Shown here: positions 1 through 64,000 of the stretch, piece by piece
Numbering within the stretch: the stretch's first letter is position 1
Layout: every line of letters starts with the position of its first letter
From: Acidiphilium sp. PA
GTDB lineage: Bacteria; Pseudomonadota; Alphaproteobacteria; Acetobacterales; Acetobacteraceae
NCBI RefSeq assembly: GCF_026191915.1
Contig: NZ_JAIMBY010000002.1
Coordinates: 248,001 to 312,000 of the forward strand
DNA: 64,000 nucleotides
Direction: 5' to 3'
Notes under the pieces: generated by a model
The model's database searches: none
What the model was told of the DNA's origin: nothing
What the model saw: the letters and a program-made list of their open reading frames with translations, nothing else
Position numbers and translations under genes: made by a program

Positions 1-1205
1 ACGGCTTCGTAGCCGCGGTCGAGGTGGTAGACGCGGTTGACGATGGTTTCGCCGCGTGCTGCGAGTCCTGCCAGCACCAGCGAGAACGAGGCGCGCAGGT
101 CGGTTGCCATCACTGGCGCGCCGGACAAGGCGGCAACGCCGCGCACGATGGCCGACGAACCATGGACATTGATGCGTGCGCCCATCCGGTTGAGTTCGGG
201 CACGTGCATGAAGCGGTTTTCGAAAATCGATTCGGTGATCATCGAAGCGCCTTCCGCCACGGCCATCAGCGTCATGAACTGCGCCTGCATGTCGGTTGCG
301 AATCCGGGGAAGGGTTCGGTCATCGCATCGGTGCCGTGCAGCCCGTTGCGCCGGCTGACTTTGAGCCCATCCGGTGTGGTGCTGATATCGACGCCGGCCT
401 GCCCCAGGGTTGCGAGCACCGCGCCCAGATCATCCGGTCGGGCGCCGCGCAGCAGCACCGAACCGCCGGTGATGGCGGCGGCGCAGGCGTAGGTGCCGGT
501 CTCGATCCGGTCGGGGATGATGCCGTGTTCGGCGCCGTGCAGCGTCTTGACGCCGGTGATGGTCAGCCGGTCGGTGCCGATGCCGCTGATCTCAGCGCCC
601 ATCGCGGTCAGGCAGGCGGCGAGGTCGCCGATTTCGGGCTCCCGCGCGGCGTTGATCAGCACGGTCTCGCCCTCAGCGAGGCTTGCCGCGAGCATCAGGT
701 TTTCGGTGGCGCCGACCGAGACGAACGGGAAGGTAATGGTGGCGCCGTGCAGCCCGTGGGGCGCGGTGGCGTCGATATAGCCGCCCTCCAGCCGGATTTC
801 AGCACCCATGGCTTCCAACCCTTTAAGATGCAGATCGACCGGCCGCGTGCCAATGGCGCACCCGCCCGGCAGCGAAACGCGGGCTTCGCGGGTGCGGGTC
901 AGCAGCGGTCCGAGCACCAGGATCGAGGCGCGCATCTTGCGAACGATATCGTAGGGCGCTTCGGTATTGGTGATCGCGCCGCCGAGTGCCAGTGTGCGCG
1001 GCGCAATCGGGTCGACCGCGATGCCGTGCTGGGCGAGCAACTGGCTCATGGTCGCGACATCCGCAAGCTCGGGCACGTTGGTCAGCACGAGGCGCTCATC
1101 GGTGAGCAGGCCGGCGGTCATCAGAATAAGGGCCGCGTTCTTCGCGCCGGAGATCTCAATAATGCCTTCAAGCGGCCGGCCGCCCACGATTCGAATTTTA
1201 TCCAC
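1..1205 (-). CDS. murA: UDP-N-acetylglucosamine 1-carboxyvinyltransferase, 3' end cut by the window
   Basis: MurA transfers enolpyruvate from PEP to UDP-GlcNAc, the first committed cytoplasmic step of peptidoglycan synthesis. Reading leftward from a GTG at 1205 gives [14 protein letters not shown], then the SGAKNAA segment with the conserved Lys22-Asn23 pair, and [13 protein letters not shown] with the PEP-binding catalytic cysteine at residue 116. About 401 residues are visible of the usual 415-430, so only the C-terminal end lies outside the window. The GTG start begins 6 bp after the dcd stop, so the two are probably co-transcribed. I saw no better ATG in frame. Confidence 0.95.
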
Positions 1206-1211
1206 AAGCCC

Positions 1212-1766
1212 TCACAATTTTGGTAATGATACGCCGGTCTGGCGCATGTATTTGCCCGCCTTGTCGGCGTAGCTGACTTCGCACGGCCCGGCTCCCTGCA
1301 GGAACAGGAACTGGCAGATGCCTTCATTGGCATAGATCCGTGCGGGCAGGGGGGTAGTGTTGGAAATTTCGATCGTCACCTGGCCCTCCCATTCGGGTTC
1401 CAGCGGTGTCACATTCACGATGATGCCGCAACGCGCATAGGTCGATTTACCCAGGCAGATGACCAGAATATCACGTGGAATTCGGAAATACTCCACCGTA
1501 TGGGCCAGCGCGAAGGAGTTGGGCGGAATGATGCAGACCGGCCCCTTGCGATCGACGAAGCTGCTCGGCGCGAAATCCTTGGGATCGACCACGGCGGAAT
1601 CGACATTGGTGAAAATCTTGAAATCATCCGCCACCCGCGCGTCGTACCCGTAGGACGACAGGCCGTAGGAAATCACGCCATCGCGTTTCTGGGTTTCAAC
1701 GAAGGGTTCGATCATGGCGCGGGTCCGCGCCTGTTCGCGAATCCAACGATCGGGCATTACCGGCAT
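1212..1766 (-). CDS. dcd: dCTP deaminase
   Basis: Deaminates dCTP to dUTP and so feeds dTMP synthesis. The 184-aa length is normal for the family. GKSTYAR, followed by the [10 protein letters not shown] segment holding the catalytic glutamate, and the C-terminal GKYMRQTG block match Dcd. It lies between a small upstream ORF, whose end it overlaps by 10 bp, and murA 6 bp downstream, all on the minus strand. The ATG at 1766 gives the [10 protein letters not shown] start typical of alphaproteobacterial Dcd. Confidence 0.97.
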
Positions 1767-1966
1767 GCTGTCTCTTTCTGTGTCGGGTCATTGGGCGGTG
1801 CCGGATCATTGGGTGGTGGCAGGTCATCGGATTCGGACCGTTCGCGGCGCTGCGCCTTGCGGCGGGCAAGGTTGGCGCGCAACGCCGCCGCCTCCCGCCG
1901 CCGCCGGGCCTCGGCCACGACCTCGGCGTGGGTGCGAGGGGTGTTGCTATCGGGTTGGTCGTTCAT
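1757..1966 (-). CDS. small hypothetical protein upstream of dcd
   Basis: A 69-aa protein with no function I recognise. It begins [13 protein letters not shown], continues as an Arg/Ala/Glu-rich predicted helix ([15 protein letters not shown]) and ends in a Pro/Asn/Asp-rich tail. The frame stays open up to an ATG at 1993, but the start at 1966 fits the compact charged domain better. Its last 10 bp overlap the dcd start, which supports translational coupling and a real gene. No signal peptide, membrane segment or cysteine motif is visible. Confidence 0.6.
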
Positions 1967-2063
1967 GGCGGGACAAAGCGTCTTTGGGCTCATCGCGTCA
2001 AGAGTGGGCCCCGCCCCTCCAGTTGCCTCCCCCGAAACCTTTCCCTATAAGCCGCCCCGAGAC

Positions 2064-2153
<90 letters not shown>

Positions 2154-2431
2154 TCCATCTTCAAAAGTTGCAGTATCTAAGCCATAAGTTCGATTATTCG
2201 CATATATTGTGGGTACGTCTATCAGGATACAATGCGGTGTCGCACGTTCATGGATAATGATGGACTCCACTCCCGATTATTACGGACGCGTGTTCTTCAT
2301 ATCATTTCGATATGATGCCGGATAGTTCGTAGGCTGTATCTGCATCGTGAGCAGTTTTTATATGAAGATGATGATATATACTATAATAATGATAATAAGT
2401 CATTAATACTGTCATATATCCATTTTGTTTT
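2154..2431. other. AT-rich intergenic patch between tRNA-Ser and IS remnant
   Basis: About 280 bp with far lower GC than the surroundings, including near-pure A/T stretches around 2360-2420. A short inverted repeat (CATATC-N5-GATATG) lies near 2300. I see no gene, rRNA or convincing terminator. The composition and the adjacent truncated transposase suggest leftover foreign DNA next to a tRNA gene. Confidence 0.5.
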
Positions 2432-3042
2432 TCCGATATGCAGGCCGACGATCTCGCGCTTGCCATCGGTATTGGCGGCCACAGCGATTATTGCCGCGAC
2501 CGAGACGATGCGACCCCCTTCGCGTTGCTTGAGATAGGTGGCATCGAGCCAGAGATACGGCCAGTCGCCGATAAGGGGGCGGTCGAGGAAGGCGTTGACG
2601 CGGTCGTCGATATCTTTGCAGAGCTTGCTGACGGTGCTCTTGCTGATGCCTGAGAGCCCCATGGCCTGCACCAGGTCATCAACGCGCCGAGTGGATACAC
2701 CGCTCACCCCGTTGATCCGCTTCGCGGCTCAATCCTGGATCACCGCGACGAGCGCCTTCTCGGAGGTTTTGCGGGGTTCGAGGAAAGGCGGGAAGTCGCT
2801 GCCTTGCCGAAGCTTTCGGATGCGGATTGCAGGCTGCCGAGGCGGGTATCGAGGGTACGATCGCGATAGCCGATGCAATAGGTGGTGCGCTCACCGGAGC
2901 GTTCATGCCGCCCGGCGCCGATCACACCTTCCACATCGGTCTCCATCAATAGTTGCACCACCGCCTCGGCCACGCTGCGCAGGAAATCGCCATCGCCGGC
3001 TTTGGAAAGAAGCTCGGCCAGGGGTAGTCTGTCGTCGGTCAT
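2432..3042 (-). pseudogene. IS256-family transposase remnant, frameshifted and truncated
   Basis: Leftward from an ATG at 3042 the protein begins MTDDRLPLAELLSKAGDGD and runs through GAGRHERSGERTTY, the N-terminal part of an IS256-type (mutator) transposase. A 1-base loss near 2836 shifts the frame: LRQGSDFPPFLEPRKT continues in another frame. An in-frame TGA follows near 2729, after VIQD. The same frame resumes as GVSTRRVDDLVQAMG and DWPYLWLDATY and loses similarity after GLHIG at 2432. Only about half of the usual 400 aa remains and the catalytic C-terminal part is gone, so it cannot be active. Confidence 0.85.
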
Positions 3043-3120
3043 CGGGTCCTCATTCGGTTCGGGTTGAAGCTTTGCAACTCCACCTTAGCCGAACGATCCG
3101 ATGGCCACCTCAACCCGGTC

Positions 3121-3181
3121 TGCGGGTGGGGTTGGCCCTTCCGGCCGGCTACGCCGACCTCCAGGGCCAACCCCACCCGCA
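3121..3181. repeat. 19-bp inverted repeat with 23-nt loop
   Basis: TGCGGGTGGGGTTGGCCCT at 3121-3139 is perfectly repeated in inverse orientation at 3163-3181. It lies about 80 bp upstream of the transposase remnant and could belong to the outer end of the dead IS256-type element or act as a strong hairpin. No T-run follows, so an intrinsic terminator is unlikely. The rest of 3043-3280 holds no gene I can support. Confidence 0.75.
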
Positions 3182-3280
3182 TCGTTCAAACAATTTCCAC
3201 CACGAGCGCAGACACTAGCGGACAGGCGCTGCGTCGGCTGCCGTAAGTTCATGAATTGTCCCGCGTATTCCGAACCCCCC

Positions 3281-3802
3281 CTACGATCTGGTCACGTCGT
3301 TCCGCGGCGGCACGGCCCCGACCGGTGCCACCGGCGACGTGACCGGCTCAACCGGCGCCCCACCCTGTTGCAACCGCATCAGCGCGGCGACATATTGGGA
3401 GCCGCCTAAAGCATTGACCAGGTAACTGAAGAAATCCGGATTGGCCGCAACACTCTCGGCCGCCGCTTCGATCTGATTGACCAGCGAACTCGGCACTGGC
3501 GGCTCCATCCCAACCCCAGCCCCCGTCCCAACGCCGGTTCCAACCCCAAACCCAGGCCCCGCCCCAACACCTGCTGCCCCACCACCGGCCGTCACCGTCT
3601 CCACCGCCGCAGCGCCCGAAGCCAGCGTCAGGCTATCCTGTAACAGTCCGTCCAACGCCTGCTGCGACAATAAAACCACATCCGCCTGCACCAGCGACGA
3701 TGACGCCCCACCCACCGTCGCAGCGGAAGACTGCACCTGGGGCCCGCCCATACCCGGCCCGCTCTGCACAATCTCATGAACCGCATTAACCGGATTGATC
3801 AT
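3281..3802 (-). CDS. hypothetical protein with Gly/Val repeat linker
   Basis: A 173-aa protein of unknown function. The ATG at 3802 is preceded by a good GAGGAG ribosome site 7 nt upstream, so I prefer it to an in-frame start at 3817. The N-terminal half (MINPVNAVHEIVQSG, then LVQADVVLLSQQALDGLL) looks helical. The middle is a low-complexity Gly/Val/Thr linker around residues 80-100 (GVGTGVGTGAGVG), and a helical segment follows (SLVNQIEAAAESVAANPDFF). No signal peptide or membrane span is seen. A CtrA-like half site lies upstream. Confidence 0.65.
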   Translation of the reverse strand: MINPVNAVHEIVQSGPGMGGPQVQSSAATVGGASSSLVQADVVLLSQQALDGLLQDSLTLASGAAAVETVTAGGGAAGVGAGPGFGVGTGVGTGAGVGMEPPVPSSLVNQIEAAAESVAANPDFFSYLVNALGGSQYVAALMRLQQGGAPVEPVTSPVAPVGAVPPRNDVTRS

Positions 3803-3889
3803 GGCAAGACTCCTCACGGGGAATCGCCTTTTGCGCTACTCCTTCTGCCTATTGCGTTGTAAAGCAGTTCAACACAAACATCTAAACAC

Positions 3890-3897
3890 ATGGTTAA
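3890..3897 (-). promoter_or_regulatory. possible CtrA half-site
   Basis: ATGGTTAA, read on the minus strand as TTAACCAT, equals the 8-bp CtrA half-site known from alphaproteobacteria. It sits 88 bp upstream of the leftward gene starting at 3802 and just before the rightward gene at 3916. One 8-mer is weak evidence and could be chance. Confidence 0.25.
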
Positions 3898-3915
3898 CCA
3901 ATCTAAAATATCTTA

Positions 3916-4953
3916 TTGCCAAACCCGCACCTCACGCTCCGGCTGACACTCATCCGTTGGCGCTGGCAGGCCCGCGCCAACCGCCTCCGCGCCCTCGCGC
4001 AGCGCGGCTGGCGCCTTCTGCCAATCGGCGTCGCCGCGATGATCATGCTGATCTACGCCACCCTCTGGCTGCAATCGCTGATCCACCAACTCATAGCCAC
4101 AAGGACCGAACCATCCCAGCGAACTCTCATCACCAACCTCGCCTGCCTCGCCATCGGTCTGATCGCCGGGTCCATCGCAACCGCCCAGGACCGCGCCGCC
4201 CTGACCACATCGTTCCTCGCCATCCAGCCCTGGCCCGGCCACGCCAGACGCGACGCCGTCCTGCTCTCGCTGCTCTCACGCCTTGCCACCGGCACAGCCC
4301 TCATCGCCATCACCCTCCGCCTCGGCGCACCCAGCGCAGGCATCGCCGAACGATGCCTGCCCCTAGCCATCGCCCTCTTCGCCGCGGGCTTCATCACCGG
4401 CTGCGCGCTGAATGCCGTCGCGCCATCCCGCCCCAGACCCGCCAGGCAATCGGCAGCACCAACCAAAACCACTATCTGGCTCGCCCGGCTCGATCACGCC
4501 GCCCCGCGCTGGGCCGGCTGCTGGGCGCTCGGATCCCGCCGCAGGCGGATCGCCGTGCTCACCACCGGTTCCCTGGCCGCCAGCCTCTCGATTGCCGAAG
4601 CCGCAGCCCACGGCCCCCGCCCCGTCATGCTCGGTGCGACCCTCGCGATCATCGGCCCGCTGCTCACGCTGATCGGCGCGATCCGCTGCACACCGCTGGT
4701 CTCACCGGTCCTGCGCACAAGCGCGATCCCCTATCACCGTGCCGCAATCGCCATGCTCCGCCTGCCGGCGAGCCTTGCCGTCGCCTGGTTCGCCCTCTTC
4801 GCGATGGCCGGCCTCTCGCTCGACCTGACCCGTCCGCGCCCGCTCGCCGCCGACCAGTACGCCGCCCTGCAAAACCTGGCCTTCGTCATCCTGTACGCCC
4901 TGTTGATCATCCTGGTAATGCGCGCCCGCGCGGCCTTCCGTGCCGGACGCTGA
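3916..4953 (+). CDS. membrane protein, probable ABC exporter permease
   Basis: A 345-aa integral membrane protein with about six hydrophobic spans, near residues 35-55, 72-92, 150-168, 235-255, 278-298 and 322-340. Between the third and fourth spans lies a basic cytoplasmic stretch (ALGSRRRRIA). I recognise no named family. The downstream ABC ATPase gene starts 14 bp before this one ends, so this is most likely its membrane partner. The start used is a TTG at 3916, giving MPNPHLTLRLTLIRW; a later start cannot be excluded. The substrate is unknown. Confidence 0.65.
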   Translation: MPNPHLTLRLTLIRWRWQARANRLRALAQRGWRLLPIGVAAMIMLIYATLWLQSLIHQLIATRTEPSQRTLITNLACLAIGLIAGSIATAQDRAALTTSFLAIQPWPGHARRDAVLLSLLSRLATGTALIAITLRLGAPSAGIAERCLPLAIALFAAGFITGCALNAVAPSRPRPARQSAAPTKTTIWLARLDHAAPRWAGCWALGSRRRRIAVLTTGSLAASLSIAEAAAHGPRPVMLGATLAIIGPLLTLIGAIRCTPLVSPVLRTSAIPYHRAAIAMLRLPASLAVAWFALFAMAGLSLDLTRPRPLAADQYAALQNLAFVILYALLIILVMRARAAFRAGR

Positions 4954-5692
4954 CCCGCCGTTGCTCGCCCTCTCCGGCGTTGCCGCCGGCTATGGCCGCA
5001 CCAAAATCATCACCGGCATCGATCTCACCGTCCACCCCGGCAGCTTCACCGCGATCCTGGGCGCCAACGGGTCGGGCAAATCCACCCTGTTGCGCGCCGT
5101 CAGCGGCCAGATCCCCGTTCTGGAAGGCACCATCCTGATCGCCGGCGTCGATCTCGCAGCCGCCCCCGAGCACGCCAAACGCCAGTTCGGCTACGCCGTC
5201 GACCCGGCCGATCTCCCGCCCGACCTCACCGGCCAGCAATATCTCGAACTGATCGGCTCGATCCGCGGCTGCCATCCCCACGCCTGGCCGCGCGAGGACC
5301 TGATCACGACCCTGCAATTCGGCCCCTGGCTGCGCACCGCCGTCGGCGCCTATTCCCTCGGCACGCGCATGAAACTCTCGCTGATGGGCGCGCTGCTCGG
5401 CTCGCCGCCCCTGCTGCTGCTCGATGAGGCGCTGAACGGCCTCGACCCGCTGATCCTCGCCCGCATCCGCCGCCTCCTGGCCGAACTTTGCGCCGCCGGC
5501 CACGGCCTCGTCATGTCCACCCACATGCTCGCCACCATCGGCACCGGCTGCACGGAAATGATCATGATCGAATCAGGCCGCGTCGCTCACCGCTGGACCG
5601 CCCCGATGATCGCCGCCGCCGGTCCCACGGGTCTGGAAACCATGGTCGTCGCGACGCTGGAGGGCGCAGTAAAGCCAAGTGTTCTTTTTTGA
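4940..5692 (+). CDS. ABC transporter ATP-binding protein
   Basis: A 250-aa nucleotide-binding subunit. Walker A is GANGSGKST near residue 37, the signature is the variant YSLGTRMKLSL seen in ABC-2-type exporters, Walker B is LLLLDEALNGLD, and the switch histidine is in MSTHML. It overlaps the membrane protein upstream, so the pair likely forms an exporter of unknown substrate. The last few codons (VKPSVLF and the TGA) lie inside a dispersed repeat, so the original C-terminus has been replaced. A degenerate second copy of this gene's 3' end lies at 5853-5967. Confidence 0.88.
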   Translation: MPDADPPLLALSGVAAGYGRTKIITGIDLTVHPGSFTAILGANGSGKSTLLRAVSGQIPVLEGTILIAGVDLAAAPEHAKRQFGYAVDPADLPPDLTGQQYLELIGSIRGCHPHAWPREDLITTLQFGPWLRTAVGAYSLGTRMKLSLMGALLGSPPLLLLDEALNGLDPLILARIRRLLAELCAAGHGLVMSTHMLATIGTGCTEMIMIESGRVAHRWTAPMIAAAGPTGLETMVVATLEGAVKPSVLF

Positions 5693-5801
5693 AAAAAAGA
5701 ACCAAAAAACTTCTATCCGTTTTGGCCCGTGCCGTTGCCGCGCCCATAGCCCAAATTAAAAAAGTTTTTTTGCTTCTTTTTGTTCACAAAAAGAAATCTT
5801 C
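5678..5801. repeat. dispersed hairpin-ended repeat, copy A
   Basis: Left end 5678-5712 contains the hairpin GTTCTTTTTT-GA-AAAAAAGAAC followed by CAAAAAACTT. The right end 5761-5801 is its inverse (AAGTTTTTTTG, then a second A/T-tract hairpin). The core between them reads CTATCCGTTTTGGCCCGTGC and so on. It provides the stop codon of the ABC ATPase gene. Related copies are at 19738, 28982, 30956 and 37197, and a half copy is at 7547. Confidence 0.85.
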
Positions 5802-5807
5802 TCCCAT

Positions 5808-5967
5808 CTAACCAAACACCGCCCGCACATCATCTTCCTCTAATACGGCACCTTGTTCATCATGGCGGAACTCCGCCGCGCCGCGACGTTGGAACCGCAT
5901 CGCACCCCAGTCCCCCGGCGGCCTGGAAACCATGGCCGTCAACGCCCTCGAATCAGCCGCTGCATAA
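5808..5967. pseudogene. degenerate duplicates of two neighbouring gene 3' ends
   Basis: On the minus strand 5831-5808 reads DVRAVFG-stop, matching the DGRAVLG-stop end of the DapA-like gene at 7604. On the plus strand 5853-5967 is alignable with the 3' end of the ABC ATPase gene (GLETMAVNALESAAA-stop here, GLETMVVATLEGAV there). Neither is a gene; both are diverged copies left by a duplication or a recombination with related DNA. The rest of the gene-free stretch 5693-6077 holds the repeat and about 110 bp with no recognisable signal. Confidence 0.75.
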
Positions 5968-6077
5968 TCCCATCCAATCACTAGGCACGATCAATGATCA
6001 ATCCGCGTACCTGCTGCTAATCCAGGTCTCGGTTGGTCGGCGATCAGAACCGATCTCTCCTATGATCCAGTTCGATC

Positions 6078-7457
6078 TCAGGCACTGCCCTCATGCAATT
6101 CACGAATTGATATTGCTCGGCTTATGATTCGATTGAGTAGCCCGCTCTCATACGCCGCCAATAATTCTCCCTCGACAAACCGATCTTTGCGGACGATGAC
6201 CGTCAGTAGTTTGGCTATTTGATCAGTATTGGCTTCAGCCAGAAAATCGGGTTCATCGCGTAGCCGCACGGCTTCTGTCGTGGTCTCCCAATCCGTCCAG
6301 GAAAACTGGCTTATCCACTCTTTATCATACAACATTTGGATAAACTCTTGCGCCGGGTCCGAGAGGCAGACATAGCCAATCTCACCGTCTTTCCGCACCC
6401 ATTCACCAAATTTGAAATCAGCCCGTGTAAAAATAGGCAAAAACTTTGCGATCGCCTTTATCTTATCTAAAGATTCATCTGTAATACGATTATTCGTTTC
6501 CGTGCCGGTCGACACAGACTGCGGTTTCGTAAGAAAAATCGTCGCGTATTTGGATAGTCTTTCCGCAATTTTAAATGCTGCTTCGACAGCGGGAATTTGT
6601 TCGGCGAATTTGGCCCGTATATCGATTTGGGGAGTAAGCAGGGCCATAACAGCCTCGTTCCCCTTTTGCCGAATGAATATGTCTTCCGGCCACGCGCTTC
6701 GAAAATTAATTAGCTTGGTTATATCCGTTCTTGAGAATGCAAGTTCCATTATATTTTTGCTGATCTTATGGTTGAGATGAACACCTTTCGGGAAACCATG
6801 ACCTTTCAAAATGATCCAGGTAGAATTTGGGCCGCGGTCACCCGGTTTTGCCATCAAAAGCTGGGGATGAAATGTCTGAAGATACCGCCAGTATTCAGCT
6901 TGGAATTCGGTTATGGTCCGATCGACGATCATTTTGTAACCATTCGCCGACTGGCCAACTGCCCCACGGAGAACGTGAGCGCGCCACGCATAACGACGAG
7001 ACCGCTGGGCGTCAAACCATTCAGCGATTTGCTCATAGGAAATAGATCGATCGTAGGCGCCTACCTTAATATTGCCCAAGTAAGCCGCCGGCGCACAAAT
7101 CACTGTTTGATAGCGCGATATCTTGCCCTGATTCACCAATTTCGTGCCGCGAATATGATATCTTTCTGCCTGAGTCGGTTGCTCAGCGGCAGCGACCTTG
7201 TTTTCGATTAAAATTCCCACCTTGTCGGCACCTTGATAAACGCAAACAAGTAGGTCGGTTTCGCCATTTTCATCGAACACACTATGCCAAGCGCCCGCCG
7301 GTTTCACATCAGGCAGATCGATCATCTCGCAGAACCATTTAACAAAATCCTCACTGACTAGAAGTTCTTCTAAAAGTAAAAAATCGATATCGCGCTCGGC
7401 CAAAGCGGAAAAATATCGACCAAAATCCACGTTGGTTTGATCAAAAATGAAATCCAT
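6078..7457 (-). CDS. PD-(D/E)XK nuclease-like protein fused to a DUF6508 domain
   Basis: A 459-aa protein. Residues 1-170 look like a PD-(D/E)XK nuclease domain of the PDDEXK_4 type: ETDLL with Asp68, then GILIENKV with Glu85 and Lys87, and a downstream QAERY with Gln96 and Tyr100. Residues 175-310 are unassigned. Residues 330-440 match the pattern of DUF6508 (IAKFLPIF, FGEWVRKDGEIGY, FSWTDW). The gene is clearly more AT-rich than its neighbours, is single, and sits between 81-bp direct repeats, all pointing to transfer. The ATG at 7457 has a GGAGGA site upstream. A defence or self-restriction role is plausible but is inference from the nuclease family; no methylase or partner is adjacent. 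Confidence 0.75.
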   Translation of the reverse strand: MDFIFDQTNVDFGRYFSALAERDIDFLLLEELLVSEDFVKWFCEMIDLPDVKPAGAWHSVFDENGETDLLVCVYQGADKVGILIENKVAAAEQPTQAERYHIRGTKLVNQGKISRYQTVICAPAAYLGNIKVGAYDRSISYEQIAEWFDAQRSRRYAWRAHVLRGAVGQSANGYKMIVDRTITEFQAEYWRYLQTFHPQLLMAKPGDRGPNSTWIILKGHGFPKGVHLNHKISKNIMELAFSRTDITKLINFRSAWPEDIFIRQKGNEAVMALLTPQIDIRAKFAEQIPAVEAAFKIAERLSKYATIFLTKPQSVSTGTETNNRITDESLDKIKAIAKFLPIFTRADFKFGEWVRKDGEIGYVCLSDPAQEFIQMLYDKEWISQFSWTDWETTTEAVRLRDEPDFLAEANTDQIAKLLTVIVRKDRFVEGELLAAYESGLLNRIISRAISIRELHEGSA

Positions 7458-7546
7458 AAGTTAACCTGTCCTCCAGTATAAAAATAATATATACTACAAA
7501 AAAATTTTTCTAAACAGAAATTGTCGCAGCAAAAATGTCCGATAAT

Positions 7547-7596
7547 CCAAATTAAAAAAGTTTTTTTGCTTCTTTTTGTTCACAAAAAGAAGTCTA
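7547..7596. repeat. dispersed repeat, right half only (copy B)
   Basis: Positions 7547-7591 are identical over 45 bp to 5751-5795 of copy A, covering the end of the core and the right hairpin end (TTTTTTTGCTTCTTTTTG). The left half is absent; the upstream DNA is the AT-rich leader of the nuclease-like gene. With the following dapA-like 3' end it forms an 81-bp direct repeat (73 matches) with 5751-5831. Confidence 0.85.
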
Positions 7597-7603
7597 CCCC
7601 TAC

Positions 7604-8533
7604 CTACCCCAACACCGCCCGCCCATCGCTCCGCCCCAACCGCGCGAGCAAATACTCAATCTCCCCCCGCGCCGTCGCACTCAACGTCGAACCCGGCACC
7701 CGCTGCGTCTCATGCGCAATCGCCCCGCGCCGCCGCAGCACGTATTTCCGCACCGCGAGCCCGATCCCCTGCTGCTGCTCGTAGCGGATCAACGGCAGAT
7801 GCGCATCGAACAGATCATGCGCCGCCTCCCGCTCGCCGGCGCGCGCCCGCGCCACCAGTTCCACCAGCATGTCCGGAAAGGCGTAGCCGGTCATCGCCCC
7901 ATCCGCGCCGCGCTCCATCTCGAAATCCAGGAACAACCCGCCGTTACCGGTCAAAATCGAAAGCGGCCGCAGCGACCCTTCGCGCTGAAACCCCCGCAGC
8001 GCCGAGATCTTTTCCAGCCCCGGCCAATCCTCATGCTTCAGCATCACGCAGGACGGATGCTCCATCACGATCGTGCGGATCACCTTGGGCGTCATCACCA
8101 CGCTCAGCGTCAGCGGATAATCCTGGATCACGAACGGCACGTCCGGCCCGATCGCCGCAACCGCCTGGCGATAATACCCGATGATCTGATCATCGGTCCG
8201 CAGCGCGGGCGGCGGCGCGATCATCACCCCGGCCGCGCCGCTCGCCATCGCGCCATGCGCCAAGGCCCGCATCGCGGCAAACCCGGGTGCCGAAACCCCC
8301 ACGATCACCGGCACGCCGGCCCTGCGGATCATCCGGTCCGACAATGCCAGCGCCTCCGCATGATCGAGCTTCGGTGCCTCACCCATGATCCCCAGAATTG
8401 TGAGCCCCGCAACACCGCAGCCCAGATAAAAATCGGTCAGACGATCGACCGAACCGGTATCGATCGCGCCATCCGGCAAAAACGGCGTCGCCGCAATCGC
8501 ATAGACACCGCTGGCCGTCTCATCGCATTTCAT
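7604..8533 (-). CDS. DapA/N-acetylneuraminate lyase family aldolase
   Basis: A 309-aa TIM-barrel class I aldolase of the dihydrodipicolinate synthase superfamily. The Schiff-base lysine is in CVMLKHEDWPG, the catalytic tyrosine in VIQDYPL, and the N-terminal GEAPKL replaces the usual GE-x-x-x-LT. Because this pocket differs from true DapA, and dapA is normally elsewhere, I would not call it lysine biosynthesis; sugar-acid or hydroxyproline-derived substrates are alternatives. The gene reads leftward into the repeat half copy. The next gene upstream on this strand (MpaB family) ends 35 bp away. Confidence 0.88.
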   Translation of the reverse strand: MKCDETASGVYAIAATPFLPDGAIDTGSVDRLTDFYLGCGVAGLTILGIMGEAPKLDHAEALALSDRMIRRAGVPVIVGVSAPGFAAMRALAHGAMASGAAGVMIAPPPALRTDDQIIGYYRQAVAAIGPDVPFVIQDYPLTLSVVMTPKVIRTIVMEHPSCVMLKHEDWPGLEKISALRGFQREGSLRPLSILTGNGGLFLDFEMERGADGAMTGYAFPDMLVELVARARAGEREAAHDLFDAHLPLIRYEQQQGIGLAVRKYVLRRRGAIAHETQRVPGSTLSATARGEIEYLLARLGRSDGRAVLG

Positions 8534-8568
8534 GCTGTCATCCCGGGCATTGCCGGCGAAAGGCTAAT

Positions 8569-9429
8569 TCAGCGGAACGCCCAGCGCAACGTCTGCGCCA
8601 CCCCGAAAGTCCCCGCCCGCACCAGCGGCCGTGCGATCACCGGATGATCCAGCCCGTGCAGCCGCCGCGCCCAGCCGGGTAGCAGATCCACCGCCGCCTG
8701 CATCGTCAACGCCTGAAACGAACCGGAGATGAACGATGTCGTCGGTTGATTCCGCAAAATCCCCATCACCGCGCGGGTCCGCTCATCATGGCGCAACCCC
8801 GGCCGCATCGCCCGCACCAGATCGCGCGCCTCACCCCGCGTGCGCGGCACCGGATCGGCACCGAGCGCAGACGCCACCACCGCCATTTCCGCGAAATACC
8901 GGTCCTGATCCACCCCCGACATGCCCGGCTCCGCATAGCGCACCCATGCATCCAGAAAACACATCGTCTCGGTCACATGCACCCAGGCGAGTAACGCCGG
9001 ATCATCCGCCGCATAGGACGTCCCATCGGGCAACACGCCGCGCACCTGGCCATGAATCCGCCGCACCCGCGCAATCACCGCTTCCGCCTCGCCCCGATCG
9101 CCATAGGTGGTCAGGGCAATGAACCGCGCCGTCCGCCGCAACCGTCCCGCCATATCGGTGCGAAACTTCGAATGATCCCACACCCCGCCCAGTACCGCTG
9201 GATGCAGCATCTGCATCATCAACCCGGCCACCCCGCCCACCATCATCGAGGTGACATCGCCATTCACCCGCCACGCCACCGCGCGCGGCCCGAACAACCC
9301 ATCCGCCCGCCGCACCACCGGCGCCTCGCCGCGCGCCCGATCGTTGAACACGGCCACCACCTTGCCGGTGATCGCCTGCTTCAAAGGCCTGGCCAGGGCC
9401 TCGACGGCGGCGGGGCCGCGCGCGCTCAT
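8569..9429 (-). CDS. MpaB-family oxygenase (DUF2236)
   Basis: About 286 aa of the ER-bound oxygenase mpaB/latex-clearing-protein-like family (DUF2236), thought to be heme b oxygenases. The diagnostic block HPAVLGGVWDHSKFRTDM with the conserved histidines is present, followed by RLRRTARFIALTTYG and a second histidine in WVHVTETMCF. I chose the ATG at 9429 (MSARGPAAVEAL); the frame is open further upstream to 9543, but that part is low-complexity and Arg/Gly-rich. The substrate is unknown. Confidence 0.85.
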   Translation of the reverse strand: MSARGPAAVEALARPLKQAITGKVVAVFNDRARGEAPVVRRADGLFGPRAVAWRVNGDVTSMMVGGVAGLMMQMLHPAVLGGVWDHSKFRTDMAGRLRRTARFIALTTYGDRGEAEAVIARVRRIHGQVRGVLPDGTSYAADDPALLAWVHVTETMCFLDAWVRYAEPGMSGVDQDRYFAEMAVVASALGADPVPRTRGEARDLVRAMRPGLRHDERTRAVMGILRNQPTTSFISGSFQALTMQAAVDLLPGWARRLHGLDHPVIARPLVRAGTFGVAQTLRWAFR

Positions 9430-9631
9430 CGGCGATCGGCCAACCGGCAGGACATCGTGCGAAACATCATCACGACCATGTGCGTCCCGCACGCCGGAAT
9501 GCAAGCGGTGCGGCCCGCGGCCAGAACCCTGCCGTTCACGCAAGCTTTATCACCGACCCGCGCCGCCCCGCTTGCAGCCACGGCCGCATTTGCGCATTCC
9601 GGCGCGCGTGTAAGACAGGAGCATTGCCACG

Positions 9632-10420
9632 GTGGGATCGCTGCGAACGTTCATGCGTCTGGACGAGGCCAGATACACCGGTGCGAAAGTACCCGACATC
9701 ACGCCATCCTTCTGGGTCGCGAAAATCCTCTCGACCGCGATGGGTGAGGCGACCTCCGATTTCCTGGTCTTCCACACCAATCCCTACCTCGCCGTGGCGG
9801 CCGGCGGCATCGGCTTCCTGGCCGCACTCGCCCTGCAGTTCAGCCTCCGCCGCCATGTGCCCGCCGTTTATTGGCTTGTCGTCGTCATGGTCAGCATATT
9901 CGGCACCATGATCGCCGATGTCATCCATGTCGTCCTCGGCGTGCCCTATACGGTATCGACCACCTTGTTCGCCGTCAGCCTCGTCGTCATTCTCTGGCTC
10001 TGGAACACGACCGAGCGGTCCCTGTCGATCCACACCATCATCACCCCCCGCCGCGAGGCGTTCTACTGGGCAACCGTCATCGCGACCTTCGCGCTCGGCA
10101 CCGCCGCGGGCGATCTCACCGCCTCGACCTTCGGCATGGGTTACCTGAACGCGGCCGTGCTGTTCTCGGCCCTGTTCGTGCTGCCCGGCATTGCCTATGT
10201 CGCGCGCGGTCTGAGCGAAGTGCCCGCGTTCTGGACCGCCTACATCCTGACCCGCCCGATGGGTGCCTCCTTCGCCGACTGGTTCGATAAACCCGTCGCC
10301 ACGTCCGGCCTCGGCTGGGGCACGCCGTCGGTATCCGCCGCGCTCACCATCGCCGTCGCGCTCGCTGTCCTCTACATCTGCGTCAATCACCAGCCCCGGG
10401 CACCCGACACGAATGCGTGA
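9632..10420 (+). CDS. COG4705-type multi-pass membrane protein
   Basis: A 262-aa integral membrane protein. It opens with KVPDITPSFWVAKILSTAMGEATSDF, the signature start of the COG4705 repeat membrane proteins, whose two halves repeat the pattern (compare FYWATVIATFALGTAAGDL). Seven or eight hydrophobic spans are visible. The function is not established. It starts with GTG at 9632 behind an AGGA; an ATG at 9653 is an alternative. It stands alone, divergent from the MpaB gene. Confidence 0.8.
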   Translation: MGSLRTFMRLDEARYTGAKVPDITPSFWVAKILSTAMGEATSDFLVFHTNPYLAVAAGGIGFLAALALQFSLRRHVPAVYWLVVVMVSIFGTMIADVIHVVLGVPYTVSTTLFAVSLVVILWLWNTTERSLSIHTIITPRREAFYWATVIATFALGTAAGDLTASTFGMGYLNAAVLFSALFVLPGIAYVARGLSEVPAFWTAYILTRPMGASFADWFDKPVATSGLGWGTPSVSAALTIAVALAVLYICVNHQPRAPDTNA

Positions 10421-10513
10421 TCGGCATCATCTGGAACGCCACCCCGGACTGCGGTAATCTTCCCGCCAGACGGAATCAGACCGTCCGCGCTCGAACACCA
10501 GAAGGGCTGCCGA

Positions 10514-11758
10514 ATGCCTGAACCAACGCAAGCCGCGCCGCTCGATCTCTCGATGTTCGACAATCTCGATCCACCGCCCGCACCGGTCCAGGCGGTAGCA
10601 ACGCTGCCCGCCGGCCCCGCCACGGCCGATGAACGGCTGCAGCCGCAGCCCCGCCTGGAACGCCTGGTCGAAATCGCCAATCTGAACCCCGATGATCTGT
10701 CCGCCGCGCAGGCTTCGGCGGCGAAAATCGATTTTCGCAACACCACCAGCCTGATGAACCATGGCGACGGCGTGCTGGCCGGCATCGCCGGTGCTTCGCG
10801 CCAGCTGCTCAGCGGCGTGCGCCTCGGTGAGGCGGGCGAGGTCGGCCGGATCGCCGCCGCGGTGATCGACGGCGTCAAAATCCTGCGCATCGCCGATCTG
10901 CAGGCCGAGGCCAGCAACGGCCAGCCCGCCCCGCGCAAGGGTATTTTCGGCAAACTGATGGGCGCCGCCGCCGATGCGCACACCGCCTTCAAGGGCTTCG
11001 CTGAAAACCGCAAGCAGTTCCTCGATCTGATGGACGCCGAACAGGCCAAGGCGCGCAAGACCAAGGCCGATCTGGCAGTGACCATCGAATTGCTCGATCA
11101 GCAGGCGCTGGCGATCCGCCAGAGCCTGCATGCGCTGAAAGTCGAGATCGCGGCCGGGCAGATCGCGATCGATCGCGGCCAGGACGAGCTCGAGGCGCTG
11201 CGGCTGCACGCGGTCGAAACCGGCGATCCGGCGGACGCGGCCGATGTCATGGAGTTCCGCGGCGCGATCGCCAATTTCCGTGGCAAGATCGCGGACATGC
11301 GCGAAGCCCTGGTCGGCTCGGCGCTGCTGATCCCGATCATCGGGCAGAACAAGCAGGCGGCCGAGACGCGCATGATGAAAATCTCCAACGGCATGCTGGT
11401 GGTCATCCCGCGCCTGATGGCGGTCGCCTCGCAGGCGGTCGTGCAGGTCGAAATCCGCCACGCGGCCGATGAGGCGGCGAAACTCGACGAGGCGAACCGC
11501 CAGATCACCCTGCTCGCCGCCAAAGGCGCGCACGAGGCGGCAACCACGGCGGCGCGCAGCCTCGGCGGCGATCAGCGGAACATCGACGTACTCGCCCAGG
11601 TCGCCGATGAATCGATCCGCACCATGAACGAGGTGATCGACATCGAACGCGAAATCGCCGCCGGCGATCGCGAGCGCGAGGCCAAGCTCGCCGATGCCCG
11701 CAACCGGCTGGTCAAGGGCATGCAGAGCGTCAACCAGCGCGCGGTCGCGCAACCATGA
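10514..11758 (+). CDS. TelA-family toxic anion resistance protein
   Basis: A 414-aa protein of the TelA/KlaA family (PF05816), linked to tellurite and other anion or envelope stress. After a Pro/Ala-rich N-terminus of about 75 residues come the long coiled-coil helices typical of the family, with ENRKQFLDLMDAEQAKAR, LLIPIIGQNKQAAETRMM and the C-terminal IRTMNEVIDIEREIAAGDRE. It is cytosolic, with no signal or membrane segment. It is the first of four rightward genes; its stop overlaps the next start by 4 bp. Confidence 0.9.
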   Translation: MPEPTQAAPLDLSMFDNLDPPPAPVQAVATLPAGPATADERLQPQPRLERLVEIANLNPDDLSAAQASAAKIDFRNTTSLMNHGDGVLAGIAGASRQLLSGVRLGEAGEVGRIAAAVIDGVKILRIADLQAEASNGQPAPRKGIFGKLMGAAADAHTAFKGFAENRKQFLDLMDAEQAKARKTKADLAVTIELLDQQALAIRQSLHALKVEIAAGQIAIDRGQDELEALRLHAVETGDPADAADVMEFRGAIANFRGKIADMREALVGSALLIPIIGQNKQAAETRMMKISNGMLVVIPRLMAVASQAVVQVEIRHAADEAAKLDEANRQITLLAAKGAHEAATTAARSLGGDQRNIDVLAQVADESIRTMNEVIDIEREIAAGDREREAKLADARNRLVKGMQSVNQRAVAQP

Positions 11759-12138
11759 GCGCCAGCCCCGATTTCGATACCCAGGCGGCATGGCTGCGGC
11801 GCTTCACCGCCGATGCCGAGAGCAATCTGAACGCCTTCGCCCAGCGGCTGCGCGAAGCGATGCCGGACCGCGTGACCCTATTGGAATCCAAGGGATTATT
11901 CGCCCGCAAGGCCACGCTGACCGGCCTCGCGGTGCGGATGGATGAACATGTCTACACCCTGAAAATCGACCATGGCCGCCTGAAGGCGAGCATCGCGATG
12001 GAAGTCCGCGGCATCACGCTGAACACCCGCGAGGTCGATCCCGGCACCTGGTTCGCGCAACTGGCGCAGGAGACCGAAAAAGCCTCCGCCCATGCCCGCA
12101 GCCTCAGCCAGTCGATCAGCGCCTTCATGGCCTCATGA
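11755..12138 (+). CDS. hypothetical protein in TelA/YbjQ operon
   Basis: A 127-aa soluble protein with no family I recognise. The N-terminus (FDTQAAWLRRFTADAESNLNA) is helical, the centre looks like an alternating beta sheet (KATLTGLAVRMDEHVYTLKI), and the C-terminus is again a helix. The 4-bp ATGA overlap with telA and the 19-bp gap to the next gene place it firmly in the operon, so it is probably an accessory to the TelA/YbjQ module. Confidence 0.8.
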   Translation: MSASPDFDTQAAWLRRFTADAESNLNAFAQRLREAMPDRVTLLESKGLFARKATLTGLAVRMDEHVYTLKIDHGRLKASIAMEVRGITLNTREVDPGTWFAQLAQETEKASAHARSLSQSISAFMAS

Positions 12139-12157
12139 CAAGGAAAGCAGCCTGATC

Positions 12158-13081
12158 ATGGGCCTGTTCGATCGCTTCAGAAAATCGCCGGATGCCGCCG
12201 CCCGGGAAGCCGCGACGGCGCATCGCCAGGCCGATATCATGATGAATCTGCGGGCAGGGCGGGTGCCGACCAGCACGCTCGAACGCCTGCAGGGCGCCAG
12301 CCGCGGTACCGTGCCCTGGACCGCGACGATGTCGCCCGCCGAACTGCTGATCACCCGCTCGCACGGCATCCGCCCGATCGCCTCGGTCTCGGCCACCTGC
12401 TGGCTGCATTACGGCTGGTCCTGGACGCTCGGCCACGCCGAGGGCTGGAACAAGGCGCTGGCCCGCCTGCGCGAGGAAGCGCGCATCGCCGGCGCCAACG
12501 CCGTGCTCGATGTCAAGATGCGCACGATCCCGATGGATATCGAAGCCAGCATGGATTTCACCCTGGTCGGCACCGCGGTGAAAATCGACGGTCTGCCCCC
12601 CAGCGCCGAGCCGGTGATCGCCACGGTCCCCGCGCTCGAATTCGTCAAGCTGCTCGAAGCCGACGTGGTCGCAACCGGCATCGCGATCGGCGCGCATTAC
12701 GAATGGATGAGCGACTGGCGCGGCGCCACCAACCAGCGCTGGATGGGCAATACCGAGTCCACCGCCCTGTCGAATTTATGGGAAGACGTGCGCCGCCGCG
12801 CCCACGCCGACCTGCGCCAGAGCGCGCGCGGCCAGGGCAACGGCGTGCTCGCCCACATCAATTTCAGCGAGATGTTCGAGCAGGAAGGCGGCGAGAACCA
12901 GCCCAAGCAATATCTCGCCCGCCACATCGTGATCGCCACCACGGTCGATGCAAGGCGCGGCACGCCGATCCCGCACGAGATCAAAATGGTGGTCGACATG
13001 CACCAGGGCGCCACGCCGCTGACCGGCACGGCGCGCCATCACCAATCCTATGCCACCAACGATCAGGACGGAGCGATCTGA
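12158..13081 (+). CDS. YbjQ-like (heavy-metal-binding-domain) protein, two copies of the domain
   Basis: A 307-aa cytosolic protein. Two YbjQ/UPF0145-like units can be read: residues ~55-160 (ELLITRSHGIRPIASVSATC, then EARIAGANAVLDVKMRT and DFTLVGTAVKI) and residues ~175-285 (VATGIAIGAHYEWMSDW, then GVLAHINF and RHIVIATTVDA). I start it at 12158 (MGLFDRFRK), a typical start for this family. It lies between the small operon gene and a second two-domain YbjQ protein 1 bp downstream. The family pentamerises in known structures; metal binding is inferred, not shown. Confidence 0.85.
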   Translation: MGLFDRFRKSPDAAAREAATAHRQADIMMNLRAGRVPTSTLERLQGASRGTVPWTATMSPAELLITRSHGIRPIASVSATCWLHYGWSWTLGHAEGWNKALARLREEARIAGANAVLDVKMRTIPMDIEASMDFTLVGTAVKIDGLPPSAEPVIATVPALEFVKLLEADVVATGIAIGAHYEWMSDWRGATNQRWMGNTESTALSNLWEDVRRRAHADLRQSARGQGNGVLAHINFSEMFEQEGGENQPKQYLARHIVIATTVDARRGTPIPHEIKMVVDMHQGATPLTGTARHHQSYATNDQDGAI

Positions 13082-13082
13082 C

Positions 13083-13910
13083 ATGCCCGACGACACCAAC
13101 GGCGCCATACCGGTCCACGCCAGGGAACGCCTGAAAGGGCTGCGCTCCTCGCTGCACTCGTCGGGGGTGTTCACCTCCGATTTCAGCGTCAATGAATTCC
13201 TGCTGGTGCGCAAGGCGGGGTTCGAGCCGATCGGCCTGTGCGTTGGCACCTGCGTCTATCATGTCGGCGTGCAGTACGGCAGCTGGTCGAAGAACCAGGA
13301 AATGGATGTGCTCTCCAAGGCGATGTATCACGCCCGCGAGCTTGCAATGTCGCGGATGCGCGCCGAAGCCGGCGCCATGGGGGCGGATGGCATCGTCGGC
13401 GTCAAACTCACGATCAAGCGGCTGGAGTGGGACGAGCATCTGCTCGAATTCATCGCCATCGGCACCGGCGTCGTCCATGGCGAGGGCCACAAGGGGTTCC
13501 GCGCGCATGACGGCGGGCCGTTCACCTCCGATCTGTCGGGGCAGGATTTCTGGTCGCTGCTGCACGCCGGCTACCGGCCGGTCGAAATGGTGATGGGCTC
13601 ATGCGTCTATCACGTCGCCCATCGCGGCGCGCTCGCCTCGCTCGCCCGCGCGGGCCAGAACGTCGAGCTCGAAAACTTCACCTCCGCCATGTACGAGGCG
13701 CGGGAAATCGCGGTCGAGCGGATGCAGTTCGAAGCCGCGGCGGCGAAGGCGGAAGGCGTCGTCGGCGTCGATATCCACGAGGGCAGCCACGGCTGGCAGA
13801 GCCACGTCATCGAGTTCTTCGCGATCGGCACCGCCGTGCTGCCGCTCGATCAGGAAATCGCGCCCGAGAAAATCGCCGACCCGATCATGGTGCTGTCGAT
13901 CAACGATTGA
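13083..13910 (+). CDS. YbjQ-like (heavy-metal-binding-domain) protein, tandem domains
   Basis: A 275-aa protein with two clearly repeated halves. Each begins FTSDxS, contains a G-x-CVYHV motif (VGTCVYHV and MGSCVYHV), a helix ending in AEAGAMGADGIVGV or AAAAKAEGVVGVD, and a strand closing in EFIAIGTGV or EFFAIGTAV. These are YbjQ/UPF0145-type units with a conserved cysteine-histidine pair that could bind metal. The ATG at 13083 lies one base after the previous stop. It ends the operon, facing ligA across a short tandem repeat. Confidence 0.87.
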   Translation: MPDDTNGAIPVHARERLKGLRSSLHSSGVFTSDFSVNEFLLVRKAGFEPIGLCVGTCVYHVGVQYGSWSKNQEMDVLSKAMYHARELAMSRMRAEAGAMGADGIVGVKLTIKRLEWDEHLLEFIAIGTGVVHGEGHKGFRAHDGGPFTSDLSGQDFWSLLHAGYRPVEMVMGSCVYHVAHRGALASLARAGQNVELENFTSAMYEAREIAVERMQFEAAAAKAEGVVGVDIHEGSHGWQSHVIEFFAIGTAVLPLDQEIAPEKIADPIMVLSIND

Positions 13911-13919
13911 CGATCAGTG

Positions 13920-14009
13920 ATTGACCATCAGCGATCGACGCGCAGCCGCATCGACCATCAGCGATCGGCGCGCGTCCGCATTGACCATCAGCGATCGGCG
14001 CGCATCCGC
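13920..14009. repeat. 30-bp tandem repeat, three units
   Basis: Three head-to-tail units of exactly 30 bp (13920-13949, 13950-13979, 13980-14009), each with GACCATCAGCGATCG followed by RCGCGC and CCGC, differing at only a few positions. A decayed partial unit precedes them. They fill the gap between the convergent YbjQ and ligA genes. There are no spacers, so this is not CRISPR. Confidence 0.9.
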
Positions 14010-14020
14010 GCGGGCACGCG

Positions 14021-17709
<3,689 letters not shown>

Positions 17710-17727
17710 GGCGTGGCTGCGCCCCGG

Positions 17728-18645
17728 TCAGAGCAGCCCGAACAGGAACCCGCCGGAGCGTTTCGGCTTGGCGACCCCGTTCAGCAGATCATGCGCGCCG
17801 AGCTTGTTGTAGGCATCCTGATACCAGCGCGACCCCGGATAATTATAGCCGAGCACCGCGGCGGTGCGCAGCGCCTCCTTGGTCAAGCCGAGATCGAGAT
17901 AGCACTCGGTCAGCCGTTCCAGCGCTTCGGGGACGAAAGTCGTCGTCTGATACTGCTGGACCACTTCCTGATATTTGGTCACCGCGGCGGCATACAGGTT
18001 CTGCCGCTCATAGAACCGGCCGATCGACATTTCATGCCCCGCCAGGCGGTTCTGCGCCAGCCGGAGCTTCACCCGCGCATCGCGCGCATAGGCGCTGTTG
18101 GGAAACCGCGTCACGACATCCTGCAACGCCTGCACCGCTTCGAGCGTGAAGGTCTGGTCGTGCTGCACGCCCTCGATCTGCTCGTAATAGCACAGCGCGC
18201 GCAGGTAATAGGCATAGGCCGCATCGGGGCTGGCCGGGTGCAACTGAATGAAGCGGTTGAGCGCGCCCACCGCGCTGTCGAAATTCTGCCGGCGGAATTC
18301 GGCATACCCGTGCAGCAACTCGGCATGGGTGGCCCAGGTCGAATACGGGTAATTGACCTCGACCTCGTTGAACGCATCGGAGGCTTTTTTATTCTCGCCC
18401 TTCTGCAGATAGGCGATGCCGTTGGCATAGAGCGTGCCGGCCGGCGGTAATGCCGCCGATTTCTCTGGCTTGCCCTGGTCACCGGTATGGGCATGGCCGC
18501 CGCCGAAAATCCCGCAGCCGCCGAGCGTGAGCGGGGCGAGCAGCCAAAGCAACGCCAGCCGTGGGCGGTGTTTGCGGGCCGGCGAGGGCACCTGCATGGC
18601 GGGGTGCGGGGCGGGCGGAACGGTCTTTGGGTGCGCGTGCGTCAT
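17728..18645 (-). CDS. bamD: outer membrane assembly lipoprotein BamD
   Basis: The lipoprotein of the BAM complex that inserts beta-barrel proteins. A hydrophobic signal ends in the lipobox LTLGGC, followed by TPR-like repeats (NGIAYLQKGENKKASDAFNE, LLHGYAEFRRQNFDSA and so on) over about 230 residues. Two starts are possible: 18645 (305 aa) or 18597 (289 aa); the latter gives a more normal 27-residue signal before the lipid-modified Cys28. It is transcribed ahead of recN and ligA. Confidence 0.95.
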   Translation of the reverse strand: MTHAHPKTVPPAPHPAMQVPSPARKHRPRLALLWLLAPLTLGGCGIFGGGHAHTGDQGKPEKSAALPPAGTLYANGIAYLQKGENKKASDAFNEVEVNYPYSTWATHAELLHGYAEFRRQNFDSAVGALNRFIQLHPASPDAAYAYYLRALCYYEQIEGVQHDQTFTLEAVQALQDVVTRFPNSAYARDARVKLRLAQNRLAGHEMSIGRFYERQNLYAAAVTKYQEVVQQYQTTTFVPEALERLTECYLDLGLTKEALRTAAVLGYNYPGSRWYQDAYNKLGAHDLLNGVAKPKRSGGFLFGLL

Positions 18646-18826
18646 CGGGCCGGGCTTATAGCATGTGATTCGCTTGCGCGAAGCCTCCGGCGCGACACTT
18701 GTGCCGATCGGCCCGGCCGCGCCGCCCATCCTGCGCCGCATTTGCGGACCAAACCCCGCCAAACCACACGGAGGGATTTGATCCGAACCCCCAATCTGGC
18801 TACGACACCGGCGGGAAGGAGCGTCG

Positions 18827-19735
18827 ATGCCGCCAGGAACAACCATCACCCGTCGCGCCGCCATCGGCCTTGCGCTCGCGCTCGCGGGACCAATCGGGGC
18901 CCGCGCCGCCGCGCCGATCCGCGCGCTCGGCCTCGAAAACCAGTATGCGGATGTCATCCGCCAGATCGGCGGCCCCTATGTCAGCGTCGGCGCGGTCGAA
19001 TCCAACCCCAATATCGACCCGCATGAATTCGAAGTCAGCCCGCTGGTTGCGCGCCAGATCGCCCGGGCGGCGCTGGTGGTCGAAAACGGGCTCGGCTACG
19101 ATAATTGGGCCAACAAGATCATGGCCGCCGTACCCAACCCGCGGCGCCGCGTGATCGACGTGCAGCATCTGCTCGGGCTGCCGGACAGCACGCCCAACCC
19201 GCATCTGTGGTACGCCCCCGCGACCATGCCGAAACTCGCCCAGGCGATCGCCGCCGCGCTCGCCGCCATCGATCCGGCGCACGCCGCCGCTTTCCACGCC
19301 AACGCCCAACGCTTCATCGCCGCACTCGCCCCCTGGAACGCCGCGATCGCCGCGTTCAAGGCGCGCTACCCCGCCACACCGGTCGCGGTGACCGAACCGG
19401 TGGCCGATGCCCTGCTGCAGGCGATGGGCATGCGGATCGAAACCCCGTTCACCCTCCAGGCCGCGATCATGAACGGCACCGATCCGTCACCGCAGGACGT
19501 CGCGACCCAGAACGCCCTGTTCACCGGCCACAAGGTCAAACTGTTCGTCTACAACCACCAGGTCACCGACCCGCTGACCGCCTCGTTCCTCGATCTCGCC
19601 CGCCGGAACCACATCCCCGTCGTCGGGGTCTATGAGACGATGCCGACGCCGGGCTATACCTACCAGTCATGGATGCTGGCGGAAGTTCGGGCGATGCAGC
19701 GGGCGGTTTCGGGGCGCGCGATGGTCACGAAGTAG
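18827..19735 (+). CDS. zinc/manganese ABC transporter substrate-binding protein
   Basis: A 302-aa periplasmic cluster A-I binding protein of the ZnuA/TroA type. A twin-arginine-like signal (ITRRAAIGLALALA) ends near residue 27 (GARAAAP). Metal ligands are visible as His66 in DPHEFEV, a histidine in NPHLWY and an acidic ligand in VGVYETMPT. No His-rich loop is present, so zinc and manganese cannot be told apart. The genes for the ATPase and two permeases follow, but a dispersed repeat separates them from this one. Confidence 0.9.
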   Translation: MPPGTTITRRAAIGLALALAGPIGARAAAPIRALGLENQYADVIRQIGGPYVSVGAVESNPNIDPHEFEVSPLVARQIARAALVVENGLGYDNWANKIMAAVPNPRRRVIDVQHLLGLPDSTPNPHLWYAPATMPKLAQAIAAALAAIDPAHAAAFHANAQRFIAALAPWNAAIAAFKARYPATPVAVTEPVADALLQAMGMRIETPFTLQAAIMNGTDPSPQDVATQNALFTGHKVKLFVYNHQVTDPLTASFLDLARRNHIPVVGVYETMPTPGYTYQSWMLAEVRAMQRAVSGRAMVTK

Positions 19736-19737
19736 GG

Positions 19738-19867
19738 AAGGGTTCTTTTTTGAAAAAAAGAACCAAAAAACTTTCATTCGCCAAGTCCGGAGGCACGACA
19801 ACGCCAAAGCCCCAGGCCCAGACTCCCAGAAGTTTTTTGCTACTTTTTTTCAAAAAAGTAGTCTTTC
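19738..19867. repeat. dispersed hairpin-ended repeat, copy C
   Basis: The left end starts 3 bp after the binding-protein stop (GGTTCTTTTTTG hairpin, then CAAAAAACTTT). The right end at 19829-19867 has AGAAGTTTTTTGCTAC and a second hairpin. The core is a little longer and more diverged than in copies A and D. It fills the whole gap between the binding-protein and ATPase genes of one transporter. Confidence 0.85.
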
Positions 19868-19873
19868 TTTAAT

Positions 19874-20665
19874 ATGCTCACCCTATCCTCCATCTCAGTC
19901 GCCTTCGCCGGCCGCACCATCCTGCACAACGTCGATTTCACCCTGGCGCAAGGCTCCTTCTGCGGCTTGATCGGCTCGAACGGATCGGGCAAGACCACAC
20001 TGCTGCGCACCATTCTCGGCCTCGTGAAGCCGGATCGCGGCACGGTGGACACCGGCGGTCATGAAATCGGCTACGTGCCGCAAAAAATCCAGCTCGACCC
20101 GTTCATGCCGCTGCGCGCGCGCGATGTGGTGGCTCTGGGGCTCGATGGCAATCGCTTCGGCCTGCCGCTGCCCTCCGCCGCGCGCCGCCGCACGGTCGAT
20201 GCCATGCTGACCGCGGTCGATGCCACCGGCTTTGCCGACCGCCGGGTGGGCGACCTGTCGGGCGGCCAGCAGCAGCGCATCATGATCGCGCACGCGCTGG
20301 TCCGCCGCCCGAAACTCCTCCTGCTCGATGAACCGCTCGCCAATCTCGACCTGCGCAGCGTGGCCGAGGTGGTATCCCTGCTGCACACCCTGTCGTTCGA
20401 ACAGCGGATCACCGTGCTGCTCTCGGCGCACGACATGAACCCGCTGCTGCCGGTGATGGACCGCATCGTCTACCTCGCCAACGGCAGCTCGGTCAGCGGC
20501 ACGGTGGGGGAGGTGGTGCGCGGCGCGGTGCTCAGCCGGCTCTACGGCTACCACATCGACGTCATCCGCGTGCACGGCCGCGTCCTGGTGGTCGCAGCCG
20601 GCGGCGAGGACGCGCTGGACGCCGATGCCGCCTGCGAGCCCGTGCATGTCACCCAGATCCGCTGA
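19874..20665 (+). CDS. zinc/manganese ABC transporter ATP-binding protein
   Basis: A 263-aa ZnuC-type ATPase with Walker A GSNGSGKTT, signature LSGGQQQR, Walker B LLLLDEPLANLD and the switch histidine in LSAHDMN. It powers import with the two downstream permeases; the next gene starts 6 bp after its stop. The ATG at 19874 lies 6 bp beyond repeat copy C, so the ribosome site must sit in or at the edge of that element. Confidence 0.93.
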   Translation: MLTLSSISVAFAGRTILHNVDFTLAQGSFCGLIGSNGSGKTTLLRTILGLVKPDRGTVDTGGHEIGYVPQKIQLDPFMPLRARDVVALGLDGNRFGLPLPSAARRRTVDAMLTAVDATGFADRRVGDLSGGQQQRIMIAHALVRRPKLLLLDEPLANLDLRSVAEVVSLLHTLSFEQRITVLLSAHDMNPLLPVMDRIVYLANGSSVSGTVGEVVRGAVLSRLYGYHIDVIRVHGRVLVVAAGGEDALDADAACEPVHVTQIR

Positions 20666-20671
20666 CACGGC

Positions 20672-21532
20672 ATGATCGGGGCCGCCTTCTTCACCAACGG
20701 CCCGGTGCAGGTCGCCCTGATCATCGGCGGCGGCGCCGCACTGGTCTCCGCCGTGGTCGGCGTGTTCACCGTGCTGCGCGGCCAGTCCTTCGCGGGTCAC
20801 GCCCTGGCCGATATCAGCAGCGCCGGCGGCTCGGCCGCCCTGCTGTTCGGCATTCGCCCGCTGGCCGGCTTTCTCGCGATGGCCGCCCTCGGCGCCGGCG
20901 GCATGGAAGCGATCGGCGCGCGCCAGATCCGCGAGCGCGATCTGGTCACCGGCATCGTGCTCGGCGCGGGGCTCGGCGTCACCGCCCTGCTGCTCTATCT
21001 CGACATGACCACCACCAGCGCCTCCGGTGCCGCCAATACCGTCATGTTCGGCTCGATGTTCGCCATCGCACCCGCCACCATCCCGCTCGCCCTCGGCGTC
21101 GGCCTCCTCGCCCTGGCAATGACCGCCGCCCTTTACCGCCCGCTGCTGCTGATCGCGATCGACCCCGACCTCGCCGCCATCCGTGGCATCGATCCCCGCC
21201 TGATCGGCCTCGCTCACCTGCTCGTCCTCGCGATCGCGGTGGCCCTCTCGGCGATGACGATCGGCGCCATCCTCTCGACCGCCCTGCTGATCGGCCCGGC
21301 GGCGGCTTCCCTGCGCCTCGCAACCCGGCCCGGCACCGCGATCCTGATCGCCGTGGCGATCGGCCTCAGCGCCACCTGGGGCGGCATCGCGCTCGCCTAC
21401 GACAGTTTCTACTGGACCCCCGGCCACGGCTGGCCGGTCAGCGTCTTCGTGGTGATGATCGTGCTCGCCGCCTACCTCGCCGCCGGCCCGCTCGGCAGCG
21501 CGCTCGCGCGGCGGCGGATGGCAAGGTCCTGA
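20672..21532 (+). CDS. zinc/manganese ABC transporter permease (first)
   Basis: A 286-aa ABC-3 family inner-membrane permease with about eight hydrophobic spans. The family's sequence GQSFAGHALADISSAGGSAA follows the second span, and a conserved cytoplasmic loop AAIRGIDPRLIG precedes the last ones. It is followed after 2 bp by a second permease, so the channel is probably a heterodimer. Confidence 0.9.
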   Translation: MIGAAFFTNGPVQVALIIGGGAALVSAVVGVFTVLRGQSFAGHALADISSAGGSAALLFGIRPLAGFLAMAALGAGGMEAIGARQIRERDLVTGIVLGAGLGVTALLLYLDMTTTSASGAANTVMFGSMFAIAPATIPLALGVGLLALAMTAALYRPLLLIAIDPDLAAIRGIDPRLIGLAHLLVLAIAVALSAMTIGAILSTALLIGPAAASLRLATRPGTAILIAVAIGLSATWGGIALAYDSFYWTPGHGWPVSVFVVMIVLAAYLAAGPLGSALARRRMARS

Positions 21533-21534
21533 GC

Positions 21535-22338
21535 ATGTTTTCCGGCTTCATGATCAACACCTGGATCGCCGCCTCCATCGTCGCGGCCACCGCCGGGCTG
21601 GTCGGGTTTTTCGTGGTGGTGCGCGGCGCCTCCTTCGCCGCCCACGCCCTGCCGCTCAGCACCTTCCCCGGTGCCGCCGCCGCCGCCTGGCTCGGCATCA
21701 ACGAAATTGCCGGTCTGGTCGCCTTCGCGGGTCTCGGCGTCATCGGCATCGATGCGCTGAGCCGCCGCGGCCGGCCGGAAGTGGCCACCGCGCTCACCCT
21801 GGTGATGCTGCTCGGGCTCGGCACGCTGTTTCTCAGCCGCACCACCACCTACGCGCAGGAGGTCTATGGGCTGCTGTTCGGCCAGGTGCTCGGCATCGGT
21901 GCGGCGGATATCGCCCCGATCGCGCTGGTCAGCGCGGCGGCGGCCGGTTCGGTTCTGCTGCTGTTCCGCCCGCTGCTGCTCAGTGCGGTCTCGCGTGACC
22001 TCGCCCAGGCGCGCGGTGCCGCTCCCGCGCGGACCGATCTCGCCTTCCTGGTCATCCTCGCCATGGCCTCGGCGGTGGCGCTGCCGGTGGTCGGCGCGCT
22101 GCTCGTGTTCAGCCTGATGGTCGGCCCGGCCGCCGCCGCGCGCAACCTGACCGATCGCGCCGGCCTTGCCATCGCCCTCTCGGTGGCGTTGTCGCTGCTC
22201 ACGGTCTGGGCGGCGATCGCGCTGTCCTACCTCACCAACTGGCCCGTCGGATTTTTCGTGGGTGTCTTCGGCGCGCTGGCCTACGGCCTCGGCCGCGCCG
22301 CCCTGCACCTGCGCCGCCCCCGGCGGGCGATGGCGTAG
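21535..22338 (+). CDS. zinc/manganese ABC transporter permease (second)
   Basis: A 267-aa ABC-3 family permease, paralogous to the gene just upstream: GASFAAHALPLSTFPGAAAA corresponds to the GQSFAGHAL block of the first. About seven spans are visible. It ends the transporter operon and faces rpsA across a terminator. Confidence 0.9.
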   Translation: MFSGFMINTWIAASIVAATAGLVGFFVVVRGASFAAHALPLSTFPGAAAAAWLGINEIAGLVAFAGLGVIGIDALSRRGRPEVATALTLVMLLGLGTLFLSRTTTYAQEVYGLLFGQVLGIGAADIAPIALVSAAAAGSVLLLFRPLLLSAVSRDLAQARGAAPARTDLAFLVILAMASAVALPVVGALLVFSLMVGPAAAARNLTDRAGLAIALSVALSLLTVWAAIALSYLTNWPVGFFVGVFGALAYGLGRAALHLRRPRRAMA

Positions 22339-22404
22339 CGAGCGGCCCCGCCACCGCCAACCTAATCCAGCCCCGCGCCTGAGCCAGATCCCATCGCCCC
22401 AACG

Positions 22405-22433
22405 AAAAACGCCGCCCCGAAGGACGGCGTTTC
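22405..22433 (-). terminator. intrinsic terminator of rpsA
   Basis: Read leftward, AAACGCCGTCC-TTCG-GGGCGGCGTTTTT forms a GC-rich stem ending in a T-run, 23 bp past the rpsA stop. The A-run on the other side may make it work for the converging transporter operon as well. Confidence 0.85.
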
Positions 22434-22455
22434 CCCAACCAAACTAAATCGAAAC

Positions 22456-24183
22456 TCAGGTCTCGCTCTGCGCCTGCTGGTTGCGGCGACGGATCGCGGC
22501 ACCCAGAATATCGCCCAGCGAGGCGCCCGAATCCGACGAGCCGAAATCGGCCATCGCCTGCTTGTCCTCGTCGATCTCCTTGCCCTTCACCGTCAGCTGC
22601 AACTTGCGTGCTGCGCGGTCCACGGCGGTGATCTTCGCATCGATCTTTTCGCCGACGGCGAATTTGTCGGGGCGCTGATCGCCCTTGTCGCGGGCCAGTT
22701 CGGCGCGGCGGATGAAGCCGGTCAGCACGTCATCGACCTTCACCTCAAGCCCGTTGGTCTGCACCGCGGTGATCACGCAGGTCACGATCATGCCCTTGTG
22801 CACACGGTCGAGCACGCCGGCGGCAGGATCTTCCTCGAGCTGCTTCACGCCCAGGCTGATGCGCTCCTTCTCGACATCGACATCGAGTACCTTCGCCTTG
22901 ACGATATCGCCCTTGTTGTATTTGGCCATCGCCAGCTCGCCCGGCTCGTCCCACGACAGGTCGGACATATGAACCATGCCGTCGATTTCCGGCGCCAGAC
23001 CCACGAACAGGCCAAACTCGGTCATGTTGCGAATTTCGCCCTCGACCAGCGAGCCCACGGGGTGATCGTCCATGAACTGTTCCCACGGATTGCGCGAAAC
23101 CTGCTTCAGGCCCAACGAAATCCGCCGCTTGCTGGCATCGACGTCGAGCACCATGACCTCGACTTCCTGGCTCGTCGCCACGATCTTGCCGGGGTGCGCG
23201 TTCTTCTTGGTCCACGACATTTCCGAAACATGCACCAGGCCTTCGACGCCCGGCTCCAGCTCCACGAACGCACCGTAGTCGGTAATGTTCGTGACGCGGC
23301 CGGTCACCTTGATCCCAGGCGGATATTTGACGTCGACGCCTTCCCAAGGATCGGTCTCGAGCTGCTTCATGCCCAGGCTGATGCGCTGCGTGTCCGAATT
23401 GAACCGGATCACCTGCACCCGCACCGGCTGGCCGATGGTCAGCGCCTCGGCCGGGTGGTTGATCCGCCGCCACGCGATATCGGTCACGTGCAACAGACCA
23501 TCGACGCCGCCGAGATCGACGAACGCACCGTAATCGGTGATGTTCTTGACCACGCCATCGAGGATCTGGCCTTCCTTCAGGCCCTGGATCAGTTCCGAAC
23601 GCTGCTCGGCGCGGGTCTCTTCGAGCACCGCCCGGCGTGACACCACGATGTTGCCGCGCGCCCGGTCCATTTTCAGGATCTGGAACGGCTGGGACATGCC
23701 CATCAACGGCGTCACATCGCGCACCGGCCGGATATCGACCTGGCTGCCCGGCAGGAACGCGGTCGCCCCCCCGAGATCGACGGTGAACCCGCCCTTGACC
23801 CGGCCGTGGATGATGCCGTTGACGCGCGTCTGCGCCTCATGCGCGCGCTCGAGCGCGGTCCACGCCTCTTCGCGGCGGGCCTTCTCGCGCGACAGCACGA
23901 TCGAGCCGTCCTTGTCCTCGTAGCGCTCGATGAACAGGTCGAACACATCGCCCGGCTTGACTTCCTGGGCGCCGAATTCCTTGAGCGGAACCCGGCCTTC
24001 GCTCTTCAGCCCGACATCGACGACCACGAACTCGTCGTCGATGCGTGAAACGCGGCCTGAGACGACCGAGCCTTCGAACCCGGTATTGCTGCCCAATGTG
24101 CTGTCGAGCAGGGCTGCGAAGTCGTCAGTGCCGGTGTATTGGTCTGCGCCATGCTGGCGCGCAACAGTTGCGATTGAACCCAT
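22456..24183 (-). CDS. rpsA: 30S ribosomal protein S1
   Basis: The 575-aa mRNA-binding ribosomal protein, with six S1 OB-fold repeats. The first two are degenerate ribosome-binding types (GSVVSGRVSRIDDEFVVVDV). The later ones carry the typical ITDYGAFVDLGGVDGLLHVTD, with ISLGMKQLE or ISLGLKQV closing each unit. The length is normal for alphaproteobacteria. A leader of about 250 bp lies upstream with no other gene, suggesting its own promoter. Confidence 0.98.
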   Translation of the reverse strand: MGSIATVARQHGADQYTGTDDFAALLDSTLGSNTGFEGSVVSGRVSRIDDEFVVVDVGLKSEGRVPLKEFGAQEVKPGDVFDLFIERYEDKDGSIVLSREKARREEAWTALERAHEAQTRVNGIIHGRVKGGFTVDLGGATAFLPGSQVDIRPVRDVTPLMGMSQPFQILKMDRARGNIVVSRRAVLEETRAEQRSELIQGLKEGQILDGVVKNITDYGAFVDLGGVDGLLHVTDIAWRRINHPAEALTIGQPVRVQVIRFNSDTQRISLGMKQLETDPWEGVDVKYPPGIKVTGRVTNITDYGAFVELEPGVEGLVHVSEMSWTKKNAHPGKIVATSQEVEVMVLDVDASKRRISLGLKQVSRNPWEQFMDDHPVGSLVEGEIRNMTEFGLFVGLAPEIDGMVHMSDLSWDEPGELAMAKYNKGDIVKAKVLDVDVEKERISLGVKQLEEDPAAGVLDRVHKGMIVTCVITAVQTNGLEVKVDDVLTGFIRRAELARDKGDQRPDKFAVGEKIDAKITAVDRAARKLQLTVKGKEIDEDKQAMADFGSSDSGASLGDILGAAIRRRNQQAQSET

Positions 24184-24255
24184 GAAGTCGCTTGAATCCT
24201 TGAAACAAGACCGCTTGCGCGGCCGGTTTGGTATGCGGGCGATCGAGCCTCGACT

Positions 24256-24272
24256 GCCCGGCGACGCCGGGC
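24256..24272 (-). promoter_or_regulatory. stem-loop in rpsA leader
   Basis: GCCCGGC-GAC-GCCGGGC makes a perfect 7-bp stem about 75 bp upstream of the rpsA start. No T-run follows in the rpsA direction. It could take part in S1 autoregulation, which is known in other bacteria, but that is inference. Confidence 0.35.
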
Positions 24273-24372
24273 GGATTGAAAAAACATTCCCGAACAGGAA
24301 TGAGCCGCGAACACAATATCCGCAGCCAGCCTAGCAATTACGCATTTTTCCGCCCCTGCGCAAGCGCCACGG

Positions 24373-24408
24373 GGCCGGACTTCGCAAAAAAACCTTGATG
24401 ATCCGGCC
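24373..24408 (-). other. inverted repeat after nagA-murQ
   Basis: GGCCGGA at 24373-24379 pairs with TCCGGCC at 24402-24408, with a 22-nt loop that contains seven T in the minus-strand reading. It lies 32 bp past the nagA-murQ stop and may help end that transcript, but it is not a canonical terminator. Confidence 0.3.
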
Positions 24409-24440
24409 TTCCAACGCACGAGACGACCACCGGCGCAGCC

Positions 24441-26507
24441 TCAGCCGCGTCTTCCATCCGCCGCCAGCGCCGCGCGCAAGCGAAACCCGCACCGCGCCAG
24501 ATGCGCCCGCGCCGCATCCGCCCCCAGTCCGAACCGCACGGCGATGATCGCGGTGCTCACCTCATGGCCGCAATCCGCCAGCGCCCGCGCCGCCGCCGCA
24601 ACCTCGCACGGTGCAATCGCCGCGACGATACGCGCCGCCCGCGCGCGCAGCTTCGCATTGGTCGGCTTCAGATCGACCATATAGGGCCCGAACACCTTGC
24701 CCAGCCGGATCATCACCGTGCTCGACAGGCAATTCAGCGCGATCTTCTGCGTCGTCCCCGCCGACAGCCGGGTCGATCCCGCGATCACCTCCGCCCCGGT
24801 CGCAATCACCACCGCAATCTCGGCCGCCGCGGCAATCGGCCCGCCGCTGTTGGTGATGCTGCCGGTCAACGCCCCGGCCCGCCTGGCCGCCGCGATCGCC
24901 GCCAGCGTGAACGGCGTCGCGCCCGAGGCCGCGATCCCAACCAGAACATCCCCCGGCCCGATCGCATGAGCCGCCAGCAGCCCCGTCACCGCTTGCGCCT
25001 CATCCTCGGCACCCTCGACCGCGCCGCTCACCGCCGCCGCGCCACCCGCGATCAAGGGAATGATCACCCCCGGCGGCAGCGAAAACGTCGGCCCGCATTC
25101 GACCGCATCCAGCACCGCCAACCGCCCCGAAGTGCCGGCCCCGGCGTAGAACAGCCGCCCGCCCGCCGCCAGCCGCGCAGCGACCGCATCGGCCAGCCGG
25201 GCGAGGGCAGGGGCGGCATGCCGCAACGCCGCCTGCGCCGCCGCCTCCTGCGCCAGCAGCACCGCAATGATCGCCGCACTCGGCCGCATATCCAGATCAT
25301 CGAGGTCAGTCCGCACCGCCTCGGTCAACGGCAGCGTCGCCGCGCGCCGCACCGGTCGCGCCACGGGCCTGATCGCAACCCCCGCGATCCAGCAGTTGCG
25401 CACCTGGTACGCATCATCGAACCAGACCAGATCCGCCCGCAGCCCCGCCGCCAGCCGCCCCCGATCTGTCAGGCCCAGCGCGCGCGCCGGTGCCGCGGTC
25501 GCGGCCTCCAGCGCCGCCGCCGGCGCAATCCCCGCCGCGATCAACCGCCGCACCCCTTCATCAAGCGCGATCACCGCCCCGGTCAGCGTGCCATCCGGCC
25601 GCCGCACAGCGCCGTCGCGCACCATCGCCGGCCCGCCGCCGAACTCCGCCGCATACCCGTCCGGCATCCCGGCCAGGCTCACCGCATCCGTCACCGCAAC
25701 CGCCCGCCGGCCTGCCGCGGCAAACCCCAGCCGCAGGCTCAGCCCGTCGGCATGCACCGCATCCGCAATGAAACACGGCGCGATCCGTTCATCCGCCAGC
25801 GCCACCCCGATCACCCCGGGGTCGCGATGATGAAACGGCCGCATCGCGGTGAAAACATGCGTCGCCAGCCGCGCCCCGGCATCGACCGCGCGCGTCGCAC
25901 ACGCGGCATCCGCATCGGTATGACCCAGCGACACGACGATCCCCGCCGCCACCAGCCGCCCGATCGCCGCCATCGCCCCGGGCAGTTCCGGTGCCAGCGT
26001 CACCACAAGCAGCACCCGGCGCATCGCCGCATCCCCCAGCAGCGCATCGAGCGCCGCGGCATCCGGCGCCATCAACCAATCCGCCCGATGCGCCCCGCGC
26101 CGCGCGGGTGCCAGAAACGGCCCCTCCAGATGCAATCCCAGCAGCGCCGCACCCGGTTCGTCACCGGCCGGCGCGCGCATCGCCGCATCGATCCGCGCCG
26201 CCGCCGCCTGCAACCGATCGATCGGCGCGGTAATCACCGTCGGCAGAAAACCCGTCACCCCGCACGCCGCCAGCCGCTGGCAAAGCACCGCGAAATCCGC
26301 AGGTGCCGCCGTCGCGCAATCGATCCCGAACGCGCCGTTGTTGTGCAGATCGATCAGCCCGGGCGCCAGCACGCCCTCGGTCAGCACCACATCCGCCTCA
26401 TCCGGCGCATGATCGAGCACCAGCACGATCCGGCCATCCTCGACCACCACGCCGCCCGGCCCGATGATCGCGCCATCGATCAGCAGACGCGGTGCCGCGA
26501 TGATCAT
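24441..26507 (-). CDS. fused N-acetylglucosamine-6-phosphate deacetylase / MurNAc-6-phosphate etherase
   Basis: One 688-aa frame encodes two enzymes. Residues 1-385 are NagA: DLHNNG, HLEGP with metal ligand Glu128, SLGHTDA with His196, ATHVFTAM with His217, and VTDAVSLAG with catalytic Asp274. Residues 390-688 are MurQ: YAGAGTSGRLAVLDAVECGP with catalytic Glu470, VEGAEDEA, IAGSTRLSAGTTQK and PTNAKL. MurQ makes GlcNAc-6-P from MurNAc-6-P and NagA deacetylates it, so consecutive steps of cell-wall sugar recycling are joined, with the order reversed in the polypeptide. No stop or frameshift separates them. The start at 26507 lies 4 bp after the HIT gene. Confidence 0.93.
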   Translation of the reverse strand: MIIAAPRLLIDGAIIGPGGVVVEDGRIVLVLDHAPDEADVVLTEGVLAPGLIDLHNNGAFGIDCATAAPADFAVLCQRLAACGVTGFLPTVITAPIDRLQAAAARIDAAMRAPAGDEPGAALLGLHLEGPFLAPARRGAHRADWLMAPDAAALDALLGDAAMRRVLLVVTLAPELPGAMAAIGRLVAAGIVVSLGHTDADAACATRAVDAGARLATHVFTAMRPFHHRDPGVIGVALADERIAPCFIADAVHADGLSLRLGFAAAGRRAVAVTDAVSLAGMPDGYAAEFGGGPAMVRDGAVRRPDGTLTGAVIALDEGVRRLIAAGIAPAAALEAATAAPARALGLTDRGRLAAGLRADLVWFDDAYQVRNCWIAGVAIRPVARPVRRAATLPLTEAVRTDLDDLDMRPSAAIIAVLLAQEAAAQAALRHAAPALARLADAVAARLAAGGRLFYAGAGTSGRLAVLDAVECGPTFSLPPGVIIPLIAGGAAAVSGAVEGAEDEAQAVTGLLAAHAIGPGDVLVGIAASGATPFTLAAIAAARRAGALTGSITNSGGPIAAAAEIAVVIATGAEVIAGSTRLSAGTTQKIALNCLSSTVMIRLGKVFGPYMVDLKPTNAKLRARAARIVAAIAPCEVAAAARALADCGHEVSTAIIAVRFGLGADAARAHLARCGFRLRAALAADGRRG

Positions 26508-26511
26508 CGGC

Positions 26512-26901
26512 TCAGCCTGCCAGCATCGGCCCCAGCGGGCGGCCCGCGAAGATATGAACATGCAGATGCGGCACTTCCTGGTGGCTGTCCGGCCCCATAT
26601 TCGCGAGCAGCCGATAGCCGCTGTCCTCGAACCCGAGCAGCCGCGCCACATGCCCCACCGCGCGGATGAATCCCGCGATCTCCGCCTCCGAAGCGTTCGC
26701 CGCGAAATCGGCGAACGCGACATACCGCCCCTTCGGGATCACCAGCACATGATGCGGCGCCTGCGGGTTGATGTCGTGAAACGCCAGCGCGAACGCGTCC
26801 TCGAACACTGTGCGGCACGGGATCTCCCCGCGCAAAATCCTCGCGAACACGTTCTGATCATCATACGGCGGCTTGCCGCTCACGCCAGGCTTCAAATTCA
26901 T
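26512..26901 (-). CDS. HIT-family nucleotide-binding protein
   Basis: A 129-aa histidine triad protein (HinT-like). The triad is HLHVHIF near the C-terminus, after [23 protein letters not shown] is the other family block. Such proteins hydrolyse AMP-linked phosphoramidates. The ATG at 26901 overlaps the hisE stop by 4 bp, and nagA-murQ follows after 4 bp, so it is embedded in the histidine transcript. Confidence 0.93.
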
Positions 26902-27467
26902 GGAATCTTCCTCGTCTCCGCGATCGACAACATGACCGGCCGCGCCGATTTCTCGGCAATTCCGGAAATCCCCTCGCGCCGCTTCAGCTCGCTCCACACA
27001 TCCTCCGGCCGCAGCCCCACCGCGACCCACATCACCAGCAGATGATAGAGCACATCGGCACTTTCCGCGATCAGCGCGTCCCGATTCCCCGCCACCGCCT
27101 CGATCAGACATTCGACCGATTCCTCGCCGAATTTCTGCGCCACCTTGTTCACCCCGCGCGAGAGCAGCCGCGCCGAATGGCTGATCAGCGGATCGGCGTT
27201 CTTGCGCGCAATAATCGTCGACCACAGCCGGTCCATCACCCGCGCATCCGGCGCCTCCGGATCGAGCGGCGGCACCGGTGCGAACCGTGCTGCCACCGGC
27301 ATCTTGGCCTTCAGCGCCTTAACTTTGGCCGCCTTTGTTTTCGCCGCCTTCGTCTTGGCCACCTTGGCATTCGCGGTCTTCGCCCTCACGGCCTTGGTTT
27401 TACCGTTCTTGCCGCTCACCGCCGCGTCCGGCAGCATCGTATCGGTTTTGGAAAGTTTCTTGGGCAT
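26898..27467 (-). CDS. hisE: phosphoribosyl-ATP pyrophosphatase with lysine-rich N-terminal extension
   Basis: HisE hydrolyses PR-ATP to PR-AMP, the second step of histidine synthesis. The catalytic part is residues ~78-165 ([46 protein letters not shown]). In front is an unusual tail of about 70 residues with Lys/Ala pentads ([18 protein letters not shown]), like the tails of histone H1-like proteins. A shorter protein could start at an ATG at 27302 (MPVAARFAP), but 27467 is open in frame. It overlaps the HIT gene by 4 bp. Confidence 0.93.
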
Positions 27468-27480
27468 GCAATCCTCTGCG

Positions 27481-28245
27481 TTATGATCCGGTCAGCCTGA
27501 CCGGCAGGCCGGCGCGGTGCAAGCTCGCCTTGACCTCTGAAATCGTAAATTGACCAAAATGAAATACGCTGGCCGCCAGCAGCCCGGTCGCGCCGACCCG
27601 CGCGCCCTGGGTGAAATGATCGAGCGTGCCAACCCCGCCCGACGCGACGATCGGAATCGTCACCGCCCCCGCCACCGCCTGCAGCAATGCAAGATCGAAC
27701 CCGCTGCCGGTGCCGTCCCGGTCCATCGAGGTCAGCAGAATCTCGCCCGCGCCGCGCGCCTGCATTTCGCCGCACCACGCAACCGCGTCGATCCCGGTCG
27801 GCTGGCGCCCGCCATGGGTGAAAATCTCCCACCTTCCCGCCGCCACCGCCCGCGCATCCACCGCCACCACCACGCACTGGCTGCCGAATTTCCGTGCCGC
27901 CTCGTTGATAAAGTCAGGCCGCGCGATCGCCGCCGAGTTGATGCTGCATTTATCGGCCCCCGCCAGCAACAGGCGCCGCATATCCTCGGTGCTCCTGATC
28001 CCGCCGCCCACCGTCAGTGGCAGAAACACCCGCGCCGCGGTGCGCGACACCACATCGATGATCGTGTCCCGGTTCTCATGACTCGCCGTGATATCCAGGA
28101 ACGTCAGCTCATCGGCGCCCGCCGCGTCATACACCAGCGCCTGCTCGACCGGATCGCCCGCGTCGCGCAACGACACGAAATTGACACCCTTGACGACCCG
28201 CCCGTCCTTCACATCGAGGCATGGGATCACCCGCAGTTTCAGCAC
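27481..28245 (-). CDS. hisF: imidazole glycerol phosphate synthase subunit HisF
   Basis: The cyclase subunit that forms IGP and AICAR using ammonia from HisH. A 254-aa beta/alpha barrel with both catalytic aspartates: Asp11 in PCLDVKDG and Asp130 in VVVAVDARA. It overlaps the hisA stop by 7 bp and is followed by hisE after 13 bp. Confidence 0.98.
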
Positions 28246-28979
28246 GTCCCGGCCTCCGCCAAAGCCGCCGCCGGATCGAGGCTGCCATCATACAACGCCC
28301 GCCCGATGATCGTGCCCACGATATTCCCCGTCCGCCCCGCCGCCGCGCGCAGGGCAATGATGTCGCCAATTCCCGCCACCCCGCCCGACGCAATCACCGG
28401 TATCGCAACCGATCGCGCCAGCGCCTCGGTTGCCGCCAGGTTCAACCCGGCCAGCATGCCATCGCGCGCGATATCGGTGTGAATGATCGCGGCAATCCCC
28501 GCATCCTCCAGCCGCCGCGCCATGTCGGTCGCCGCCAGCGTCGAAACCTCGGCCCAGCCCTCGGTCGCCACCATCCCCTCTGCCGCATCGATCCCGACCA
28601 CGATCCGCCCCGGAAACGCCGCCGCCGCCGTGCGCACCAGCGCCGGATTTTTCACCGCCGCACTGCCCAGAATCACACGCGCAACCCCCAGCGCCAACCA
28701 CGCCTCGATCCCCGCCATATCCCTGATGCCGCCGCCGAGCTGCACCGGCATGCGCACCGCGGCCAGAATCGCCCGCACCGCGGCGGCATTCACCGGCTTG
28801 CCGGCAAACGCGCCATTCAGATCGACCACATGCAGCGCGGTAAACCCCTGCGCCTCGAATCGCCGCGCCTGCGCCGCCGGGTCATCGGCATACACCGTCG
28901 CCTGGTCCATCGCGCCGCGCTTGAGGCGCACGCAGGCGCCGTCTTTCAGGTCGATCGCTGGATAGAGGGTCAAGGACAT
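28239..28979 (-). CDS. hisA: phosphoribosylformimino-AICAR ribotide isomerase
   Basis: The ProFAR isomerase of histidine synthesis. A 246-aa barrel starting [14 protein letters not shown] (catalytic Asp10), with the second acid in VVGIDAAEG and the phosphate loop GGGIRD. It overlaps hisF. A dispersed repeat (copy D) lies immediately upstream, separating it from the GNAT and hisH genes. Confidence 0.98.
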
Positions 28980-28981
28980 CA

Positions 28982-29105
28982 GAAGTGTTCTTTTTTGTAA
29001 AAAAGAACCAAAAAACTTCTATTCGTTCGGCCCATACCGGTTTCAACGCCCATGCCCCAGCGAAAAAAAGTTTTTTGCTTCTTTTTTACAAAAAAGAAGC
29101 CTTCT
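28982..29105. repeat. dispersed hairpin-ended repeat, copy D
   Basis: The left end at 28982-29019 has TTCTTTTTTGTAAAAAAGAA, then CCAAAAAACTTC. The core CTATTCGTTCGGCCCATACC is close to that of copy A. The right end at 29064-29105 has AAAGTTTTTTGCTTC and a second hairpin. It lies 2 bp before hisA, inside the histidine gene set. Confidence 0.88.
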
Positions 29106-29118
29106 TCTTCTCGTCTCA

Positions 29119-29676
29119 TCACTGCGCCTGCAACAATTTATAATAAAAATGCCCCGCCACGGTTCGTCCTTCCGCCCGTGCATAGGCCGGATGCGTCCCC
29201 CAGCGCAGAAATCCCGCCCCTTCATACAGCGCGATCGCCGCCTGCTGGGTATCGCGCACATCGAGGTTCAACACCTGATACCCCAGCGCCCGCGCCCGAT
29301 CCTCGACCCGCCGCAAAATCAACCGCGCCAGCCCGTGCCCGCGCGCATAGGGGGCCACGAAATTCAGCGCGATCGTCGCACCGAACGCCTGCGCCTCGTT
29401 ATTGCGCGGTGGCCGTACCAACTGTGCTGCGCCATAGATCGTGCCGTCCATTCGCCCCACGAACAACTCGCGTTCCGGCACCATGACCACGCCGCGAAAA
29501 TACTGCTCCAGCGCCGCTCGCCCCGGCGGCTTGATCCAGCCGAATCCCCCACCATCGATGATCGCCGCATCCGCCGCCTCGCACAGCGCCTGCATGTCGT
29601 CATCCCCGATCACCGCGAGCCGGTCGACCGCCAGCGACTCCGGCGGCGGCATGTCGCGGATCGGTGCGATCGTCAT
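29119..29676 (-). CDS. GNAT-family N-acetyltransferase
   Basis: A 185-aa acetyltransferase. The acetyl-CoA loop is in FVAPYARGHGLARLIL, followed by VLNLDVRDTQQAAIALYEGA, the typical motif B. The ATG at 29676 overlaps the hisH stop (TAATG), so the two are coupled; the frame extends only 4 codons further. The substrate is unknown. A GNAT inside the his operon may be only a passenger. Confidence 0.88.
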   Translation of the reverse strand: MTIAPIRDMPPPESLAVDRLAVIGDDDMQALCEAADAAIIDGGGFGWIKPPGRAALEQYFRGVVMVPERELFVGRMDGTIYGAAQLVRPPRNNEAQAFGATIALNFVAPYARGHGLARLILRRVEDRARALGYQVLNLDVRDTQQAAIALYEGAGFLRWGTHPAYARAEGRTVAGHFYYKLLQAQ

Positions 29677-30311
29677 TACGGACTCCACCGCAGAAAATTA
29701 CCCAGAATCGTCAACCCGACCTCCTGGCTCTTCTCGACATGAAACTGCGTCCCCGCCCGGTTGCCGCGCGCCACCATCGCGACCACCGGCCCGCCATAAT
29801 CGGTCGTCGCAATCACCGGCGCCGGCGCATCGGTGCGCAGCGCATAGGAATGCACGAAATACGCATGATCGCCGGTCTTCAGCCCGTCCAGCAACGGATG
29901 CGCGCCAGGCGTGAACACCAGCTCGTTCCACCCCATATGCGGCAGCCGCAAGCCGTCTGCCTCGATGGGCGCGATATCGCCGGCAATCCAGCCGAACCCC
30001 GCCGTCGTGCCATGCTCCAACCCGCGCGCCGCCATCAACTGCATGCCGACGCAAATGCCCAGAAACGGCGCCCCGTCATCCACGCGCCGATGCATCGCCG
30101 CCGCCAGCCCCGGCCGCGCCGCCAGCCCCTGCGCGCAATCGGCGAACGCGCCCTGGCCCGGCAGCACGATCCGATCGGCCTGCCCGACCACATCGGGATC
30201 ATCGCTGATCGTCACAACCGCCCCGATCCCGCACCGCGCCGCCGCGAGCTCAAGCCCCCGCGCCGCCGAAGCCAGATTGCCGCTGCCGTAGTCGATCACC
30301 GCGATCCTCAA
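29676..30311 (-). CDS. hisH: imidazole glycerol phosphate synthase glutaminase subunit HisH
   Basis: Supplies ammonia to HisF from glutamine. A 211-aa class I amidotransferase with nucleophile Cys87 in FLGICVGMQ and the His-Glu pair in TQFHVEKSQ. Its start overlaps the hisB stop by 4 bp. Confidence 0.98.
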   Translation of the reverse strand: MRIAVIDYGSGNLASAARGLELAAARCGIGAVVTISDDPDVVGQADRIVLPGQGAFADCAQGLAARPGLAAAMHRRVDDGAPFLGICVGMQLMAARGLEHGTTAGFGWIAGDIAPIEADGLRLPHMGWNELVFTPGAHPLLDGLKTGDHAYFVHSYALRTDAPAPVIATTDYGGPVVAMVARGNRAGTQFHVEKSQEVGLTILGNFLRWSP

Positions 30312-30898
30312 AGCACCCCCTTGGTCGAAGGCACCGCACCCGCCGCCCGCGCATCCGGCTCAACCGCCATCCGCAGCGCCCGCGCCACCGCCTTGAACGC
30401 CGCCTCGGCGACATGATGCGCATTATGCCCGGCCCGCTGGTTCACATGCAGCGCAAACTGCCCGTTCGCCGCCACCGCCTGGAAAAACTCCTGCACCAGT
30501 TGCGTATCCATATCCCCGAGCATCGGCCGCTCGAACGCGACGTTGAACGCCAGAAACCCCCGCCCCGACAAATCGATCGCCGCCTCGCACAACGCCTCAT
30601 CCATCGGCACCGCGGCAAACCCGAACCGCGTCACTCCGCGCTTGTCGCCCAGCGCCTCGCGGATCGCCTGGCCCAGCACGATACCAACATCCTCGATGGT
30701 ATGATGCGCATCGATATGCAGATCCCCCTCGGCCCGCACATCAAGGTCGATCATCGCATGCCGCCCGAACGCGGTCAGCATATGGTCGAAAAACCCGATC
30801 CCGGTGGCGATTTCGGTATGCCCCGTGCCATCCAGATCAAGCATCAACTCGATCGCGGTTTCGGAAGTTTTACGACTGATGGTTGCGTTGCGGCTCAT
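30308..30898 (-). CDS. hisB: imidazoleglycerol-phosphate dehydratase
   Basis: Dehydrates IGP to imidazole acetol phosphate. A monofunctional 196-aa enzyme with no phosphatase half. Both Mn-binding motifs are present: DAHHTIEDVG and NAHHVAEAAFKA. The start MSRNATISRKTSET at 30898 is typical of the family. It is the first gene of the leftward his set; repeat copy E lies just upstream. Confidence 0.98.
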   Translation of the reverse strand: MSRNATISRKTSETAIELMLDLDGTGHTEIATGIGFFDHMLTAFGRHAMIDLDVRAEGDLHIDAHHTIEDVGIVLGQAIREALGDKRGVTRFGFAAVPMDEALCEAAIDLSGRGFLAFNVAFERPMLGDMDTQLVQEFFQAVAANGQFALHVNQRAGHNAHHVAEAAFKAVARALRMAVEPDARAAGAVPSTKGVL

Positions 30899-30955
30899 CC
30901 GCGCTGCCTAGCCCAAAAAGATCGGCCCGCCAATCTTGCGGGCCGCGTGGTTAAG

Positions 30956-31084
30956 GAAGTCCTTCTTTTTTGAAAAAAAGAAGCAAAAAACTTCCTTAAT
31001 CTAGGCCCCAGGCCTTTTCACCAGCACCGACCCAGCAAATAAAAGTTTTTTTGCTTCTTTTTTTCCAAAAAAAGAAGTGCTTCC
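30956..31084. repeat. dispersed hairpin-ended repeat, copy E
   Basis: The left end has TTCTTTTTTGAAAAAAAGAA, then GCAAAAAACTTCC. The right end has AAAAGTTTTTTTGCTTC and an A/T hairpin of the same type ending near 31084. Its core is the most diverged but keeps AGGCCCCAGGCC and GACCCAGC. It separates hisB from the MFS gene stop. Confidence 0.82.
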
Positions 31085-31085
31085 T

Positions 31086-32483
31086 TCAATGATTGATCTG
31101 CTCCAGCGCCAACCCCCGCGTCGACGGCCCCAGCGTGATCATCACGATCCCGACCAGCATGGCCGCGCCGATGAACACCGCAACCCCCGGCACTCCGTAA
31201 TCGCTCAACAAGATCCCGATCGCGAGTCCCGCGAACGCCGCGGCAATCCGGCTCCACGAATACACGAACCCCACCGCCCGCGCGCGAATCCGCGTCGGGT
31301 ACAATTCCGGCTGATACCCGTGATAGGCGAAGGACATGACATTCGCCGCCAGCGTGAACAACACACCGAGCGCAATCAGCAGGGCAGGGGCGTTGCTCAT
31401 CGCGAACAGCGCGATCACCACGCCCATCACCGCCAGCCCGCCGATGATCTGCGTCTTGCGCTCCAGCCGATCCGCGAACAGCGTGCCGATCAACGGCCCG
31501 AACGGATTGGCGATCGCGATGATGAACGCATATTCCAGGCTCGCCGTCACATGAATGCCGCGATGGATCAGCAGCGTCGGCACCCAGGCGGCAAACCCGT
31601 AGAACCCGATCACCTGCGCCATGTTGAACACCGACAGGATGATGGTGCGCTTGAGATACTGCGGGCCGAAAATCTCGGAAAACGACCCGGCGCCGTCCTC
31701 CTCCGGCGCCGCCGGCTGCGGCGGCGGCAGCGGCCGCCCGGTCTCGGCCATCACCTTGCGCTCGATCTCGCCGACGATCGCGTCCGCCTCCGCCATCCGC
31801 CCATGCCGCGCCAGCCAGCGCGGACTCTCGGGAATGCCGCGCTGCAGCAAGAACACCACCAGCGCCCCGACCGACCCGACCAGGATCACCACGCGCCAGT
31901 AATCCAGCCCGAACGGTCTGCTGCCCTTCAGAACATAGGCCAGAAACGCGATCACCGGCACCACGGCAAAGGTGATCGTCTGATTGATCGAATACGCCCG
32001 CCCACGTTCGGCGCGCGGAATCATCTCGGAAATGAACGTATCGATCGTCACCAGCTCCACCCCGATGCCGACGCCTGCGATGAACCGCCAGATATCCAGC
32101 GCAAAACCGCTGGTCTGAAACGCCATGATCGCGGTGCACACCATGTACCAGATCAACGAACCGGTGAACACGATGCGCCGGCCGAACCGGTCGGCCACCT
32201 GGCTGAACACCAGCGCCCCGAGCCACAGCCCCGCGAATGTCGCGAATACGAACGTCCCGAACCCGGCCACCTTCAGCGCCCCGAGCGAGGCAAAAACCCC
32301 GAGCGACGCCGGCTTGAACAGTCCCGACCCGATCATCCCCGGCGCCACATACCCGGTGAAGAACAGATCATAGAACTCGAACACGCCGCCCAGCGAGATC
32401 AGCACAATGATGGTCCAGACCGTGCGCGACGGCGGCAGCCGGTCGAGCCGTGCCGCGATCGCCGCCGAATGTTGCCCCGACAT
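31086..32483 (-). CDS. MFS transporter, sugar/metabolite porter type
   Basis: A 465-aa, 12-span major facilitator. The A-like loop is ADRFGRRIVF, repeated as ADRLERKTQ in the second half, and PESPRWLARHGR ends the first half before a long cytoplasmic loop with a Pro-rich segment (PPPQPAAPEEDG). I start it at 32483 behind a strong GGGGGG site. The substrate cannot be read from sequence; aromatic acids, nicotinate-like compounds or sugars are all possible. Confidence 0.88.
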   Translation of the reverse strand: MSGQHSAAIAARLDRLPPSRTVWTIIVLISLGGVFEFYDLFFTGYVAPGMIGSGLFKPASLGVFASLGALKVAGFGTFVFATFAGLWLGALVFSQVADRFGRRIVFTGSLIWYMVCTAIMAFQTSGFALDIWRFIAGVGIGVELVTIDTFISEMIPRAERGRAYSINQTITFAVVPVIAFLAYVLKGSRPFGLDYWRVVILVGSVGALVVFLLQRGIPESPRWLARHGRMAEADAIVGEIERKVMAETGRPLPPPQPAAPEEDGAGSFSEIFGPQYLKRTIILSVFNMAQVIGFYGFAAWVPTLLIHRGIHVTASLEYAFIIAIANPFGPLIGTLFADRLERKTQIIGGLAVMGVVIALFAMSNAPALLIALGVLFTLAANVMSFAYHGYQPELYPTRIRARAVGFVYSWSRIAAAFAGLAIGILLSDYGVPGVAVFIGAAMLVGIVMITLGPSTRGLALEQINH

Positions 32484-32646
32484 GGTAAAACCCCCCGCAG
32501 CTGATGATTTATGCGCTGTTAAGCCCGCCCGCCCTGCTTTTGGCAAGCGTCATCCGGCCCCGGCACGGCGTCGCTGGACAATCGAGCCCATCCGGTCCAA
32601 TGCCGCTGACCAGCCGCATCCCCGCGTCCACCCGAAGGAAACCACC

Positions 32647-33276
32647 ATGTCCGCTCTCATCCTCTGGGGCTTCGATGCCTCCACCTACGTCCGCACCGTC
32701 AAAATGGTCCTCGCCGAAAAAGGCGTCACCGATTTCGAACAACACCAGATCAACGTCCTCGCCGGCGAACCAAGACAAGCGGAACACCGCGCGCGCCACC
32801 CGTTCGGCAAGGTCCCCGTGCTCGATCATGACGATTTGCGCATCCTCGAAACCAGCGCCATCACCCGCTACCTGAACGACATCCTCGCCGGCCCCGCGCT
32901 CATCCCCGCCACGCCGAAGGACCGCGCGCGCATGGACATGATCATCGGCCTGATCGATTCCTACGGTTACGGCGCGCTGCTTGGCGGTGTCGCCGCCTAC
33001 CACCTGTTCCCCGATTTCGTCGGCGGCAAAAACGAAGCCGCCCGCGCATCCGGCATCGAAAACGGCCGCACCGTGCTCGCCCTCGCCATGCAGACCAAAG
33101 GCGCGTCGCCCTTCATCGCCGGCGATCTCAGCCTCGCCGATCTCTACCTCGCACCCATCGTCGCCTACGTCGCAATGACGCCGGATGCCGAAACCATCTT
33201 CGACATCCCCGGCTTCGCCGCCTGGTGGTCCGCCATCCAGGCCCTGCCGTCCTTCAAATCCACCCAACCCGGCTGA
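32647..33276 (+). CDS. glutathione S-transferase family protein
   Basis: A 209-aa soluble GST. The thioredoxin-like N-domain has ILWGFDASTYVRTVKMVLAE and the cis-proline motif FGKVPVLDHDD, followed by ETSAITRYLND; the helical C-domain includes GDLSLADLYLAPI. An AAGGAA site precedes the ATG at 32647. It stands alone, followed after about 100 bp by a GFA-family gene, which also depends on glutathione in some members. Confidence 0.9.
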   Translation: MSALILWGFDASTYVRTVKMVLAEKGVTDFEQHQINVLAGEPRQAEHRARHPFGKVPVLDHDDLRILETSAITRYLNDILAGPALIPATPKDRARMDMIIGLIDSYGYGALLGGVAAYHLFPDFVGGKNEAARASGIENGRTVLALAMQTKGASPFIAGDLSLADLYLAPIVAYVAMTPDAETIFDIPGFAAWWSAIQALPSFKSTQPG

Positions 33277-33382
33277 CCCCCGATTTTCATTGCGCCGATG
33301 CACGGTTTCCGGCGATAACCAGCGGGTCTCTTACACTGTCGGCCCCGAACCGCCCGCGCAACCCGTGCAGAAGGTCACGACC

Positions 33383-33805
33383 ATGGCACCCACCATCACC
33401 GGGCGCTGCCTGTGCGGCAGCGTCACCTTTCAATCGAGCCTGGCGCCCTTCGCCAGCCGCGCCTGCTGGTGCCGGGACTGCCAGTATCTCGCCGCCGGCA
33501 ACGCCGCGATCAACGTGGTCTTCGTCAAGGACCACCTCACCATCACCGGCCCGCTCAGCACCTATCAATCCACCGCCGATAGCGGCCACGCGGTGCAACG
33601 ATCGTTCTGCCCCCGCTGCGGCACGCCGCTGTTCGGCGAATCCGCCGCCGCACCGGGCCTGCTCGCGGTCCGCGCCGGTACGCTCGACGATCCATCCCTC
33701 GGCCGGCCGGACGGGTTCATCTGGACCGAACGCGCGCCCGAATGGGGCATGATCGACCACACGCTGGAAAACCTGCCCCGCCAGACGCCTCCGCCCGCGG
33801 CCTGA
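33383..33805 (+). CDS. GFA-family (glutathione-dependent formaldehyde-activating-like) protein
   Basis: A 140-aa zinc protein of the GFA/CENP-V family. Cysteine motifs CLCGS, CWCRDCQ and FCPRCGTPL match the two zinc sites. Members range from S-hydroxymethylglutathione formation to proteins with no known role, so the name is a family label. It is rightward, 100 bp after the GST. Confidence 0.88.
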   Translation: MAPTITGRCLCGSVTFQSSLAPFASRACWCRDCQYLAAGNAAINVVFVKDHLTITGPLSTYQSTADSGHAVQRSFCPRCGTPLFGESAAAPGLLAVRAGTLDDPSLGRPDGFIWTERAPEWGMIDHTLENLPRQTPPPAA

Positions 33806-33814
33806 GCGCGCCGC

Positions 33815-34261
33815 TCAATCCACGCCCTGGTTGCCATCCCGCCGGTCCTGATCGCGGACCAGCCAATACACCGCCCCGAGGGACAGAAACGCCGCCGAAA
33901 GCGCAAACAGCGTCTCGGACTGCCCCTTGCCCAGATCCAGAATGATCAGCTTGCGCACGATCGCCAGCATCCCGATCAGTATAACCACCCGCACCCGCAC
34001 CAATCCCTCGGCCCGCTCGCTGGTCACCAGAATCGACCGCTTGAACTCCAGCGCGATCACCACCGTGAAAATCGCCCCGAACACCGCCTGAAAAATCGCC
34101 GGATTGGTCGGATCGAAACTGGTGAAGAAAATATCGTGCAGAATATTCAGGATCAGATGCAGCAGCGCCGCCACCACCACCACCGCCATCAGCAGCGTCA
34201 GCACCTGCACCACGACGATCTCGAAATAATGATACGCCTTGGACTCGATCCCGTGTTTCAT
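33815..34261 (-). CDS. PsiE-family membrane protein
   Basis: A 148-aa inner-membrane protein of the phosphate-starvation-inducible PsiE family. Four hydrophobic segments are visible near residues 15-40, 55-70, 88-105 and 118-135, with the typical [11 protein letters not shown] and [15 protein letters not shown]. Its role is poorly known. It is convergent with the GFA gene and divergent from hslV. Confidence 0.85.
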
Positions 34262-34365
34262 CCCACCGCCCTGTTTGTTTCATCGCTGCATACCCCGCCC
34301 GCGCCCGGCGCGCATCTGAAATTGTCGCGCTTGCCGGAACGCCCGCGCGATGCCATCTCCCTCGC

Positions 34366-34917
34366 ATGGAAAACCCGCACGATCCGGTCGGCTGGCACGG
34401 CACGACCATCCTCTGCGTCCGCGCGAACGGCGCGGTCGCCATGGCCGGCGATGGCCAGGTCAGCCTCGGTAACACCGTCGTGAAAGGCAACGCCCGCAAG
34501 GTCCGCCGCATCGGCAACGGCGCCGTCCTCGCCGGTTTCGCCGGCGCCACCGCCGATGCCTTCACCCTGCTCGAACGCCTCGAGGCCAAGCTCGAACGCT
34601 TCCCCAACCAGCTCGAACGCGCCTGCGTCGAACTGGCGAAAGACTGGCGGACCGACCGCTACCTCCGCCGCCTCGAAGCCATGATGGCGGTGGCCGATGG
34701 CATCCATTCCTACACCCTCACCGGCAATGGCGACGTGCTCGAACCCGAAGACGGCATCATCGCCATCGGCTCGGGCGGCAATTTCGCCCTTGCCGCCGCC
34801 CGCGCCCTGCTCACCGTCGAGGGTCTCACCGCCGAGGACATCGCCCGCCGCGCCATGAAAATCGCCGGCGACATCTGCATCTACACCAACCACAACCTGA
34901 TTGTAGAAACCCTGTGA
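34366..34917 (+). CDS. hslV: ATP-dependent protease peptidase subunit HslV
   Basis: The proteasome-like peptidase of the HslUV (ClpYQ) complex. In [10 protein letters not shown] the catalytic threonine Thr13 becomes the N-terminus after processing. [21 protein letters not shown] and [14 protein letters not shown] are family blocks. 183 aa is normal. Its end overlaps the hslU start by 4 bp. Confidence 0.98.
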
Positions 34918-36233
34918 TCGACAGCCCGACCTACACCCCCCGCGAAATCGTCTCCGAGCTCGACCGTTTCATCGTCGGCCAGAACGACGCCAAACGCGCC
35001 GTCGCCATCGCGCTGCGCAACCGCTGGCGCCGCCAGCAACTCCCCGAAGCCATGCGCGAGGAAGTCGTCCCGAAAAACATCCTGATGATCGGCCCGACCG
35101 GCTGCGGCAAAACCGAAATCGCCCGCCGCCTCGCCAAACTCGCCCAGGCCCCCTTCATCAAGGTCGAGGCCACCAAATTCACCGAAGTCGGCTATGTCGG
35201 CCGTGATGTCGAAAGCATCATCCGCGATCTGGTCGAAATCTCCATCACCATGCTGCGCGATGCCAATCGCAAGGGTGTCGCCGCGCGCGCCGAACTCGCC
35301 GCCGAGGACCGTCTGCTCACCGCCCTGGTCGGCGAAGGCGCCGGTGCCGACACCAAATCCCGCTTCCGCACCATGCTGCGCGACGGCCAGCTGGAAGACA
35401 AGGAAATCGACATCGAGGTCGCCGAAAACCCCGCCGCCATGATCGGCCAGCTCGATATGCCGGGCATGCCCCCCGGCGGTGCCGCCAATATCGGCGAAAT
35501 GATGAAATCCATGTTCGGCCGCCAGCAGGGCCGCAAACGCATGACCGTCGCCGCCGCCCGCACCGCGCTCAACCGCGAGGAAGCCGACCGCCTGCTCGAC
35601 ACCGACCAGCTCACCGCCGACGCGCGCAGCCATGCGGAAAACCACGGCATCGTCTTCCTCGACGAAATCGACAAAATCTGCGCCAAGACCGAAGGCGGCT
35701 TCCGCGGCGGCGATGTCTCGCGCGAAGGCGTGCAGCGCGACCTGCTCCCCCTCATCGAAGGCACCACCGTCTCGACCAAATACGGCCCGGTCAAGACCGA
35801 CCACATCCTCTTCATCGCCTCCGGTGCCTTCCACATCGCCAAACCCTCCGATCTGCTGCCCGAACTCCAGGGCCGCCTGCCCATCCGGGTCGAACTCGCC
35901 CCGCTCTCGCGCGACGATCTCCGCCGCATCCTCACCGAACCCGAACACTCCCTCCTCAAGCAATACGTCGCCCTGATGGCCACCGAAAACGTCCATCTCG
36001 ACTTCACCGACGCCGCGATCGACGCGATCGCGAGCCTCGCCGCCGATATCAACGACCGCGTCGAAAACATCGGCGCCCGCCGCCTCGCCACCGTCCTCGA
36101 ACGCATGCTCGAGGAAATCAGCTTCGGCGCGACCGACCGCACCGGCGAATCCATCAGCGTCGATGCCAACCTCGTCCACGAAAAAGTCGCCCCCCTGGCC
36201 GCCAAGGGCGACCTCAGCCGCTTCATCCTCTGA
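34914..36233 (+). CDS. hslU: ATP-dependent protease ATPase subunit HslU
   Basis: The AAA+ unfoldase partner of HslV. 439 aa, with Walker [10 protein letters not shown], the pore loop [11 protein letters not shown], Walker [10 protein letters not shown] and a C-terminal AAA lid. The intermediate domain (residues ~115-215) is intact. It starts with GTG at 34914, overlapping hslV. Confidence 0.98.
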
Positions 36234-36421
36234 TCCCGAACCCGTCAGTGCGCGCGGCACCCGCCGCGCCCATTTACGGGGACATTCGTTAACAAACGCT
36301 TTCGCTTCCAAAAAAACCGGCCGAATTTTCCAACGGCGCAACACCCGCGCCATCCCGAAATCCACCGACCCCCGCATTTTCCGCTTTCTCACCCCCCGGG
36401 GTCGCGTCCTATGGTGCAGAC

Positions 36422-37144
36422 GTGCCCTGGACCCCGAGCTTCCTCCCCACCTCCCTGCAAGACCGCTTCGCCTACAGCGTCCGCCTGCTGCGCGAAACCA
36501 TCGCCGAGCAGGGCAAACGCCTCGCCGTGTCCGCACCCCTCCTCTGGATGATCAACGCCCGCATCGCGCAGCTGTTCCGCCGCTTCACCGTCCTTGCCAC
36601 CACCGCGCCGCGCCCCGTCCGCCTGCGCAAACCAAACCCCAACGCCAAACCCGCCGCCGCCAGACCCGCCGCCGCCAGACCCGCCAAACCACCCCCCAAC
36701 TGGCCCGCGGCCTATTTCCCCGGCCCGCCGCCCATCCTGCCGCGCAGCTTCGGCTGGGTCCGGCGCGTCGTGCCGCATTGCAACACCAACAGCTACATCA
36801 ACCAGATCGAGCACCTCCTCAGCCTCGCCGAAACCACCGAACTCGTCGCCGCCCACCCCGGCACCGCCCGCGCCCTGCGCCCGCTCTGCCACATGCTCGG
36901 CATCCGCCTGCCCGACCATCTGAAACGGCCGCAACCCGCCAAACCGCGCCCCAAGCGCATCCGTAAACCCAGGCACCGGCCAGACCGCACGGGCAAATAC
37001 AAATTCAACGCCGACGGCAGCATCGACCTCACACCCGAACAATTCTACGACCAGTTCGGCGCACCCCCACCGCCCGTGCCGCCCTGGCACCAACCCTTCA
37101 TCCCGTCGTTCGACGTCAAAAAAATGTGGCGGAAGGGGCCATGA
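36422..37144 (+). CDS. hypothetical protein with Pro/Ala/Arg-rich linker
   Basis: A 240-aa protein I do not recognise. The N-terminal ~55 residues (FAYSVRLLRETIAEQGKR) are helical. A basic Pro/Ala linker (RPAAARPAAARPAKPP) reflects a 15-bp tandem repeat in the DNA near 36660. A conserved-looking central part (FGWVRRVVPHCNTNSYINQ) and a basic C-terminal tail follow. The GTG at 36422 gives MPWTPSFLPTS. The preceding 190-bp gap after hslU shows no RNA gene. Confidence 0.7.
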   Translation: MPWTPSFLPTSLQDRFAYSVRLLRETIAEQGKRLAVSAPLLWMINARIAQLFRRFTVLATTAPRPVRLRKPNPNAKPAAARPAAARPAKPPPNWPAAYFPGPPPILPRSFGWVRRVVPHCNTNSYINQIEHLLSLAETTELVAAHPGTARALRPLCHMLGIRLPDHLKRPQPAKPRPKRIRKPRHRPDRTGKYKFNADGSIDLTPEQFYDQFGAPPPPVPPWHQPFIPSFDVKKMWRKGP

Positions 37145-37196
37145 TTTTTCGCGCCCTATTTGTTACGATAACGCAACGAAAAGCACGAAAATAAGG

Positions 37197-37331
37197 GAAG
37201 CACTTCTTTTTTGTGAACAAAAAAGAAGCAAAAAAAACTTTGTTAATTTGGGTCCGTGCCGGTGAAAACGCCCGTGACCAGATTAAAGAAAATTTTTTGC
37301 TTCTTTTTTACAAAAAAGAAGCCTTCCTTCC
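37197..37331. repeat. dispersed hairpin-ended repeat, copy F
   Basis: The left end has TTCTTTTTTGTGAACAAAAAAGAA, then GCAAAAAAAACTTTG. The core TGGGTCCGTGCCGGTGAAAA resembles copies A and D. The right end has AAAATTTTTTGCTTC and a TTTTTTACAAAAAA hairpin. It sits between convergent genes. Confidence 0.83.
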
Positions 37332-37339
37332 TTCTGGCC

Positions 37340-37639
37340 CTACCCAATCAGATCAATCGCCTGCGCCAGTTTGATATCCCGCTCCGACAACCCGCCCGCT
37401 TCATGGGTCGACAGCCGGATCGACACCCGATTATACACATTCGACCAATCGGGATGATGGTCCTGCGCTTCCGCCAGCAGCGCCACCCGCGTCATGAACG
37501 CAAACGCCGCCGCGAAATCCTTGAACACGAATTTCCGTTCGATCGCATCGAGCCCGCCCTCGGCCTGCTGCGCGAAACTCCAGGCCGGCAGCAGATCCAC
37601 CAGCGCCGCCCGCTCCGCATCCGTCAGTTTCTCGACCAT
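37340..37639 (-). CDS. phhB: 4a-hydroxytetrahydrobiopterin dehydratase (pterin carbinolamine dehydratase)
   Basis: A 99-aa PCD/DCoH protein that recycles the pterin cofactor of aromatic amino acid hydroxylases. The active-site segment [20 protein letters not shown] matches the family's H-H-P-x-W pattern. I start it at 37639 ([13 protein letters not shown]). No phenylalanine hydroxylase is seen nearby. It lies 11 bp after the PCuAC-type gene on the same strand. Confidence 0.93.
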
Positions 37640-37650
37640 GCTGCCTCGCC

Positions 37651-38127
37651 TCAATTCTTCACGATCGGCCGGCGCACCTGCTCATACGCCTTGGCGTCAT
37701 CGGGTTCGACATGCAGATACAAAATCACCTTGCCCGCATCGAGAAAATCGACGCTGCACGGGATCATCGCATGCGCATAGAACCGAAACCGGTTCTGCTG
37801 CAGCATCAGATGGGTCCGATCCGGCGCGAGCGTCACCGTCTCCCCCGGTTTGATCACCAACCCGCCCACAGCCTGCCCCGACCGGTCGAGCAGCAGCGTA
37901 TGATGCGCGATCGGGCAACTGGTCGAAACCAGCGTGTCCGGCGTCGTCCCGGCGTTATGGATCGTGAAATAGGCCGGCGTGGTCTGGCCTCGCGCCTTCG
38001 TCTGCCGGGTCCACCCGTGCCCGACCGTCATGCCCAGCGGCACCGTCTCGTCGCTCTTGGCCAGCGCCGGCATCGCCGCCGCCCCGCACAACACCAGCCC
38101 CGCGGTCATCGCGGCAAGAAATTTCAT
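37651..38127 (-). CDS. PCuAC-domain periplasmic protein (copper chaperone-like)
   Basis: A 158-aa secreted protein: signal [23 protein letters not shown], cleaved near residue 23, then a single PCu(A)C (DUF461) beta domain. The HxM metal pair survives as THLML, but the first half of the H-M-M-H-M copper motif reads [11 protein letters not shown] and lacks its methionine, so copper affinity may differ. Normal partners (Sco1, cox genes) are not adjacent. It overlaps the following GST-family gene by 4 bp. Confidence 0.85.
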
Positions 38128-38789
38128 GTCATGGCCTCATATTTGTCGATCATCCAGGATTCCGGCTCCGCAGCCGCGCCCTCATACCACGCCGCCACCA
38201 GCGGATGCAGCCGCACCGCCGCCATATACGCGCGCGCCGCCGCGGGCAGCGCCGGCTCATAGGTCAAAAACCGCGCAACCACCGGCGCGAACATGATATC
38301 CGCCCCCGTCAGCGTCGCACCGAACAAATACGGCCCCGCCCCACCAAACCGCCCCCGCGCCTCGAGCCAGATCGCGACGATCCGCTCGATGTCCGCCGCA
38401 CTCCCCGGCGTGATACCCCGCCCGGGAAAGCTGCGGCAGCAATTCATCGGCATCGCGATCCGCAAATCCCGAAACCCGCTGTGCATCTCCGCACTGATCG
38501 CCCGCGCATACGCCCGTGCCACCCGCTCACCCGGCCACAGCCCGGGCGCAATCTCCGCGCAATATTCCAGAATTGCCAGACTGTCCCACACCTGCGCGCC
38601 ATCATGCTCCAGATACGGCACGAACCCGGACGGCGAAACCGCCCGCACTGCCGCGGTATGCCCGCCGGACAGCGGGATCACCCGTTCCTCCGCCGAAATC
38701 CCCGCACAGCGCACCGCAAGCCACCCCCGCAGCGACCACGACGAATACCGCCGGCTCCCCATATATAAAACAGCGTGTGCCTGATCCAT
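38124..38789 (-). CDS. glutathione S-transferase family protein
   Basis: A 221-aa GST-like protein. The thioredoxin-type N-domain has the active-site-like RRYSSWSLRGWLAVR and SPSGFVPYLEHDG, followed by WDSLAILEYCAE; the C-domain has GATLTGADIMFAPVV. The start S-S-W is typical of one bacterial GST subgroup. Its 3' end overlaps the PCuAC gene start by 4 bp. Confidence 0.9.
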   Translation of the reverse strand: MDQAHAVLYMGSRRYSSWSLRGWLAVRCAGISAEERVIPLSGGHTAAVRAVSPSGFVPYLEHDGAQVWDSLAILEYCAEIAPGLWPGERVARAYARAISAEMHSGFRDLRIAMPMNCCRSFPGRGITPGSAADIERIVAIWLEARGRFGGAGPYLFGATLTGADIMFAPVVARFLTYEPALPAAARAYMAAVRLHPLVAAWYEGAAAEPESWMIDKYEAMT

Positions 38790-38798
38790 GAACCAGGA

Positions 38799-39668
38799 TT
38801 AGCCCGGATTCGCCCGCCCGGCCATATCGCGCGGCCGCGCCGCCGCCGCCGCCAGCCGCGCCTGCACCGTCTGCGTTACGAACGCGCGGATATCCGCAAG
38901 CACCGGCGTCGCCAGGTTGAGCGGCGGCACGGTCGATAGCAGCAACCGGATATGCCCGATGCCCGGATAAACCCTGGTATCCACGCTCGCACCCGCCGCC
39001 CGCAGCGCGGCCGCCAGCGAAGCCGTGTTGGCCGGCGCGACCAGCCGGTCCTGCGCGCCGGTCAATAAAAGGCACGGCGGTGCCTCGGCATCGACATGCG
39101 CGATCGGCTGGGTATCGACCAGATCGGCCGCCTGCCCGAAAATCTTGCGATACACCGGCCCGGTGATCGGCAGAAAATCATACGGCCCCGCCAGCCCGAT
39201 CGCGCCCGCCAGCAACCGCCGGTCAGATTTCGCCCCCGCCAGATACACCGGCGCCAGCGCGAGCATCATCGCCAGATAAGCGCCCGCCGAATGCCCGGCG
39301 ACGAACACCGCCTCGGGATTGCCGCCATAAGCCGCGATCTCGCCCAGCACCCACGCCGTCGCCTGCGCGGCATCATGAATGAAGTCGGGATACCGCACGT
39401 CCGGATACAGCCGATAATCCGGCACCACCACGATCAACCCCCGCCGCGCCAAGGCCGCGCCGACGAACCGATACTCCGCCCGCGCGCCGCTCTGCCACGA
39501 CCCGCCGTAAAAAAACACCACCACCGGCAGCGGGCCGCGCTGGCGTGCCGGCCGATAGATGTCGAGCCGATGATACGGGTTCGGCCCGTACACCACGTCG
39601 CGCGTCAGCGCCGTCCCGTAGCGCGGCGCATAGGCATTCAAGAGATCGATCTGACTGGGCAGTTTCAT
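38799..39668 (-). CDS. alpha/beta hydrolase, esterase/lipase type
   Basis: A 289-aa cytosolic hydrolase of the HSL/carboxylesterase type. The nucleophile elbow is GHSAGAY, the oxyanion motif is FFYGGSWQSG (Tyr in place of the usual first His of HGGG-W), and the acid and histidine are in GAQDRLV and GIGHIRLL. The frame is complete. The substrate is unknown. The end is 9 bp from the GST gene start. Confidence 0.88.
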   Translation of the reverse strand: MKLPSQIDLLNAYAPRYGTALTRDVVYGPNPYHRLDIYRPARQRGPLPVVVFFYGGSWQSGARAEYRFVGAALARRGLIVVVPDYRLYPDVRYPDFIHDAAQATAWVLGEIAAYGGNPEAVFVAGHSAGAYLAMMLALAPVYLAGAKSDRRLLAGAIGLAGPYDFLPITGPVYRKIFGQAADLVDTQPIAHVDAEAPPCLLLTGAQDRLVAPANTASLAAALRAAGASVDTRVYPGIGHIRLLLSTVPPLNLATPVLADIRAFVTQTVQARLAAAAARPRDMAGRANPG

Positions 39669-39841
39669 GCGGCTGATTCAATGGCTAGGCAGTTGCTGCC
39701 CGGCACATCATGCCGGGTGGGTCGTTTTGGCCGAGCGCCGACCGGGAAACACCAGGCACAGCATCGCATCTCATCTGGCACGTTATCTGCAAAGCGCATC
39801 CCTGCCTACCAAAATATCATCCACCGTCAGGAGAGCCCGCC

Positions 39842-40078
39842 ATGATACTTCCCATCACGTCCGCCGCCGCCCAGCCGATCGCCTATGCCGGCGGTCAGGC
39901 GTCCACCGCCAAACCGGCCTTCACCGCGGCCCTGCAGGCAACCCTCGCACAGCTCCAGGCCACCAACCACGGCCTGACCGCCAATTCATCGGCCAATCAT
40001 CACCACCACGGCACCGCGTTGTTCGGCACCTCCGGCACCGGCGGATCGGGCAGCGACATCACCATGCCATCCCTCTGA
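39842..40078 (+). CDS. small hypothetical protein
   Basis: A 78-aa protein with an AGGAG site upstream of the ATG. It begins MILPITSAAAQPIAYAGGQ, has a short helical part (FTAALQATLAQLQ), then a His-rich patch (NHHHHG) and a Gly/Ser-rich tail. No domain is recognised. Its style resembles the Gly-rich protein at 3281, but I cannot show homology. Confidence 0.55.
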   Translation: MILPITSAAAQPIAYAGGQASTAKPAFTAALQATLAQLQATNHGLTANSSANHHHHGTALFGTSGTGGSGSDITMPSL

Positions 40079-40113
40079 TTGGCGCGGCGCCGAAATCCGG
40101 TTATGCCCGCCGC

Positions 40114-40962
40114 ATGCCGGATCATCCCACCCAACCCGCAGTGCCGCACTGGGCTGGATTGCCGCTGACCACCCCGCTCGTGATGGGCATCCTCAACGTC
40201 ACGCCGGATAGTTTTTCGGATGGCGGTGCCAACCCCGATCCCGCCGCCGCCATCGCCCACGGCCTCGCCCTGCGCGCGTCCGGCGCCGACATCATCGACA
40301 TCGGCGGTGAATCGACCCGCCCCGGCGCCACCCCGGTGCCGCCCGACATCGAAGCCGCGCGCATCATCCCGGTCATCCGCGCGCTGGCGGATGCCGGCGC
40401 GGTCGTCTCGGTCGATACCCGCAACGCCGCCACCATGGCCGCGGCCCTCGATGCCGGCGCCGCCATCATCAACGACGTCTCGGCCCTCCGCCACGATCAC
40501 CGATCCACCAGGCTCCTCGCCGACCGCGGCTGCCCGGTCATCCTGATGCACATGCGCGGCACCCCCGCGACCATGAACTGCCAGGCCCACTACGCTGATC
40601 TCCTCGCCGAGGTGATCGACGAACTCGCCGCCCGTCGTGATGCCGCGATCGCCGCCGGCATCGCACCGGCCGCCATCGCGCTCGACCCCGGCTTCGGCTT
40701 CGCCAAAATCGCCGACCAGAACATCGCCCTGCTGCGCGGGCTCGACCGGCTGTGTGCGCTCGGTCACCCCCTCGTGGTCGGAGTCTCGCGTAAACGCTTC
40801 ATCGGCGACATCGCCCGTGTGCCCGAACCAGCGGCGCGCGACCCTGCCTCGCTCGCGGCCGCCCTGTTCGCCGCCCGCCACGGTGCTGCCATTCTCCGCG
40901 TGCACGACGTCGCCGGCACGGCGCAGGCGCTGCGCGTATGGCACGCACTCGAACCGGCTTGA
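40114..40962 (+). CDS. folP: dihydropteroate synthase
   Basis: Joins p-aminobenzoate to the pterin pyrophosphate in folate synthesis; the sulfonamide target. 282 aa, with [31 protein letters not shown] and [10 protein letters not shown]. The ATG at 40114 ([10 protein letters not shown]) leaves a normal N-terminus. It is followed after 31 bp by glmM, the usual folP-glmM order. Confidence 0.97.
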
Positions 40963-40993
40963 TTATTGTAACGAAAAGGACTTCGCTCCGGTC

Positions 40994-42376
40994 ATGAACC
41001 AGATCGCCCCTCAAACCCGCCCCCGCCGCCTGTTCGGCACCGATGGCATCCGCGGCCGCGCCAACGTCGCCCCGATGACGGCGGAAATCGCCCTCAAGCT
41101 CGGCCAGGCCGCCGGTCTGCTGTTCACCCGCGGCACCTATCGCCATCAGGTCATCATCGGCAAGGACACCCGCCTGTCGGGCTATATGCTCGAACCGGCG
41201 CTGACCGCGGGCTTCATCGGCGCGGGCATGGATGTCACGCTCGCCGGCCCGCTGCCCACCCCGGCCATCGCCATGCTCACCCGCAGCCTGCGTGCCGATC
41301 TCGGCGTGGTGATCTCCGCCTCGCACAACCCGTTCGAGGACAACGGGATCAAATTGTTCGGCCCGGACGGCGCGAAACTCTCCGATGAAACCGAGTCTGA
41401 AATCGAAGAGCTGATGGCGCGGGACCTCAGCGACCGTCTGGCCCACGCCTCCTCGCTCGGCCGCGCCATCCGCCTGGTCGATGCGGGCGGCCGCTATATC
41501 GAATCCGCGAAAGCGAGCCTGCCGCGCGGCCTGCGGCTCGACGGGCTGCGCGTCGTGCTCGATTGCGCCAACGGCGCCGCCTACAAGGTCGCCCCCGCCG
41601 CGCTGTGGGAACTCGGCGCGGAGGTGATCCCCCTCGGCATCAACCCGGACGGGTTCAACATCAACAAGGATTGCGGCTCGACCGTGCCGGGCTTTCTCTC
41701 CGCCGCGGTGATCGAGCACGGTGCCCATCTCGGCGTTGCCCTCGATGGCGATGCCGATCGCGTCATCCTGGTCGATGAACGCGGCACCATCATCGATGGC
41801 GATCAGGTCCTCGCCCTGATCGCGCGCGCCTTTCAGGCCGATGGCCGGCTCGCCGGCACCGAAGTGGTCGCCACGGTCATGTCCAATCTCGGGCTCGAAC
41901 GCTACCTCGCCGGTATCGGCCTCGGCCTGCACCGCACCACGGTCGGCGACCGCTACGTCGCCGAAGCCATGCGCGCCCGCGGCCTCAATCTCGGCGGCGA
42001 ACAATCGGGCCATGTCATCCTGTCCGATTTCGCCACCACCGGCGATGGTCTGATCGCCGCGCTGCAGGTGCTCGCGGTGCTGGTGCGCGACGGCCGGCCG
42101 GCCAGCGCGGTCTGCCGCCTGTTCGAGCCGCTGCCGCAACGCCTGCGCAACGTGCGCTACCAGGGCGCTTCACCGCTGCACAGCGCCGCCGTGCTCGCCG
42201 CCCAGGCCGTCGCGGAAAAGCGCCTCGAAGGCACCGGCCGCCTGCTGATCCGCGCCTCGGGCACCGAACCGCTGATCCGCGTGATGGCCGAGGGCGAGGA
42301 CGAAGCGCAGATCGTCGCCATCGTCGATGAACTCTGTGCCGTGATCGAGGCGGCCTCGGCCCATTCCGTGGCCTGA
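40994..42376 (+). CDS. glmM: phosphoglucosamine mutase
   Basis: Converts glucosamine-6-P to glucosamine-1-P for UDP-GlcNAc and cell-wall synthesis. 460 aa with the phosphoserine Ser110 in [11 protein letters not shown], the Mg loop DGDADR, and the sugar loop [21 protein letters not shown] is the phosphate-binding end. thiD begins directly at its stop. Confidence 0.98.
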
Positions 42377-43183
42377 TTGAGCCCGCCGCGCATCCTCGCG
42401 ATCGGCGGCTCCGACAGCGGCGGCGGTGCCGGCATCGAGGCCGATATCAAGACCATCACCGCGTTGGGCGGCTATGCCATGACTGCGATCACCGCCGTCA
42501 CCGCGCAGGATACCGTCGCGATCCAGGCGATCGCGCCGATCCCGCCCGCTCTGGTCGGCCGCGCGATCGCCATGGCGCTGGCCGATATCGGTGTCGATGC
42601 CATCAAGATCGGCATGCTCGGCAGCGCGGCGATGGTCGAAACCATCGCCGCCGCAATCGCACCGCTGCCACGATCCCTGCCGATCGTGCTCGACACGATC
42701 CTCGCCGCCACCAGCGGCACGGCCCTGCTCGACCCCGATGCGGTCGCCATAATGCTGCGGGACCTGGTGCCGCTGGCGACCCTGATCACTCCCAACCGCC
42801 ACGAGGCCGCCAAACTCTCCGGCCGCACGATCGACACGCCGGACGATGGGATCGCGGCAGCCCGTACTCTGTGCGATCGCGGGGCGCGCGCGGTCCTGTT
42901 GAAAGGTGGGCATTTCGATGCCAGCGTACTGATCGACCGGCTGATCACCGCCGATGATGTCCAGTCATTTCCCCAGCTGCGCATCGAGACGAGCCACACC
43001 CATGGCACCGGCTGCACCCTGGCCAGCGCCATCGCGCTCGGCCTGGGCGAAGGGCTCGACCTGCCGGCGGCAATCACCCGCGCGCAGGCTTTCCTGCAGG
43101 CAGCCCTGCGTGCCGCGCCGGGGTTTGGCGCCGGCCACGGCCCGATGGGCCATGCCGCGGCAGCGGTTCGCCCCCTTGCATGA
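42377..43183 (+). CDS. thiD: hydroxymethylpyrimidine/phosphomethylpyrimidine kinase
   Basis: Phosphorylates HMP and HMP-P in thiamine synthesis. 268 aa of the ribokinase fold: GGSDSGGGAGIEADIKT, LKGGHF and HGTGCTLASAIA with the catalytic region. It starts with TTG at 42377, directly after the glmM TGA; no closer ATG keeps the first GGSDS block. No TPP riboswitch is seen upstream. Confidence 0.95.
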   Translation: MSPPRILAIGGSDSGGGAGIEADIKTITALGGYAMTAITAVTAQDTVAIQAIAPIPPALVGRAIAMALADIGVDAIKIGMLGSAAMVETIAAAIAPLPRSLPIVLDTILAATSGTALLDPDAVAIMLRDLVPLATLITPNRHEAAKLSGRTIDTPDDGIAAARTLCDRGARAVLLKGGHFDASVLIDRLITADDVQSFPQLRIETSHTHGTGCTLASAIALGLGEGLDLPAAITRAQAFLQAALRAAPGFGAGHGPMGHAAAAVRPLA

Positions 43184-43235
43184 CAGGCGGATCGTCCTGA
43201 TCTGTTGCGGGCCATAAACCAAGGAGGTCATCGCA

Positions 43236-43658
43236 ATGAAAACACTCTATCACGCCCACGGCCACGCCACCGGCGGGCGCACCGGTCATGGCGCGACCGA
43301 TGATGGCAAGCTCGATCTCGATCTGAGCACGCCGAAGGAACTCGGTGGCGACAACGGCGCCGGCACCAATCCAGAGCAATTATTCGCCGTCGGCTTTTCC
43401 GCCTGTTTCCTCGGCGCGCTGAAATTCGTCGCGGGCCAGGAGAAGGTGAAGGTGCCGGCCGAAACCAAGGTGACCGCCGATATCGGCATCGGCCCGCGCG
43501 ACGATGGCACCGGCTTCGGCATCACCGCCCACCTGACCGTCTCGATCCCCGGGATGGACAAGGCGCAGGCCGAAGAGCTGGTGAAAAAAGCCGAAATCGT
43601 CTGCCCCTACGCCCACGCCACACGCGGCAACATCGACAGCCGGTTTACCGTCGCCTGA
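43236..43658 (+). CDS. ohr: organic hydroperoxide resistance protein (Ohr/OsmC family)
   Basis: A 140-aa thiol peroxidase. Both catalytic cysteines are present: Cys57 in GFSACFLGAL and Cys123 in EIVCPYAHATR. It has a strong AAGGAGG ribosome site 8 bp before the ATG. It stands alone; no OhrR regulator is next to it. A 103-bp gap follows with two TTAA boxes of unclear meaning. Confidence 0.97.
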   Translation: MKTLYHAHGHATGGRTGHGATDDGKLDLDLSTPKELGGDNGAGTNPEQLFAVGFSACFLGALKFVAGQEKVKVPAETKVTADIGIGPRDDGTGFGITAHLTVSIPGMDKAQAEELVKKAEIVCPYAHATRGNIDSRFTVA

Positions 43659-43761
43659 TCATCGTTTGTTAAGGTCTATCGGTTAAAGCCGATGCCATGG
43701 TCCTCGTTTCGCCCCTGGCATCGGCCCCGGTCTCCCAGCATCGCCCGATGGGTGCCGTATC

Positions 43762-44289
43762 ATGATGAGCGGCCTGGTCCAGGCCTGGACGGGGCTGATC
43801 GCGATCTGCCTGCTTTACGCGGCGGCCTGCGACATCTCGGTCCGGCTGATCCCGAACCGCCTCAGTGCCGCCGTCATCGCGCTGGCCTTGCCATTCCGGC
43901 TGCTCAATCATGATCTGGTGCCAGGCATCGCCGTCACGCTCGTGATGTTCACGGTGCTGACGGGTGTCTGGCTGCTGCATCTGATCGGCGGCGGCGACGT
44001 CAAATTCTGGACCGCCTGCTCCCTGCTGATCCCCCCCAGCGCGGCGGCGCAGGGATTGTTTTCGCTCCGCGTCATCCTGTTCGGCGGCGGCGTCGCGATG
44101 GCCTATCTGATGCTGCGCCTGTTGGTCCGCGGACGGCGGCCCATTGCAGACCCGCCGCCCTCGCGCCACTGGATCGTGCGGGTCTGGCGCGCGGAGCAAT
44201 GGCGGGCGCGGCGGCGCGGATCAATCCCCTACGGCGTCGCCATCGCGCTATCGGCCTGGGTCAACTTCACGCCCATGGTGCCGCGTTGA
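43762..44289 (+). CDS. prepilin peptidase, CpaA type
   Basis: A 175-aa inner-membrane aspartic peptidase (A24) that processes Flp/Tad prepilins. The catalytic aspartates are Asp24 in ACDISVRLIPNRL and Asp79 in IGGGDVKF. The C-terminal region IPYGVAIALSAWVNF is typical. It starts ATGATG, so Met2 is equally likely. The next gene is a CpaE-like ATPase 25 bp away. Confidence 0.9.
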   Translation: MMSGLVQAWTGLIAICLLYAAACDISVRLIPNRLSAAVIALALPFRLLNHDLVPGIAVTLVMFTVLTGVWLLHLIGGGDVKFWTACSLLIPPSAAAQGLFSLRVILFGGGVAMAYLMLRLLVRGRRPIADPPPSRHWIVRVWRAEQWRARRRGSIPYGVAIALSAWVNFTPMVPR

Positions 44290-44314
44290 TCGCTCGTCCG
44301 GGAGGGCGGAACGG

Positions 44315-45529
44315 ATGAGCGATGCCCTCGCCCCTCGGACCGGCTTGCCGGCGAAACCGGCGCGCCGGCGCCCGGATCAACTCACCGTGCTCGGCTTCGT
44401 CACGGATGGAAACAGCGAAACCGTCTTGCGCGACGGGCTGAACGATCTGGCTCAGAACGGCATCGCCAACACCGCCGATATCCGGCGCGGCACCATCAAG
44501 ACCGCGATCACCGCCATGATGCGTCTGCCCGCGCCGCAAATCCTGGTGATTGACATCGCCGGCGACGATCAACCGCTGCAATCGCTCGCCGCCCTTTGCG
44601 ATGTCATCGAACCGTCGATCAGCGTGCTCGTGCTGGGCGAGATCGACGATGTCGAGTTGTACCGCGCGATCAACCGGCAGATCGGCGCGGTCGACTACAT
44701 CTTCAAGCCGATCACCCGTGAGATGGTCGCGCGCTACTTTGCGTCGTTGATCACCAATGACTCCCATATCGTCGATGCGACGCGCGGCGGCCGCGTCGTT
44801 GCAATCACCGGCGCGCGCGGCGGCGTCGGTGCCAGCACGGTCGCGTGCGCGCTGGCCTGGTTCCTCGGCGTCGACTCCAACCGCCATACGTTGCTGCTCG
44901 ATGCGAACCCGTTCATTGGCGTGGCGCTCGATCGGTTTGGCGTCGAACCACGGCGATCGTTCGGCGATCTGCTGACCGAAGCGGACGGGACCCCGACCGA
45001 ATTGTTTCTCGATGCCGCGGTCCCGGTGCAGAACCGGCTCGCGGTGCTTGGCGGCCAGCCCCGTCTGGCGTCCGAGCTTGATGCGCCGGTTGGTGCTGCG
45101 CGGCGCATCATCGATGCGGTTCGATTCCGCTACAATTTCGTGGTGGTCGATCTGCCGGTCCTGCCGCTCCAGTCGCAGCGGGAATTGCTCGCACTCACCC
45201 ACCACAGGGTCGTCGTGCTCGATCCCAGCGTGGCAGGGTTGCGCGATACGCTCCGGCTGCTGGCAATTCCGAACAACCCCGGCCAGCCGCAACGCCCGAC
45301 GATCCTGCTCAATCAAGAGGGCAGGGCAGGGGGGCTGAAACGCAAACACATCGAGGAAGCCCTCAAGCGCCGGGTCGATATCGCCGTGCCCCATCAACCG
45401 AAATTATGGGGCACGACCACGCCGATCGGCAAACTGATCGCCGGCAACAAGGCACCCCTCGCGCGCATGGTCCACGACCTCTCGCGCGAAATCGGCTTCG
45501 AATCCGGCCGCAAGATCGAGAAAGCCTGA
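44315..45529 (+). CDS. CpaE-like pilus assembly ATPase
   Basis: A 404-aa Tad-pilus localisation factor related to MinD. The N-terminal ~150 residues form a receiver-like domain (LVIDIAGDDQPLQ and DYIFKPITREM). The deviant Walker A is GARGGVGAST near residue 168, as in CpaE proteins, and VVVDLPVLPLQSQ is the switch region. It is paired with the CpaA-like peptidase but no other Tad gene is near. Confidence 0.88.
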   Translation: MSDALAPRTGLPAKPARRRPDQLTVLGFVTDGNSETVLRDGLNDLAQNGIANTADIRRGTIKTAITAMMRLPAPQILVIDIAGDDQPLQSLAALCDVIEPSISVLVLGEIDDVELYRAINRQIGAVDYIFKPITREMVARYFASLITNDSHIVDATRGGRVVAITGARGGVGASTVACALAWFLGVDSNRHTLLLDANPFIGVALDRFGVEPRRSFGDLLTEADGTPTELFLDAAVPVQNRLAVLGGQPRLASELDAPVGAARRIIDAVRFRYNFVVVDLPVLPLQSQRELLALTHHRVVVLDPSVAGLRDTLRLLAIPNNPGQPQRPTILLNQEGRAGGLKRKHIEEALKRRVDIAVPHQPKLWGTTTPIGKLIAGNKAPLARMVHDLSREIGFESGRKIEKA

Positions 45530-45572
45530 ACCGAGATCGGCTCGCCGGGCGCCGACCCGTGCGCGAACAAGC

Positions 45573-45590
45573 CCCGAAGATCCCTTCGGG
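45573..45590. terminator. possible terminator hairpin between cpaE and mscL
   Basis: CCCGAAG-ATCC-CTTCGGG is a perfect 7-bp stem between two convergent genes. No T-run follows on either strand, so its action as a terminator is uncertain. Confidence 0.4.
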
Positions 45591-45612
45591 ACTTATGCGC
45601 GGCCCATCGGTT

Positions 45613-46071
45613 TCAAACGCTCGGGCGCGATTTCAGCAGGTCGCGGATTTCGGTGAGCAGGAGTTCGGACGTGGTGGGGGGCGGTTCCACGGCGGGGGGC
45701 GGGGGTGGTTTGCGGTAGAGTTTCTGGATCAGCCGGACCATCCAGAAGATCGCGAAGGCAACGATGACGAAATTGATGACGGCGTTGATGAACAGACCGT
45801 AGTTGAGCGTGACGGCGCCGGCTTTCTTGGCGGCGGCGAGCGTCGGGGCGACGGCGCCTTTGAGGGTGATGAAGTGATTCGAGAAATCGACCCCACCGGT
45901 CAGCAGGCCGATCAGGGGGTTGATGATGTTGGCGACGAGGCTGGAGACGATACCGGTGAAGGCGGCGCCGATGACGACGGCGACGGCGAGGTCCACGACA
46001 TTGCCGCGCAACAGGAAAGTTTTGAACTCATCCACCCAGCCGGGGGTTTTCGGTCGGAACGATTGTGACAC
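45613..46071 (-). CDS. mscL: large-conductance mechanosensitive channel
   Basis: A 152-aa homopentameric channel that releases solutes on osmotic downshift. The amphipathic N-terminus and TM1 are FLLRGNVVDLAVAVVIGAAF, TM2 is FVIVAFAIFWMVRLI, and the C-terminal bundle ends LLTEIRDLLKS. It has a single start and its stop lies 20 bp past the hairpin. Confidence 0.97.
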   Translation of the reverse strand: MSQSFRPKTPGWVDEFKTFLLRGNVVDLAVAVVIGAAFTGIVSSLVANIINPLIGLLTGGVDFSNHFITLKGAVAPTLAAAKKAGAVTLNYGLFINAVINFVIVAFAIFWMVRLIQKLYRKPPPPPAVEPPPTTSELLLTEIRDLLKSRPSV

Positions 46072-46134
46072 CGGTTCATCCTTTTGTGATTGGAGTCGGG
46101 ATAGATGATTCGGCGCGCTGATTCCAGCTTCAAA

Positions 46135-47178
46135 TTAGAGATTTTGCAGACGGTCGAGCGCCCAGGCGCCGGCTTCGGCGACCGTGGGGTCGGGGTCGGC
46201 CGCGAGCGTAGCGGCGCTGGGCGCGAGGCTGGGGTTGCCGGCGTTGCCGAGCGCGATGGCGACGTTGCGGGCGAAGCGGCGGCGGCCGATGCGTTTGATC
46301 GGGCCGCCGGCAAAATGGGCGCGAAAGCCGGCATCATCGAGCGCGGCGAGAGCAGCGAGCGGCGGGGCGATGCGGTCGGCGCGGGCGGTGAGTTTGGCTT
46401 CGCGGCCCATGCTCGCGAATTTGTTCCACGGGCAGACGGCGAGGCAATCATCGCAGCCGTAGATCCGGTTGCCGATGGCGGGACGCAGCGCGTGCGGGAT
46501 CGGGCCTTCGTGTTCGATCGTGAGGTAGGAGATGCAGCGCCGTGCGTCGAGCCGATAGGGCGCGGGAAAGGCATCCGTGGGGCAGGCGGTCTGGCATTTT
46601 GTGCAGGAGCCGCAGCGATCGGCGTGGGGGGGATCGGCCGGCAGGGCGAGCGTGGTCATGATTTCGCCGAGCAGCAGCCACGAGCCATGGGCGCGCGAGA
46701 CGAGGTTGGTGTGCTTGCCCTGCCAGCCGAGGCCGGCGGCGGCGGCGAGCGGTTTTTCCATCACCGGCGCCGTATCGACAAACACCTTGATGCCGGTGGT
46801 GGCGCGCGCGGTGATGAACTGGGCGAGGTGCTTGAGTTTGCCCTTGATGATGTCGTGATAGTCGCGGTTGCGGGCATAGACCGAAATATTGCCGCGATCG
46901 GGTTGGGCGAGCGTGGCGAGCGGGTCGCCGCCCGGGGCGTAGGACAGGCCGAGCGCGATGACGCTGACGGCTTCGGGCCAGAGCGTGGCGGGGTCGGCGC
47001 GCTGTGCGGTGCGTTCGGCGAGCCATGCCATGCTGCCATGGTGGCCGGCGGCGAGATAGGCATCGAGGTTGGCGCGGTGCTCTGCGGTCAGGGTGGCGCG
47101 GGTGAAGCCGATCGCATCGAAGCCGAGTGCGGCGGCGTGGGTCGTGATCGCGGCCTTGAGCGATTGCGCCTCAGCCAC
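46135..47178 (-). CDS. queG: epoxyqueuosine reductase
   Basis: The last step of queuosine synthesis in tRNA: reduction of the epoxide in oQ with cobalamin and two 4Fe-4S clusters. 347 aa with cluster motifs [15 protein letters not shown] and [12 protein letters not shown] chose a GTG at 47178 ([10 protein letters not shown]), which overlaps the queF end by 8 bp; the frame stays open further upstream but is queF-coding. It is the last gene of the que operon. Confidence 0.96.
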
Positions 47179-47635
47179 GGCCGCGATAGGGGGCGACGCC
47201 CTGATCGGGCAGGAAGACGCCTTCGGGCGGGGCGCCGGTCTGCCAGAACACATCGATCGGGATGCCGCCGCGCGGATACCAATAGGCGCCGATGCGCAGC
47301 CAGCGCGGGGCAAGCAGCGCAATCAGCCGTTCGGCGATCATCATGGTGCAGGCTTCGTGGAACGCGCCGTGATTGCGAAAGGAGGCGAGGAACAGCTTGA
47401 GCGATTTGCTTTCGACGATCCAGGCATCAGGGATGTAGTCGAGCACGATATGCGCGAAATCGGGCTGGCCGGTCATCGGGCAGAGCGAGGTGAATTCCGG
47501 GCAGGTGAAGCGGATGACATAGGCACGGCCCTGCGCGGGGGCCGCGACGCGTTCGAGTTCGGCCTGTTCGGGGGTTTCCGGGGCTTTGGTGTACTGGCCG
47601 AGCTGGTGGAGGCCGGCATAGCGTTCGTCAGTCAT
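47171..47635 (-). CDS. queF: NADPH-dependent 7-cyano-7-deazaguanine reductase
   Basis: Reduces preQ0 to preQ1. 154 aa, the short (type I) form. The catalytic cysteine is in [13 protein letters not shown] and the family motif is [13 protein letters not shown], followed by GAFHE. It starts at 47635, overlapping the tgt end by 8 bp, and ends overlapping queG by 8 bp. Confidence 0.97.
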
Positions 47636-48746
47636 TGGTCTGTCTCCATCCGTCCCGCGCGGCGGCGGCATAGTCGGCAAAGCGGCGTTGCTCGATCGCC
47701 TTGCGCGCGCCGTGCATCAGCGCCTGGTAATAGGTGAGGTTATGCCCGGTCAGCAGCATCGGGCCCAGCATTTCCTCGCAGCGAAACAGATGATGCAGAT
47801 AGGCGGCGGAGTGGCGGGTGCAGAGCGTGCAGGTGCAGGCGGGGTCGAGCGGGGTGGCATCGTCGGCGAAGCGGGCGTTGCGCAGGTTGAACACGCCGCG
47901 CGAGGTATAGGCGCGGCCGGTGCGGCCGGCGCGGGTCGGCATCACGCAATCGAACATGTCGATGCCGCGTTCGATTGCCCCCAGCAGGTCGTCCGGCGTG
48001 CCGACGCCCATCAGGTAGCGCGGTGATGTGGCAGGCAGCAGCGGGGTGGTGAAGTCGAGGGTTTCGAACATGGCCGCCTGGCCTTCACCGACCGCGAGCC
48101 CGCCGATTGCATAGCCTTCGAAGCCCAGCGCGGTGAGCGCGGCGGCGGATTCCGCCCGCAGATCGGGGTAGGTGCCGCCCTGGACGATGCCGAACTGGCC
48201 GTAGCCGGGGCGGGGTGTGAAGGCTGCGCGCGAGCGGGCGGCCCAGCGCATCGACAGGCGCATCGAGGCGGCGGCTTCAGCCGGCGTGGCGGGGAAGGGG
48301 GTGCATTCGTCGAACGCCATGGTGATGGTGGCGTCGAGCTTGTGCTGGATGGCGGTGGAGGATTCCGGGGTCAGATGATGGGCGGACCCATCGATATGCG
48401 AGCGGAAGGTAACGCCGATTTCATCGAGTTTGCGGAGTTTGGCGAGCGACATCACCTGAAACCCGCCGGAATCGGTGAGAATGATGCCGGGCCAGTCCAT
48501 CATGCGGTGCAGCCCGCCGAGTGCAGCGACGCGGTCGGCCCCCGGGCGCAGCATCAAATGGTAGGTGTTGCCCAGCACGATCTCCGAGCCGGTGGCGCGG
48601 ACCTGATCGGCGGTCATCGCCTTGACCGTACCCGCGGTGCCGACCGCCATGAACGCCGGGGTCTGCGCGGTGCCGTGCGCGGTGGTGATGCAGCCGCGCC
48701 GGGCGGCGCCATCCTGGCCGAGCAGGGTGAAGGTGAATTCGCTCAC
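47628..48746 (-). CDS. tgt: queuine/preQ1 tRNA-ribosyltransferase
   Basis: Exchanges guanine-34 of GUN tRNAs for preQ1. 372 aa barrel with the [10 protein letters not shown] region, the nucleophile aspartate in [16 protein letters not shown], and the zinc motif C-x-C-x2-C in [11 protein letters not shown]. Overlaps queA by 4 bp. Confidence 0.98.
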
Positions 48747-49780
48747 GCCGGCTCCAGCAGGCAGGCATCGCCGTAGGAATAGAAGCGGTAGTGCTGCGCG
48801 ATGGCGTGCTGATAGGCGGTCCTGATGCGCTCGTGCCCGGCGAAGGCGGCGACCAGCATCAGCAAGGTCGAGCGGGGCAGGTGGAAATTGGTCAGCAGGC
48901 GATCGACCGCGCGGAACCGGTAGCCGGGCAGGATGAACAGGTCGGTCTCACCGGACCAGGGCAGGATCGTGCCATCCGCCGCGGCGGCGGTTTCCAGCAC
49001 GCGCAGGCTGGTGGTGCCGACCGCGACGATGCGCCCGCCGTTGGCGCGGGCGGTGTTGATGAGGGCCGCGGTGGCGGCGGTGACGATGCCGCGTTCGGCG
49101 TGCATCCGGTGCTCTTCGAGGCTTTCGGTGCGCACCGGCAGGAAGGTGCCGGCGCCGACATGCAGGGTGACGCGGGCGGTGGCGATGCCTTTCGCGGCCA
49201 GCGAGCAGAGCAGGGCCGGGGTGAAGTGCAGCCCGGCGGTAGGCGCGGCGACGGCACCTTCATGGGCGGCGAACATCGTCTGGTAATCGGCCTGATCCTG
49301 CGGGGTCGCGCTGGCCTCGCGTGGGATGTAGGGCGGCAGCGCGAGGGCGCCGGCGGCATCGAGCGCCGTGCGGAACGCATCGCCCTCGGCGTTGAAGCGG
49401 AGCCGCGCCGCGCCGTCATCGGCGCGCGAGATCACGGTGGCGGTAAGCCCCTCGCCACGCTCGATCGTGATGGTCTCGCCGGGTCGTGCCCGCCGTGCGT
49501 TGCGCAGCAGCACACGCCAGGTGCCATCGTCCATCGGCCGGTCGAGCGTGATGCCGATGATGGCATCGCCGCGCCTGCCGGTCAGCTGGGCGGGGATCAC
49601 CCTGGTGTCGTTGACGACGAGGCAATCGCCCCGGCGCAGCAGTTCGGGCAGGTCGGTGATGCGGCGATCGTGCAGCGCGGCCTGGGTGACGTGCAGCAGC
49701 CGGGCGGCGTCACGCGGCCGCGCCGGTTCCGCCGCGATACGCTCCGGCGGCAGCGCATAGTCGAAATCCGCCAGGTTCAT
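48743..49780 (-). CDS. queA: S-adenosylmethionine:tRNA ribosyltransferase-isomerase
   Basis: Transfers and rearranges the ribose of SAM onto preQ1 in tRNA. 345 aa, with [44 protein letters not shown] and [12 protein letters not shown], all family hallmarks. The ATG at 49780 overlaps the VOC gene end by 4 bp. Confidence 0.98.
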
Positions 49781-50172
49781 CCTTCGAGATAGCTGGAAAT
49801 CTCGATCAGATTGCCATCCGGATCGCGGCAATACACCGAGCGCATGGCACCCAGCGCGCCGGTTTTCGGTGCCGGGCCTTCGACCACCGCGACACCCTGT
49901 TCACCGAGGTGCTTGACGATATCCTCGGTGCCGAGCGCCGTGATGAAACAGATATCGAGCGCGCTCGCCTGTGGCTTGGCGGCGTGCGGGCTGAATTCAC
50001 TGCCGGTCTGGTGCAGATTGATTTTCTGCGCGCCGAAGCGGAGTGCGATGCGTTTGTCCGGCCCGAATTCCTCGCGCTCCATGCCGAGCACGCGTTCGTA
50101 CCAATCGGCGGTGACACCGAGGTCGCTGCAGGTGAGGACGACGTGGTCGATCCGGTCGATTGTGAATTTCAT
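49777..50172 (-). CDS. VOC-superfamily (glyoxalase/bleomycin resistance-like) protein
   Basis: A 131-aa vicinal-oxygen-chelate protein with a metal-site histidine in [16 protein letters not shown] and a final glutamate in [12 protein letters not shown]. The substrate is unknown. It sits between the fumarase and queA genes, overlapping both by 4 bp, so it is translated with them. Confidence 0.88.
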
Positions 50173-51815
50173 ACTAATTCCGCGAAGAAGTCGTTGCCCT
50201 TATCATCAATGACGATGAAGGCCGGGAAATCCTCCACCTCGATTTTCCACACCGCCTCCATGCCGAGTTCGGGATATTCCAGCACTTCGACGTGGCGGAT
50301 ATTGTCGCGCGCCAGCACGGCGGCGGGGCCGCCGATCGAGCCGAGGTAAAAGCCGCCATGCGCCTTGCAGGCATCGCGCACGGCGCGCGAGCGATTGCCT
50401 TTGGCCAGCATGATCAGCGAGCCGCCCGCCGCCTGGAATTCGGCGACGTAGCTGTCCATTCGCCCGGCCGTGGTCGGGCCGAAACTGCCGGTCGCCAGGC
50501 CCTCCGGCGTCTTGGCGGGGCCGGCGTAATAGACCGGGTGGTTCTTGATGTAGTCGGGCAGGCCCTCGCCACGGTCGAGCCGTTCCTTGAGTTTGGCATG
50601 GGCGATGTCGCGCGCGACCACGATGGTGCCGGTGAGGGCGACTCGGGTCTTGACCGGGTATTTCGACAATTCGGCGAGAATTTCGGGCATCGGGCGGGTC
50701 AGATCGATCCGCACGACATCGCCGCCGAGATGCGTGTCGGTCACCTCCGGCAGATATTTCGCGGGTTCGGTTTCGAGCTGTTCGAGAAAGACGCCGTCCT
50801 TGGTGATTTTCGCCTTGATCTGGCGATCCGCCGAGCACGACACGCCGATGCCGACCGGCAGCGAGGCGCCGTGGCGCGGCAGGCGGACGACGCGGACATC
50901 GTGGCAGAAATATTTGCCGCCGAACTGCGCGCCGATACCGATCCGGCGGGTGAGGTCGAGAATATCCTGCTCGAGCGCCAGATCGCGGAAGGCGTGGCCG
51001 GTGGCATCACCCGTGGTGGGCAGCGCATCGAGAAATTTGGTCGAGGCGAGCTTGACGGTCTTCATCGTCGTCTCGGCGGAGGTGCCGCCGATCACGATGG
51101 CGAGATGATAGGGCGGGCAGGCGGAAGTGCCCAGGGTTTTTATTTTCGTTTCAATGAATTCGAGCAGCTTCTTCGGGTTCAGGATCGCCCTGGTTTCCTG
51201 GTAGAGAAAGCTCTTGTTGGCCGATCCGCCGCCCTTGGCGACGAACATGAGGTCGAATTCCTCGGCGTGGGACTCGCCGGCGGCCGCCAGAATGTCGCAT
51301 TGCACCGGCAGGTTGGTGCCGGTGTTGACCTCGTCATACATGCTCAGCGGCGCCATTTGCGAGTAGCGCAGATTGGTCTCGGTGAAGGTGCGGTACACGC
51401 CATGCGAGAAGGCTTCTTCCTCGTCACCGTCGACCCAGATGCGCTGGCCTTTTTTGCCGAACACGATGGCGGTGCCGGTGTCCTGGCACATCGGCAGCAC
51501 GCCGCCGGCCGCGATATTGGCGTTCTTGAGGAATTCCATCGCGACGTAGCGATCGTTCTGCGACGCCTCGGGGTCATCGAGGATGGCGCGCAACTGGCGC
51601 AGATGGGCAGGGCGCAGCAGATGCGAAACCTCGTGAAACGCCTCGAACGTCAGGGCGGACAGGGTTTCGGGCGCGATCCGCACGATGGTCTTGCCGCCCG
51701 CCTCGATCGTGGTGACGCCGGCAAGGTCGAGCTTGCGCCAAACCGTATCGTCATGCCCCAGCGGAAACATGGTGGAGAAGGCGAAACCGGCGGTCTTTTT
51801 CACAATGGCGTTCAT
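50169..51815 (-). CDS. class I (iron-sulfur) fumarate hydratase
   Basis: TCA-cycle fumarase, 548 aa, single-chain type. Cluster cysteines are visible at Cys110 in VLPMCQDTG, in [11 protein letters not shown] and in [11 protein letters not shown]. The C-terminal domain has [14 protein letters not shown] and [11 protein letters not shown]. It starts at 51815 ([10 protein letters not shown]), 30 bp after the sspB gene, and heads the run of overlapped genes into queG. An oxygen-labile fumarase at the head of a tRNA-modification operon is unexpected. Confidence 0.95.
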
Positions 51816-51845
51816 GGCGATCCCCAATGCTGCATCCTCTGTCGT

Positions 51846-52358
51846 TCAGTCCTTGGCGGGCGGGCGGCGGCGAAACGCATCGAGGCTGACAACCTCGGCG
51901 GGGCCGGTCTCGACGGGCGGCGCCGGCTCGGCGGCCGGTTCGGGCTCGGGCGCCTGGTTCGCGATATCGGGCTCGCCGCGCAATGCGAATTGCAGGCCGA
52001 ACCGCACCTCGGGATCGGCGAAGGCCGTCACCGCCGCGAAGGGGATCTGCAGGGTCGATGGCACACCGCCGAACGAGAGTTTCACCGAAAACCAGCGCTC
52101 CGCCTCATCGACGGCCAGATCGCGATACTGATGCTGGAGCACGATGGTCATTTCTTCGGGATATTGCGCACGCAGACGATCGGGCATCACGACGCCCTGA
52201 TGCCTGGTATCGAACGTGACGTAGAAATGATGGCCGCCGGGCAGGCCCTCGCGGGCGGCGTGCTGCAGCGCGCGCACCGCGACCAGGCGCAACGCCTCCT
52301 CGGTCCATACATCGTAGGGCAACAGGCTGTCGGGAATCGGCGTATCGTCTTCGGCCAT
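51846..52358 (-). CDS. sspB: ClpXP adaptor SspB, alphaproteobacterial type
   Basis: A 170-aa adaptor that hands ssrA-tagged proteins to ClpXP. It begins with the family start LLPYDVWTEEALRLVAVRAL, has GLPGGHHFYVTFDT, and ends in an acidic/Pro-rich linker with the C-terminal ClpX-binding-type tail VSLDAFRRRPP. The ATG at 52358 is used; an upstream in-frame ATG at 52391 is less likely. Confidence 0.93.
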   Translation of the reverse strand: MAEDDTPIPDSLLPYDVWTEEALRLVAVRALQHAAREGLPGGHHFYVTFDTRHQGVVMPDRLRAQYPEEMTIVLQHQYRDLAVDEAERWFSVKLSFGGVPSTLQIPFAAVTAFADPEVRFGLQFALRGEPDIANQAPEPEPAAEPAPPVETGPAEVVSLDAFRRRPPAKD

Positions 52359-52451
52359 AGGTCCAATCTGCTCTTCGCTGTCGGTGCGCACGCATAGCGC
52401 GCAGCGCGCCGGAGGCCAACCGTCAGCCCGGCAATTCAGCGTCCATCATGC

Positions 52452-53255
52452 TCATCTTGCATAGTGACGGTAGTATTTTTCGGTCACGAGGTCGGTCTTG
52501 ACCAGCACGGCGATGTCGGTGGTGTTGAACTGCCAGTCGATCACCGCGCCGTCGCCGACGAACCCGCCGAGCCGCAGGTAGCCCTTGATCAGCGGCGGCA
52601 GGCCGGCCAACACCTGGCGCGGCTCGATCGCCGCGGGGTCGAGCCGGCACATGTCGACATAACGATCCGCTACCGCGCGCAACCGGATCGGTTCGGGGGC
52701 GAGGTGATGGGTGTGCAGATAGGTCAGGTCGGCCGCGAGCCCATCGAGATCGGTGCCCTGCAGGCTGGCGCAGCCGAACATCAGCTCGATGCCGTGCTGA
52801 AACACATAGGCGGCGATGCCGCGCCATAACAGCTGCATCACCGCGCGCGAGCGGTGCGTCTGATCGACGCAGGACCGGCCGAGTTCGAGCAACCGGCCGG
52901 GAAACCGCTCCAGCAGGGTCAGATCGTATTCATCGGCCGAGTAGAAGCGGCCGATCTTGTCGGCGGCCTCCTGGCGGATCAGGCGGTAGGTGCCAACCAC
53001 GCCACGGGCATCGTCGGCGATATCATGATCGATCACCAGCAGATGATCCGCGATCGGGTCGAACTGGTCCTGGTCGCGCCGGCTGGCGAGGGTGCGGGCA
53101 TCGGGCCGGGCGCCCAGCTCCTCGTAGAACACCTTGAACCGCAGAGCCTGGGCGGCATCGATTTCATCGGCGGTGGCGGCGAGGCGAACACCGAGATTGC
53201 CGGCGCGCAATTCCTCGAACAGCGGTTCCTGGCCGAGTGCGAGGAGGGCGGTCAT
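52452..53255 (-). CDS. olsB: ornithine N-acyltransferase (OlsB family)
   Basis: A 267-aa GNAT-fold protein of the OlsB/hemolysin-like family, making lyso-ornithine lipid from ornithine and acyl-ACP. It has ALRFKVFYEELGA, DHLLVID, GTYRLIRQE, LLELGRSCVD and AGLPPLIKGYLRLGG. It overlaps the fur end by 4 bp, suggesting membrane-lipid output under co-regulation with iron. OlsA is not present in the window. Confidence 0.9.
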   Translation of the reverse strand: MTALLALGQEPLFEELRAGNLGVRLAATADEIDAAQALRFKVFYEELGARPDARTLASRRDQDQFDPIADHLLVIDHDIADDARGVVGTYRLIRQEAADKIGRFYSADEYDLTLLERFPGRLLELGRSCVDQTHRSRAVMQLLWRGIAAYVFQHGIELMFGCASLQGTDLDGLAADLTYLHTHHLAPEPIRLRAVADRYVDMCRLDPAAIEPRQVLAGLPPLIKGYLRLGGFVGDGAVIDWQFNTTDIAVLVKTDLVTEKYYRHYAR

Positions 53256-53743
53256 TCGGCGGCACTCTTGGCCGCGGTGCGGACGAGCTCGGGCGACTTC
53301 ATCACGGTCGGGGTCGCACCACCGGGCCGTGCCTCGGGGCTTAGTTTCCGGCCGAACAATTCGATCTTGAGCGAGACCAGCTCAAAGCCATGCCGGGCCG
53401 CGACGCGCCGCATCAGGATTTCGGTTTCCGGTTCATCGAATTCGATGACCTTGCCGCTCTCCTGATCGACCAGATGGAAATGGTCGCGATCGCCCGACAT
53501 TTCATACCGCGCCCGCCGGCTGCCGAGGTTGCGCCGCTCCAATATGCCGTGCTGTTCGAACAGGCGTACCGTCCGGTACACGGTGGCGAGGGAAATGCGC
53601 GGGTCGAGCGTGTGGGCCAGGCGGTGCAGCTCATCGACATCGGGGTGGTCGTTCGCCTCGGACAGGATACGCGCAATGGCGCGGCGCGGGCCGGTCATTT
53701 TGAGCCCGATCTCCATGCACAGACGCTCAATGCGGGTCTCCAT
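53252..53743 (-). CDS. fur: Fur-family transcriptional regulator
   Basis: A 163-aa metal-responsive repressor. The winged helix has GLKMTGPRRAIARIL and ISLATVYRTVRLFE. In the metal region HHDH reads DRDHFHLVDQESGKVIEF, and the CxxC zinc motifs are absent, as in many alphaproteobacterial Fur proteins. METRIERLC at 53743 is the likely start; the frame continues upstream but without homology. The target metal cannot be read directly. Confidence 0.9.
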   Translation of the reverse strand: METRIERLCMEIGLKMTGPRRAIARILSEANDHPDVDELHRLAHTLDPRISLATVYRTVRLFEQHGILERRNLGSRRARYEMSGDRDHFHLVDQESGKVIEFDEPETEILMRRVAARHGFELVSLKIELFGRKLSPEARPGGATPTVMKSPELVRTAAKSAAE

Positions 53744-54048
53744 CAGGCGCGTTGTGAACCATCTGAGCCGCCCGGTCCACCCCAAACGCATGGGTGCGCG
53801 TTGCCCCATGCGCAGCCCCGGCGGCGACCGGATTGCGCGGAATGTCCGGCAACGAGCCGCAGGATGGCGCGCGCACGGCTCACGCCGGCTGACGACCGGG
53901 GTGGAAGGCACCATACGGGATGTATCGACCATGGGTCATTCCGGCGGTTGCATGGGATCGCCGCAAGGCTTTCCCGTGTCGGATCATGGCATGCCAGCAT
54001 TGTCCACGCGCTATCTCATTAAATAGAAACTGTCCTCGGTAACTGATG
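53744..54048. other. divergent intergenic region fur / ECF sigma
   Basis: About 300 bp between the fur start and the sigma gene promoter. It contains no RNA gene and no conserved ORF. It should hold the fur promoter, but I cannot place a Fur box with confidence. Confidence 0.4.
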
Positions 54049-54074
54049 CATCCGGATTGCCTGTGTCGCCGTAG
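54049..54074 (+). promoter_or_regulatory. ECF-type promoter, likely autoregulated
   Basis: CATCC at 54049-54053 and CGTAG at 54070-54074 are 16 bp apart. This is close to the CCATCC-N16/17-CCGAAT form known for SigK-type (ECF19) sigma factors, whose anti-sigma is RskA, which is the pair encoded just downstream. Confidence 0.5.
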
Positions 54075-54133
54075 TGACCTACAAGATGTTCGATGGCACA
54101 GGTTTTCCTCTCTTGAGTGACAGCGCGGCCGGG

Positions 54134-54655
54134 ATGACGGCGGATGATGGGCTCGCCGCGCTGCTGCGGAGATGCGCCGAGCGTGATCCCCTCGCATTGC
54201 GTGCTCTTTATGACGCCATGGCACCGACCATGCTCGGTATCGCCCTGCGCCTGTTGCGCAATCGCCCGCACGCCGAGGAAACCCTCCAGGACGCATTTTT
54301 GCAGATCTGGCGCAACGCCGATCGGTTCGATACCCAGCGCGGCTCGCCCAAGGCCTGGATGATCGGTATTTTGCGCTATCGCGCGCTCGATCGGTTGGAG
54401 ACCGAAAAGCGTCACACCGGGACCGATGACCTGCCCGACGTAGCGGCGGAATTGCCTGTCGATATCGAGGACAGCCGCGCCCTTTCGGGTTGCATCAACG
54501 AATTGCCCGAAAATTGGCGCCGGTCGGTCATGCTGTCCTACGTCGAAGGCTATTCACACAGCGAAATCGCCGATCTCACGAAAACACCGCTGGGTACCAT
54601 CAAAAGCTGGATCGTTCGCTCGCTCGACGCTCTCAAGAAATGTCTTGAACGATGA
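54134..54655 (+). CDS. ECF RNA polymerase sigma factor (SigK/ECF19-like)
   Basis: A 173-aa sigma-70 factor with region 2 (ALRALYDAMAPTMLGIALRLL, then AEETLQDAFLQIW) and region 4 (LPENWRRSVMLSYVEGYSHSEIADL). The frame is open from a GTG at 54074 (193 aa), but that overlaps the predicted -10 box, so I prefer the ATG at 54134. It overlaps the RskA-like anti-sigma gene by 4 bp. Confidence 0.9.
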   Translation: MTADDGLAALLRRCAERDPLALRALYDAMAPTMLGIALRLLRNRPHAEETLQDAFLQIWRNADRFDTQRGSPKAWMIGILRYRALDRLETEKRHTGTDDLPDVAAELPVDIEDSRALSGCINELPENWRRSVMLSYVEGYSHSEIADLTKTPLGTIKSWIVRSLDALKKCLER

Positions 54656-55380
54656 GCGATCTGGTCGCACCCCCCCCGGATCGTGCCGGCCTGTACGTGC
54701 TTGGCCTGCTGCGCGGCCAGGAACGCCGTGAGTTCGAAGCCGATCTCGCGGTCGATCCGGTCCTCGCCATGGAAGTCGCGGCCTGGGAAGTGCGGCTGCT
54801 GCCGCTCTCGCTCGCCATTGCGCCGGTCGAACCGTCTGAAGCGGTGTGGCTCGAAATCCAGCGGATCCTTGCGCCGCGCGAGAGCGCCGGCTCCGTGCCG
54901 GTACCCGCATCCCTGCGCCGCCGGCCAAGCTGGCGGGAAAGCTTCTGGGATAATGTCGCCGTCTGGCGCGGTATCGGCGGCATCGCCATCGCCGCCGCGC
55001 TCGCCATCGCCCTGCTCCGCCCGCAACCGGTCCCCGCCCCAGGCCTGGTCGCCGTGCTCTCCAGCAAGGCAGGCCCGGTGTTCACCGTCGCGCTGCGCAG
55101 CGATGGCGGCATGAATATCGCCCCGGTCGGGTCGATCAAACCGCCCCCCGGCAAAGTCTGGCAACTCTGGGCCGTCGCCGGCGGTGAAAAACCCGTGCCG
55201 GTCGGCTTCGTCTCCGCCAAACCCAGCATCCTGCCCGCCCACCAGATCCCGGCCGATCTGCGCAAACCGAATATCCTGATGGCCGTCACCGTCGAACCCC
55301 CCGGCGGCTCACCCACCGGCCAACCCGATACCCCCATCGTCTTCGCCGGCCCCATCCTGCCCATCAACGGCGGCGCCTGA
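54652..55380 (+). CDS. anti-sigma factor, RskA type
   Basis: A 242-aa protein with a cytoplasmic N-terminal anti-sigma domain (LYVLGLLRGQERREFEADLA), one membrane span near residues 107-125 (GIAIAAALAIALLRPQP), and a periplasmic RskA-C domain (WQLWAVAGGEKPVPVGFV). It binds and holds the ECF sigma factor encoded just before it. No zinc-binding ZAS motif is present. Confidence 0.9.
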   Translation: MSDLVAPPPDRAGLYVLGLLRGQERREFEADLAVDPVLAMEVAAWEVRLLPLSLAIAPVEPSEAVWLEIQRILAPRESAGSVPVPASLRRRPSWRESFWDNVAVWRGIGGIAIAAALAIALLRPQPVPAPGLVAVLSSKAGPVFTVALRSDGGMNIAPVGSIKPPPGKVWQLWAVAGGEKPVPVGFVSAKPSILPAHQIPADLRKPNILMAVTVEPPGGSPTGQPDTPIVFAGPILPINGGA

Positions 55381-55438
55381 TCTGTAGGGCCGGGCGGCTT
55401 GTAGGCGTGAGGCGGTAAGCAAGGCCAGGGGCTCTCCC

Positions 55439-56824
55439 TCACAGGTCAAGTTCGGGCTGGGCCGTCGGTCTGGGGCGGGCGGGGCTGACGGCGATATCGC
55501 CGTCGTGGAAGCGGATGGTCAGCCGGCGGAGTGTGTTGGCGGTTTTGGCGCTGGTGACGGGTTCGCCTTGCGGGTTGATCGCGAGTGCGAAGCCCCGGCT
55601 GAGGACGGCGTTGTAGGACAGGGATTCGAGCCGTCCGGCTGCGGCATCGAGGCGGAGGTGGTTTTCGCGCAGCCGGGCGAGCAGGGGCACGGCGAGGCGT
55701 TGTGCGAGCAGGGCGGTGCTGTGGCGTTTGGCTGCGATGAGTTCGCGCGGGTGCAGCAGGCGGTTGGCCAGACGATCGAGGGTGGCGCGGCGGCTGGTGA
55801 GCAGCGCGGGCATCGCGAGGTCGAGCCGTTCGCCGCGATCATCGAGCCGTTGGCGCGCGGTGCCGAGCAGGGCGGGCAGGTCGGGCAGGGCGGCGGCGGC
55901 GCGATCGAGCCGCAGGCGCACGGTTTGCCCGATCCGCAGCAGGGCCCCGGCGAGCCGGGCTTCGGACTGGGCGAGGTCGGCGGCAAGCGCGATGCGGTCC
56001 GGCACGGCGAGTTCGGCGGCGGCGGTGGGGGTGGGGGCGCGGCGATCGGCGGCGAAGTCGATCAGGGTGGTGTCGGTTTCATGGCCGACCGCGGAGATCA
56101 GCGGGATCGGGCTCATGGCGGCGGCGCGGACCACGGCTTCGTCGTTGAAGGCCATCAGGTCTTCGAGCGAGCCGCCGCCGCGCGCGATGATCAGCACATC
56201 GGGCCGGGGGATCGCGCCGCCGGGTGGCAGGGCGCCGAAACCTGCGATGGCGGCGGCGATCTGTGCGGCGGCGCCTTCGCCCTGCACCGCGACCGGCCAG
56301 AGCACGATGTGACTGGGAAAGCGGCGCGCGATGGTGGTCTTGATATCCTGAATGACCGCGCCTTGCGGCGAGCTGACCACGCCGATCACGCGGGGCAGCA
56401 TGGGCAGTGCGCGTTTGCGCGCCGGATCGAACAGGCCTTCGGCGAGCAGGCGGAGCCGCAGTGCCTCGATCCGCGCGAGCAGGGCGCCTTCGCCGGCGTA
56501 TTCCAGCCGTTCGATGATGAGTTGGTATTCCGAGCGTTCAGGGTAGGAGGTGATCCGGCCGGTTGCGATGACTTCGATGCCGTTTTCCGGTTTCAGCCCG
56601 ATTCGCGCGGCGTTGCCTTTCCAGATGATCGCGCGGATTTTCGCCCCTTCGTCCTTCAGCGCCATGTAGGTATGGCCCGAGGCGTAGAGCTTCATTTCGG
56701 TGATTTCGCCGCGCACCCGCACGCGGCCGAACGCGGTTTCCAGCGTGCGTTTTACCGCGCCGGCGATTTCGGACACGGTGAGTTCCGGCAGGTTGCCGGC
56801 GGGTGGGGCCAGGGTTTCGCTCAT
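55439..56824 (-). CDS. xseA: exodeoxyribonuclease VII large subunit
   Basis: 461 aa. An N-terminal OB-fold (VRVRGEITEMKLYASGHTYMALKD), the catalytic domain with IIARGGGSLEDLMAFNDE and SAVGHETDTTLIDFAADRRAPTPT, a coiled-coil region, and the C-terminal LSYNAVLSRGFALA. With XseB it degrades single-stranded DNA. It is divergent from purD. Confidence 0.97.
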   Translation of the reverse strand: MSETLAPPAGNLPELTVSEIAGAVKRTLETAFGRVRVRGEITEMKLYASGHTYMALKDEGAKIRAIIWKGNAARIGLKPENGIEVIATGRITSYPERSEYQLIIERLEYAGEGALLARIEALRLRLLAEGLFDPARKRALPMLPRVIGVVSSPQGAVIQDIKTTIARRFPSHIVLWPVAVQGEGAAAQIAAAIAGFGALPPGGAIPRPDVLIIARGGGSLEDLMAFNDEAVVRAAAMSPIPLISAVGHETDTTLIDFAADRRAPTPTAAAELAVPDRIALAADLAQSEARLAGALLRIGQTVRLRLDRAAAALPDLPALLGTARQRLDDRGERLDLAMPALLTSRRATLDRLANRLLHPRELIAAKRHSTALLAQRLAVPLLARLRENHLRLDAAAGRLESLSYNAVLSRGFALAINPQGEPVTSAKTANTLRRLTIRFHDGDIAVSPARPRPTAQPELDL

Positions 56825-56875
56825 GGGGCGGGACTATGCTAAGCGCCCGCGGGCAAGGCAAGCGGGAGGCCAGGG

Positions 56876-58147
56876 ATGCGGGTTCTGATCATCGGCAGTG
56901 GCGGGCGCGAACATGCGCTGGCGTGGAAGATTGCGCAGAGCCGGCTGTTGACCCGCCTGTTCATCGCGCCCGGCAATCCGGGTGCGGCGCAGCATGGCGA
57001 GACCGTGCCGATCGCGGTGGATGACATTGCCGGGCTGGTCGGGTTCGCGGCCGCGAACGCGATCGATCTGGTGATCCCGGGGCCGGAGCTGCCGCTGGCG
57101 CTGGGCATTGCGGATGCGCTGGCGGCATCGGGCATCGCCTGTTTCGGGCCGAGCCGGGCGGCGGCGCGGCTTGAGGCGTCGAAGCAGTTCACCAAGGAAT
57201 TATGCGACGAGGCGGCGATCCCGACCGCGGAATGGGCGAGTTTTACCGATGCGGCGGCGGCGCGCGCCTATCTCGCCACGCATCCGGCGCCGATCGTGAT
57301 CAAGGCGGATGGACTGGCCGGCGGCAAGGGCGTGGTGGTGGCGGCGAGCGATGCCGAGGCAGAGGCGGCGATTGCGGCGATGCTGGAGGATGGGGTGCAT
57401 GGTGCCTCGGGTTCGAGCATCGTGATCGAGGAATGCATGACCGGGACCGAGATGTCGCTGTTCGCACTGTGCGATGGCGAGACGGCGTTGTTCTGCGGCA
57501 CCGCGATGGATCACAAACGCGCGTTCGACCACGATACGGGTCCGAATACCGGCGGCATGGGCGCGATTGCACCGCACCCGGCGGCGACGGCGGCGCTGAT
57601 CGAGACCATCATGGCCGGCATCATCCGCCCAACGCTCGCCACCATGGCGGCGCGCGGCACCCCATTCCGCGGGTTTCTGTTCGCCGGGCTGATGCTGACC
57701 GCGACCGGGCCCCGGCTGATCGAGTTCAATGCGCGGTTCGGCGACCCGGAATGCGAGGCGCTGATGCCGCTGATGGCGAGCGATTTGCTGCCGCTGCTGA
57801 CCGCCGGCGCGCATGGCACGCTCGATGCGGCGATGACGCCGGTCTGGCGCGATGCGGCGGCGGCGACCGTGATCGTGGCGGCGCAGGGCTATCCGGGTGC
57901 GTATGCCAAGGGCAGCGCGATCGATCTGGGTGAGGCGGTGGCGTTGCCGGATACGGTGGTGTTCCATGCCGGCACCGCGCTGGCGGCGGGCGGGCTGACC
58001 AGCGCGGGCGGGCGCGTGCTGGCGGTGACCGCGACCGGCAGCGGAGTGGCCGAGGCGGTCGGGCGCGCCTATCGGGCGGTGGATGCGATCAGATTTCCCG
58101 AGGGGTTCTGCCGGCGGGATATCGGGGCCGGCGCCATGGCCTTCTGA
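56876..58147 (+). CDS. purD: phosphoribosylamine-glycine ligase
   Basis: The ATP-grasp enzyme making GAR in purine synthesis. 423 aa: MRVLIIGSGGREHALAWK, GPSRAAARLEASKQFTK, VIKADGLAGGKGVVV, HKRAFDHDTGPNTGGMGA and EFNARFGDPE. Alone on its strand, ending 12 bp from the trpA stop. Confidence 0.98.
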   Translation: MRVLIIGSGGREHALAWKIAQSRLLTRLFIAPGNPGAAQHGETVPIAVDDIAGLVGFAAANAIDLVIPGPELPLALGIADALAASGIACFGPSRAAARLEASKQFTKELCDEAAIPTAEWASFTDAAAARAYLATHPAPIVIKADGLAGGKGVVVAASDAEAEAAIAAMLEDGVHGASGSSIVIEECMTGTEMSLFALCDGETALFCGTAMDHKRAFDHDTGPNTGGMGAIAPHPAATAALIETIMAGIIRPTLATMAARGTPFRGFLFAGLMLTATGPRLIEFNARFGDPECEALMPLMASDLLPLLTAGAHGTLDAAMTPVWRDAAAATVIVAAQGYPGAYAKGSAIDLGEAVALPDTVVFHAGTALAAGGLTSAGGRVLAVTATGSGVAEAVGRAYRAVDAIRFPEGFCRRDIGAGAMAF

Positions 58148-58159
58148 CCGGCAACCGCC

Positions 58160-58996
58160 TTACGCCAAGACGGTCACCCGCTCGCGGCGCATCGCGGCGG
58201 CGAGGGCAGCGACATCGTCGAGCACGGTGGCGATCAGCGCGGCGGAGGCTTTGCCCTGATCGTCGAGCCCGGCGGCCATGCGGTCGATCAGGGCGGAGGC
58301 GACCACCGCGCCATCGGCGTGGCGGGCCACGATCGCGGCTTGTTCGGGGGTGCGCACGCCGAAGCCGACCGCGATGGGCAGGGTGGTCGCCGCGCGCAGG
58401 CGCGGGATGTCGCGCGCGAGGTCGGCGGCGGAGGCGGTGCGCGTGCCGGTGATGCCGGTGATCGACACGTAATACACGAAGCCCGAGGAGTCGTTCAGCA
58501 CCACCGGCAGGCGCGCATCCGAGGTCGTTGGGGCGACCAGGCGGATCAGGTCGAGCCCGTTCGCCCGCACGTCCGCCAGCATCAGGTCGGTCTCCTCGGT
58601 CGGCAGATCGACCACGATCAACCCATCCACGCCCGCACCGGCGGCATCGGCGGTGAAGCGTGCGACGCCGTAGGACAGGATCGGGTTGAGGTAGCCCATC
58701 AGCACGAGCGGCACGGTGTCGTTCGTGGTGCGGAACTCGCGCACCAGGCCGAGCGTGCCGGCGACGGTGGCGCCCCCTGACAAGGCGCGGCGGCCGGCCT
58801 GCTGAATGGTCGGGCCATCGGCCATCGGGTCGGTGAAGGGCATGCCGATTTCAATGATGTCCGCGCCGCGCGCCGCCATGCCGGCGAGCAGGGCGGCCGA
58901 TGTCGCGCGATCGGGGTCGAACGCTTCGACGAAGGTGATGAGCGCGGCACGATCTTCGGATTTCAGCCGCGCGAAGGTGGCGGCGATCCGGTTCAC
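58160..58996 (-). CDS. trpA: tryptophan synthase alpha chain
   Basis: Cleaves indole-glycerol phosphate and channels indole to TrpB. 278 aa barrel: [17 protein letters not shown] contains both catalytic acids, then [10 protein letters not shown] and [11 protein letters not shown]. It starts with GTG at 58996, overlapping the trpB stop as GTGA. Confidence 0.98.
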
Positions 58997-60207
58997 AATT
59001 GTGCTCCAAGATGCTTTGCGACCGTGAAAATATCCTTGTCGCCCCGCCCGCACAGATTCATCAGGATGATCTGCGACGGGTCCATCGCCGGCGCGATTTT
59101 CGCGACATGCGCGAGCGCGTGGGCCGGTTCCAGCGCGGGGATAATGCCCTCGGTCGCGCAGCAGAGCTGGAACGCCTCCAACGCCTCGTCATCGGTGACG
59201 GCGACATATTCCACCCGGCCGATGTCGTGCAGATGCGAATGCTCGGGCCCGATGCCGGGATAGTCGAGCCCGGCGGAGATCGAATGGGCTTCGAGGATCT
59301 GGCCATCGGCGTCCTGCAACAGATAGGTGCGGTTGCCGTGCAGCACGCCGGGCCGGCCGCGCGAGAGCGAGGCGGCGTGTTCGCCGGAATCGAGGCCGCG
59401 CCCGGCGGCTTCGACGCCAATGAGTTTCACCGCGTCATCGAGCATCGGGTGGAACAGGCCGATCGCGTTGGAACCCCCGCCGATCGCCGCGATCGCGACA
59501 TCCGGCAGGCGGCCCTCGGCCTCGATCATCTGGGCGCGCGCCTCGGTGCCGATCACGGACTGGAAATCGCGCACCATGGCGGGGTAGGGGTGCGGACCGG
59601 CGGCGGTGCCGATGATGTAGAATGTATCGCGCACGTTCGCGACCCAGTCGCGCATCGCATCGTTCATCGCATCCTTGAGCGTGGCGGCACCGGAGGTGAC
59701 GGGCACCACCTCGGCGCCGAGCAGCTTCATGCGGAACACGTTGGGCTGCTGGCGCTCGACATCGACGGCGCCCATGTAGATCACGCAGGGCAGGCCGAAC
59801 AGAGCGGCCACGGTCGCGGTCGCCACACCATGCTGCCCGGCGCCGGTTTCCGCGATGATCCGCGTCTTGCCCATGCGCCTGGCCAGCAGGATCTGGCCGA
59901 TGCAATTGTTGATCTTGTGCGCGCCGGTGTGGTTCAGCTCATCGCGCTTGAAATAGATTTTGGCCCCGCCGAGTTTGCGGGTCAGCCGCTCGGCGAACCA
60001 CAGCGGGCTCGGCCGGCCGACGTAATGCTTCATGTAGTAGTCGAATTCGGTCTGAAACGCCGGATCGCGCTTGGCTTCCTCGTAAGCCGATTCCAGCTCC
60101 AGGATCAGCGGCATCAGCGTCTCGGCGACGAACCGTCCGCCGAACGCGCCGAAGCGGCCGCGTTCATCAGGCAGGTTGCGCAGGGAATTCGGGATCGGTT
60201 TGTTCAT
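58993..60207 (-). CDS. trpB: tryptophan synthase beta chain
   Basis: PLP enzyme condensing indole with serine. 404 aa; PLP lysine in HTGAHKINN, phosphate-binding GGGSNAIG, and [11 protein letters not shown]-type block ([15 protein letters not shown]). No trp leader peptide is evident in the 61 bp before it. Confidence 0.98.
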
Positions 60208-60268
60208 GGCGGCTCTCCAATGAAGCGGAGATAGCCGATATGACGATCCGGTGAAACCGGGCGGGGCG

Positions 60269-60898
60269 CTATTTATCGCCTGCGGCGGCGATCAAGGCAT
60301 CGTCCAGTGCTGCGGCGCGCTGGGCGGCGGGCCGTGCAGCCAGACGCTGGGCATAGGCCTCGAACGCCGGGCGTTTTTCGATCGTGCCGAACATCAGGCC
60401 GAAGGCGATCTGCGAGCCGACATAGACATCCGCCGCCGAAAACTGATCGCCCAGAATGAAGTCACCCTGCCCGACCGCCTGCTCCAGCGCGTCCATCACG
60501 GTGGCGTAACTGCCATAGCCGATCGACATTTCGCGCCCGGCCGGCACTTCGAAGCCGAATGCCTTGTTGGTCACCGCCGCCTCATAGGGGCCGGCCGCGA
60601 AAAACATCCAGCGGAAATAAGGGCCGCGCCGAGGGTCGCGGAGCGGCGGTGCCAATCCGGCCTCGGGAAACGCATCCGCGAGGTAGGCACAGATCGCCGC
60701 GGTTTCTGTGACGATCGTATCGCCGTGCTGCACCGCGGGGACTTTGCCCATCGGGTTGATCGCAAGGTAGTGCGACGATTTCATCGCACCTTTGTAGTCG
60801 AGCAGTTCGGCCCGGTAGGGCTGACCGACCTCCTCGAGCATCCAGCGGGCGATGCGCCCGCGCGACATGGGGTTAGTGTAGAGGATCAGATCGCTCAT
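60269..60898 (-). CDS. glutathione S-transferase family protein
   Basis: A 209-aa GST: the N-domain begins [19 protein letters not shown] with a catalytic-type serine region, then [14 protein letters not shown] and [11 protein letters not shown]; the C-domain has [14 protein letters not shown]. It overlaps the HNH gene by 4 bp. It is one of three GST genes in the window. Confidence 0.92.
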
Positions 60899-61467
60899 GT
60901 TTCCAACTCGCTGTCCCAATACAGGAAATCGCGCCAACTTTCGTGCAGGAAATTCGGTGGAAACGCCCGGCCGCGATCCTGCAATTCCCAGCTGTTCGGC
61001 CGGCGCGGCGTTTCATACGGGAACATCTTGCACTCGCGTGGCAGTTTCGAGCCCTTGCGCAGATTGCAAGCCCCGCAGGCAGTGACCACGTTTTCCCACG
61101 TCGTGCGGCCGCCGCGCGCGCGCGGGATCACGTGGTCGAACGTCAGATCCGGCGCGGGCAGCCGATCGTTGCAATACTGGCAGGTAAACCCGTCGCGCAG
61201 GAACACGTTGAACCGGGTGAACGCCGGCTGGCGCATCGAGGGCACGAAATCCTTCAGCGCGATCACCGAGGGCAGCTTCATCGATAGCGAGACGGAATGC
61301 ACCTCGTGCTCGTATTCGGAGAGGACCGAAACACGATCGAGGAATACCGCTTTCACGGCGTCCTGCCAGGCCCAGAGCGATAATGGAAAATAGGAGAGCG
61401 GACGAAAATCCGCATTCAACACAAGAGCGGGAAAATTCTGCCCGCCGTCAGGCATCAGGCGCACCAC
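60895..61467 (-). CDS. HNH endonuclease
   Basis: A 190-aa protein with a classical HNH fold: CQYCNDR, then FDHVIPRARGGRTTWENVV and TACGACNLRKG, the two CxxC zinc pairs around the HNH core. The N-terminal half (VLNADFRPLSYFPLSLW) marks a widespread, mostly chromosomal HNH family in alphaproteobacteria rather than a homing enzyme. Role unknown. It shares 4 bp with the GST gene. Confidence 0.92.
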   Translation of the reverse strand: MVRLMPDGGQNFPALVLNADFRPLSYFPLSLWAWQDAVKAVFLDRVSVLSEYEHEVHSVSLSMKLPSVIALKDFVPSMRQPAFTRFNVFLRDGFTCQYCNDRLPAPDLTFDHVIPRARGGRTTWENVVTACGACNLRKGSKLPRECKMFPYETPRRPNSWELQDRGRAFPPNFLHESWRDFLYWDSELET

Positions 61468-61638
61468 ACGGCACGGCGGCCGGACTGAACAGGTCCCAGA
61501 ACGGGGACCAACGCTTGAGGGCGTTCCGGAAATCGAATCGCCAGATGTCGTGGCAGGCCGAATTCATCCGCGCTTTATGACAAAGACCGGCCAGACCCGC
61601 AAGCCGAAGCCGATGGCACAAAACCCTTGTCATCAAAC

Positions 61639-62295
61639 TTAAACACCGGTGGCGAAGCCTTTCTGCAACGCCAGCGCGCCGGCCGAGAGTCCGGAATCCT
61701 CGATACCGTGCGCCAGCCTCGGCACATAGAGCGCCTGCACCGGCACGTCGTTCGCGCGCAGCACCGCCTCGGCGTCACGCGAGCGTGATACCGGCACGAC
61801 CTGATCCTCGATGCCATGGACCAGCAGGACCGGCGGGCGGCCGGTGAGGTCGTGCGCGAGCGAGTCCGGGTCGATCAGCGCGCCGGAAAACGCGAGAATC
61901 GCGCGCGGCGGCACGGCGCGGCGCAGACCGGTGAACAGCACGGTCATCGCCCCCTGGCTGAAACCCATCAGCGCATAGGCATCGGGCGGCAGGCCCAGGC
62001 GTGACAGTTCGGCATCAAGAAACGCATCGACCGCCACCCGCGCGCGCCTGACGCCGGCCGCAAGCCTGGCGGGATCGCGGTCGCCGATGTCGAACCACTG
62101 CCTTCCGTGCGGCGCCATGGCGAAGGGTTCGGGCGCGTGTGGCGAAACGAAGGCCGCCTCCGGCGCGGCCTTCGCCCAATAGGGCGCCAGATCGATCAGA
62201 TCGTTGCCGTCGGCACCGACGCCGTGGCACAGCACGATGAGTTGCTTCGCGGCGCCCGCGGCCGGTCCCCACCGCGGTCCATCCAATACGGCCAT
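61639..62295 (-). CDS. carboxylesterase/phospholipase-family hydrolase
   Basis: A 218-aa alpha/beta hydrolase of the phospholipase/carboxylesterase (YpfH-like) type: LIVLCHGVGADGNDLIDLAP, nucleophile LMGFSQGAMTVL, acid in LLVHGIEDQVVP, and histidine in RLAHGIED. Cytosolic. The 171-bp gap to the HNH gene holds nothing I recognise. Confidence 0.92.
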   Translation of the reverse strand: MAVLDGPRWGPAAGAAKQLIVLCHGVGADGNDLIDLAPYWAKAAPEAAFVSPHAPEPFAMAPHGRQWFDIGDRDPARLAAGVRRARVAVDAFLDAELSRLGLPPDAYALMGFSQGAMTVLFTGLRRAVPPRAILAFSGALIDPDSLAHDLTGRPPVLLVHGIEDQVVPVSRSRDAEAVLRANDVPVQALYVPRLAHGIEDSGLSAGALALQKGFATGV

Positions 62296-62343
62296 CCTGA
62301 TCCCTCTTTGACTTTCATCCCGAGCGTATCATCCTGCCCGGCG

Positions 62344-63192
62344 ATGTCCATGACCACGCGCTTCGCCCCCAGCCCGACCGGGTATCTGCACCTCGGCCAT
62401 GCCGCGGCCGCCTTGATCGGCTACGGGCATGCGCGGGCCACCGGCGGGCGGTTTCTGCTGCGAATCGAGGACATCGATACCGCGCGCTGCCGGGCTTGCT
62501 ATACCGAAGCGATCCTCGCGGATCTCGCCTGGCTCGGTCTCGAGTGGGATGGCGCACCGCGCATCCAGTCCGCGCATTTCGCTGCCTATCGCGCCGCACT
62601 CGATCAACTCGCGGCGATGGGCCTGCTGTATCCGTGTTTCTGCTCGCGCGCCGAGATTGCCGCCGCCCTTGGAGCGCCGCACGGCGCGGGCGCGGTCTAT
62701 CCCGGCACCTGCCGTCACCTCGATCCCGCATTTGCCGCCGACCGCATGGCGCGCGGCGATGCCTATGCGCTGCGCCTGCGCACCGATGCCGCGCTCAGCC
62801 AAACCGGTCCCGTGCGCTATCACGAGGCGGGCGAGGGCTGGATCAGCGGCGATGCGGCGGCGTGCGGTGATATCGTGCTCGCCCGCAAGGATGCGCCGTG
62901 CAGCTATCATTTGTGCGTCACGCATGACGATGCGCTGCAGGGCGTAACTCTGGTGACGCGCGGCGCCGATCTGCGGGACACCACGCCGATCCAGGTGGTG
63001 CTGCAACGCCTGTTCGGCTGGCCAACGCCGGGCTACGCCCATCACGCGCTGCTGACCGATGCCGCCGGCCGGCGCCTGGCCAAGCGCGATCGTGCCGCCA
63101 CGCTGCGCGACCTGCGGGATGGCGGTGTAACCCCCGAACAGGTCCGAAAAATCATCTCTTGCCGGATCGGGAATATCGCCTCACTCTCATGA
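62344..63192 (+). CDS. gluQ: glutamyl-queuosine tRNA(Asp) synthetase
   Basis: Attaches glutamate to queuosine-34 of tRNA-Asp. 282 aa, the truncated GluRS-like family without an anticodon domain: RFAPSPTGYLHLGHAAA, zinc site CFCSRAE with YPGTCR, LVTRGADLRD and the KMSKS-like AKRDRA. An alternative ATG is at 62350. It fits the queuosine genes at 46-50 kb. Confidence 0.94.
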   Translation: MSMTTRFAPSPTGYLHLGHAAAALIGYGHARATGGRFLLRIEDIDTARCRACYTEAILADLAWLGLEWDGAPRIQSAHFAAYRAALDQLAAMGLLYPCFCSRAEIAAALGAPHGAGAVYPGTCRHLDPAFAADRMARGDAYALRLRTDAALSQTGPVRYHEAGEGWISGDAAACGDIVLARKDAPCSYHLCVTHDDALQGVTLVTRGADLRDTTPIQVVLQRLFGWPTPGYAHHALLTDAAGRRLAKRDRAATLRDLRDGGVTPEQVRKIISCRIGNIASLS

Positions 63193-63193
63193 C

Positions 63194-64000
63194 ATGACAT
63201 CGCGCAAAACCCTGCCCCTGCTGACGCTCGTCTCTCTCGGCCTCGCCTGCGCTGCACCCGCTTATGCCGCACCGGCGCCGCCGGCGATCGCGAAACTCGC
63301 GCGGGCGGCCCTGCCCGCGGTGGTCGATGTCGAAAGCATCGACCCGATGAAAGCCAAGCCCGGCAGCGGCGCGGCCAGCAAGCCGGGCGATGGCGGGTTT
63401 CACAAGACCGCGACCGACAAGGCCGACAGCCACAGCCTGATCGTGCCGCCGCGCGCCGAACAGGCGCTCGGCACCGGGTTTTTCATCAGCCCGGATGGGT
63501 ATATCGTCACCAATCATCACGTCATCGCCGGTGCCAGCGAAATCAAGGTGACGCTGCATGACGGCCGGATTTTCACCGCCAAGCTCGTCGGCGCCGACAA
63601 AAAGGCCGATCTCGCCGTGTTGAAAATCGACACCGGCAAGCCCGACCCCTATCTGACCTTCGGCGACAGCGGCAAGCTCGATCTGGGCGACTGGGTGGTT
63701 GCGATCGGCAATCCGTTCGGCCTCGGGTTTTCGGTCTCGGCCGGCGTGGTCAGCGCGCTGCATCGCGATATCGGCTCCGGCCCCTATGACAATTTCATCC
63801 AGACCGATGCCGCGATCAACCGCGGCAATTCGGGCGGCCCGATGCTTGATGCCGCAGGCCATGTCGTCGGCGTCGATTCGGCGATCTATTCACCGTCCGG
63901 CGGCTCGGTCGGCATCGGCTTCGCCATCCCCTCCAGCATGGTCAAGCCGGTCGCCCTCTCGCTGATCGCGCATGGCTCGATGACACGCGGCTGGGCCGGG
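63194..64000 (+). CDS. HtrA/DegP-type periplasmic serine protease, 3' end cut
   Basis: At least 269 aa. A Sec signal (KTLPLLTLVSLGLACAAPAYA) is followed by a trypsin-like domain with the triad His in TNHHVIA, Asp in KADLAVLKI and Ser in NRGNSGGPML. A Lys/Gly-rich insert lies between. The expected PDZ domains lie beyond the window. Degrades or refolds envelope proteins. The ATG at 63194 is 2 bp after the gluQ stop. Confidence 0.93.
   Translation, partial: MTSRKTLPLLTLVSLGLACAAPAYAAPAPPAIAKLARAALPAVVDVESIDPMKAKPGSGAASKPGDGGFHKTATDKADSHSLIVPPRAEQALGTGFFISPDGYIVTNHHVIAGASEIKVTLHDGRIFTAKLVGADKKADLAVLKIDTGKPDPYLTFGDSGKLDLGDWVVAIGNPFGLGFSVSAGVVSALHRDIGSGPYDNFIQTDAAINRGNSGGPMLDAAGHVVGVDSAIYSPSGGSVGIGFAIPSSMVKPVALSLIAHGSMTRGWAG

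Follow-up and report, generated by a model that had tools for sequence, protein, structure and literature searches.

In the window, a 64,000-nucleotide stretch of DNA from Acidiphilium sp. PA, we traced a single minus-strand open reading frame of 688 codons plus a stop, with zero internal stops in its translation, in which a predicted GlcNAc-6-P deacetylase (NagA) and a predicted MurNAc-6-P etherase (MurQ) are joined by a linker of ~12 residues (Table 1). The original prediction had described two enzymes of MurNAc-6-P recycling in one 688-aa protein, and the reading frame, the NCBIfam matches, and the one-frame orthologues all agree with this description; NagA is N-terminal and MurQ is C-terminal, in the reverse of the reaction order, as had also been stated. 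The NagA half scores 251.4 bits against TIGR00221 (nagA; cut-off 225.65; residues 15-374), and the MurQ half scores 315.4 bits against NF003915 (MurQ subfamily; cut-off 168; residues 393-683) and 265.5 bits against NF009222 (cut-off 255). The window copy falls below the cut-offs of two other models, the MurQ equivalog TIGR00274 (258.5 bits; cut-off 302), which is passed by the Acidocella aquatica fusion copy with 306.3 bits, and NF008371 for E. coli-type NagA (190.5 bits; cut-off 483). The fusion occupies one place in its own genome at E 0.001 or better, and the 688-aa protein is, judged from its sequence, probably bifunctional and a real, conserved enzyme.

The open frame of the fusion extends upstream to 26723, and this extension falls inside the HIT-domain gene. 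The ATG of the fusion at 26507 lies 4 nt after the HIT stop; therefore, translational coupling between the two genes is likely. The gene order hisB-hisH-GNAT-hisA-hisF-hisE-HIT precedes the fusion in the window and in L031, L065, L066, and L067, and the identical his-HIT order in L064 is followed by the MurQ half alone. The GNAT acetyltransferase gene lies between hisH and hisA (29119-29688 of the window, minus strand), as it does in five other Acidiphilium loci (L031, L064-L067). We saw none of the his-HIT neighbours near the Acidocella-like copies L032-L035 and L071. In the window's genome, anmK is on the same contig as the fusion, about 104 kb away. Strict co-expression of the two enzymes, as originally proposed, holds in the trivial sense that one reading frame gives one-to-one synthesis, but in Acidiphilium the gene sits behind the his cluster and, in the window's genome, far from anmK.

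Table 1. Location of the fusion gene, its domains and neighbours in the window, and of kinase-MurQ fusions at other loci.
Feature	Location	Strand	Evidence and remarks
nagA-murQ fusion gene	24441..26507	-	688 aa, ATG start, stop 24441-24443; families and one-frame orthologues
NagA domain, residues 1-382, predicted GlcNAc-6-P deacetylase	25362..26507	-	TIGR00221 above cut-off; structure match 2vhl; H55, N57, E128, H140, H196, H217, H252, D274
Linker, residues 383-394 (borders set by the analysts)	25326..25361	-	varies among copies; pLDDT <50 at 387-391
MurQ domain, residues 395-688, predicted MurNAc-6-P etherase	24444..25325	-	NF003915 above cut-off; structure match 4s12; E470, E501
HIT-domain gene, directly upstream of the fusion	26512..26895	-	PF01230; start inferred
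his cluster hisB-hisH-GNAT-hisA-hisF-hisE, upstream of HIT	26898..30898	-	families and synteny
rpsA (30S ribosomal protein S1), next downstream gene	22456..24183	-	family
Kinase-MurQ fusion, G026 (this family)	L069 3428-5266	-	PF01869
Kinase-MurQ fusion, G619 (family f190, same phylum)	L098 2111-3988	+	PF01869
Kinase-MurQ fusion, G720 (family f190, same phylum)	L099 2293-4152	-	PF01869
Kinase-MurQ fusion, G800 (family f190, same phylum)	L100 2144-3988	-	PF01869

The key residues of both enzymes, which the original prediction held to be retained, are recovered by alignment with solved structures. The NagA half keeps E128, H140, H196, H217, H252, and D274. Among these, D274, E128, H196, and H217 correspond to D273, E131, H195, and H216 of E. 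coli NagA, and by their roles in that enzyme we take E128, H196, and H217 to be the Glu/His/His metal ligands and D274 to be the catalytic Asp. D274 aligns with the residue altered in 2p53, the D273N structure from E. coli, whose title names D273. In the MurQ half, E470 and E501, presumably the two catalytic glutamates of MurQ, are retained in the alignment with 4s12 and 4lzj and are invariant across all 16 aligned fusions; a literature search on MurQ Glu83 gave no match. The first metal motif of the NagA half is H55-N56-N57 (HxN, with H55 at 26343-26345 of the window), instead of the HxH in B. subtilis NagA 2vhl or the QxN in E. coli NagA 1ymy, and HxN is present in 15 of the 16 aligned fusions, the L032 copy having QxN. 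As an intermediate of the B. subtilis and E. coli forms, this motif may be relevant to one- or two-metal chemistry. The QxN motif of L032 was also observed in L006.

Purifying selection acts on the two halves alike, with dN/dS values of 0.115-0.259 in the NagA half and 0.111-0.242 in the MurQ half over the same eight fusion pairs, some of which have a common member. At the junction, dN/dS is at least 1.0 in four of the six computable pairs and 0.14-0.19 in the other two, over 11-19 codons, which are too short for firm values. The stretch from W373 to E396 comprises 24-25 residues in Acidiphilium compared with 17 in the Acidocella-like copies, and its sequence is mostly dissimilar. The AlphaFold2 model obtained with a 66-row alignment has a pLDDT of 95 and a pTM of 0.64, residues 387-391 falling below a pLDDT of 50; a model from the 16 fusion rows alone (pLDDT 65) was not used. 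In VIA-align comparisons, the NagA half matches 2vhl with a Z of 53.7 and an rmsd of 2.2 over 381 aligned residues, and the MurQ half matches 4s12 with a Z of 37.1 and an rmsd of 1.4 over 292 aligned residues. The linker is predicted to be disordered, and the relative placement of the two domains is uncertain in this monomer model at its pTM.

We searched 397 sampled genomes of the family for matches at 1e-70 or better, scoring the best two candidates per genome, and obtained matches in 31: 13 from the window's genus (g1, Acidiphilium), 13 from g69 (Acidocella), one from g24 (G023), and four in which the match is unfused (G006, G026, G058, and G884). Of the 13 Acidiphilium genomes, 11 carry the two halves in a single frame; contig ends break the G120 gene into two pieces, whereas G122 has the MurQ half alone. 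The one-frame fusion is likewise present in 11 of the 13 matched Acidocella genomes, a denominator of matched genomes only rather than of the whole genus, and contig ends truncate the copies in G1083 and G1096. The one-frame fusion is thus found in 22 of the 397 family genomes, the window included. The Acidiphilium locus L002 matches L031, the record from Acidiphilium rubrum, at 100% over 5058 bp, so that g1 contains A. rubrum, and L118 is identical to Acidocella aquatica L035 (100% over 5013 bp), so that g69 contains A. aquatica; both genera are placed by the NCBI taxonomy in Acidocellaceae, together with Acidisoma.

In the class search (385 genomes, best three candidates each) and the phylum search (398 genomes, best two candidates each), the window alone spans both halves among the matches listed, and none of the 242 matching plasmid records covers 80% of the query at a single place. 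A scan for the pattern on contigs gave seven loci, every one a close relative. The search stayed within the window's own phylum, and a convergent NagA-MurQ fusion is possible in others. Our searches of an open-access library showed no report of the NagA-MurQ fusion; subscription papers and domain databases lay outside the scope of that search, and an earlier notice in them is possible. L101, a 659-aa frame of G086 that contains MurQ, was considered as a further fusion; Pfam finds the MurQ half only, and we claim no partner for it.

Several copies are altered or reduced. In L120, L121, and L122 of the Acidocella group, MurQ terminates some 20-30 residues early, and the fusion in G023 (L072 5300-7312) has a frame break and a missing stretch inside NagA, reflecting either decay or an assembly fault. 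In G122, the MurQ half (L064 8629-9981) stands directly behind HIT, and the sole other full-length NagA-like match (L103 4707-5915; 282 bits with TIGR00221) is unrelated, with 38% identity. The new N-terminus of this MurQ contains CATTGCGAGG...GAAGCAATCC at 1507-1546 of L048, the same place as 9049-9088 of L064; this sequence is absent from all the other loci of the 130 and from the window. A 20-nt part of the break sequence has a second copy, 85% similar, near hisF (8067-8086 of L064). Repeat-like sequences of this kind are dispersed repeats in bacteria, and such a sequence may have helped to delete the NagA half in G122, an Acidiphilium that probably lost it secondarily. Because G122 carries the MurQ half only, MurQ is viable alone, unless the assembly is wrong at this place. 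The disrupted fusion in G023 and the loss of NagA in G122 therefore suggest that the fused state is dispensable in places.

Separate versions of the two genes are found in other members of the family. In G006, the order is SIS-domain gene, nagA, murQ, and anmK, and nagA shares 8 nt with murQ in an overlap; the first gene, in which Pfam shows SIS domains only, we take to be nagB-II-like. In G058, the SIS gene followed by nagA is kept and murQ is on a separate contig. In G026, the gene after nagA encodes a BadF-type kinase joined to MurQ, and anmK comes about 1.5 kb further on. The fusions group with the NagA of G006, G026, and G058 in the NagA tree (SH-aLRT 100) and with the MurQ of G006, G026, and G023 in the MurQ tree (SH-aLRT 99), and both clades are separate from the corresponding proteins of the other family members sampled. 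These trees were built by a quick method, with support by SH-aLRT only and domain borders shifted by up to about 4 residues. They exclude partial and duplicate loci (among them L031, L036, L037, L047, and L049), the kinase-MurQ loci L098-L100, L101, and all g69 loci (L118-L130), and the broken fusion of G023 (L004) is labelled as separate in the MurQ tree and is absent from the NagA tree. Among the non-fused MurQ loci L008-L030, murQ is followed by nagA in 12 of 23, and no NagA lies within the short flanks in the other 11. Two NagA/MurQ lineages of opposite gene order were observed in the family, nagA before murQ (L068) and murQ before nagA (L009, L011-L015, L019, L020, L022-L024, and L026).

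We propose that the overlapping nagA and murQ of an old operon (nagB-II-like, nagA, murQ, anmK) would have fused in the common ancestor of Acidiphilium and Acidocella, and that the fusion gene would afterwards have left its old neighbours to lie, in Acidiphilium, behind the his cluster. The domain order would be the reverse of the reactions because a gene order like that of G006, nagA before murQ, was inherited. The two partners stand apart in the other relatives seen, consistent with the earlier statement that these enzymes are normally separate; two genes in relatives had also been named as a sign against the fusion, and these occur in the more distant relatives only, where they mark the likely ancestral state instead of an artefact. 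We infer a single origin, which fits the data.

The recycling pathway was surveyed in 18 genomes, namely the 13 of Acidiphilium together with G068, G023, G006, G026, and G058, of which 15 belong to the fusion lineages, including G122. AnmK is present in all 18, including the 15 of the carrier lineages, and NagZ is above its cut-off in 17, not being found in G120, a genome that is 83% complete; ROK-family proteins occur in all 18, counted as a family without assignment to NagK. A BadF-type kinase is present in two of the genomes (G006 and G026), and a close NagB-II-like gene is also present in two (G006 and G058), both unfused; in the other 16, NagB-II-like matches have at most 35% identity and lie mostly in frames long enough for GlmS. 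No match to NagB TIGR00502 is above the cut-off in any of the 18 genomes, weaker matches occurring in 10 (the best, 130 bits, in G006), and no deaminase above cut-off was found in the 15 carrier-lineage genomes. As AnmK is present and no deaminase is above cut-off in these 15 genomes, salvage is the likely role of the fusion.

In the proposed route, AnmK would make MurNAc-6-P from anhydro-MurNAc, the C-terminal MurQ half would split the lactyl ether of MurNAc-6-P into GlcNAc-6-P and D-lactate, and the N-terminal NagA half would strip the acetyl group from GlcNAc-6-P, giving GlcN-6-P and acetate. The GlcN-6-P would then enter UDP-GlcNAc synthesis, presumably rather than feed glycolysis or catabolism. 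Another fate of the sugars is possible, given the weak TIGR00502 matches and a possible AmgK/MurU route; MurQ and AmgK-MurU are presented as alternatives in beta- and gammaproteobacteria (PMC5371407), and Caulobacter is described as being without MurQ (PMC13046382, PMC11980594). Overall, we consider it highly probable that the fusion is a bifunctional peptidoglycan-salvage enzyme, derived from a nagA-murQ fusion in the Acidiphilium-Acidocella ancestor, with both activities predicted and without special channelling; its two domains would fold independently, with a flexible linker between them. A further reading seems improbable, in which a single dedicated protein turns MurNAc-6-P into GlcN-6-P and so would commit cell-wall sugar to salvage in acidophiles that lack a recognisable deaminase, GlcNAc-6-P being handed on in cis. 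In this reading, the self-association of NagA and MurQ, each of which self-associates, would build a larger mixed assembly.

An error of sequencing or assembly that conceals a stop and a start at the junction, which the original prediction had raised against itself, has a negligible probability; nothing was found in its favour, and it is ruled out by the 21 other family genomes in which both halves share one frame, at identities down to about 55%. The fused rows do not form one supported clade in the free trees; therefore, it is conceivable that the neighbouring genes fused twice in parallel, in Acidiphilium and again in Acidocella, and the linker lengths and gene neighbourhoods of the two genera differ as such a history would have it. 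However, the two halves group within the same small clade, and a one-origin constraint is not rejected (AU p 0.64 for NagA and 0.54 for MurQ), the trees with the fused rows held together fitting slightly better than the quick free trees, and we regard two independent events as unlikely.

Why the fusion persists is a separate matter. It is retained in 25 of 26 matched genomes across the two genera, contig-cut copies included, and away from its likely old neighbours, which weighs against a neutral or expression-level accident, in which the stop between overlapping genes was lost harmlessly and the two halves came to be made one-to-one. The 8-nt overlap in G006, the variable linker, and the secondary loss of one half in G122 all suit such an accident, for which we see roughly even chances and which is compatible with the salvage enzyme described above. 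The original prediction took the fusion to imply channelling, such that it would be retained because GlcNAc-6-P formed at the MurQ site is passed on to that of NagA. This agrees with the consecutive steps of the two enzymes and with the presence of a one-frame fusion in 22 of 26 matched genomes across the two genera, the other four being the contig-cut copies of G120, G1083, and G1096 and the loss in G122; but the W373-E396 stretch differs between the genera in length and has little sequence in common, the linker is predicted to be disordered with the domain placement uncertain, the domain order is that of G006-like genes, and G122 manages with MurQ alone. In addition, with NagZ and ROK-family proteins present, free GlcNAc may be a further source of GlcNAc-6-P for NagA. 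We found no evidence that fusing NagA and MurQ alters the function of either enzyme, and channelling is not supported and quite doubtful as the reason for retention.

The natural fused, split (G006), and probably secondarily unfused (G122) versions of this two-step pathway within one family provide a clean set for testing the effect of fusing consecutive enzymes. The NagA-MurQ architecture is a domain marker for the Acidiphilium-Acidocella group, and a single-function annotation would be predicted to miss one activity. Compared with known NagA proteins (TIGR00221; 2vhl, 1ymy, and 6fv3), the window protein has the same fold, with D274 (E. coli D273) and E128/H196/H217 aligned, but it differs by the fusion to MurQ and by an HxN first metal motif that is neither HxH nor QxN. 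With MurQ proteins (NF003915/TIGR00274; 4lzj and 4s12), it shares the whole domain and both glutamates, the differences being the preceding NagA and linker and a TIGR00274 score below the cut-off. MurQ fusions as such are already represented by the kinase-MurQ proteins in four other genomes examined. In these BadF-type kinase-MurQ fusions, MurQ is likewise the C-terminal half of a two-enzyme fusion, but the partner is a kinase instead of a deacetylase, and a separate origin is presumed. Finally, the separate nagA and murQ found in other Acetobacteraceae and in E. coli-type recycling serve the same two reactions, but with two genes instead of one.
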